DNA from: a virus
Strand: one strand, 5' to 3'
IMG/VR virus record: IMGVR_UViG_3300025000_000349
Location: 1-28,103 of that record
Length of the DNA: 28,103 nt
Shown: in pieces, positions 1 to 28,103 of the stretch
How positions within the stretch are numbered: position 1 is the first letter of the stretch
Layout of the letters: every line of letters starts with the position of its first letter
Program-made: the position numbers and the translations under genes
The notes under the pieces: generated by a model
Told to the model about the DNA's origin: nothing
The model's input: only the letters and a program-made list of their open reading frames with translations
The model's database searches: none

Positions 1-49
1 GCATTGTTATCGGCTCCGCGCATCCGCCCCTCGCTGAAGGCTGGCATAT

Positions 50-114
50 GTGGACTGGCCGGATTCAAACCGACTAGCGTATCGCTCGTTCAGACTAATA
101 CCCGCCACAGTCCA
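50..114 (-). other. tRNA-like fold, incomplete
   Basis: On the minus strand a perfect 7-bp acceptor-like stem (TGGACTG at 114-108 with CAGTCCA at 57-51) encloses, directly next to its 3' strand, a T-arm-like hairpin (stem GTCGG/CCGGC, loop TTTGAAT, 74-58). This is the geometry of a tRNA 3' half. The space between the 5' acceptor strand and the T arm is only 33 nt, and I could not find a 5-bp anticodon stem with a 7-nt loop or a D arm. No 3' CCA follows. It may be a degenerate phage tRNA, an attachment-site remnant or chance. No amino-acid identity can be assigned. Confidence 0.2.
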
Positions 115-127
115 TGTTAATGTACTA

Positions 128-313
128 TTAAACTGCGCTGATATACAGCCCAACGACAAACTTGGCTATTTGCACGCCAAAAATTGTGCTCAGCTTTCCG
201 TCATAAAACTCAAAAAATTGGACGGTCAACGCGACAAAATCGTTGCTGCGATACCAGCCGAAATCGCCAGTAAACTCGTATTTATTGCCTTTGATCCAAA
301 GTCCAATGCTCAT
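128..313 (-). CDS. Hypothetical protein, 61 aa
   Basis: Leftward ORF of 61 residues starting at the ATG at 313 with AAAGGA a few bases upstream. An in-frame TTG further out at 349 has no better site. The product is rich in aromatic residues (several Phe, Tyr and Trp), with alternating polar and hydrophobic residues suggesting beta strands and no clear membrane helix. It is the last visible gene of the leftward recombination operon, 71 nt after the Rad52-like gene. I do not recognise the family. Confidence 0.5.
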   Translation of the reverse strand: MSIGLWIKGNKYEFTGDFGWYRSNDFVALTVQFFEFYDGKLSTIFGVQIAKFVVGLYISAV

Positions 314-384
314 GTCAATCCTTTCGCTAGTTCCCCTTCGCCGGGGCAACCCATGTCACCCCGGCCAGCAGGAGGAGGATGAAT

Positions 385-1140
385 CTAGGCAGACGCCAAC
401 TTTGCCGCTTCCTCAACGCTCTTGTCTGCGTCTCGATAGCTGCGATAGCGGTAGCCCCAATCGACCACCTTCTGCGCGTCTCCGCGGATTGACTGCGGAA
501 CGTGCTTGCTCAACAACGCCGAGGCCGCCGGTACGTTGTCGCAGATGCCAGAGGACACAAGCGCATTCGGGGCACTCTCGCCTTTTGGGACAATGTAGTG
601 TCCGGTTTGCGGAGCCGCCTCGGCTTCTGGTTCGTGGCTGTTGCCGTTCGGGGCGGGTTGCGCAGCGGGCGTATCCACCGGCTGTTTCTTTCCGCCAGGT
701 ATAGCCCACACTGGAAGTTTCGGCTGCTCAGACAGCTTGATGGTCTTGCCAAATACTTCGCATCTGACCCACTGACCATCGAGATCATACAGGTAGCGAC
801 CGATGCCCCACTTGACGGCGGCACGCTTAATTGCATCGCTGAAACCGCCTTTTATGGCTTCGATGTCGGAGTTGTCCGCGCCGTCATATTTTGTGATCCA
901 TTCGTCGTTTACACGGATGGATAACCCGCACATAATGCCGCCAGATGGGCCCGGCATATAGTTATCGCGCCAGTTTTCGGGGCCAACAACAGCATCCAGC
1001 CGGTTCATAATCGCGCGGCTGGTGATATATGCAACCGCCATCGCTTTCGTCTTGTCGCCATTCGTGGCTCCCGCCCGCCATTCGATCTCTTTGGGGTCGA
1101 ATAACGCCGCTAATTTTGCAAAATCAATCGAGTCACTCAT
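385..1140 (-). CDS. Rad52/Rad22-family single-strand annealing protein
   Basis: 251-residue protein. Residues ~8-125 match the Rad52_Rad22 annealing fold as used by phage recombinases: an N-terminal segment LAALFDPKEIEWR, then AVAYITSRAIMNRLD, VVGPENWRDNY, a strand pair with GLSIRVNDEWITK and the closing SDAIKRAAVKWGIGRYLYDL. Such proteins form rings that anneal complementary single strands in phage recombination and repair. After ~residue 130 comes a Pro/Ala-rich linker (about 150-185) and a C-terminal helix probably used for partners such as SSB. The start is the ATG at 1140 with GGAGG upstream, overlapping the previous small gene as ATGA. Part of the leftward early operon. The family call is strong; the role of the tail is inferred. 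Confidence 0.85.
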   Translation of the reverse strand: MSDSIDFAKLAALFDPKEIEWRAGATNGDKTKAMAVAYITSRAIMNRLDAVVGPENWRDNYMPGPSGGIMCGLSIRVNDEWITKYDGADNSDIEAIKGGFSDAIKRAAVKWGIGRYLYDLDGQWVRCEVFGKTIKLSEQPKLPVWAIPGGKKQPVDTPAAQPAPNGNSHEPEAEAAPQTGHYIVPKGESAPNALVSSGICDNVPAASALLSKHVPQSIRGDAQKVVDWGYRYRSYRDADKSVEEAAKLASA

Positions 1141-1229
1141 TTCCGTCCTCCATTCAGATCATACTGTGCCCAAACACCCAGCAAGATCAGGCCGATGACT
1201 ATCAGCACCATGGTCGTGTCAGCCACCAT
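1137..1229 (-). CDS. Small single-pass membrane protein, 30 aa
   Basis: 30-codon leftward ORF whose TGA overlaps the ATG of the Rad52-like gene (ATGA). Its start lies 11 nt inside the end of the preceding 151-aa gene. Residues ~6-22 (core MVLIVIGLILLGVWA) form one clear hydrophobic helix, followed by a short polar tail. The back-to-back coupling on both sides argues for a real gene despite its size. A second in-frame ATG at 1211 would still keep the membrane segment. Function unknown; possible roles are membrane signalling or host interference. Confidence 0.5.
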   Translation of the reverse strand: MVADTTMVLIVIGLILLGVWAQYDLNGGRK

Positions 1230-1674
1230 GCCGCAGAACATCTTGTGCATGATCATCCTCGGCCGCGTCCAATATCTCGGGATGATTGGTGGTCAGCCAG
1301 ATGATGTTTTCTAGCTCGGCGTCGCGCAATCTCAACAGGTCTGCGGCGTCCATAGCAACCTCGCTTGCGTCACCATATGTTTTGCGGATGAAATCCAGAT
1401 CATGGCAGGCGGCAGCAAGTTTGTTTCGCGCCTGAAGCATATCGGGCGTTGACTCGCGCATGACGCGCGCTATTTCTTCGCGCAGCATGTGGGACGCAAT
1501 CGTCCTGATCTTGCCGCGAATTTTCGCCATGAAAGCCGTGTATTCCGCGTCCGTAGTGCGGTAGCTGAGGTCTCTCAGCAGATCGTCAAACGTCCGAAAC
1601 TCGTCCTCCAATTGCCACCGCGCGTTATTCGCGTTGTGAAAGTTTGTACCCCTGGCAAGTAGTCTGTCTGTCAT
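1219..1674 (-). CDS. Hypothetical helical protein, 151 aa
   Basis: Leftward 151-residue ORF. The ATG at 1674 overlaps the stop of the upstream 62-aa gene (ATGA), so the two are translationally coupled. The sequence is rich in charged residues and alanine and looks all-helical (for example EARNKLAAACHDLDF-like amphipathic stretches around 80-95 and AMDAADLLRLRDAELE near 105-120), consistent with a coiled-coil or helical bundle. No catalytic motif is visible. Its place between the promoter-proximal basic protein and the Rad52-like protein suggests a recombination accessory, but this is inference only. Confidence 0.6.
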   Translation of the reverse strand: MTDRLLARGTNFHNANNARWQLEDEFRTFDDLLRDLSYRTTDAEYTAFMAKIRGKIRTIASHMLREEIARVMRESTPDMLQARNKLAAACHDLDFIRKTYGDASEVAMDAADLLRLRDAELENIIWLTTNHPEILDAAEDDHAQDVLRHGG

Positions 1675-1859
1675 TTGACCACCTTGTACAATCGCGTATA
1701 TTCCAGCGCTGCCTTCTCGCCGGATGATTGACGCACGCGCTTCAACTTGTTCTTGAAGCGGCGATTGGATAGATTATAGGCCGCGTGGGATGGGTGTTTT
1801 GCTGCCCGGCCGATCTTGCGACCTTTCTTGCCACCTTGCTTGACCTGTGTGGTTGCCAT
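1671..1859 (-). CDS. Small very basic protein, 62 aa
   Basis: First gene of the leftward operon. I take the ATG at 1859, preceded by AGGAGG with 8 nt spacing; the longer TTG start at 1880 would place the ribosome site inside the gene. The 62-residue product has Lys/Arg clusters (GGKKGRKIGR near 9-18, RRFKNKLKRVR around 34-44), so nucleic-acid binding is likely. The promoter TTGACA/TAAACT lies just upstream. No named family recognised. Confidence 0.6.
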   Translation of the reverse strand: MATTQVKQGGKKGRKIGRAAKHPSHAAYNLSNRRFKNKLKRVRQSSGEKAALEYTRLYKVVK

Positions 1860-1874
1860 GCTCCTCGCCTCCTG

Positions 1875-1968
1875 TGTCAATATATCGTTACATTCAGTTT
1901 AACAGATATGCCGCTGTTTGTCAATAGGCAATTTTAAATATCAAAAATTGGTGCTTGTATTTTGTCAA
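1875..1968 (+). repeat. Three TGTCAA boxes at exact 44-bp spacing
   Basis: TGTCAA occurs at 1875-1880, 1919-1924 and 1963-1968, each step 44 bp. The shared context is T-[G/T]-TGTCAA-[T/C]-A. The middle copy is the -35 of the leftward promoter read on the other strand, the third lies in the spacer of the rightward promoter, and the first is just upstream of the leftward ribosome site. They could be operator half-sites on one DNA face (44 bp is close to four turns), or coincidence of a short motif. Confidence 0.4.
1896..1924 (-). promoter_or_regulatory. Leftward promoter for the Rad52 operon
   Basis: On the minus strand a perfect -35 TTGACA (1924-1919) is followed after exactly 17 bp by TAAACT (1901-1896; TAnnnT type). 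Transcription would start near 1889 and reach the AGGAGG site and ATG at 1859. It lies back to back with the rightward promoter at 1955-1983, so the 1860-1989 gap is a divergent control region. Confidence 0.7.
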
Positions 1969-1983
1969 CACGTGCCTTATAAT
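1955..1983 (+). promoter_or_regulatory. Rightward early promoter, predicted leaderless
   Basis: TTGTAT (1955-1960), a 17-bp spacer and a perfect TATAAT (1978-1983). Standard geometry places +1 seven bases after the last base of the -10, i.e. at 1990, which is the A of the ATG of the next gene. The only purine run near the start (AAGG at 1984-1987) is 2 nt from the ATG, too close for a normal ribosome site. The simplest reading is a leaderless mRNA. Confidence 0.65.
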
Positions 1984-1989
1984 AAGGTC

Positions 1990-2172
1990 ATGGACAAGAA
2001 AACGAAAAAACAAAATACACTTAGGTTGGCCGCTATTGTTGAAATGCGCAGCAAGGGCGCGAAGCTCAGGGAGATCGGCGAGCTGTTTGGCATCAGTCGC
2101 CAGCGCGTTTATCAGATTTGGAAGCGGGCGACGCTGGCACAGAAGTATCAAGACGGCGCGGGACAAAGATAA
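1990..2172 (+). CDS. Small helix-turn-helix regulator, 60 aa
   Basis: 60-residue protein started at the ATG at 1990; a longer in-frame start at 1918 would run through the promoter. A lysine-rich N-terminus (MDKKTKK) is followed by a sigma-70 region-4/Fis-like helix-turn-helix at about 17-45: a VEMRSKGAKLREIGELFG first helix pair, then SRQRVYQIWKRA as recognition helix. It probably binds DNA as an early transcription regulator, with the divergent promoters next door as natural targets. First gene of the rightward early operon. Confidence 0.7.
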   Translation: MDKKTKKQNTLRLAAIVEMRSKGAKLREIGELFGISRQRVYQIWKRATLAQKYQDGAGQR

Positions 2173-2184
2173 GGATAAAAGATC

Positions 2185-2424
2185 GTGGTGGTAAACGAAA
2201 TAACTTTGCAAGCCTGTGAAAGCGCGCTAATATCTATGGTGCAGCAATATCTTTATCGCCCCATGGATAGACACGGCGAACCGACGGATAACATTTATCA
2301 GCACGATTTTATGAGCGCAGGCGAAGAGGCGTTCCGCTACCTTGTCGAGCGCGGCCTGGCCGAATGGACAGACGAGGATCACTATGCGATTCGGTTCCTG
2401 CCCGTGTTTGGGGGCACGCCATGA
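2185..2424 (+). CDS. Hypothetical protein, 79 aa
   Basis: GTG start at 2185 with AAGGAT 8 nt upstream; a second GTG directly follows. The acidic 79-residue product ends with a helix-plus-strand pattern (AGEEAFRYLVERGLAEW then a beta strand around HYAIRFLPVF) reminiscent of a winged-helix wing, but this is weak. Its stop overlaps the next start as ATGA. Confidence 0.6.
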   Translation: MVVNEITLQACESALISMVQQYLYRPMDRHGEPTDNIYQHDFMSAGEEAFRYLVERGLAEWTDEDHYAIRFLPVFGGTP

Positions 2425-2615
2425 ATCTTTGTGGTAGCGATGACAGGCGCGTGAAAGACCTGGCCGCACTGAACGAGTCGTATACTCTGGCCGGTTTTGC
2501 CTGGCTGGTCAACCCGGTCAGCGGGCAGCTTCGCGTTGGCCGGGCGATGGACGGGATGCGTGTGCGAAAATGCGAGTACGTGGCAATTCTTAGAAATTCG
2601 CGCGAGGAAAAATAA
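2421..2615 (+). CDS. Hypothetical protein, 64 aa
   Basis: ATG at 2421 overlaps the upstream TGA (ATGA), showing translational coupling. The 64-residue product has a central hydrophobic stretch (YTLAGFAWLVNPVSG) and a basic C-terminus. Earlier in-frame codons would run inside the upstream gene and lack a ribosome site. Family unknown. Confidence 0.55.
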   Translation: MNLCGSDDRRVKDLAALNESYTLAGFAWLVNPVSGQLRVGRAMDGMRVRKCEYVAILRNSREEK

Positions 2616-2716
2616 TGAAATCTTTTATTTGTCGTTTGCGTTGGCGTTTCCTGGCTTTTCGTCTTCGCCGCGCCATGGCTCGATATGACAAACTGCGCCG
2701 GGAGATATTCGATTGA
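2615..2716 (+). CDS. Very small arginine-rich protein, 33 aa
   Basis: A 33-codon ORF fits exactly between two genes: its ATG overlaps the upstream TAA (TAATG, 2613-2617) and its TGA overlaps the ATG of the primase gene (TGATG, 2714-2718). The product is strongly basic, about one third Arg/Lys (FICRLRWRFLAFRLRRAMAR near the start). It may be an RNA- or membrane-binding peptide, or it may serve mainly to couple translation to the primase gene. Confidence 0.45.
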   Translation: MKSFICRLRWRFLAFRLRRAMARYDKLRREIFD

Positions 2717-3567
2717 TGACGTGCATTGCCGTTTCGAAATTTCAGATCGCAAAAAAGCTCCCGCCTGGAGACGGGCTGTGGCCGAAATTTAATGCCAGTT
2801 TTGAAAACGTTGAACTGGACACGAATACGATCATGGATTATGTTTATGGTGGTCATGCAGTTACAACCTGGCACTCTCGCCATTGGCGCACAAGTGCCAA
2901 TTTTATGTGCGGCCAGCACCTAGGATTAGATTTCGACTCTGAAGACGAAAAAGCAACGCTCGCATACCTAAAAAAAGACAAGTTTATTTCGCGATATGCC
3001 GCGTTTATTCATACGACCATATCACACAAACCGGACGCGCCCAGGGCACGGGTTTTTTTCACCCTGGATGCGCCTATTATGCAGGCCAAAAATTACACAC
3101 TGGCGGCGGCTTCCCTTTTATGGTTGTTTGGCACAGCAGATCGGGCTTGTCGGGATGCAGTTCGCTTTTGGTATGGCGCGCCGGATTGCACCATGGAGTT
3201 TATCGGCCAGACATTGCCGCTAGATGTAATTAAAAAACTTATCGCGCAATACCAGGAAACAGGACAACACGAACGAAAACAGGCATCGAATAAAAACTAC
3301 GCTATTCCGCCGTCGCAACAGGAAGTAGCAGACGCGCTGAAAATCATCCCTCCGTGGGGCGTTGATTATGAGGATTGGTTGCAGGTTTTGATGGGTGTAC
3401 ATGCGGCATTTGGCGAAGATGGACTGCCGTTGGTCACAAACTGGGCAGATGGAAAACCAGGAGAGGTAGAACAGAAATGGCGCTCATTTGATGGTACGGG
3501 TGGTGTAACGGTAGCAACTATATTCCATATAGCCAAAAAATTTGGTTGGAGAAAAGGCTTGACTTAA
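2716..3567 (+). CDS. AEP-type DNA primase with PriCT-2 tail
   Basis: 283 residues from the ATG at 2716. The N-terminal half carries archaeo-eukaryotic primase signatures: the metal-binding pair in HLGLDFDSED (Asp72 and Asp74) and TISHKPDAPRARVFF with His104, which fits the sxH motif in the usual order. The C-terminal ~75 residues (from QEVADALKIIPP, through EDWLQVLMGVHAAFG, to VEQKWRSFDG and GVTVATIFHIAKKFGW) match the PriCT_2 domain found behind such primases. It would make primers for phage replication. It sits before the DnaD-like initiator and DnaB-like helicase. The catalytic role is inferred from motifs. Confidence 0.75.
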   Translation: MTCIAVSKFQIAKKLPPGDGLWPKFNASFENVELDTNTIMDYVYGGHAVTTWHSRHWRTSANFMCGQHLGLDFDSEDEKATLAYLKKDKFISRYAAFIHTTISHKPDAPRARVFFTLDAPIMQAKNYTLAAASLLWLFGTADRACRDAVRFWYGAPDCTMEFIGQTLPLDVIKKLIAQYQETGQHERKQASNKNYAIPPSQQEVADALKIIPPWGVDYEDWLQVLMGVHAAFGEDGLPLVTNWADGKPGEVEQKWRSFDGTGGVTVATIFHIAKKFGWRKGLT

Positions 3568-3587
3568 TGGAACGCGTCTGGTATTAT
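3559..3587 (+). promoter_or_regulatory. Promoter for the structured RNA before the initiator gene
   Basis: TTGACT (3559-3564), exactly 17 bp, TATTAT (3582-3587): five of six consensus bases in each box. It lies over the last codons of the primase gene. The expected start, 3594, is one base before the first base of the long stem A, which supports a dedicated transcript. Confidence 0.65.
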
Positions 3588-3593
3588 GGAGAT

Positions 3594-3725
3594 GCCACGG
3601 TAAATCTGATTTCGTGTGATAGCACATGGGATCTCACACAATCCATAATTGCGTGCGTATTGCGCCTGTTCAGAATCAGCTTTACCGTGGTGGTAAGTTT
3701 GAGATCCTGGGCAGGCGCAATACGT
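3594..3725 (+). ncRNA. Structured RNA with three interlocking long stems
   Basis: Three complementary pairs are visible. A: 3595-3611 with 3674-3690 (CCACGGTAAA/TTTACCGTGG, one mismatch, then CTGATT/AATCAG, plus a G-U pair at 3612/3673). C: 3629-3636 with 3700-3707 (GGATCTCA/TGAGATCC, perfect 8 bp). B: 3656-3668 with 3712-3724 (CGTATTGCGCCTG/CAGGCGCAATACG, perfect 13 bp). The order is A C B A' C' B', so no two pairs nest. Either they form pseudoknots or the upstream half (3594-3668) acts as an antisense on the downstream half. Each half also has small local hairpins (GTGTGA/TCACAC 3614-3639; TTACC/GGTAA 3682-3696). B' ends 2 nt before the AAGGAG site of the replication initiator, so translational control of that gene is likely. 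A C4-type phage antisense RNA is the nearest known comparison, but the stems here are much longer. Confidence 0.6.
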
Positions 3726-3737
3726 TAAGGAGATATT

Positions 3738-4595
3738 GTGGCGGGATACCGACAATTTCACACCAAATTTTGGAAAGATGAATGGACTATCGATCTTGAA
3801 CCATTGGAACGGTATCTGTTTACCTATCTTTTCACGAACGATCTGAGCAGCATTAGTGGAATATACAGAATACCACTTCGAGTAATCGCCAATGAAACCG
3901 GACTAACAAATGAATTTGTTCAACAGTGTCTTGAAAATTTTGAGAAACAAGAAAAGGTTTTTTATCGTGACAATACCATGTGGGTTGTAAACATGGAGAA
4001 ATATCACAACAACGCCAGTCCAAAGACACAAACAAAAGTACAAAAAGACATCGAAACGATACCAGACAACATTGTCAAACATGCATATCAATGTCATAAA
4101 GATACCGGTATTTTTTGTATTGATGTGGTATCTATACAGTATGCATACCAAACCATTAAAGCTAAAGCGAAAGCGCAAACAGAATCGCAAGCGGAATCGC
4201 AAGCGGAAGCGAAAGGAAAACAATCTCCGCCGCCTTCTGATGATTCCGATCTTGATGGTGTGTCGTATCGTGAGTTGGAAATTGCATTCCGCGAAAAGAC
4301 CGGCATATATCCACCCACGGGCGGTGGAATACCTACACACAAATGGGTGGATGGATTCAAAAAACTTACGGAGCAACATGCTACGCCAGAAGAGATTGCA
4401 GGAACGATTGACGATATGCGAGAACGCGGATTGTCTATTTCTGGCCCATCGTCAATTTTGAATCCTTTGAACATTTATCGGGCAAAACACGGGAATGATA
4501 GTAGTCCCCATGGAGAGATAAGAACCGAACAAATAAAAGTTTTGTGGCCGGATGGAGAAACAGAAATTAGAGAGGTGCAAACTCGTGGAAAATAA
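3738..4595 (+). CDS. DnaD-like replication initiator / replisome organiser
   Basis: 285 residues from the GTG at 3738, with AAGGAG at 3727-3732. Residues ~5-90 form the winged-helix region typical of phage replisome organisers (KFWKDEWTIDLEPLERYLF, then GIYRIPLRVIANETGL and ENFEKQEKVFYRDNTMWVVN). A low-complexity Ala/Glu/Gln/Lys linker (~residues 138-160) separates it from a C-terminal helical part (YRELEIAFREKTGIYP to about 250). Such proteins bind the phage origin and load the helicase, which is the next gene. The leader RNA upstream probably controls its level. Origin repeats may lie inside the gene (4183-4206). The family call is good; origin binding is inferred. Confidence 0.7.
   Translation: MAGYRQFHTKFWKDEWTIDLEPLERYLFTYLFTNDLSSISGIYRIPLRVIANETGLTNEFVQQCLENFEKQEKVFYRDNTMWVVNMEKYHNNASPKTQTKVQKDIETIPDNIVKHAYQCHKDTGIFCIDVVSIQYAYQTIKAKAKAQTESQAESQAEAKGKQSPPPSDDSDLDGVSYRELEIAFREKTGIYPPTGGGIPTHKWVDGFKKLTEQHATPEEIAGTIDDMRERGLSISGPSSILNPLNIYRAKHGNDSSPHGEIRTEQIKVLWPDGETEIREVQTRGK
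4183..4206 (+). repeat. Tandem 12-bp repeats inside the initiator gene
   Basis: AATCGCAAGCGG occurs twice in perfect tandem (4183-4194, 4195-4206), followed by a partial copy (AAGCG) and preceded by related GCTAAAGCGAAAGCGC units from ~4161. They encode the low-complexity linker of the initiator. In several phages the origin lies inside the initiator gene as such iterons, so this is a possible origin; it may equally be simple codon repetition. Confidence 0.4.
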
Positions 4596-5616
4596 AACGA
4601 TATTCGATGATCCGCGCCACGAAAAGTTATTACAACTATGCCAGGAATTTTATCGGCGAATTTATGCCGAGGAAGCGCCAGAGAATATCCACGACTGGAT
4701 GGTTAAGCAAATAGGGAAATTCCAACCGGAAATAGACGCCGGCCCGATTATGGATTGGCCGACCAGTTTTGAGATGTATGACCAGGAGATTGCGAGGCGC
4801 GTAGCATTTTCAAATCTGCCGGAAGAAAAAAGATTATTATATAATTGGCCTTGGACATCATGGAATAATCTTATCGATCCAATTGAGCCAGGGATATTGG
4901 CTGTTTTGGCTGGGCCAGATGGTTCTGGAAAAACAACCTATGCAGAGTGTATAGCTGAGCACTGGGCACGGCGTGGTCAGCGTGTTGTTTTTGTGCATTT
5001 TGAGCTGAGCAAAATAATCATGTTGGATCGGCGCGCCGTCAGACATACGGCGATTGCCAGGCGACAATTAAAACTCGCCGGGGAATTGACGCAAAAAGAT
5101 ATGGCTGACATAGAGGCGGCCAAAGAGAGACTGCTTGCATGGCCGGGTGAAATTACCTATCTACACACGCCGGGGCATTCCATCGAGCTTTTATTGCGCG
5201 AACTTACCCGATTGAAAGAATCTGAAAAATGTGATGTCGTTATTGTGGATTATCTCGAAAAGGCCGCGCCGTCAGCCGCACAATTAAAAGCCTATGGGGC
5301 AAATCAATATCAGCGCGAAGCTAATGATGTTGAATTGCTGAAAACCTATTCTGAAAAAGAACAGGTTCCCATACTCTCGTTATCGCAATTCAGCAAATCC
5401 GGGAAGTCGGCTCGCCTTGAAGATTTGGATAGAAATGCTATGCGCGGGGCGGGTGAGAAATCTGAAAAAGCAAACATTGTTGTGCTTCTTCAGCCAGATA
5501 AATCCGATGAGACTCTCATACATGTAAGACTTGATAAAAACACTCTTGGCCCAAAAGGATCATGGAAACAATTTATAGACTTACCTCGTTTTCAGATTGG
5601 GGATGTAGCCAAATGA
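4585..5616 (+). CDS. DnaB-like replicative helicase
   Basis: 343 residues from the GTG at 4585, chosen because GAGAGGTG lies 8 nt upstream; the ATG at 4552 has no ribosome site. The RecA-like ATPase core shows Walker A GPDGSGKTT (110-118), a VVFVHFELS strand with the Glu of the H1a motif, Walker B in VVIVDYLE (Asp222), and the LSLSQFSKSG motif (Gln268). It lacks the long N-terminal primase-binding domain of DnaB, so it is a short phage version that needs the initiator next door for loading. The start overlaps the initiator by 11 nt and the stop overlaps the HNH gene (ATGA). Confidence 0.8.
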   Translation: MENKTIFDDPRHEKLLQLCQEFYRRIYAEEAPENIHDWMVKQIGKFQPEIDAGPIMDWPTSFEMYDQEIARRVAFSNLPEEKRLLYNWPWTSWNNLIDPIEPGILAVLAGPDGSGKTTYAECIAEHWARRGQRVVFVHFELSKIIMLDRRAVRHTAIARRQLKLAGELTQKDMADIEAAKERLLAWPGEITYLHTPGHSIELLLRELTRLKESEKCDVVIVDYLEKAAPSAAQLKAYGANQYQREANDVELLKTYSEKEQVPILSLSQFSKSGKSARLEDLDRNAMRGAGEKSEKANIVVLLQPDKSDETLIHVRLDKNTLGPKGSWKQFIDLPRFQIGDVAK

Positions 5617-5900
5617 CGAAACCGACACCAGAAGAAATAGAGCGCAGAGTAGAAGAGATAGTGCGGCAAGTCAAGTATGAGGGATATTTGATGTCCCCTG
5701 CCTGGCAGCGGAAACGCAGTGCAAAATTAGCCGAATCCAATTATGCTTGTGAGGTTTGCGGATATGGATTGAGCGACATAGAGACAGCGCCATTAGATGT
5801 GCACCATAAGACGTATGATCGATTTGGACACGAAGAGCCCGACGATCTTGAAGTTCTGTGTCGTCCGTGTCACGAAGAACGACATGGGAGACAATTTTGA
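5613..5900 (+). CDS. HNH endonuclease, 95 aa
   Basis: ATG at 5613 overlaps the helicase stop. The product has a helical N-terminus and a classic HNH fold: CEVCG (Cys46, Cys49), LDVHHKTYDRFG (His64/His65), DDLEVLCRPCHEERH (Asp in the N position, Cys83/Cys86, His87/His91). Four cysteines bind zinc and His65 would be the general base. It could be a free-standing homing or host-DNA nuclease, or a packaging HNH; its distance from the terminase genes makes a replication or homing role more likely. Confidence 0.85.
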   Translation: MTKPTPEEIERRVEEIVRQVKYEGYLMSPAWQRKRSAKLAESNYACEVCGYGLSDIETAPLDVHHKTYDRFGHEEPDDLEVLCRPCHEERHGRQF

Positions 5901-5905
5901 TTTCA

Positions 5906-5923
5906 ACCCGAATATTTTCGGGT
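5906..5923 (+). other. Short hairpin between HNH and SSB genes
   Basis: ACCCGAA (5906-5912), loop TATT, TTCGGGT (5917-5923): a perfect 7-bp stem with a tetraloop just after the HNH stop. No U run follows, so it is not a standard terminator. RNA processing or stability is possible. Confidence 0.4.
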
Positions 5924-5958
5924 GGGCGACATAATCAAGGAAAATTAAGGAGCATAGC

Positions 5959-6324
5959 ATGTCAAACATCACATTCACGGGCCGCATCGTAGCAGACGTC
6001 GAGCTGCGATTCACGCCGCAGGCGAAAGCAATCCTGCAATTCCCGGTGTATCTCTACACCGGCGGCAGCAAGGACGCGGGCTATAAACCGTCACAGCGCA
6101 TCTTCGTTGACGTGTGGGACAACGCCGAGGAACTCAACCGGACGCTGAAGAAGGGCGATGTTGTTACCATCACGGGAACTTGCAAGCCGCCGCGGACGTA
6201 CACCGGCAAGGACGGGCAGGAACGTAGCGCAGGTTTCGAGATCACAGCGCAGATTGTGGAGTTGGGCGACAAGTTTCGCGATGCCCAGCCAAAGGTCGAT
6301 GAGCAAGATTCTATTCCATTTTAG
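5959..6324 (+). CDS. ssb: Single-stranded DNA-binding protein
   Basis: 121 residues with AAGGAG upstream. The OB-fold pattern is clear: NITFTGRIVADVELRFT, a QFPVYLYT strand, RIFVDVWDNAEELN, KKGDVVTITGTC and GFEITAQIVELG. The C-terminus DEQDSIPF is the acidic tip used by SSB to recruit partners. It coats single strands during replication and works with the Rad52-like annealing protein. Shorter than E. coli SSB because the linker is reduced. Confidence 0.9.
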   Translation: MSNITFTGRIVADVELRFTPQAKAILQFPVYLYTGGSKDAGYKPSQRIFVDVWDNAEELNRTLKKGDVVTITGTCKPPRTYTGKDGQERSAGFEITAQIVELGDKFRDAQPKVDEQDSIPF

Positions 6325-6332
6325 GAGACGAG

Positions 6333-7076
6333 ATGACTAAACAAAATTGTCAGACATGCAAGTTTAAATATGTGAGCGGAACGTCCGCTCCGTGCAGCCA
6401 TTGCATTCCGTGTTGGGCATTGCGCGATTCGGTTGGGCCGCATCCTGGCTGGCAACCCAAAGAGCGGGCGGCCGAAAAAACCTCTGCCCGCGAGGAACAA
6501 TTGCAGGCGCAGGTTGACACATATCGGCAGGCGCTTGCAGATTTGATGGGCGAACTCAAAAATAATACGCTAACAATCCTTGGCAATTCTAGGCTACGTT
6601 GGGTTTGGGGGCATTGCCAGAGCCTGCTTGATGGCACAGTACCCCTGCCCGCTAGTTCGGCCGCACAATGCATCTCCAGACTGATGCAGGATAAAGATGC
6701 CATGCAAACCGAGATAGCCGAACTCCTCCGTCACATGTCATCGGGCAGGTGGCGCGAGGATGAGCTGAAGCGCGAACTCGCCGCAGCGAACAAGCGCAAC
6801 ACGGACTTGCAAGACGAACTCTCCGCCGCCAACAAGCGGATAGCGGAGTTGGAGGCGGAACTAGCCGATGCGCGGGAACAGATATCGGCTAGAAATAAGG
6901 ACATAGCAGAGTTGGAAGATGTGCGTCTGGAAAATATAGGCGCAAGACAAGCTAACGATACCATAGCAGCCGCGTATAACGCGGCGGTGGAAGAACGCGA
7001 TCAGGCGCGTTGGTGGGCGAGCTCGCTTTATCGCGGAGATCAGATATTTCGCAAGCGCCCCGGGTGGCTGAAATGA
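6333..7076 (+). CDS. Coiled-coil protein with N-terminal Cys cluster
   Basis: 247 residues. The first ~40 carry a zinc-like cluster (CQTCKFKY, then CSHCIPCWALR). Residues ~55-70 and ~125-225 are heptad-rich coiled coil (AANKRNTDLQDELSAANKR, ELEAELADAREQIS). The C-terminus is basic with WASSLYRGD. The spacer from the SSB gene is 8 nt with GGAGA. A structural or adaptor role is likely; no enzyme motif is present. The nucleotide sequence in the coil is locally repetitive. Confidence 0.6.
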   Translation: MTKQNCQTCKFKYVSGTSAPCSHCIPCWALRDSVGPHPGWQPKERAAEKTSAREEQLQAQVDTYRQALADLMGELKNNTLTILGNSRLRWVWGHCQSLLDGTVPLPASSAAQCISRLMQDKDAMQTEIAELLRHMSSGRWREDELKRELAAANKRNTDLQDELSAANKRIAELEAELADAREQISARNKDIAELEDVRLENIGARQANDTIAAAYNAAVEERDQARWWASSLYRGDQIFRKRPGWLK

Positions 7077-7159
7077 CCGCCCGCTACGTACCAACGCTGC
7101 TGTTTCAGACGTGCCACGGCGTGTGGCTGTGGCTTTTCAGATTGTGGAGGGTGAAATGA
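7073..7159 (+). CDS. Very small hydrophobic protein, 28 aa
   Basis: A 28-codon ORF fits exactly between two genes with ATGA overlaps at both ends (start at 7073, stop 7157-7159). Residues ~6-25 are mostly hydrophobic and aromatic (core GVWLWLFRLW), so it may insert into a membrane. The precise double coupling is the main argument that it is real. Confidence 0.4.
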   Translation: MTARYVPTLLFQTCHGVWLWLFRLWRVK

Positions 7160-7470
7160 GCGAAGAATTGAAACCATGTCCGTTTTGCGGCGGATCGAAG
7201 GTTCAGATTATTGATTACGAGTTTACCGATCAGATTGAATGTGACGAGTGTGGCAACTTAGTAAGACCATCGTGTTGGAACACCCGCCCGATTGAGGATG
7301 CCCTGCGCGCCGAGAATAAGCGGCTGCGCGAGGAGTTGATTAACGTGGTGAGCATAATTACCGGTAGTCAAAAAGGTTTCTTCGGCGAGGTATTAACATA
7401 CATGCCGCATTTCGCTGAAAGATACGTTGACACGCTGATTAAATTTTTATACCATGCTGACGCGAAATGA
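7156..7470 (+). CDS. Lar-like zinc ribbon protein
   Basis: 104 residues from the ATG at 7156 with GGAGGG upstream. The N-terminus LKPCPFCGG (Cys8, Cys11) followed by IECDECGN (Cys29, Cys32) is the zinc ribbon typical of the Lar restriction-alleviation family. The C-terminal ~60 residues are a coiled coil (ENKRLREELINVVS) and an amphipathic helix not typical of Lar. It could moderate host restriction, but small phage zinc ribbons of this type also have unknown roles. Confidence 0.55.
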   Translation: MSEELKPCPFCGGSKVQIIDYEFTDQIECDECGNLVRPSCWNTRPIEDALRAENKRLREELINVVSIITGSQKGFFGEVLTYMPHFAERYVDTLIKFLYHADAK

Positions 7471-7655
7471 CCACTTACTGGCACCCCTGTGAAACTGGAC
7501 AAACGCTGTTTGACGCGTTCTGCGCCGCGTACGAACCGATCAGCGATGGTTACCTGATCCGCGTGCCATCCGACCCGAAGCATCCGTACCACGTGGCCTG
7601 GCGTGCGTGGCAGGAGCACCGGGATAGTTGCGAGAAATGCAAGGTGACAAAATGA
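7467..7655 (+). CDS. Hypothetical protein, 62 aa
   Basis: ATGA-coupled to the zinc ribbon gene. 62 residues, rich in Trp, His and Pro (AWRAWQEHRD), with a terminal Cys pair CEKC. It resembles small phage proteins with a helical HVAWRAW segment seen in accessory regions; function unknown. Confidence 0.55.
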   Translation: MTTYWHPCETGQTLFDAFCAAYEPISDGYLIRVPSDPKHPYHVAWRAWQEHRDSCEKCKVTK

Positions 7656-7909
7656 ACGATGATTACGGGGCATTGGTAAAGCGCATCGAAAAACTAGAGG
7701 CGCAGCAAAACGGCACCGCATCTGGCGTGTGGTATCCGGTATCGGCGAAAATTGAGCACAACAAGAATTTGGTTATCAGGATGGACAACAATGGACACAT
7801 TACATACAACCGCGCGATATGGAACGGCGTATATTTTATGGCCGACAAAAATCTGGTGTACAGCGCGGAGAATGTTACCCATTTCATGTACGCTGATGAT
7901 CCGGGGTGA
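7652..7909 (+). CDS. Hypothetical protein, 85 aa
   Basis: Start at 7652 overlaps the preceding TGA. A short coiled helix (ALVKRIEKLEAQQ) is followed by a beta-rich part with repeated aromatic residues (GVWYPVSAKIE, GVYFMADKNLVYSAENVTHFMY). Family unknown. An earlier in-frame start at 7628 lies inside the upstream gene and is not needed. Confidence 0.55.
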   Translation: MNDDYGALVKRIEKLEAQQNGTASGVWYPVSAKIEHNKNLVIRMDNNGHITYNRAIWNGVYFMADKNLVYSAENVTHFMYADDPG

Positions 7910-7912
7910 ATC

Positions 7913-8293
7913 ATGACTCTAACCCGTGACGAAATTTTTTCGATGACGCCCGATCGGTTGCGCGTTGAGATAGCGAAGCGCAGGGGTATTGATGTTCTTT
8001 ATCCATTTGACGGAAGGTATGGTCCATTCTGTCAAACAGGGTTGACGGGAGAGGGGAACCCGCACTTATCGGTTCTTCCTGACTGGACAACTTCCATTGC
8101 CGATGCTTGGGAGTTGGTCGAGGACGCGCAAGCCGAACAATATCAGCAAACTTTTGAGATTGGTCATACTCCGGCGATATCTAAGAGATGGTTCGTAATC
8201 ATAGGGACTCACCGCTCTGTGGGTGATACCGCGTCGCTTGCCATCTGCCGCGCCTGGCTGCTGTGGCACGAGGAGAGGAAGGAGGAGAAATGA
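7913..8293 (+). CDS. Phage ABA-sandwich domain protein
   Basis: 126 residues. The central pattern LPDWTTSIADAWELVEDA, then a strand RWFVIIG and ASLAICRAWLLWHE resembles the small phage ABA-sandwich domain (BC1872-like), in which a PxWTxDxxAAxxLV segment and a C-terminal ICRAAL helix are typical. Biochemical role unknown for the family. The stop overlaps the nuclease gene. Confidence 0.6.
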   Translation: MTLTRDEIFSMTPDRLRVEIAKRRGIDVLYPFDGRYGPFCQTGLTGEGNPHLSVLPDWTTSIADAWELVEDAQAEQYQQTFEIGHTPAISKRWFVIIGTHRSVGDTASLAICRAWLLWHEERKEEK

Positions 8294-8652
8294 CTACTGA
8301 GCGCCGCTCTCGGATCGCCACGGGCAGCGAACTAGAAGCCACGTTTGCCTTTCAAATTATGGCTGCGGGCATAAAATATCGGCGCGAATACAGGGCTATT
8401 CCAACCCGTCGCTATAAGTGGGATTTTGCGATTGAGCCAATCGAGGAAACGCGATTGCTGGTCGAGTTGAACGGCGGGACGCACCGGCATATGGGACACT
8501 CGACCGGCGTCGGCATCCAGCGTGATTATGACAAGGCAAACGCGGCGGTGTGTCATGGCTTCCGGCAGTTGACGTTCACGGCGCAGGACGTGCACGATCT
8601 TACCGCGCTGGACACGGTGTGCAAGTTGCTACTTGGAGTGGAGGCGAAATGA
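8290..8652 (+). CDS. PD-(D/E)XK nuclease, small phage type
   Basis: 120 residues, ATGA-coupled. Layout: Glu14 in an ELEATFAFQIMAAGI helix, REYRAIPTRRYKWDFAI with Asp45, then LLVELNGG with Glu59 and Asn61, followed by GVGIQRDYDKANAAV and FRQLTFTAQDV. This fits the PD-(D/E)XK core of DUF559/Vsr-like phage endonucleases. It may act in recombination or host DNA attack. Asn replaces the usual Lys or Gln of the last motif position, so activity is not assured. Confidence 0.7.
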   Translation: MTTERRSRIATGSELEATFAFQIMAAGIKYRREYRAIPTRRYKWDFAIEPIEETRLLVELNGGTHRHMGHSTGVGIQRDYDKANAAVCHGFRQLTFTAQDVHDLTALDTVCKLLLGVEAK

Positions 8653-8792
8653 CATCTTCGCCATTGTCAAACACCCACAGGAACGCCACACAAGGTCACA
8701 GAAAGCCACAAGAACGATACTGTAGCGGAACAGAGTATCTTTGTCCAAAAACAAATAAAAACAGCCCACAATCAATCCTAGGGGCTTTTTGA
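8649..8792 (+). CDS. Hypothetical protein, 47 aa
   Basis: ATGA-coupled to the nuclease gene; its TGA overlaps the next ATG (TGATG). The 47-residue product is Asn/Ser/Lys-rich with no recognised motif and contains no obvious fold. The last codons run through a terminator-like hairpin. It may be a marginal gene. Confidence 0.35.
   Translation: MTSSPLSNTHRNATQGHRKPQERYCSGTEYLCPKTNKNSPQSILGAF
8767..8790 (+). terminator. Weak intrinsic terminator-like hairpin
   Basis: AGCCC near 8763-8767 pairs with GGGCT at 8782-8786, followed by T8786-T8790. The stem is only 5 bp with a ~14-nt loop, so termination would be partial. It sits at the junction of two overlapping genes and may reduce expression of the last gene of the early operon. 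Confidence 0.3.
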
Positions 8793-9142
8793 TGATAGGG
8801 CACTCTCTAGCCAAGAACGCGAAGCGCGCCAACCGTTGCCGGGTGTGCGGCAAATATTTTCGTTATCGCGGAGCGGAGGTGCAGTATCTATGTGCGTCCC
8901 ACCGTTCGCAGAAGTCGCTGCCAGGCGGCAAATACAAAATTATAACTTTTGTAGACGGGTTGTCCGAAGATCAAGAAGATTTTTTGGCAACGATGATGGA
9001 CGTAGAGATAAACAAGATGCACCTGGTTGATCTTGCGCAGGGGTGCGGCATGGACGGAGCGGTTGTGCAACATCTAGGGAGTGGGACGTTTTACAAGATC
9101 GAGCGGGGCGAATTTATTGAGATGCAAAAACCCGCCGGTTAG
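8792..9142 (+). CDS. Zinc-finger-like protein, 116 aa
   Basis: Last gene of the rightward early block. CRVCGKYF (two Cys) and YLCASHRSQ supply a likely CxxC...CxxH zinc site in residues ~16-41. The remainder has a GLSEDQEDFLATMMDVEI helix and a C-terminal beta part. No named family recognised. The ATG at 8792 overlaps the upstream TGA; the stop lies inside the terminator hairpin. Confidence 0.55.
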   Translation: MIGHSLAKNAKRANRCRVCGKYFRYRGAEVQYLCASHRSQKSLPGGKYKIITFVDGLSEDQEDFLATMMDVEINKMHLVDLAQGCGMDGAVVQHLGSGTFYKIERGEFIEMQKPAG

Positions 9143-9148
9143 GGCGGG
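9126..9148 (-). terminator. Intrinsic terminator of the leftward regulator gene
   Basis: Read leftward, CCCGCC (9148-9143), a 6-nt loop and GGCGGG (9136-9131) are followed by TTTTT (9130-9126): a textbook intrinsic terminator 20 bp past the regulator's stop. Read rightward the same hairpin lacks a good U run, but it overlaps the stop of the 116-aa gene and may slow the early transcript there. Confidence 0.8.
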
Positions 9149-9168
9149 CTTGTGTGGGGGTAATATTT

Positions 9169-9501
9169 TTATTCCAGAGCAGCATCTTTGTGGATTTTTT
9201 CGGCCGCATCCTGGATTTCATTTTCGGTCATGCGGGGTTCGCTGATCGACAAACCGGACTGAACTTTGCGAATGAGATCTGCGATTTCTTCGGTGGACAT
9301 CCCGGTAAGCTCGCTGGGGTTGATGCCTAAAACTTCGTAAGACTCGTTGCTTATACTTTTCATTTCGACCTCCTTGTTGTACATCCTGTCTATGGCGACC
9401 GAGATAACCTCGGTCTGATTCATCCCCGTCTTGCTAACCAGGGTTGCTAGCTGCTCAGCGGTGAGCTTTGATGTTCTGATTGATGTCGGGTGTTTGCTCA
9501 T
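9169..9501 (-). CDS. Ribbon-helix-helix transcription regulator
   Basis: 110 residues from the ATG at 9501, with AAGGAGA 9 nt upstream. Residues ~5-42 match a ribbon-helix-helix fold: strand TSIRTSKLT, helix AEQLATLVSKTG, turn MNQ, helix TEVISVAIDRMYN. The C-terminal ~60 residues are acidic and helical (STEEIADLIRKVQSG), perhaps for oligomerisation. It is the only leftward gene between the early and late blocks. The upstream gap contains a 21-bp palindrome that could be its operator, implying autoregulation and control of the late genes. Family call from pattern; target is inferred. Confidence 0.7.
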   Translation of the reverse strand: MSKHPTSIRTSKLTAEQLATLVSKTGMNQTEVISVAIDRMYNKEVEMKSISNESYEVLGINPSELTGMSTEEIADLIRKVQSGLSISEPRMTENEIQDAAEKIHKDAALE

Positions 9502-9536
9502 GTTGCGTTATCTCCTTGTTTGTTTGATATACACAG

Positions 9537-9557
9537 TGTAGCGCAATTTGCGATACA
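9537..9557 (+). promoter_or_regulatory. 21-bp palindromic operator candidate
   Basis: TGTAGCGCAA-T-TTGCGATACA: two 10-bp half-sites around 9547 with one mismatched pair (9541/9553). It lies 36 bp upstream of the regulator's ATG and 77 bp upstream of the first late gene. Ribbon-helix-helix dimers bind such symmetric sites. I saw no second perfect copy elsewhere in the window. Confidence 0.6.
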
Positions 9558-9621
9558 TACATTAAAACAAACTAAGTGTTACATTAGAAAAAGTTATATA
9601 AAATATTTGCATCATTTGTGT

Positions 9622-9627
9622 TATCCT
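9622..9627 (+). promoter_or_regulatory. Possible -10 of the late operon, leaderless
   Basis: TATCCT (four of six consensus bases) ends exactly 7 bases before the A of the ATG at 9634, the same geometry as the early TATAAT/ATG pair at 1978-1990. No ribosome site precedes this ATG. I see no convincing -35, so a phage activator may be needed. Confidence 0.35.
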
Positions 9628-9633
9628 GTATCC

Positions 9634-9858
9634 ATGAATACGATTTCTGGCCGTCTGTGTGTGTGCGGCGTTCCGATCCCGGAAAGCCATGTGCTATGCC
9701 ATGCGTGCCAGGAAATTTATACGCTCCGGCGCGAATTGTGGCCGGAATGGCTACATGATTGGATGGACAATTACCAGGCGGAGATTGAATATGAGCGCAG
9801 CGGGCCGGAGTCGTTGGATGAAATCATGAGCAGGCAATCCAGGGTGGACAATGGCTGA
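9634..9858 (+). CDS. Small Cys-rich protein, 74 aa
   Basis: First gene of the late block. The chosen ATG at 9634 follows the -10-like box; longer in-frame starts would run through the regulatory gap. CVCGVPI and VLCHACQ (four Cys, residues ~9-27) form a probable zinc knuckle, followed by an acidic helix (QAEIEYERSGPESLDEIMSRQ). It overlaps the next gene by 8 nt. Function unknown. Confidence 0.55.
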   Translation: MNTISGRLCVCGVPIPESHVLCHACQEIYTLRRELWPEWLHDWMDNYQAEIEYERSGPESLDEIMSRQSRVDNG

Positions 9859-10096
9859 AAAGATTGAGTTCCCTGCATCGGTGTATAAGGTGCAAAATCT
9901 AGTCGACCACGGATTGCGAGTCACCCTAGACTTTCCAGAATCTCATATTATGCAAGCCGCTATGCTTATGGAATGTCAGCGAATGGGGGTAGCGCTCCAG
10001 GTCGTTGCAACGCCGATAACACAGAATACATCGCAAGGAGACACGCCGGATGGCAAGAAAAGCAGGCCGGAAACAAGGAGCTTACGCGGCACTTAG
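9851..10096 (+). CDS. Hypothetical protein, 81 aa
   Basis: Overlaps the preceding gene by 8 nt and ends 20 nt before the terminase small subunit start. Residues ~10-60 look like a small alpha/beta fold (strand GLRVTLDF, helix SHIMQAAMLMECQRMG, strand ALQVVATPI); the tail is polar. No family recognised. Confidence 0.5.
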   Translation: MAEKIEFPASVYKVQNLVDHGLRVTLDFPESHIMQAAMLMECQRMGVALQVVATPITQNTSQGDTPDGKKSRPETRSLRGT

Positions 10097-10116
10097 TTGT
10101 TTTACACAAGGATCAA

Positions 10117-10482
10117 ATGGCAGGATTACCGAAGGGAAGAACCAATAACCCAAACGGGCGACCACCCAAAAACAGGGCATTGACTGACGCCCTGGCTTTG
10201 GCATTAAAGCACACAGTTGATTTTCCTGACGGGAGAAAGGTGTCCGGCAAAAAAGTATTAGCCAATTTAGTGACAAGCGTTCTAACAACTGGGCGCATTA
10301 AATTTCCTAATGACACAGAGGAATCAATCGTTAGTGTTAAAGACTGGATGGAATTTGCGAAGTGGGCTTATGGGTATCTTGAACCGGCTGCAACGCGGCT
10401 GGAACACACTGGCGAGGACGGGAACATTTTGGAGATATTAGTCCGTTATGCAGATAGAACTGATACTACCGAGGCCACATGA
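10117..10482 (+). CDS. Probable terminase small subunit
   Basis: 121 residues from the ATG at 10117, with AAGGA just upstream; the longer frame back to 9973 overlaps another gene. The N-terminus KGRTNNPNGRPPKNRAL is the Arg/Gly/Pro pattern of DUF5681-like proteins common next to large terminase genes, followed by a helical LTDALALALKHTV segment and SVKDWMEFAKWAYGYLEP. Position directly before the large terminase, overlapping it by 35 nt, supports a DNA-recognition role in packaging. No clear helix-turn-helix is seen. Confidence 0.6.
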   Translation: MAGLPKGRTNNPNGRPPKNRALTDALALALKHTVDFPDGRKVSGKKVLANLVTSVLTTGRIKFPNDTEESIVSVKDWMEFAKWAYGYLEPAATRLEHTGEDGNILEILVRYADRTDTTEAT

Positions 10483-12712
10483 AGCGCAGCAAGCCATTAT
10501 CAACGGAGCCAAGCGATTTAATGTTGAAAGTTGCGGGCGGCGATTCGGCAAAACTATGCTTGACATACACGAGGCAGCGCCAATGTTATTAGCGGGCTAT
10601 CCTGTTGGCGGCTTCTTCCCGACATACAAAATGCTGTCTGAAACCTGGCGGCAGTTTATTGATGTATTTGCGCCTATTCGCAACAACAAGAACGAGCAGG
10701 AACACCGACTTGAATTAGTCACTGGCGGCGTGCTGGAAATGTGGTCATTGGATGCGGCCGATACTGCGCGCGGGCGCAAGTATAAGCGCGTTTTTATTGA
10801 CGAGGCCGCGATGATACCGAATCTCATGGATATCTGGAACGCCGTCATTCGCCCGATGCTGATTGACTACAAAGGCGATGCGTTTATCAAGTCAACGCCT
10901 AAAGGACACAATGGATTCTGGCAGATGTATCAGTTAGGCAACGACCCGAAAAACAGCGAATGGAAGTCGTGGCAATTCCAGACCGCCGAGAATCCATACA
11001 TTCCACAGTCAGAAATCGCGGCAATGAAGGCAAGCATGCCGGAAATTATATTCAGGCAGGAAATTATGGCTGAGTTTATCGAGTCAGACGGGGCTGTCTT
11101 CCGCCGGGTGCAGGAAGCGGCGCACGTTGAGCGACTAGACAAACCCAAAAAAGGCAGGCAGTATGCGGCGGGCGTGGACGTTGCTGCGGCTGTGGACTAC
11201 ACGGTTGTTACGGTTATGGATGTTGCCAGCAAAGAGGCTGTTTTTGTTGACCGCTTCAACCGCGTGGACTACAATGTTTTAATCGACCGGCTTGAGGCTG
11301 CATATAAACACTGGAGAATGACCGTTATGAAAATCGAGTCCAATTCCATCGGCCAGCCCGTTATAGATGCGCTGCGTGCGCGTGGCATGAATATCGTTCC
11401 GTTTACCACCACAGGCGCTACCAAACAGGTCATTATCCAGAACTTGCAGGCCGCATTCGAAAACTCACAACTCGGCATTATTGATGATCCAATTTTGATC
11501 GGCGAACTATTGAGTTTCGAGAGCAAGCGCAACGCATCTGGCTCGTTTTCATATTCCGCGCCGGACGGGATGCACGATGACTGTCTTTTGGCTGGCACAT
11601 TAATTAAAACGGACGAGGGTTATAAATCTATTGAGAATATCAAGGTCGGTGATTTAGTGCTAACCCACACGGGAAATTTCAAGCGGGTAGAGGCTTTAAT
11701 CAAGAAGCCATTTTCTGGACAATTTTACAAGGTCAAACCTGCTTGTAATCTCACGCTCGGGATCAGTTATAACCATCCGCTATATGCAGCAAAACGAGAT
11801 TATAGCGGCGATCTATCGGGGGAGTTTAATCGTAGGGACTGGGTACTTCCTGGCGACTGGAAAAAAACTTATCGAACCGTTTGTATCAAACAGCAGATTG
11901 AAAATCAAACATTGTTTGAATTATCCGAGGACGATTATTACCAGAACGGAAAATTATCAGGTAATATAAAACTACGCAAGATTGAGATAAACAAAGATTT
12001 TGCGTTGCTTACTGGCCGATTTGTCGCAGATGGACATTGCAGGAAATACGGATTTTATTCCATGGAGCTTGCGTTCAACCATAATGAGCAAGATGACATT
12101 CGGTTTTATTTGGATTATATTAATGGCCTTGGCGTGAAAGCAAGATATGAGCGCATGTCCGGGACCAATGGAGGAAAAATAATTTTTTCCAGCAAGCTTT
12201 TATATCACATATTCTTAGACACTTACAACGAAAACGGCGAGCGGAAATTACCGAAGTGGGTTTGGCGAATTGGCAAACTTGTCTCTGGTGTTTATGAAGG
12301 CTGGATTGCGGCTGATGGATGTGAGACCCGGGGGCACTTGATTGGCTGTTCAACAAGTAAGCAATTGGCGCTAGAAATTCGCGATATTGCTATGGCAATT
12401 GGCAAGTATGCAACCATTCAAGAGTTGCGAAACCGAAAAAGATATGGCAAGCCAAGTAAAGATCAATGTTGGGTAGCCGTGCACGATAAATGGATGTTTA
12501 CCGCCGGCCAGCGCAAGGTAAGTGATTTTGAATATATCTCAACAGCAAAAGTTGGCGAATACTTTTACGAAGGCGATGTTTATAACCTGCAAGTTGCCGA
12601 TGACCGGTCTTTTATTGCCAACGGAATCGTTGTGCATAACTGCGTTATGTCACTGGCGATAACGTGGGATGCGGTCAACAACAATGGCAGCGTGATTTTA
12701 TTTGGAGCGTAG
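10448..12712 (+). CDS. terL: Terminase large subunit containing an intein
   Basis: 754 residues, of which 379-731 are an intein; the spliced protein would be ~401 aa. ATPase: Walker A SCGRRFGKT (28-36), Walker B VFIDEA, coupling motif KSTPKG. Nuclease: GVDVAAAVDYTVV (first Asp), MKIESNSIG (Glu) and GMHDD-CVMSLA (last Asp), the RNase H-like three-metal-ligand set. The intein interrupts the final nuclease motif directly after DD, so the unspliced protein should be packaging-dead. It cuts and pumps genome concatemers into the prohead. The host protein end VILFGA is short, as in compact phage terminases. Confidence 0.9.
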   Translation: MQIELILPRPHEAQQAIINGAKRFNVESCGRRFGKTMLDIHEAAPMLLAGYPVGGFFPTYKMLSETWRQFIDVFAPIRNNKNEQEHRLELVTGGVLEMWSLDAADTARGRKYKRVFIDEAAMIPNLMDIWNAVIRPMLIDYKGDAFIKSTPKGHNGFWQMYQLGNDPKNSEWKSWQFQTAENPYIPQSEIAAMKASMPEIIFRQEIMAEFIESDGAVFRRVQEAAHVERLDKPKKGRQYAAGVDVAAAVDYTVVTVMDVASKEAVFVDRFNRVDYNVLIDRLEAAYKHWRMTVMKIESNSIGQPVIDALRARGMNIVPFTTTGATKQVIIQNLQAAFENSQLGIIDDPILIGELLSFESKRNASGSFSYSAPDGMHDDCLLAGTLIKTDEGYKSIENIKVGDLVLTHTGNFKRVEALIKKPFSGQFYKVKPACNLTLGISYNHPLYAAKRDYSGDLSGEFNRRDWVLPGDWKKTYRTVCIKQQIENQTLFELSEDDYYQNGKLSGNIKLRKIEINKDFALLTGRFVADGHCRKYGFYSMELAFNHNEQDDIRFYLDYINGLGVKARYERMSGTNGGKIIFSSKLLYHIFLDTYNENGERKLPKWVWRIGKLVSGVYEGWIAADGCETRGHLIGCSTSKQLALEIRDIAMAIGKYATIQELRNRKRYGKPSKDQCWVAVHDKWMFTAGQRKVSDFEYISTAKVGEYFYEGDVYNLQVADDRSFIANGIVVHNCVMSLAITWDAVNNNGSVILFGA
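11582..12640 (+). mobile_element. Intein with LAGLIDADG endonuclease in terL
   Basis: 353-residue intein. N-terminal splicing block A: CLLAGTLIKTDEGYKSIE (Cys1 nucleophile) with VGDLVLTHTG; block B: SYNHPLYA. Two LAGLIDADG motifs are spaced as expected: LLTGRFVADGHC and VYEGWIAADGCE, with LPKWVW between (block D). C-terminal blocks: VYNLQVADDRSFIANG and VVHN, followed by Cys+1. All residues for self-splicing are present. The insertion point, the TerL nuclease motif HDD-C, is a highly conserved target, typical for homing. Confidence 0.9.
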
Positions 12713-12713
12713 G

Positions 12714-14084
12714 ATGACAAACAATATCAAAACGATAACCAGCGTTCCTGGGTGGCTGACCGATTTTACAAACTCGGGCTTGCCAAAATCTACCGCGCAA
12801 CTTTATGCGACCGTGCCGCTCGTTTATCGCGCCATACGTCTGCGCGCCGATGCGCTATCCGCCGTTCCGATAAAAATTATTGCCGGAAAAGACGAAGAAA
12901 AAACATGGCCGTTTCCGACAGCATTGCGCACGCTTATCTGGCGCGCGGAAGCCGGATTATTGCAAACCGGCGGCGCATATTGGGAAATTGTTAGCAACAA
13001 GTCCGGCTACAAAAAAGATGTTCGTTTCCGCAATTCGCACTATATGGATGTAAGTTACGACAACGGAAAACTAATTTTCAAACAGACCACCGCAAACGGC
13101 GGCGAGTGGATCAACGAGCCGGATAAAGGCCTGTATCAGATGGTTTATTTCTCGGACTACGATCCTGCGCAGGACATACTTCCCGGCGTAGGCGCTGCTG
13201 AGGTTGGGAGAATCGACGCCAGGTTGATCACAGCGCTATCGAAGTTCCCCGAGGCATACTTCGAGGGCGGAGCCATGCCGGTTACGTTGCTCGGGATTGA
13301 CAGTTCGGATACCAATGAGATTGCGCGGGTAGAAAATTGGTTCAAGCGCAGCGCGACGGCCATCAAAAACGCGTTCCGCGTGCTGGGCATCCGGGCCGGG
13401 TCCATCATCCCGACCACGCTGACGCCCGACCTCGAAAAAATGGCTATGCCGGAATTGTATAACACGGCAAAGAAAAATATTGCAGTCGCGTTTGGCATAC
13501 CAGAGAGCATGCTGGATACAACCGCCGCCAATTTTGCCACGGCGCAGGAAGCGCGGCTTGGATTTTACGAGGATCAGATCAAGGCACGCGCGGCCATGTT
13601 CGAAGATGTTATCAATACGCAGCTTTTGGCGAAGGAAAAATTGTCGATCAAATTCGACTTTGAGGCCATGTCCCTTTTCCAGGAGGATGAAGCCGCCCGC
13701 GCCAAAGTTTTGCGCGAGCTTACCTATTCCGGTACGCCGCTCGAACTCGCATTTGACCTGGCCGGATATGCGCTGACACCCGAACAAATCGCGATGCTCA
13801 CCAGCGATGCGGCTCACGAACCGGCAGAGGTTGAACACATGATAGAACATACAGAGCCGCAACCGATGAATGGTCAGAACGCAGGCATAGGCGAAGAGAT
13901 GCGCCGCTGGCAGCACATGGTCGAGAAGCGCGTAAGGTCGAATAAGCCGGTGCGCGATTTCGAAAGTGATATCATTCCCGCGGCGTTGAATGGCGCAATA
14001 GCCGGGCAACTGGAATCGGCAAAAACAATCGATGATATCCGCGCCGTGTTCAAAATGGCCGCGGATTGGGAGACGTATCCGTGA
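12714..14084 (+). CDS. Portal protein, HK97 type
   Basis: 456 residues, ATG at 12714 one base after the terminase stop with GGAG 7 nt upstream. HK97-family portal features: N-terminal VYRAIRLRADALSAVPIKI, a LLQTGGAYWEI strand, a MVYFSDYDPAQDILPG strand, and the core KNIAVAFGIPESMLDTTAANFATAQEARLGFYEDQI. It forms the 12-mer ring through which DNA enters and leaves the head. The C-terminal ~70 residues are charged and helical. Its stop overlaps the next GTG start. Confidence 0.85.
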   Translation: MTNNIKTITSVPGWLTDFTNSGLPKSTAQLYATVPLVYRAIRLRADALSAVPIKIIAGKDEEKTWPFPTALRTLIWRAEAGLLQTGGAYWEIVSNKSGYKKDVRFRNSHYMDVSYDNGKLIFKQTTANGGEWINEPDKGLYQMVYFSDYDPAQDILPGVGAAEVGRIDARLITALSKFPEAYFEGGAMPVTLLGIDSSDTNEIARVENWFKRSATAIKNAFRVLGIRAGSIIPTTLTPDLEKMAMPELYNTAKKNIAVAFGIPESMLDTTAANFATAQEARLGFYEDQIKARAAMFEDVINTQLLAKEKLSIKFDFEAMSLFQEDEAARAKVLRELTYSGTPLELAFDLAGYALTPEQIAMLTSDAAHEPAEVEHMIEHTEPQPMNGQNAGIGEEMRRWQHMVEKRVRSNKPVRDFESDIIPAALNGAIAGQLESAKTIDDIRAVFKMAADWETYP

Positions 14085-15577
14085 GCGACGTTATAAATCG
14101 CGATGAACTTGAGCGCAGATTGGCGCGCGTGGTCGGGCGCGAACAGCGCGCCGAGTTGACGCAACTACTGGATGTGCTTGGCAACCCGCCGCGCATTGAA
14201 AATGTTCCGCAGGAATTTTGGGAAACGGGGTGGAAGCAATTGGCCGCTGCGGTCGAGCCGGTGATTATGGATATCTATCTTGGCCAGGCAGAGGCCATGT
14301 TGGGCACGATGCCTATCGGCGTGAGTTGGGATATGATCAACAAGGGCGCGCAGGAATACTCGCGAAGATACGGTTTTGACCTGGTTAAGGAAATCATGAA
14401 TAACACCCAGGGCGGAGTGACAGATATCCTGCGCGCATTGCAAACGGAGATACCCAATTTTTACGAAGCTGGCGTTGATCTTGGCACGCTGACCGATAGG
14501 CTAAGCCGCTGGTTCAGCCCGGTACGCGCGGAGATGATTGCTATAACTGAGACAACTCGCGCCGCATCCCATGCAGAGCAGGCAATAGCCGCTGAGATAG
14601 AACGCGAGTCGGGCGTAAAAATGATCCCGATTTGGAATACGGAGAATGACGAGCTTGTCTGTCCGTTGTGTGGGCCGCGAGATCAGAAAGAGATCACAGA
14701 CGGGATGTTCCCGCCAATTCATCCACGCTGTTTACCTGGGGATACGCTTGTATTGCCCATTGGTGGCGTTACGGCCGGAAGTGAACGGTGGTATGAGGGA
14801 AATATCATCACCATTGAAACGCTTGAAAATAAGCTCACCATCACCCCTAACCATCCAGTATTGACACCTATCGGTTGGATGGCCGCCGGTCTCCTGAAGG
14901 AGGGAGATTACATATTGGGTTACAGCGCTAGTCAATGGGAATCTCTTTCTATCAACGTCGATGATCAAAACCCCGTAACCACTGTCAAGAATATATTTAG
15001 TTCGCTTGGTGTCGATGGGTTTGGGGTGCCAACTTCCCCCCCAGACTTCCACGGTGATGGAGCCGGTTCCAATATCGCAATTATACGGCCCAACAGCAAA
15101 ATTATGAATGACGTTCAAGCCCTTGTCTCTCAGCCATCCAGCCAGTATTTTTTCTTCTTCGGAAACATTATAAGTGAGACTGCCCTCGCGCATCCTGGCG
15201 CGCAAGCACAATTCCTCGAAGGAGACGTCTCTACCAGTACAGGCGATATGAGCGGCCTTAACTTGGCGCGCGCGTTGCTCGGCTGTCATGCGCGCCCATT
15301 TGATGGTCTCGGATTGGGATTGATTCCTGGGAATGATACCCGCCCCGATAATTTTATTGCGAAAAGCGGAACGGCTAACGCCAGCCTCACGGGACAGTCG
15401 ATTCTCGGATTCACCGGCGATGTATCTGTGCAAAAGATCATCAAGGTTCAGAATACTTATTTTACTGGACATGTTTATAACCTCCAAACAGAAACAGAAT
15501 TGTATGTTGCAAATGGTATTATAACACATAACTGTAGATGTTGGCCGACATATGAACTACCAAAGGTAAAATCATGA
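14081..15577 (+). CDS. Head morphogenesis protein with an intein
   Basis: 498 residues from the GTG at 14081 (GTGA overlap with portal). Residues 1-216 and 485-498 form the SPP1 gp7/Mu gpF-type minor head protein: DLGTLTDRLSRWF, AEMIAITETTRAASHAEQ, a CPLCGPRDQ zinc pair and the terminal PIHPR-CRCW motif. The intein (residues 217-484) interrupts PIHPR|CRCW. The spliced protein is ~230 aa. It helps prohead assembly next to the portal. The opposite strand of the intein codes for another protein (14732-15472). Confidence 0.85.
   Translation: MSDVINRDELERRLARVVGREQRAELTQLLDVLGNPPRIENVPQEFWETGWKQLAAAVEPVIMDIYLGQAEAMLGTMPIGVSWDMINKGAQEYSRRYGFDLVKEIMNNTQGGVTDILRALQTEIPNFYEAGVDLGTLTDRLSRWFSPVRAEMIAITETTRAASHAEQAIAAEIERESGVKMIPIWNTENDELVCPLCGPRDQKEITDGMFPPIHPRCLPGDTLVLPIGGVTAGSERWYEGNIITIETLENKLTITPNHPVLTPIGWMAAGLLKEGDYILGYSASQWESLSINVDDQNPVTTVKNIFSSLGVDGFGVPTSPPDFHGDGAGSNIAIIRPNSKIMNDVQALVSQPSSQYFFFFGNIISETALAHPGAQAQFLEGDVSTSTGDMSGLNLARALLGCHARPFDGLGLGLIPGNDTRPDNFIAKSGTANASLTGQSILGFTGDVSVQKIIKVQNTYFTGHVYNLQTETELYVANGIITHNCRCWPTYELPKVKS
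14732..15472 (-). CDS. EDxHD/Vsr-type homing endonuclease, antisense in intein
   Basis: 246 residues from the ATG at 15472, preceded by GGAGG with 8 nt spacing. Residues ~18-45 are a helix-turn-helix (ESENRLSREAGVSRSAFRNK); 60-85 resemble a modular DNA-binding segment (RMTAEQRARQVKAAHIA). The nuclease domain shows, in Vsr/EDxHD order, Glu105-107 (SEEEKILAGWL), Asp133 (YNCDIG), Glu142 in the strand TVEVWGGSWH with His149, Asp154, and a YGVLIIDVD strand. The ORF remains open for 19 more codons upstream, but the ribosome site fixes this start. It stops at TAA on the second intein codon. It avoids TTA, CTA and TCA codons as it must, since these would stop the intein frame. It probably cuts intein-free alleles to spread the intein. 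Confidence 0.8.
   Translation of the reverse strand: MSSKISILNLDDLLHRYIAGESENRLSREAGVSRSAFRNKIIGAGIIPRNQSQSETIKWARMTAEQRARQVKAAHIACTGRDVSFEELCLRARMREGSLTYNVSEEEKILAGWLRDKGLNVIHNFAVGPYNCDIGTGSITVEVWGGSWHPKPIDTKRTKYILDSGYGVLIIDVDRKRFPLTSAVTQYVISLLQETGGHPTDRCQYWMVRGDGELIFKRFNGDDISLIPPFTSGRNATNGQYKRIPR
15518..15526 (-). promoter_or_regulatory. Extended -10 promoter for the antisense nuclease
   Basis: Read leftward, TGTTATAAT (15526-15518) is a perfect extended -10. It is embedded in the intein codons for GIITH. Transcription would start near 15511, leaving a ~39-nt leader with GGAGG before the ATG at 15472. No good -35 is seen, which extended -10 promoters do not need. Confidence 0.6.
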
Positions 15578-16068
15578 GCGTTATAATCCAGGGCATGCCG
15601 GAATTATTGACCCGCATAGACACGCTGCAAAAACTCAAGCGCGTCAAGGTGGCCGTGAAGGCCGCCGGAACATTCTTGCGCGGCAAGATCAAGAAAGCGC
15701 CGCGCGTCAACCGTCGGAAAAACATGATGTTATATGGCAATACGCAGAGAGCGCGGAAAATGCGCGCAGGGTTTTTCTACCACCTGAAACGCGGAGACAT
15801 CGAAGTGCCCTATTTCCGGGGCCAGTCGCGCGCAAGCGAAAAATTGTCTCAATCATGGGCACTTGAAACAGAAAACTATGGCTTCCGCGCAGTCGTTGGA
15901 ACCAACGTCAGTTATGCGCCGTTAGTGCAGGATCGAGACGAACAGACCGCCTATCATGCACAGGGCGGATGGATCACCGTGCAGGGCGTGCGGAATTTGT
16001 ACGGCAGGCAGGCGATTTCGTTTATCGAGGCGGCGTTGGAAGAAGAAGTCGGAGGAAAAACAAAATGA
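15574..16068 (+). CDS. HK97 gp10-like head-tail adaptor
   Basis: 164 residues, ATGA-coupled to the head morphogenesis gene. It has the N-terminal pattern of this family (LQKLKRVKVAVKAAGTFLRGKIKKAPRVN), central WALETENYGFRAVVGTNVSYAPLVQ and a C-terminal helix AISFIEAALEEE. Members act as neck or tail-completion proteins. The ordering before the capsid gene is unusual for HK97-like modules, where gp10 usually follows the capsid. Confidence 0.7.
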   Translation: MSVIIQGMPELLTRIDTLQKLKRVKVAVKAAGTFLRGKIKKAPRVNRRKNMMLYGNTQRARKMRAGFFYHLKRGDIEVPYFRGQSRASEKLSQSWALETENYGFRAVVGTNVSYAPLVQDRDEQTAYHAQGGWITVQGVRNLYGRQAISFIEAALEEEVGGKTK

Positions 16069-16154
16069 CAGATCATGATTTTTGGATGTTAATCCGCCGC
16101 GCGCTGCTCATGATATGCGCAGCAATTGAGAAAAAATTTACCAAACAGGAGTGA
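16065..16154 (+). CDS. Very small protein with hydrophobic helix, 29 aa
   Basis: ATGA-coupled 29-codon ORF. Residues ~6-20 (FWMLIRRALLMICAAI) are an amphipathic to hydrophobic helix, followed by a Lys-rich tail. It ends at 16154, inside the extended -10 box at 16152-16160. Function unknown. Confidence 0.45.
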   Translation: MTDHDFWMLIRRALLMICAAIEKKFTKQE

Positions 16155-16160
16155 TATAAT
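16152..16160 (+). promoter_or_regulatory. Extended -10 promoter before candidate small RNA
   Basis: TGATATAAT (16152-16160) is a perfect extended -10. No well-spaced -35 is present. Expected start near 16167. A 5-codon start-stop (ATG at 16159) lies over it and is unlikely to matter. Confidence 0.45.
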
Positions 16161-16166
16161 GATTCT

Positions 16167-16266
16167 GGTTTGATTTCATAAAATTATTCAGCCTGCGCCG
16201 CAAGGCCCCGGCATACGCGAATCGCCGCACAAGCGCCCATTCTCATCACGAGAAGGGCGTTTTTTT
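16167..16266 (+). ncRNA. Candidate ~100-nt RNA between adaptor and capsid genes
   Basis: The stretch between the extended -10 and the strong terminator contains no ORF of note. It holds local stems (GCCT/AGGC in 16191-16206; CGGC...GCCG near 16209-16227) and ends in the terminator hairpin. Either it is a separate small RNA made in the late phase or a leader that attenuates capsid transcription. Confidence 0.4.
16234..16266 (+). terminator. Strong intrinsic terminator before the capsid gene
   Basis: CGCCC-a-TTCTC (16234-16244), loop ATCAC, GAGAA-GGGCG (16250-16259), then seven T (16260-16266). Ten base pairs with one bulged A and a full U run: a clear rho-independent terminator inside the late operon. 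Capsid transcription must come from read-through, antitermination or a promoter not seen here. Confidence 0.8.
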
Positions 16267-16276
16267 GTGAGGTGAT

Positions 16277-18088
16277 ATGACCGAAAACTAAGAGTTAAAA
16301 ATTGCGAGGGTCGAAGCGGTTGACCGTGATCCTGAACCAGAGACTAAAGCGCAAAAAGCACTGTCGGATTACAGCGATACCGGCCTGCGCGTTTTGGGCG
16401 TTCCGTTTGGCGGGCCGATCAAAGGCCGCGACCTGGACGGCGAAGCGTTTCACGAGGAAACCGCAATTTGGTTGGCCGTTGGCGATGCTGTAAATTTGAC
16501 ATACTACCATGGGCTTGGCCCCGATGACCCGGAAGCGCAGCAGGAAAAACCGGCGTTGATAGGCAAGGCAGTTTACACCGGCGTTGACGAGCGCGGACAC
16601 TGGTTTGATATCAGCCTTGATGAAGAAGAAGAATTGGCGCAGCGCATTATCAATGCAGGCGCGGACGGGGTGAAGGCGTCTTCCGGCGCGGTTGGGCATC
16701 TAGTCCGCATGGGGAAGGGCGGGCTGATAGACAACTGGCCGATTGGTGAAATTGCGCTGTTTGACACCAATGAATGGCGATTACCGGCAAACGATTTTGC
16801 CGTTATCGAGGCGAGAGCCGCAAACATTCCAGAGGCGATGGGCGAGGCCGAACAGGTAGTGCCCGTTGCGGCGAAAAGAGCGGAATCAGCCACAACTGAA
16901 TCAAAAAATATTGAACCACTACCCAAGGAGGTAGATAAAATGGACGAAGACGAAAAAACGGTTGAGGCCGAAGCCGAAACTGTATCAAAATCAGAATTCG
17001 AGGCGCTGAAAGCCGACCTCGAAGCACTTAAAAAGGCTGCGCCTGGCATCGAAAAGGGCGCGCCGGTCGTGATGAAGGCCGCAAATCTTGGCGACCCTGA
17101 TCCGGTACAAGATTTCGAAAACTGGATTTACACTGGCGTTGGCCGCATCAAAAAGCACACCTCGATTGTCGATCTTTCCAACGGACGCGGCGGGAAATAC
17201 AAAGCCGCCCTACAGGAAGGCACTGATAGCGAAGGTGGCTACCTGGTTCCGGCCGATACGCTGAATCGGATCATCGAAAAGCGCGGCGAGATGAGCTTGC
17301 TTGGCTCGCTGGGCGTGCAGACCTTCAACACCGACCGCGACCAATTCACCTTCCCGACTGAGGGCACCTCGATGACGAAATTCACCATCGTAGCCGAGGA
17401 AGGCGACATCTCTCCTGCTGAAAACGAGCCGACTTTTGGCTCCGCTGGCGTTCCTCCGGTTAGCCTGTACAAGTTCATGAAACTGATCAAAATCAGCGAT
17501 GAACTTGACGAGGATTACAACACCGGATTATCGGAGTTTCTCGCTGGCGCTATCGGTCGATCCTGGGCTGCAACCGAAAACTACTATGTTCAGGTTGGCT
17601 CTGGTTCGTCTCAGCCGCAGGGCGTGTTTGTTGGCGGAACCGCCGGATTGACTCTGGATTCCGCAACGGCTATTGGCGCTGCTGAAATCCCTGAGTTGAT
17701 CGGCAAGCTGAAAATCCCATATCGCGACCGCGCGGTAATGGTGATGAACCGCACCACTGGCGCATATCTGGCCGGGCTGTTTGGAACCTCGCAGTTCTCG
17801 TTCCGAACCGCTCCCGCATCGATGTTATGGGCTAACGGCGAAGATTTAGGCATCGGCTATCCGGTAAAACTGACCGAGGACGCAGCCGCAATCGCGGCTG
17901 GCGCTAAGTCGTTGCTGTTCGGCAACTTCGATTTTTACGGCTGGGTGCGCAATCGCTCCCTGCGCGTAAAACGGTTGGTTGAGGCTTATGCAACCACCGG
18001 GCAAATCGGCATCCTGGCTCAGTTCCGCGCAGGCGGCGCTGTTCTCCAGGCTGAAGCGTTCCAGTACGCATCGAATCCGACCGCTTAA
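16277..18088 (+). CDS. Prohead protease-major capsid fusion frame, TAA at codon 5
   Basis: The ATG at 16277 sits behind GAGGTGAT, but codon 5 is TAA (16289-16291). The same frame then stays open to 18088. The open part starts ~20 codons before the U35-type prohead protease (LRVLGVPFGG, RDLDGEAF; catalytic candidates His in TYYHGL, Ser in VKASSGAVG, Glu in WPIGEIALF), and continues through a charged coiled linker into the HK97 major capsid domain (from ~17080). No good ATG or GTG lies between the TAA and the protease domain. Either a sequencing error, stop read-through or a rare start codon must be assumed for protease production. An ordinary TTG at 16394 would cut into the domain. Confidence 0.7.
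16940..18088 (+). CDS. HK97 major capsid protein, internal start
   Basis: An in-frame ATG at 16940 preceded by a perfect AAGGAGG (16925-16931, 8 nt spacing) would give a 382-residue protein. It begins with an acidic coiled scaffold-like (delta) part (EFEALKADLEALKKAAPG) and contains the whole HK97 fold: GTDSEGGYLVPADTLNRII, an E-loop/spine region, FMKLIKISDELDED, SGSSQPQGVFVGG, YRDRAVMVMNRTT and KRLVEAYATTGQIGILAQFR. It builds the shell. With this site, capsid can be made in excess over the protease fusion, as in lambda C/Nu3-type nested genes. Confidence 0.8.
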   Translation: MDEDEKTVEAEAETVSKSEFEALKADLEALKKAAPGIEKGAPVVMKAANLGDPDPVQDFENWIYTGVGRIKKHTSIVDLSNGRGGKYKAALQEGTDSEGGYLVPADTLNRIIEKRGEMSLLGSLGVQTFNTDRDQFTFPTEGTSMTKFTIVAEEGDISPAENEPTFGSAGVPPVSLYKFMKLIKISDELDEDYNTGLSEFLAGAIGRSWAATENYYVQVGSGSSQPQGVFVGGTAGLTLDSATAIGAAEIPELIGKLKIPYRDRAVMVMNRTTGAYLAGLFGTSQFSFRTAPASMLWANGEDLGIGYPVKLTEDAAAIAAGAKSLLFGNFDFYGWVRNRSLRVKRLVEAYATTGQIGILAQFRAGGAVLQAEAFQYASNPTA

Positions 18089-18102
18089 TCTAATCTAATA
18101 TA

Positions 18103-18128
18103 GCCGGGAGGGGGCAACTCCTCCCGGC
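18103..18128 (+). other. GC-rich hairpin after the capsid gene
   Basis: GCCGGGAGG pairs with CCTCCCGGC (18103-18111 / 18120-18128; 9 bp, plus one G-U), loop ~6-8 nt. No U run follows; the next gene's AGGAGA starts 1 nt after the stem. It may protect the capsid mRNA end or reduce transcription into the glycosyltransferase genes. Confidence 0.5.
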
Positions 18129-18137
18129 AGGAGATTT

Positions 18138-18989
18138 ATGAAAATCCTCGTGTTCTGCCCGACCTACAAACTACACAACGGCGCGCTTGCAATTCATCCG
18201 GAAACGCAGCGCAGCATAGATGCGTTGGATCACGGCGAACACAAAGTCATTATTGTTGTCAGACCAGACCCGCACGAGAACAAGACCGGAAACGTTTTGA
18301 AACAGTATCAATGGGCGCGCGCGCATGTGCTGGAAAACGGCTTCGATGCGCTGATGACCATCGAGCATGACATGATAGTGCCTCACGACGCACTTACAAA
18401 ACTGGCGGACACACCTGCGCCGGTAGTTTATGGCCTTTACATGTTTCGGCATGCCAGTCCAACGCTCAATGCATTTCGCGCAGTTCAGGCCCCGGCGATG
18501 GATCAAACACTAACCATGTTCCCCGACGAACTGAAGCGTGCCCGCGCCGCAATTGCATGGCCGGTGAGTGGACTCGGTTTTGGCTGCACGTTGATCCACC
18601 GCGAAGTTTTGGAACGGGTAGAAATGCGCCCGCCAAATGGCGGCTATTATCCCGACGGCGGACTTGCCAACGACTGCCAGCGGCTTGGCATAAAACAAAT
18701 GGCGCGTTTTGACGTAGAGTGCGGACATATCTGTGACGACGGCCATGTTTTGTGGCCGGACTTGGACGGTGAAATGGTAAATCCAACAAAGGTAAAAATA
18801 TTAGTAACTTTCAACGGTGATATCGCCGGGCGCTCTGTGCACTTTCGAGCAGGCGAGGAAACAGACATTCCGCTGGAACGCGCCCAGGAATACGCGCGCG
18901 CGGGATATTGTGCGTTGATTGACCCGCGTCCTGCCATAAAAATAGCCGGACGTGCCGACAGAATTACGAAAGTCAAGCCGGTAAAATGA
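18138..18989 (+). CDS. GT-A-type glycosyltransferase with C-terminal extra domain
   Basis: 283 residues, AGGAGA upstream. N-terminal MKILVFCPTY and a strand-helix pattern lead to LMTIEHDMIVP with Asp78, the metal-site position of GT2-like enzymes; GLGFGCTLIHREVLERV and the ANDCQRLGIK segment complete the fold. Residues ~217-265 (KVKILVTFNG to YARAGYCALI) look like a separate small beta domain known from phage head proteins. It may glycosylate capsid protein or DNA. It lies directly after the capsid gene. Confidence 0.65.
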   Translation: MKILVFCPTYKLHNGALAIHPETQRSIDALDHGEHKVIIVVRPDPHENKTGNVLKQYQWARAHVLENGFDALMTIEHDMIVPHDALTKLADTPAPVVYGLYMFRHASPTLNAFRAVQAPAMDQTLTMFPDELKRARAAIAWPVSGLGFGCTLIHREVLERVEMRPPNGGYYPDGGLANDCQRLGIKQMARFDVECGHICDDGHVLWPDLDGEMVNPTKVKILVTFNGDIAGRSVHFRAGEETDIPLERAQEYARAGYCALIDPRPAIKIAGRADRITKVKPVK

Positions 18990-19549
18990 AACTGACCATC
19001 ATCACCCCATGCACGCGACCGGAAAATCTTCGGCTTACACAACCAGGCATCGATGCTGGACGCGACTTGTTCGACATCGACTGGCGCATCGTTTTCGATA
19101 CGTCCGTATGTGAGCCGGTTTATGTCGACGGCGCAATTGTGACTGGCGTCAACATAGCCGGGTCCAGGTTCGGAAACGGTCAGCGCAATGCAGCGTTATC
19201 CATGACAGATGACGGCTGGGTATATTTTTTGGATGATGATAACAGCATGCACCCCGATTTTTTTGGTGAACTTTACGCAGCCATAAAAAAATTTGATACG
19301 CTTCGCGCGTTCGCATTTCAACAGGACGCGTCAACATTCATTCGCCCGGTCGATATCCGCGTAAATCGCATCGACATGGCGCAGGTGTGCATCCACCGCG
19401 ACTTGATAGACGACCTGCGTTTTGCGCTGCACCCCTATAATGCAGACGGCATGTTCATCGAATCGCTTTATCGATCCAATCCAAAGGACTGGTGCATTAT
19501 CAATAAACCGCTGTGTTACTACAACAAATTGAGGCTGGTATGTGCATAA
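18986..19549 (+). CDS. Small GT2-like glycosyltransferase
   Basis: 187 residues, ATGA-coupled to the first glycosyltransferase. MKLTIITPCTRPENL is the GT2 N-terminal strand; GNGQRNAALSMTDDGWVYFLDDDNSMHPDFF holds the DxD-type metal site (Asp83-85). It lacks the long C-terminal domain of membrane GTs, so it is soluble. Together with its neighbours it forms a modification cassette inside the head module. Confidence 0.75.
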   Translation: MKLTIITPCTRPENLRLTQPGIDAGRDLFDIDWRIVFDTSVCEPVYVDGAIVTGVNIAGSRFGNGQRNAALSMTDDGWVYFLDDDNSMHPDFFGELYAAIKKFDTLRAFAFQQDASTFIRPVDIRVNRIDMAQVCIHRDLIDDLRFALHPYNADGMFIESLYRSNPKDWCIINKPLCYYNKLRLVCA

Positions 19550-20133
19550 GCGACTGCCCGGTTCCAATCTATCAAGATGACGGCGAAATTCATGCGCTGC
19601 GTGAGCATGTTCGAGCGTTGAAACCTGCGCGTATCCTCGAAATCGGCTCGTTGTTTGGCGGCACGCTGTGGTACTGGATGCAGGATGCTCCCGGCGCAAA
19701 AATTGTCAGCGTGGATACCGGCGTGCAGGCATTTGATCATCGGCACGAAGATGTTGAGGCCGCGCGTGCTTTAATGTGGCCGGTTTGGGAACGCGCGACT
19801 GGTTGTGAACTGGTGCAAATTCGCGAGGATAGCACCGTCCAATCGACCATTGACCTGGTTAGAACTCATGCGCCGTTCGACTTTATTTTCATCGACGGCG
19901 GACATTCGCGAGAAATAGCGCTATCGGATTGGAAAAATTACTGGCCGATGCTGCGCGAGGGCGGACTGCTGGCGATGCATGACATTGCATATCCCGATGA
20001 CAATCCGGTCAACTACGCCGTTGGCGCAGTATGGCGTGAGGTGCGCGAAAACGGCCGCTGGATTGAGATCATTCGCGAGCACAACCCCGAAGGAATTTGG
20101 GGCATCGGCGCAATGTGGAAGGAGCGAAAATAA
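19540..20133 (+). CDS. Class I SAM-dependent methyltransferase
   Basis: 197 residues from the ATG at 19540, with GAGG 5-6 nt upstream. ARILEIGSLFGGT (30-42) is the glycine-rich SAM loop, IVSVDTG the acidic ribose-binding strand, and FDFIFIDGGHS the motif of Methyltransf_24/cephalosporin-hydroxylase-like enzymes, often seen with sugar-modifying genes. It may methylate the sugar added by the two glycosyltransferases. It overlaps both neighbours. Confidence 0.75.
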   Translation: MCISDCPVPIYQDDGEIHALREHVRALKPARILEIGSLFGGTLWYWMQDAPGAKIVSVDTGVQAFDHRHEDVEAARALMWPVWERATGCELVQIREDSTVQSTIDLVRTHAPFDFIFIDGGHSREIALSDWKNYWPMLREGGLLAMHDIAYPDDNPVNYAVGAVWREVRENGRWIEIIREHNPEGIWGIGAMWKERK

Positions 20134-20696
20134 TGGCCTATACAATTTTGGCTGATTTGAAAGCCTATCTGGATATCAGTGTCACCACAGATGACACGTT
20201 GTTGACGGCCTGCATTACCCGCGCACAGGCCATGCTTGAGGCTCGCATTGGGCGTGTTTTTGAAGCTGCCACGGCCACAAATTATTTTCATGTCGAGGAT
20301 ATAGACGGGAAGGAATTGTGGCTTGGCAGCTATGATTTGCTGACCGTTACCACGCTGATCAATGGCAATGGCACAGTTATCGATGCCGCTAACTTCCGTT
20401 TGGAGCCGAGAAATTTCACACCCAAATTTTTGATCAAGCTGGACAGCGCATACTCGTGGGAATTTACGGACGGGGATAGCGAAATTTCTGTTGCCGGTAC
20501 GTGGGGTTACAGCGCGACCGCGCCGGGTGATATCGTGCAGGCGTGCATAAGATTATCTTCCTACCTATATCGGCAGAAGGGTAGCAATAGCGATTTTGAC
20601 AGGCCAATTGTAACCGGCGATGGTGTCACCATCATGCCCTCAGATATTCCGCGCGACATATTTAAAACCGTTGACCATTATATAAGGCGAATATGA
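20133..20696 (+). CDS. Head-tail connector, gp6-like
   Basis: 187 residues, TAATG-coupled. Start LADLKAYLDISVTTDDTLLTACITRAQAMLEARIGR is the characteristic helical N-terminus of the HK97 gp6/Phage_connect family; the DDT...L...I..A....I pattern is clear. The middle part is a beta insertion, and IVQACIRLSSYLYRQKG is the closing helix. It forms the ring below the portal. Confidence 0.75.
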   Translation: MAYTILADLKAYLDISVTTDDTLLTACITRAQAMLEARIGRVFEAATATNYFHVEDIDGKELWLGSYDLLTVTTLINGNGTVIDAANFRLEPRNFTPKFLIKLDSAYSWEFTDGDSEISVAGTWGYSATAPGDIVQACIRLSSYLYRQKGSNSDFDRPIVTGDGVTIMPSDIPRDIFKTVDHYIRRI

Positions 20697-21154
20697 GCGA
20701 TATTGTATCGATCTATGCTGCGTTGGCGGCAAAAAACATCACGATCCAGAGCACAACGCCGACCGTTTACTCGCTGGCAAATCTACCGGCGAACGTGGAG
20801 TCTGCCATAACTCCATGCCGTCTGTTGCTGCCAATGGGCAACAACCCTGCGCAGGGGATTGACGGAAATTTTATCGCTATCGGGACTTCTGTAACCGTAA
20901 CATGGCAGATTGCCGATCTATTCATCTGGAAACAATCGGGCCAGGGCATCGGCTTGAAAGAGGCCGCGCCGATCCAGGTAGAATATGCCGGTTTGTATGT
21001 GGACATGCTGCGCACTTTCCGCGCGCCCGCCACGCAAAGCAGCCTCGAAAATTTTCAGGTCACGCCCGGCATGTACGAGTATCCGTCCGGAAGCGGACTA
21101 TGGTTTTACGGCGTAATGTGCACACTAAGCATTTTGGAGGTGATCGGTGGATAA
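20693..21154 (+). CDS. Probable head-closure or tail-terminator protein
   Basis: 153 residues, ATGA-coupled to the connector. N-terminal helix SDIVSIYAALAAKNITI, a beta core (SVTVTWQIADLFIWKQ) and an amphipathic VEYAGLYVDMLRTFRA helix. Position between connector and tail tube and the length fit a neck or tail-completion protein; the sequence alone does not settle which. Confidence 0.5.
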   Translation: MSDIVSIYAALAAKNITIQSTTPTVYSLANLPANVESAITPCRLLLPMGNNPAQGIDGNFIAIGTSVTVTWQIADLFIWKQSGQGIGLKEAAPIQVEYAGLYVDMLRTFRAPATQSSLENFQVTPGMYEYPSGSGLWFYGVMCTLSILEVIGG

Positions 21155-21314
21155 ACGAGTGGTTTATAAGGGACACAGCTTTTATATCGGCCTGCCCGCG
21201 CGGGACATGACGCTGGATGAATGGCGCTCCTATCCCAAGGCGCTTATCGAGGCGGCCATGAAGGCCGGACTCTATCAGATCGTAGAAACAAAAGAGGCGA
21301 AAGACCATGAATAA
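21147..21314 (+). CDS. Small neck-region protein, 55 aa
   Basis: GTG start at 21147 with GGAGG (21136-21140) 6 nt upstream; 55 residues to the TAA at 21312. It overlaps the genes on both sides (8 nt each). The product has a beta start (VVYKGHSFYIGLPA) and a helix (EWRSYPKALIEAAMKAG). Not a known family, but the good ribosome site and tight packing support it. Confidence 0.6.
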   Translation: MDKRVVYKGHSFYIGLPARDMTLDEWRSYPKALIEAAMKAGLYQIVETKEAKDHE

Positions 21315-22293
21315 TGCATTGAATACTTTACAATCCGGGCAGCAGTCCGCGTTTGGCACTGCCAACGCAACCGCCACGGCGAAGCAGCAAACCGTAACCA
21401 CGTTCAAGCCGTCCGTGGAACTACAAACGCAGGTGGTTGACCGGATGTACACCATGTTGGCCCCTGGATCGGATGTGGTGCTTGACGGGCATTCGGCTGC
21501 GGCCACGTTTGAAACCGAAGGCGCAACCTACGAGGATATCAACTACTGGTTGGGCTCTATGTTTAGCTTTGCCACACCTGGCGGGGCGGGGCCTTACACC
21601 CGCGCGTATGCCGCTCCGCTGACGGCTCCTGTAACGCCGAAATTCCTGACCTTGCAATATGGTCAGACGGGTTTGATTACGCAGCTCAACGATTGCTCTG
21701 TGACAACCCTGAATCTTGCCGGTGCAAGCAATGGCAAAATGTCCTGCGGCGGATCGATCCTGGCTAGCAAAGCATTGGTTGGTGCGCTGCAGGCATTGAG
21801 CGAGCGTACCGGGTTAGCGGTAGCTATGGGAAATCATGCTTCGCTGGCTATCGATGCATGGGCGGGTACGGTTGGCACGACTGCTATCAGCGCAAGCGCC
21901 TTCGCATGGGAACTTACGGTAAACGCGAACCGGGAATATCGCGCTTATCTTGGAGATCTCAACCCCACTGCATGGAACGACAATCCCTGGTCAGGGCAAC
22001 TGAAGCTGTCACTGGAAGTCAATGCCACCACTGCCGCATATATCACGGACATGCTGGCTTCTCCGAATGCGCTTATCCAGAAGCAGATCCAAATCAAATA
22101 CACCACCGGCAGCGCGGGCACGCTCAAAATCTTCCAGATCCAGTTTGCCGGACAATCTTTGCAAGCGCCTGAGTTATATACCGACCGCAACGGCGTGACG
22201 GCTATCGACATCGTTTTAGACGGCGTCTATAACTCTACCATGGGAAACTGGCTCAAGATCGATTCAACCAGCGCGACCGCGACCATGATCTAG
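21307..22293 (+). CDS. Major tail tube protein
   Basis: 328 residues. N-terminal LQSGQQSAFGTANATATAKQ and a long beta-rich sequence (TFETEGATYEDINYWLGSMF, LQYGQTGLITQLNDCSVTTLNLAG, LKIFQIQFAGQSLQ) fit the phage tail-tube family that polymerises into the rigid tail tube. Position before the frameshifted chaperones is typical for siphoviruses. Confidence 0.7.
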   Translation: MNNALNTLQSGQQSAFGTANATATAKQQTVTTFKPSVELQTQVVDRMYTMLAPGSDVVLDGHSAAATFETEGATYEDINYWLGSMFSFATPGGAGPYTRAYAAPLTAPVTPKFLTLQYGQTGLITQLNDCSVTTLNLAGASNGKMSCGGSILASKALVGALQALSERTGLAVAMGNHASLAIDAWAGTVGTTAISASAFAWELTVNANREYRAYLGDLNPTAWNDNPWSGQLKLSLEVNATTAAYITDMLASPNALIQKQIQIKYTTGSAGTLKIFQIQFAGQSLQAPELYTDRNGVTAIDIVLDGVYNSTMGNWLKIDSTSATATMI

Positions 22294-22300
22294 GAGCGAT

Positions 22301-22579
22301 ATGAATTTTACACACACTCGTTTTGGCACATGCACTATCGCAGACATCAATCAAGGGCAACTCGAACAATTTTCCGAAGCCATGACCAATGCAGGCGACC
22401 TGCCTATGACCATCTGGCGCGGCAAGGCGGTTCGTGCGGCGATCAGCGCCGGTATATTGATTGCTCCCGTTTTCACTGACGAGCAAGTGGCAAAGGAAAA
22501 GCCCGGGTTAATCCGCTGGATTTCGGACTGTATCGCCGAAGTGATTGCGGAGGCATCGCGGATTGACCCTTTATCCTGA
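22301..22579 (+). CDS. Tail assembly chaperone, short form (gpG-like)
   Basis: 92 residues, GGAG 6 nt upstream. Acidic to neutral alpha-helical protein ending RIDPLS, directly at the slippery heptamer CCCTTTA. Siphoviruses make this short form plus a frameshifted long form to guide tape-measure assembly. Identity rests on position, size and frameshift site more than on sequence. Confidence 0.7.
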   Translation: MNFTHTRFGTCTIADINQGQLEQFSEAMTNAGDLPMTIWRGKAVRAAISAGILIAPVFTDEQVAKEKPGLIRWISDCIAEVIAEASRIDPLS

Positions 22580-22857
22580 CGGCGGCCGCGGATTATGCGG
22601 AAGGCAAGGGCAAACCGCCGAAAATTCTTGTCCTGGCGCTTCACTGCGACCGCTACCGCGCCCTGCCGCGCTTGGGAGGCATACAGGATCAACCAGCCGG
22701 ATTATTGGACAAGATAGACGCCGTTTTGAATGTTTATCGCGCTTTCAAAATCTATCATGCAGAAGGGGCGGGAGCTGGCGAAATGGCGAAATGGCGCAAA
22801 GAAAATAGCGAAGTTTGGGACATCGTATCGGATGTAAACAGGATACGCAATGGCTGA
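22301..22857 (+). CDS. Tail assembly chaperone, -1 frameshift product (gpGT-like)
   Basis: A -1 shift at 22567-22573 joins the first 91 residues to 94 more in the next frame (ILTAAADYAEGKGKPPKILV onward), ending at 22857 just inside the tape measure gene. The downstream frame has no good start of its own and no ribosome site; it is open from 22567 on. Total ~185 aa. The T-part would bind the tape measure. Confidence 0.75.
22567..22573 (+). promoter_or_regulatory. -1 ribosomal frameshift site CCCTTTA
   Basis: The zero frame reads GAC CCT TTA TCC TGA, i.e. C CCT TTA, a canonical X XXY YYZ heptamer, with the stop one codon later. GC-rich sequence with a small stem (CCGC/GCGG, ~22585-22599) follows. 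Confidence 0.8.
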
Positions 22858-24292
22858 CGCAACTCTAAAAATTGTAATAGACGCATTAAACAAGGGCGAT
22901 AAAACCATCAAGCAGCTTAAAGACGACTTGAAAGGCGTCGAAGGCAGTGGCAATAAAGCTAATGTTGTCATGGGGCAGCTCAAGAACATGCTTGGGGTCG
23001 CCGGTGTAACTGGCGCTGTTCTTGCTGTAGGCAACGCCGTCAAACAGTCGATCACTGACTGGTCAGCCTATGCCGAATCCATCGAAAAATCAGCGCGGCT
23101 GTCTGGCGTAGGAACCGAAGAAATGAGCCGCCTTGTTCAGGCGGCCGACGACTTCCGGGTATCGCAGGGCAGCCTTGAAACAGCTATGAAAATGGCGCTG
23201 AAAAATGGCTTTGTCCCGACTATAGACAACCTTGCCGATCTGTCCGATCAATTTGTGGCACTGAAAGACCCGGCCGACAAAGCCGAACTTGCCAGTAAAC
23301 TATTCGGCCGTCAATGGGCGGAGATAGAACCGCTGCTAAGTCAGGGTGGAGCTGCTATCCGTGACGGCACAGCGGCGATTGCTGATAATCTGGTCGTCAC
23401 ACAAAAATCAGTGGCGCAGAATAAAGAATTTATTCGGATGCTGGATGATTACCAGGATGCGTTGCAGGGTGTCAAAAATGAGGCAGGCAAAACGTTTCTT
23501 CCGATGGCAACCGACATGCTGGAAGCCATCAATAATGGCGAAAACCTGTATGAGTTTTTAGCCCGCATCCACCGAGAAGCGAAAGAATCCACCCCGGCGA
23601 TTGAAGCCTACAGCGATAGACTGACGGCGCAGGCCGAAGCTTATCGGCTGGCTACAGACGCGGCAAATGCTCATACGGATGCAACTGTAGAAGTCGTTGA
23701 TGCCACCAACAACGCAGACGCGGCCATGCGGAAATATAGCGAGGCGCTATTGTTTTCGCTGGCGAGCGAAGGGCTATCATCCGAAGCGGCACTGGCATTA
23801 GCGCAGCGCATGGGGCTGGTTGACGAAAAGACAGTGGAGGCGACCGAGAAAACCGGCGACTATAAGCGCATGCTGGATGAAGGCGCAATATCGCTTGAAA
23901 CCTATAACGCGCTTGTGGCTGGCCTTGCCTCGCATCTGGCAGAATTACAGGACAAAACCATCACTGTCACCTATAACCAGGTCGTCACCGGTACAGCGCC
24001 GGGCGGCGAGTGGAAAGCAACGCCGGTTAGTGGAGATACATCGTTTGAAGCGCGCGCTTCCGGCGGGCCGGTTATGGCAGGCATGCCCTATTGGGTTGGC
24101 GAGCGCGGGCCGGAACTGGTCATGCCAAAGACAAGTGGGCAGGTCATCTCCACCGAGGACTTGCGCGAACTATTTAGCGGCGCAAACGGCAAGATTGAAA
24201 TCAACGTTTACGGCGCGGATGATCCGCAACGAACGGCGAATCTAATCGGCATAAACTTTAGGGCAGCGCAGGCGCTGGCAGGGGTAGCATAA
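22850..24292 (+). CDS. Tape measure protein
   Basis: 480 residues, overlapping the chaperone frame by 8 nt. Helical throughout: basic N-terminus, a hydrophobic stretch at ~46-66 (NMLGVAGVTGAVLAVGNAV), long Ala/Glu-rich helices, and the typical C-terminal SGGPVMAGMPYWVGERGPEL segment. It sets tail length; 480 aa predicts a short tail (about 70 nm at ~1.5 angstrom per residue). Confidence 0.8.
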   Translation: MADATLKIVIDALNKGDKTIKQLKDDLKGVEGSGNKANVVMGQLKNMLGVAGVTGAVLAVGNAVKQSITDWSAYAESIEKSARLSGVGTEEMSRLVQAADDFRVSQGSLETAMKMALKNGFVPTIDNLADLSDQFVALKDPADKAELASKLFGRQWAEIEPLLSQGGAAIRDGTAAIADNLVVTQKSVAQNKEFIRMLDDYQDALQGVKNEAGKTFLPMATDMLEAINNGENLYEFLARIHREAKESTPAIEAYSDRLTAQAEAYRLATDAANAHTDATVEVVDATNNADAAMRKYSEALLFSLASEGLSSEAALALAQRMGLVDEKTVEATEKTGDYKRMLDEGAISLETYNALVAGLASHLAELQDKTITVTYNQVVTGTAPGGEWKATPVSGDTSFEARASGGPVMAGMPYWVGERGPELVMPKTSGQVISTEDLRELFSGANGKIEINVYGADDPQRTANLIGINFRAAQALAGVA

Positions 24293-26706
24293 TGGCACTC
24301 ACACGCGAAAAGTTTTACATCATAGTACCAAAAGCGTCAACCAATCTGTGCACCAATCCAAGTTTCGAGACCGCAACGACCGGGTGGGCGTCTGCTGGCG
24401 CAGGCGCAAGCATAGCCAGATCAACCCTATGGCAATCGCGTGGCGTATATTCGTTGGAGAGCAGTCCAGCAACTGGTGTATCATGCGGCGCTAGTTTTGA
24501 CCTCGCTCTGACGAGTGGCGTCACTTACACGGTATCCATCGATGTCAAAGACGTGGCGGGTCAGAATTTTAGACTCTATTGGCATAATCTATCTGCACCC
24601 GTTGGAACGCCTACCACGTGGGCTGGAACCGGTACGACAACCAGGCGCACGGCAACCTATACGGCGGCAACATCTGCCACATACCGAGTATATATTTTGC
24701 GGGATGCGATTGCAAGCACGACAAAATTCTACATAGACGGCTGCCTCATCGAAGCGGCGAGCGAAGCGTCAACCTACTTTGACGGCGATTCATGGGGGCT
24801 GACACTCCAGCGCGATTACGGCTGGAACGGCACGCGGCAGGCATCCACATCCTACCGTCTGGCACGAACACGGGCGGGTGGCACGCTGCTGGATATCGAA
24901 ACCTACGCGAAAATTCTGGGTCATTACGGCTTAGGCCGCGCACCCGAACAGCATTTCACGAGCGAGATTAACGCGGACGGCGAACTGTATCAGGCTACGA
25001 AAGTCATGCCGCGCGATTTTGTCATCAATATGGTTTTTTCCGGCAGCACCGCTGACGTTGCCACACAGCGAAAGGCGCTGCTGGCCGCGTTGCAATTGGA
25101 TAGGACACCTATCCGGCAGCCGATTGTCTTGCGCTATCAGGGAACGGATGAAAGCGGCAACTGGATGACAGAGCCGGTTGACATCAAATGCCTTTACAAG
25201 GGCGGGTTGGAGCGCAGCGCGAGCACCTACGGAGTTGAAAAATGCGCGGTGCAATTCCAGATGACCTCGCCTTACATGGACGTGGACGGCGAAACAGGCA
25301 CAGAACTGGGTTACGCTTCGTCTGTCACAAACTTTGCCAACATCGGCTACCGCGATACCGACGGCGTGTGGAAGGCCATGGGTACGGGAGTAAGTGGTGG
25401 GCCGGTCGAATGTATGGTGAAAATGGCAGATGGAAGCATTGTTATTGGGGGCGAATTTACCAGTGCGGGCGGGGTAGCTAACACGGCGCATATTGCAAAA
25501 TGGACGGGTACGGCTTGGCAGGCGCTTGGAACTGGGGCAAATAGTAACGTTTTTGCATTGGCGATTGGCCCAGATGGCTATTTGTATGCTGGGGGCCAGT
25601 TTACAAGCATGGGGGGGGTGGCCAACACTGCTAGAATCGCGCGGTGGACTGGTTCTGCATGGCAAGCGTTATCAACCGGAATTGCATCTGGTTTTGTTTG
25701 GGATTTGACATTTGGATTTGATGGGAAATTATATATTGGTGGTTCGTTTACAAATCATATAGATGCTAATGGCGATTATATAACCATTTGGGATGGTAGT
25801 GCATATACCTCGTTGGGAACAGGTATGAATAATGAGGTAAAAGCTTTAATAACCGGATTGGATGGAGCCATATATGCTGGTGGTGCTTTCACCTTAGCAA
25901 ATGGGGTCAGCGCAAGTAAGGTTGCCAAATGGGATGGTTCTACGTGGACGGCGCTTGGGGCGGGAGCAAATAATAACGTTTATGAACTTGCGATAGGATT
26001 GGATGGGGCCATATATATTGGGGGTATTTTCACTTCGGCTGGAGGAGTTTCGGGAACAGCATATGTCGCGAAGTGGAACGGCTCGGCATGGCAGGCGCTT
26101 AGTACAGGCACAAGTGGCACTGTATACACCATTTCTGTAAATTCTGATGGATCAGTAAATATCGGCGGGACATTTGGAAGCGCAGGCGGTGTCATCATGC
26201 CAGATCGTATGGCCATCTGGCGCGGCGGCGGCTGGCAGCCTATGGATGTGAACGTGAGCGCCACATCTGCAACAATATATTCTATTCTCCCTCTGGAAGA
26301 TGGTCGCGTTTACGTTGGCGGTAGCTGGGTTGGCAGCACAGCAACATCCGCAACGGTGACAGTCCCCAATAACACGGGAACGAAAGCCTATCCTGAAATT
26401 GAGATTTACGGGCCGGGAACGATCTGGCAGATCAAGAATTACACCAACGATGCTGCGCTTTATTTTGAGAATTTGACTTTGCTGACCGGCGAGAGCGTGT
26501 TCATCGACTGTAATCCGTTCAGGTTCCGCATCCTGTCCTCGTGGCGCGGTGACTTGCAAAACTATATCCTTCCCGGATCGACAAATCTCGTGCTCGAGCC
26601 CGGAAACAATAATGTATCCGCGTACTTGATGAATACCGGCGCAGGCAGCAGCCTCAACATGAGCTGGAAGCCTACGCTTTCCACCATTGACGAGGCTTTG
26701 CGGTGA
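24292..26706 (+). CDS. Distal tail protein with CBM and inserted beta-propeller
   Basis: 804 residues, TAATG-coupled. Three parts: (1) residues ~16-165, a carbohydrate-binding-like jelly roll starting NLCTNPSFETATTGW; (2) a Dit-like core, ~200-345 (PRDFVINMVFSG, QRKALLAALQLDR, EKCAVQFQMTSPYMDVDG) resuming at ~690-804 (YPEIEIYGPGTIWQIKNY, TGESVFIDC) as the galectin-like half; (3) between them ~360-685, seven repeats of ~47 residues of the form V..L....DG.LY.GG.FT...GV......KW.G..W..L. The first outer strand (VWKAMGTG) precedes repeat 1 and the last repeat is incomplete, as in a seven-bladed propeller closed by its N-terminus. Repeats 3-6 are more AT-rich than the flanks. Likely hub and receptor-binding roles. 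Confidence 0.7.
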   Translation: MALTREKFYIIVPKASTNLCTNPSFETATTGWASAGAGASIARSTLWQSRGVYSLESSPATGVSCGASFDLALTSGVTYTVSIDVKDVAGQNFRLYWHNLSAPVGTPTTWAGTGTTTRRTATYTAATSATYRVYILRDAIASTTKFYIDGCLIEAASEASTYFDGDSWGLTLQRDYGWNGTRQASTSYRLARTRAGGTLLDIETYAKILGHYGLGRAPEQHFTSEINADGELYQATKVMPRDFVINMVFSGSTADVATQRKALLAALQLDRTPIRQPIVLRYQGTDESGNWMTEPVDIKCLYKGGLERSASTYGVEKCAVQFQMTSPYMDVDGETGTELGYASSVTNFANIGYRDTDGVWKAMGTGVSGGPVECMVKMADGSIVIGGEFTSAGGVANTAHIAKWTGTAWQALGTGANSNVFALAIGPDGYLYAGGQFTSMGGVANTARIARWTGSAWQALSTGIASGFVWDLTFGFDGKLYIGGSFTNHIDANGDYITIWDGSAYTSLGTGMNNEVKALITGLDGAIYAGGAFTLANGVSASKVAKWDGSTWTALGAGANNNVYELAIGLDGAIYIGGIFTSAGGVSGTAYVAKWNGSAWQALSTGTSGTVYTISVNSDGSVNIGGTFGSAGGVIMPDRMAIWRGGGWQPMDVNVSATSATIYSILPLEDGRVYVGGSWVGSTATSATVTVPNNTGTKAYPEIEIYGPGTIWQIKNYTNDAALYFENLTLLTGESVFIDCNPFRFRILSSWRGDLQNYILPGSTNLVLEPGNNNVSAYLMNTGAGSSLNMSWKPTLSTIDEALR

Positions 26707-27815
26707 GCGTAACCTACGACGTAAAACTGCTATCCCCCGCCGGGTTGAGCCTGTCTCCGCTCATTCCGAACGCGACCATCGACTGGGTAGTAGCAGAAAT
26801 GGCAGTGGGCGGGTTGACTTTGCAAATCCCGGGCGGGATGATCGACTCGAACTGGGTGCAACCCGAAGGACGTGTTGAACTATGGCGCAAGATTGACGGC
26901 GGCTGGCCGATGATGGTTGGTGGACAGTGGCTTATCAAGGGCAGGGCAATATTCGGAAACGCGGAAAATATCATCATCGAAGCGCAAACGTATAACTCTA
27001 TCCTAAAAGACAGGATCATCGACTATGACGCCAGCACAGAGACTGTAACCAACGCCTACTCTGATAAATCCGGCGCAGCGGATAACGTTATCAAAGCATT
27101 TGTCCGCGAAAACATCGGTGCTACTGCGACAGACACGGCGCGGGTAATAACCGGCTTGACGGTCACAGCGGATGTCAGCCTCGCGCCAACAATCAAAAAG
27201 CAGGCCAGCCGGAAGAACCTACTGGCAACGTTGCAAGACGTGGCAATGGACGCGAGGCAGCAAGGAACTTATCTAACATTCGGCTGGATATTCGACGGGA
27301 ACCTTTTCACATTCGACACCAGAATAACCGCATGGGGTGGCAACCGGGGCAGCGCATCTGGCAACAAACTGATTATCAGCCGGGAGCGTGGCAACTTGCT
27401 AGAGCCTAGTATCACCGAGGACTACTCGGAGGAGATTACGCTGGCGAAGATCGGAGGTTCAGGCACTGGCGTCAACCGCATTATCGGATCGGCAACCAAT
27501 TCCGACCGTATAACGGCATCTCCGTTTAGCCGGAAGGAGTATTTTTCGAGCGGCTATAACACAGATGACACGGCAACGCTAAACGCAGAGGCTAACGCGC
27601 GCTTGCAAGAATTCAGGGCGAAGCGGGTATTTAGCGGAAGGCTGGCAGAAACGGAAAAGATGCGCTTTGGGGTACACGTAAACTTTGGTGACCTGGTTGT
27701 AGCAGAATACGCGGGCAAGACGTTTGACTGTCACCTGGACACGGTATCGGGACAGGTTGTGGGCGGCATCGAAGTGAAACTGGATATGCGCTTGCGCGGG
27801 GAAGAGGTCATCTAG
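26703..27815 (+). CDS. Tail protein, Gp37-like (baseplate/Tal region)
   Basis: 370 residues from the GTG at 26703 (GTGA overlap). Pattern of the siphovirus Gp37-like family: N-terminal VKLLSPAGLSLSPL, GRVELWRKIDGGW, a NIIIEAQTYNSILKDRII segment, ARVITGLTVTADV, and a C-terminal GVHVNFGDLVVAEYAGKTFD with a phage-hub-like fold. It would be the tail-tip hub beneath the distal tail protein. No peptidase domain is visible. Confidence 0.75.
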   Translation: MSVTYDVKLLSPAGLSLSPLIPNATIDWVVAEMAVGGLTLQIPGGMIDSNWVQPEGRVELWRKIDGGWPMMVGGQWLIKGRAIFGNAENIIIEAQTYNSILKDRIIDYDASTETVTNAYSDKSGAADNVIKAFVRENIGATATDTARVITGLTVTADVSLAPTIKKQASRKNLLATLQDVAMDARQQGTYLTFGWIFDGNLFTFDTRITAWGGNRGSASGNKLIISRERGNLLEPSITEDYSEEITLAKIGGSGTGVNRIIGSATNSDRITASPFSRKEYFSSGYNTDDTATLNAEANARLQEFRAKRVFSGRLAETEKMRFGVHVNFGDLVVAEYAGKTFDCHLDTVSGQVVGGIEVKLDMRLRGEEVI

Positions 27816-28103
27816 TGGACGAACAAACCGCGAAGATTATCAACCGGATGCAAGGCGAGATCGACAGGTTGAAGGCGGTTGAAATACCTACAAGAACGTG
27901 CGTTGCCCGCTATACTACCAATGCGGGACAGAGCATCAATTCAGGCGCTGCTACCATCGTTGATTTCGAGGATTCAAGCATTGACACAGATTCGGCCGTA
28001 ACGGTTGGCGCTGCATGGCGGTTCACCTGCCCGACCGGTAAGGGTGGAATATATCATGTCGAAGCCGATGTAACTTATGCATCTACAGCATGGGCGGCTA
28101 GCA
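27815..28103 (+). CDS. C1q-like tail fibre, partial
   Basis: GTG at 27815 overlaps the upstream TAG (TAGTG). The frame is open to the window edge (96 codons). A short coiled helix (QTAKIINRMQGEIDRLKAVE) is followed by a C1q/TNF-like jelly roll: VARYTTNAGQSINSG, TIVDFEDSSIDTDS, AWRFTCPTGKGGIYHVEADV. This suggests a trimeric receptor-binding tip. The C-terminus lies outside the window. Confidence 0.65.
   Translation, partial: MDEQTAKIINRMQGEIDRLKAVEIPTRTCVARYTTNAGQSINSGAATIVDFEDSSIDTDSAVTVGAAWRFTCPTGKGGIYHVEADVTYASTAWAAS

Follow-up and report, generated by a model that had tools for sequence, protein, structure and literature searches.

The C4 antisense RNA of phages (RF01695), about 77 nt long in its processed form, is compact and has three stem-loops and short a′ and b′ loops (PMC5320573). 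In phage P4, complementary segments are located in a single transcript, the leader of the replication operon, and their pairing controls transcription termination (PMC4825925). The processed CI RNA of P4 pairs with seqA upstream and with seqC downstream, and termination is Rho dependent, as far as a title cited in PMC10362022 indicates. Plasmid antisense attenuators of the pT181 and pIP501 type control a replication gene by a choice between a terminator and an alternative leader pairing, and use a separate antisense RNA that is transcribed from an opposing promoter. Riboswitch-type attenuators exchange strands cotranscriptionally between an early fold and a terminator.

We analyzed a leader located upstream of phage replication genes, together with leaders of related IMG/VR phages, and found two or three colinear interlocked helices without conserved sequence. 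Like the P4 leader, it is a replication-operon leader with internal complementarity, but its second helix, B, often resembles an intrinsic terminator. The likeness to C4 would consist of antisense and target in one phage transcript, pairing near the ribosome-binding site and variable specificity segments; unlike C4, the leaders have neither a C4 match nor a compact 5′ fold, and their 5′ halves folded no better than shuffled sequences (z from −1.7 to +1.2). Membership in RF01695 was rejected on these grounds, since its covariance model did not match: C4 gave no hit in the region at E up to 10, the Rfam search at the gathering threshold gave no match, and a permissive threshold gave nothing relevant. 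Scans of 17 sources gave no match to any Rfam family, in agreement with the earlier note, which had recognized no known RNA family. Like the plasmid attenuators, the leaders would control a replication gene through a choice between a terminator and another pairing, but a simple consensus scan of 10 leaders found no promoter that could consistently give an opposing countertranscript; the sense promoter is the only one that recurs, and a plasmid-type antisense attenuator was rejected. A window-wide search for the complement of the leader found matches of only 11 nt. Cotranscriptional strand exchange would be shared with the riboswitch-type attenuators, but no conserved aptamer sequence is present across the 19 types described below.

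The window is the whole stretch of DNA that was analyzed, the 28,103-base IMG/VR virus record IMGVR_UViG_3300025000_000349 (positions 1 to 28,103). The features of the locus are as follows.

2713-3567, + strand: upstream gene, prim-pol type primase with a PriCT-2 domain (PHROG and Pfam matches; conserved in relatives)
3559-3587, + strand: sigma-70-like promoter TTGACT-17-TATTAT with an extended −10 TG; predicted only, with a predicted +1 at about 3594
3594-3726, + strand: interlocked leader RNA, type T1, from the predicted +1 to the base preceding the Shine-Dalgarno (SD) sequence (identified by shuffles, scan and folding)
3595-3611, + strand: 5′ arm of helix A, CCACGGTAAATCTGATT, pairing with 3674-3690 (16 of 17 positions paired)
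3629-3636, + strand: 5′ arm of helix C, GGATCTCA (8 bp; P about 0.0085)
3656-3671, + strand: 5′ arm of helix B, inside the A:A′ loop (16 pairs including G-U)
3674-3690, + strand: 3′ arm of helix A (A′), pairing with 3595-3611
3700-3707, + strand: 3′ arm of helix C (C′), TGAGATCC, 8 bp with 3629-3636
3707-3724, + strand: 3′ arm of helix B (B′), pairing with B and ending 2 nt 5′ of the SD
3727-3732, + strand: SD sequence AAGGAG, followed by GTG at 3738 (read from the sequence)
3738-4595, + strand: downstream gene with a GTG start at 3738, DnaD-like helicase loader / replisome organizer (profile matches)
4552-5616, + strand: next operon gene after the loader, DnaB-like replicative helicase (profile matches)

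Along the RNA, the helix arms run A C B A′ C′ B′, as the earlier note had reported, with one mismatch in A, 8 bp in C and 13 bp in B. The 13 Watson-Crick pairs of B form its core (3656-3668 with 3712-3724), and inclusion of G-U pairs gives 16 pairs over 3656-3671. The 2-nt distance between the last helix and AAGGAG was also borne out (B′ ends at 3724, and the SD starts at 3727). No other helix in the entire 28-kb window scores as high as A and B. Their crossing score is 14.6, whereas dinucleotide shuffling of the region 5,000 times gave at most 10.2, and 200 whole-window shuffles gave nowhere more than 13.5. Helix C by itself has modest support (P about 0.0085, calculated for the gap that contains it), but a counterpart occupies the corresponding position in two unrelated relatives, T5 and T7. 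The description of the arrangement as far beyond chance holds for the A/B interlock, which lies above all 5,000 local shuffles; helix C is weaker. Promoter-like sites of this kind are expected 1.3 times per 500 nt from sequence alone, and the window promoter is therefore unsurprising by itself. The proposed hexamers are present, and support for the promoter comes from its position, which is identical in all relatives having a leader at the primase-loader site, rather than from the hexamers alone. The downstream gene, previously called a replication initiator, is a DnaD-like helicase loader / replisome organizer judging from its profile matches; the word initiator is only approximate and unproven.

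Related IMG/VR phages share a common leader plan, promoter / A / B / A′ / B′ / SD, usually between the primase and loader genes, and the window leader has these elements in this order with an interlock above that of shuffles. The first set of relatives consisted of primase relatives, most of them with 57-63% identity. Directly 3′ of the primase stop codon, a promoter precedes a leader that follows the interlocked plan with an unrelated sequence in L002, L004, L005-L009, L010-L012 and L015/L016; in L003, L013, L028 and L035, the next gene follows the primase directly, and no leader was found there or elsewhere in the sequence examined. A helicase search added the leader of L066. Whole-contig scans revealed that an HNH gene is inserted between the primase gene and the leader in L085, that the leaders of L110 and L107 are upstream of the primase gene and before other genes (directly 5′ of an HNH-like gene in L110), and that L066 has a second leader upstream of the primase gene, unrelated to its first. 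The T9, T10 and T12 leaders precede HNH or small genes upstream of the primase gene. In L014, the contig of L107, a promoter and a short HTH/excisionase-like ORF follow the primase gene (after 5840), and the leader is upstream of the primase gene instead. Weaker terminator-like leaders before genes upstream of the primase gene were seen in L002 (4486-4566, T11) and L085 (9306-9160, minus strand, T13); they may be reduced members but are too weak to count.

In total, we analyzed 21 leaders. BLASTN among them found similarity only within the pairs L015/L016 and L131/L132, plus one 13-nt match, and we accordingly assigned them to 19 sequence types. In cultured phages, no relative of the leader region (BLASTN) or of the L010 or L131 loaders (tblastn against phages) was found. 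The primase regions of other phages had no strict counterpart, and in those that were inspected the primase is a longer fused protein. Among 18 contigs, none encodes a tyrosine integrase, ParA or ParB; one contig has serine recombinase and CI/Cro-like HTH genes, given which at least one leader carrier looks temperate.

Gapless crossing scores alone also captured pentapeptide and low-complexity repeats, and we therefore adopted composition-matched shuffles. Coding repeats of the pentapeptide-repeat and other low-complexity kinds that mimic crossing helices are found at 10476-10796 of L002 and 1739-2035 of L016. The interlock energy was above every shuffle in all seven types tested (z 4.2-11.6). 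From a scan of 665 intergenic windows, the 34 with the best composition-corrected scores were ranked by z, and these leaders took the first seven places. When 152 promoter-to-SD leaders were scanned, the top 13 were replication-cluster leaders with an excess of 9.5-24.5 kcal/mol, and the next two (7.0 and 6.8 kcal/mol) look like further members on inspection. In a held-out test on loader relatives, 8 of 47 leaders were clearly separated from the rest (10.1-21.5, the next being 5.9), and all eight share the interlocked plan; a further set gave L173 and L141/L142.

Compensatory changes in A and B were found in the two diverged pairs. In L015/L016, all three varying pairs among the alignable A and B pairs are compensating double changes, and the inner part of A has been replaced on both arms. 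In L131/L132, A and B have three compensating double changes and further consistent single changes; a few pairs are broken at the ends of the helices, and one is broken within B. Leaders of the same type, in T4 and in T5, differ by 1-4 substitutions and at most one indel, versus 19-22% third-position divergence in the primase gene. This low within-type divergence indicates purifying selection on the leader but could also stem from recent exchange of leaders between phages. Exchange with sharp borders was found among L005, L010 and L012, in which the leader plus loader or the loader alone has been swapped on backbones that are about 90% identical. L005 and L010 are about 91% identical through the primase gene to the −35 box, their leaders and loaders are fully different, and the alignment resumes in the helicase gene; the leader of L010 is also that of L012, whereas their loaders differ.

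To follow the growing RNA, prefixes were folded by energy minimization, which ignores kinetics, topology and pseudoknots; in these folds, A:A′ was complete or nearly so once A′ had emerged in 11 of 13 leaders, and a later flip to B:B′, usually near the end of B′, was predicted for 12 of 13, with L016 staying in A. L123 and L118 are also predicted to remain in the A state. By our own tally, 13 of the 19 types have a T-run at B′ or 3′ of it (T2, T4, T6, T7, T10, T12, L123, L143, L131/L132, L144, L117, L118 and L141), and B:B′ of these types resembles an intrinsic terminator, in which a T-run follows a GC-rich helix upstream of the gene. The run is weak in T3, T8, T9 and L173 and absent from T5 and from T1, the type of the window. 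The run that follows B′ in L141 has nine Ts; the name of this contig (2654587956) hints at an isolate or single-genome origin, not a metagenomic one.

Spacing differs between types. T2, T4, T10 and T12 have almost no space between A and B or between A′ and B′ (gaps of about 0-3 nt), with the T-run at or after the end of B′; by geometric estimate, both full helices cannot fit together in such leaders, and A and B should therefore exclude each other. In T1, T3, T5, T7, T8 and T9, helix A begins at the predicted +1 or beside it, longer gaps separate the helices (12-51 nt between A and B, 8-18 nt between A′ and B′), and the end of B′ mostly lies at the SD or close to it, with that of T8 farther off. 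An anti-SD helix is present in T5 and T8 (P about 0.01), the SD of T8 being paired by an extra helix; the SD of the window is itself unpaired.

At the level of sequence comparison, the topology, the conservation of the architecture and the compensation are demonstrated. That the plan persists at the same kind of site while its sequence turns over completely points to an RNA switch of an undescribed type, which would throttle the replication genes. We consider that the leader is probably a cis-acting two-state attenuator in the mRNA 5′ leader of the helicase-loader and helicase genes. Transcription would start at the primase stop codon, and A would pair with A′ as soon as A′ is made, forming a hairpin that traps B in its loop and leaves the gene ON. 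Once B′ is complete, the more stable B:B′ would displace A:A′ and turn the gene OFF. In most relatives, B:B′ and the T-run would act as an intrinsic terminator just 5′ of the SD; the window copy has no T-run, and its B:B′ would thus affect the initiation of translation from beside the SD, where it may form a pseudoknot with A. Candidate triggers may include transcription speed, a double-stranded RNA nuclease or 5′-end decay, and trans pairing with other leader copies.

Of the readings suggested earlier, that of a promoter-driven structured RNA, be it a two-state switch or a pseudoknot, agrees with the 19 types, the compensatory changes and the nascent-folding predictions; a C4-type antisense/target pair is unsupported as a family. 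The terminator-like B:B′ of most relatives was not visible to the earlier note, since the window copy lacks the T-run. A true pseudoknot, in which A and B (and C) form together as a translation-blocking or stabilizing 5′ structure rather than a switch, is possible for the window leader and would suit T1, T3, T5, T7, T8 and T9, in which the gaps appear long enough for helix crossing by geometric estimate, and T1, T5 and T7 can accommodate helix C as a third helix. We nevertheless find this reading doubtful for the group, because the short-gap types have the same architecture with too little room for both helices. A further reading, for which a C4- or P4-like logic in trans is possible by analogy, is self-antisense control of immunity or dosage: a released leader in the B state would expose its 5′ A, which would pair in trans with nascent A′ of another copy, keep A:A′ from forming in cis and so drive B:B′ and shut-off, the sequence type setting the specificity as in C4 or P4 CI immunity. 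The B state of well-supported leaders leaves 41-80% of A unpaired on average, A and A′ pair best with the arm of their own type (with the least clear difference between L015 and L016), near-identical backbones bear unrelated leaders (L005 versus L010), L066 has two unrelated leaders, and P4 CI RNA provides a precedent by terminating its replication operon through pairing with its own leader (PMC4825925). On the other hand, the 5′ half is not specially folded, the T3 phage has CI/Cro-like genes of its own, and trans pairing must compete with cis pairing, and we judge this control to be rather unlikely.

Less probable still is an RNase III processing site, with the B duplex being cut, or a 5′-end stability element, with the 5′-terminal A helix protecting the mRNA. 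B is 12-24 bp long and often near perfect, and the A state mostly pairs the first 5 nt of class II leaders, which the B state leaves mostly free, but such roles leave the interlocking, the T-runs and the total sequence turnover unexplained. The position of the leaders between the primase and helicase-loader genes would suit a DNA-level element, such as an origin or a primase recognition site, rather than an RNA; this is very improbable, as the leader is always 3′ of a promoter, ends at the SD, and in T9, T10 and T12 precedes HNH or small genes that lie 5′ of the primase gene. Chance secondary structure, in favor of which there is only the expectation of one promoter-like site by chance, is practically negligible and is refuted by the shuffles, the unbiased scan and the held-out replication.

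If the leaders are attenuators, as we favor, interlocking alone can set the order of folding. They share topology, position and folding timing but not sequence, and would therefore be missed by sequence- or covariance-based RNA searches; a scan for promoter, interlocked pairs and SD can be used on any phage collection. If the leaders also act in trans, they would constitute an RNA immunity or dosage system in phages known only from metagenomes. We offer only tentatively the broader proposal of a widespread sequence-free phage attenuator family, in which the first hairpin traps the terminator arm and trans self-pairing gives phage-specific immunity or copy-number specificity of the replication genes.

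Several genes of these phages were observed in passing. The terminase large subunit ORF of the window (10448-12712) has an apparent intein, with Hint and intein-splicing domain matches, and 7111-7470 matches a Lar-like restriction-alleviation protein (phrog_599). HNH endonuclease genes recur in the replication cluster, at 5562-5900 of the window and in L085 and L110.

Follow-up and report, generated by a model that had tools for sequence, protein, structure and literature searches.

A phage intein with a predicted homing endonuclease gene on its opposite strand

Can one stretch of viral DNA encode a protein-splicing element on one strand and, through the same base pairs read in the opposite direction, the endonuclease that would spread it? 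The question is raised by a segment of IMG/VR virus record IMGVR_UViG_3300025000_000349, for which a sequence-only reading had claimed an intein and a homing endonuclease encoded on opposite strands of the same ~800 bp. Positions 1 to 28,103 of that record form the stretch of DNA analysed here (28,103 nucleotides), hereafter the window. Inteins are generally understood either as in-frame fusions of splicing and homing functions, or as mini-inteins from which the nuclease has been lost; the in-frame fusion of nuclease and intein is the textbook layout (PMC3943268).

The host gene (14066..15577, + strand) adjoins the portal gene and encodes a MuF/SPP1-gp7-like head morphogenesis protein, the exteins of which (N-extein 14066-14728; C-extein 15533-15577) matched PHROG head families, with Phage_Mu_F reached only below threshold. 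Its reading frame is continuous over 14066-15577 and is not broken into two open reading frames carrying intein halves. Between the exteins lies an element of 268 aa (14729..15532, + strand) that matched Pfam Intein_splicing (PF14890; E=5.7e-11) as well as NCBIfam intein_Cterm, and that possesses the residues of a class 1 type intein, namely Cys1, T39-P-N-H42, H267-N268 and Cys+1. Conservation among 35 inteins supports the assignment of block B (T39-P-N-H42; 14843..14854, + strand), with T39 invariant and P40, N41 and H42 each conserved in at least 90%. The Hint parts at both ends were modelled by AF2 with pLDDT of about 75-98, mostly above 90, and Foldseek returned the Mtu RecA intein as their best PDB match (probability 1.00), together with other inteins. 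By sequence and predicted structure, the element is an intein of class 1 type, its splicing being inferred. The canonical in-frame endonuclease between blocks B and F is absent from the sense frame. The centre found there (residues 69-228; 14933..15412, + strand), delimited by AF2 and codon positions, is mostly without predicted fold (pLDDT below 50 at residues 69-81, 99-106 and 111-228) and mirrors the nuclease described below. It has conserved residues, e.g. DFHGD, and searches of Pfam, PHROG and NCBIfam matched no nuclease family in the sense frame.

On the opposite strand we identified a gene of 246 aa (14732..15472, - strand; ATG 15472-15470, TAA 14734-14732), the codons of which are exact reverse complements of intein codons (complementary register), with endonuclease residue j pairing with intein residue 249-j and the TAA being the complement of intein codon 2. 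The likely start is the ATG at 15472, which has GGAGG 8 nt upstream. The gene overlaps the entire N-terminal splicing half and the centre of the intein, but the C-terminal half only at its start, beginning at intein residue 248. The remaining 20 codons of the intein (block G) lie outside its coding part; we infer from sequence alone that they probably serve as promoter and leader region of the antisense gene. The encoded protein comprises an N-terminal helix-turn-helix (HTH) region (residues 10-43; 15344..15445, - strand; AF2 helices 10-18, 23-30 and 34-43), a Vsr-like/EDxHD nuclease core of PD-(D/E)XK type (residues 105-197; 14882..15160, - strand), and a C-terminal extension (residues 198-246; 14735..14881, - strand; pLDDT about 87-95). 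The catalytic core lies antisense mainly to the unstructured intein centre, with catalytic E142 facing intein F107. The extension mirrors blocks A-B and is strictly double-coded, both frames being constrained, and a VRG strand faces the TPNH of block B.

Queried singly, the antisense protein matched nothing convincing in Pfam, PHROGs, NCBIfam or the PDB; only family profiles gave convincing matches. The family profile matched 3r3p (E=1.2e-5) and the endonuclease-like 3hrl (E=7e-6). Similarly, the AF2 model built from 61 sequences (mean pLDDT 94.3) placed 3r3p, the catalytic domain of the homing endonuclease I-Bth0305I, at Foldseek rank 1, with a modest E-value (0.011) despite a probability of 1.00. 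Among the 61 antisense members, Pfam matches included REase_MTES_1575 (MTES_1575) in 45, DUF559 in 13 and many HTH families, the latter in about half of the members. Column counts placed D133 and E142 in 61/61 members, E107 and R157 in 58/61 and H149 in 49/61, and all five residues are present in the window protein. The final D of EDxHD is not conserved, R157 being found instead; EDxHD as applied to this protein denotes a relationship rather than a strict motif match. We regard an HTH joined to a Vsr-like/EDxHD nuclease as a highly probable, model-predicted identity for the protein, with cleavage inferred in the absence of activity data. Most of what had been claimed by the sequence-only reading held: the intein and endonuclease on opposite strands, with coordinates and residues confirmed; the splicing blocks, Cys1, HN and Cys+1 around an atypical centre without nuclease motif (Pfam, AF2, no sense nuclease match); and the 246-codon antisense gene in exact register ending on the second intein codon. 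The claimed helix-turn-helix and Vsr/EDxHD nuclease with Asp133, Glu142 and His149 also held, borne out by the profile search and Foldseek ranking above, with the refinement that the H and the last D are not invariant in the family. The claim of a full-length antisense nuclease overlapping both splicing halves held only in part, as the C-terminal half is overlapped only at its start.

With the antisense protein as tblastn query, matches were found in 120 phage records, 104 of them with at least 80% coverage, from phages of Salmonella, Pseudomonas, Gordonia, Escherichia, Vibrio, Acinetobacter, Haemophilus and others; against the same phages the antisense protein outscored the sense frame (127 vs 97 bits). 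Antisense homologues were also identified in 196 viral-contig stretches in one scan, and alignment-guided scans of viral contigs and bacterial genomes yielded 119 further loci, using subfamilies because the first 21 homologues, aligned together, proved too diverse for scanning collections. At 140 of 144 endonuclease loci both intein halves are found on the opposite strand, 139 fully in register 0; the 140 include one frameshifted locus (L024, in a record marked UNVERIFIED). The exceptions are three loci with the N-half only and one free-standing gene (L018). The locus set was partly collected using the antisense protein as query; Sejanus, AH01, RCIP0015 and PvVp04, which were reached via the sense intein only, also carry the antisense gene. 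Insertion sites mostly correspond to the conserved C-terminal Cys motif of MuF-like proteins (HPN/CRC, with the intein between N and C). Among the records opened, the antisense gene was annotated fully only in PK1 and partly in vB_StyS-sam.

Two loci differ in setting. In virus Rctr197k (L014, 619-2025, - strand), an antisense-endonuclease intein lies, by eye, in an apparent dCMP deaminase zinc motif (PC..C); the 'head morphogenesis' annotation of its host gene probably stems from the intein. Also identified was an Anaerolineaceae genome region with two inteins within about 4 kb (G001:C18:608724-613650, the L138 region), one of which coincides with the antisense-endonuclease intein or lies close to it; the region may belong to the head genes of a prophage.

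Selection was examined on both strands. Antisense-stop codons (TTA, CTA, TCA) account for 1.94% of all codons in the exteins of these genes, so that about 550 would be expected among the 28,503 inner codons of a non-redundant set of 111 inteins. Only six were observed, four being the gene's own stop and two real (L127 and L144), which makes antisense stops about 280 times rarer in the intein than in the flanking host protein; interior stops are absent from 109 of the 111 inteins. The same codons amount to 1.8% in 31 ordinary bacterial inteins (a control relaxed to this size after a first set gave only six), nine of which show no antisense stop across about 180 codons. An internal negative control comes from the window itself, where an intein of 353 aa (11582-12640, within 10448-12712, + strand) in the terminase large subunit (TerL) has 16 antisense stops in the corresponding register. 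The free-standing reading frame of Acinetobacter phage IME285 (L018) contains 12 codons that would close the opposite frame, and openness is therefore not inherent to the endonuclease family.

Regarding individual members, the antisense gene is interrupted at codon 136 in L127 and at codon 78 in L144, while the sense intein stays open; here the nuclease decays and the intein does not, a case of natural endonuclease decay. The TerL intein of the window appears to be of the canonical in-frame type, with a LAGLIDADG-like centre by eye.

Codon positions were compared in 40 disjoint pairs, aligned conservatively by the sense protein. Differences at sense positions 1, 2 and 3 were 0.478, 0.226 and 0.343 in the centre, and 0.328, 0.256 and 0.545 in the exteins. 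In the centre, sense position 1, which is the antisense wobble, evolves faster than position 3 in 38 of 40 pairs; being the fastest position, it indicates that the wobble base there belongs to the antisense gene. Moreover, antisense identity exceeds sense identity in the centre in 39/40 pairs, even though alignment was by the sense protein, and the exteins show the reverse. At sense fourfold sites, differences rose from 0.174 (centre) through 0.367 (N-domain) and 0.449 (last 20 codons, beyond the antisense gene) to 0.539 (exteins); at antisense fourfold sites they were 0.440 (centre) and 0.161 (N-domain). Coding in the centre is therefore mainly antisense and that in the last 20 codons mainly sense, with the N-domain carrying both. 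Purifying selection acts on the antisense frame, and both strands are constrained in the N-domain.

Sequence signals for expression of the antisense gene were found within the splicing blocks themselves. A Shine-Dalgarno sequence and start codon, GGAGG-TTATAAAC-ATG (15470..15485, - strand), form the complement of block F His-Val-Tyr-Asn-Leu(CTC), the Leu CTC becoming the Shine-Dalgarno and the His CAT the start codon on the other strand. Both codons are strongly preferred: CAT is used for the block F His in 78/86 cases vs 39% in exteins (p about 1e-23), an excess that persists in GC-rich hosts, and CTC for the block F Leu in 82/100 vs 24% (p about 1e-34). When codons were resampled in 93 inteins with each host's own usage, the combined Shine-Dalgarno and ATG was expected in 4.7 and was observed in 59. 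An extended -10 promoter-like element, TGTTATAAT (15518..15526, - strand), exact in the window, is likewise the complement of block G Ile-Ile-Thr. The exact extended -10, TGNTATAAT, occurs in 21 of the 93 inteins, against an expectation of 0.39 and a highest count of 3 over 500 resamplings, and the block G Ile and Thr codons are biased to suit it (p 1e-9 to 1e-15). Exact matches are restricted to about a quarter of inteins; neither signal was present in any of the 31 ordinary bacterial inteins. No -35 box for an antisense promoter was seen in leader alignments, and a sigma-70 scan of 15400-15700 gave no convincing site. The signals are kept at synonymous sense positions; promoter use and expression are inferred, there being no transcript or protein data.

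The distribution of occupied and empty sites bears on mobility. The intein-free joined site was covered by at least 80% in 404 phage records, relatives of Snoke; in intein-carrying relatives of Snoke the match splits at the junction. Snoke (Kagunavirus) and PK1 (Jerseyvirus) share 97.4% identity in the intein and 80-88% in the exteins. Divergence does not always run in the homing direction, since the exteins of L010 and L104 are closer than their inteins.

The exceptional locus in IME285 (L018, 455-1348, + strand, and 1342-2118, - strand) has a free endonuclease gene beside an intein-free MuF gene, convergent with it and overlapping its end by 7 nt. This gene may be an escaped endonuclease or may represent the ancestral state. 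It falls within the long-form clade in the tree, its exact place being unresolved, and a search of it for a remnant of the C-terminal extension scored no better than shuffles.

Anatomy, homology, conservation, dual selection, conserved expression signals and empty sites of this antisense-endonuclease intein are established by the analyses above. They are best read, with considerable confidence, as a mobile intein with a homing endonuclease encoded separately, by a gene on the opposite strand; expression, splicing, cleavage of the insertion site and homing remain inferences. In this view, the class-1-type intein would splice itself from the MuF-like head morphogenesis protein, its centre being a long passenger without fold. 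Antisense transcription would start from the extended -10 promoter inside block G codons, and translation from the Shine-Dalgarno and ATG inside block F codons, yielding a free HTH-nuclease of Vsr-like/EDxHD type that is not fused in frame. In co-infected cells, MuF alleles lacking the intein would be cut by the enzyme at the conserved Cys-Arg-Cys insertion site or close to it, and repair would copy the intein into the empty allele; antisense transcription could make the timing of the nuclease independent of the late head genes. A bolder reading, which we favour with less assurance, takes these phage inteins as a widespread class, with several overlapping messages packed into a single stretch of DNA (a splicing domain, an endonuclease gene in complementary register, a ribosome binding site with start codon in block F and a promoter in block G); the nuclease would then owe its C-terminal extension to overprinting of an ancient intein N-domain.

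The alternative that survives best, although we consider it improbable, is that the nuclease is real and mainly attacks competing phages, excluding intein-free relatives, or has some other phage function rather than homing. In its favour, IME285 retains a free-standing relative next to a MuF gene without intein, and intron-encoded phage endonucleases can act in competition between phages (mentioned in PMC6669764). Against it, nearly all relatives lie inside an intein at the same conserved motif, a layout expected for homing, and presence is sporadic with intein-free alleles; moreover, the roles are not exclusive, as cutting the empty allele serves both. Less plausible still, the window might hold a decayed relic in which the intein was kept and the endonuclease is dead. 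Decayed members do exist, as seen from the stops in L127 and L144 and the frameshift in the UNVERIFIED L024, but in the window the frame, residues E107, D133, E142, H149 and R157, the Shine-Dalgarno, the ATG and the exact -10 element are all intact.

Two further explanations are all but excluded. According to the first, the open antisense frame encodes nothing and is a by-product of sense coding through complementary register, codon bias and high GC. The complementary register does tend to be open in GC-rich genes, and nine of the 31 ordinary inteins are stop-free over about 180 codons. Against this stand the better conservation of the antisense frame in 39 of 40 pairs, the Shine-Dalgarno, ATG and -10 kept at synonymous sites, a fold at 94 pLDDT with nuclease homology, and known nuclease families in 45 of 61 members. 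Chance or mirror coding was ruled out by counting stops, by comparing codon positions and fourfold sites, and by nulls from resampled codons. The second, that the sense centre is itself a functional in-frame endonuclease or tether domain with the antisense frame secondary, can draw on the position of the nuclease in canonical inteins and on conserved residues such as DFHGD, but fails on pLDDT below 50, the lack of a nuclease family match, the mirroring of catalytic E142 by conserved F107, and position 1 being fastest.

The preferred reading, of a mobile intein with a separate opposite-strand endonuclease, can be compared with several known systems. Canonical mobile inteins with an in-frame LAGLIDADG or HNH endonuclease (e.g. 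PI-PfuI) likewise combine splicing domain and homing endonuclease in one mobile unit, but their nuclease is made within the intein polypeptide (PMC3943268), whereas in the window it is a separate antisense gene. I-Bth0305I, from a group I intron, and the EDxHD nucleases of fractured genes share the nuclease fold, the E-D-E-(H) core, an additional DNA-binding part and a phage setting; EDxHD nucleases are reported to occur in 'fractured genes' with split inteins (Dassa 2009). The window gene differs from these EDxHD/Vsr-like nucleases in overlapping a contiguous intein on the other strand, and to our knowledge no EDxHD/Vsr-like homing endonuclease, free-standing or intron-encoded, is double-coded with a splicing domain. 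In ShiLan-type insertions, a non-splicing arrangement described in 2025 (PMC11855218), an out-of-frame HNH endonuclease is likewise hidden in another frame of an insertion that is open in the host frame. That gene runs in the host's direction, from a GTG 18 bp into the insertion to a TAA in its last bases, with no detectable splicing domain and no ribosome binding site found (PMC11855218); in contrast, the window has a true intein with complete Hint domain, and an endonuclease gene on the opposite strand with a conserved ribosome binding site and a -10 element. In nuclear rDNA group I introns, homing endonuclease genes that run antisense to host gene and splicing element are likewise known (e.g. 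I-DsqI; PMC9548176); there, however, splicing is of RNA, the gene is inserted in peripheral segment P9.2, and no stretch encodes two proteins.

The open literature that was searched contained no description of an endonuclease gene double-coded antisense to a real intein, and novelty rests on that search; to this extent, the earlier claim that the arrangement is not known to be described stands. The opposite-strand arrangement itself would have been refuted by an absence of homologues of the minus-strand protein, or by homologous inteins with many antisense stops and no selection in the antisense frame. Homologues were found (the 120 phage records and 196 viral-contig stretches above), and the frame is kept open under purifying selection evident at codon positions and fourfold sites. 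What had been framed as a single case is a widespread family. With the arrangement conserved in more than 100 other viruses, a widespread and apparently undescribed double-coded selfish gene is the likely interpretation. If this is true, a complete endonuclease can lie hidden opposite phage inteins that carry an ordinary or nuclease-free annotation, and gene callers have therefore missed a whole nuclease family. The family would also be one of the rare examples in which two proteins are encoded antisense to each other over a long stretch in exact register, and in which selection can be measured on either strand, here in more than 100 divergent members. It would uncouple nuclease expression from expression of the host protein, and its compact mobile elements and new site-specific nucleases invite study.

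Elsewhere in the window, we also identified an HNH endonuclease gene (5562-5900, + strand; Pfam HNH E=9e-6) and a small free-standing DUF559-like nuclease (8263-8652, + strand; E=7e-4) whose fold type is related to that of the antisense endonuclease domain. At 18138-20133 (+ strand), downstream of the capsid gene, a protein without Pfam match, a glycosyltransferase-2-like protein and a CmcI-like methyltransferase form an unusual insertion in the structural module. Further on, a probable tail-region protein (24292-26706, + strand) combines a carbohydrate-binding domain with propeller-like repeats (CBM_4_9, DUF5122).
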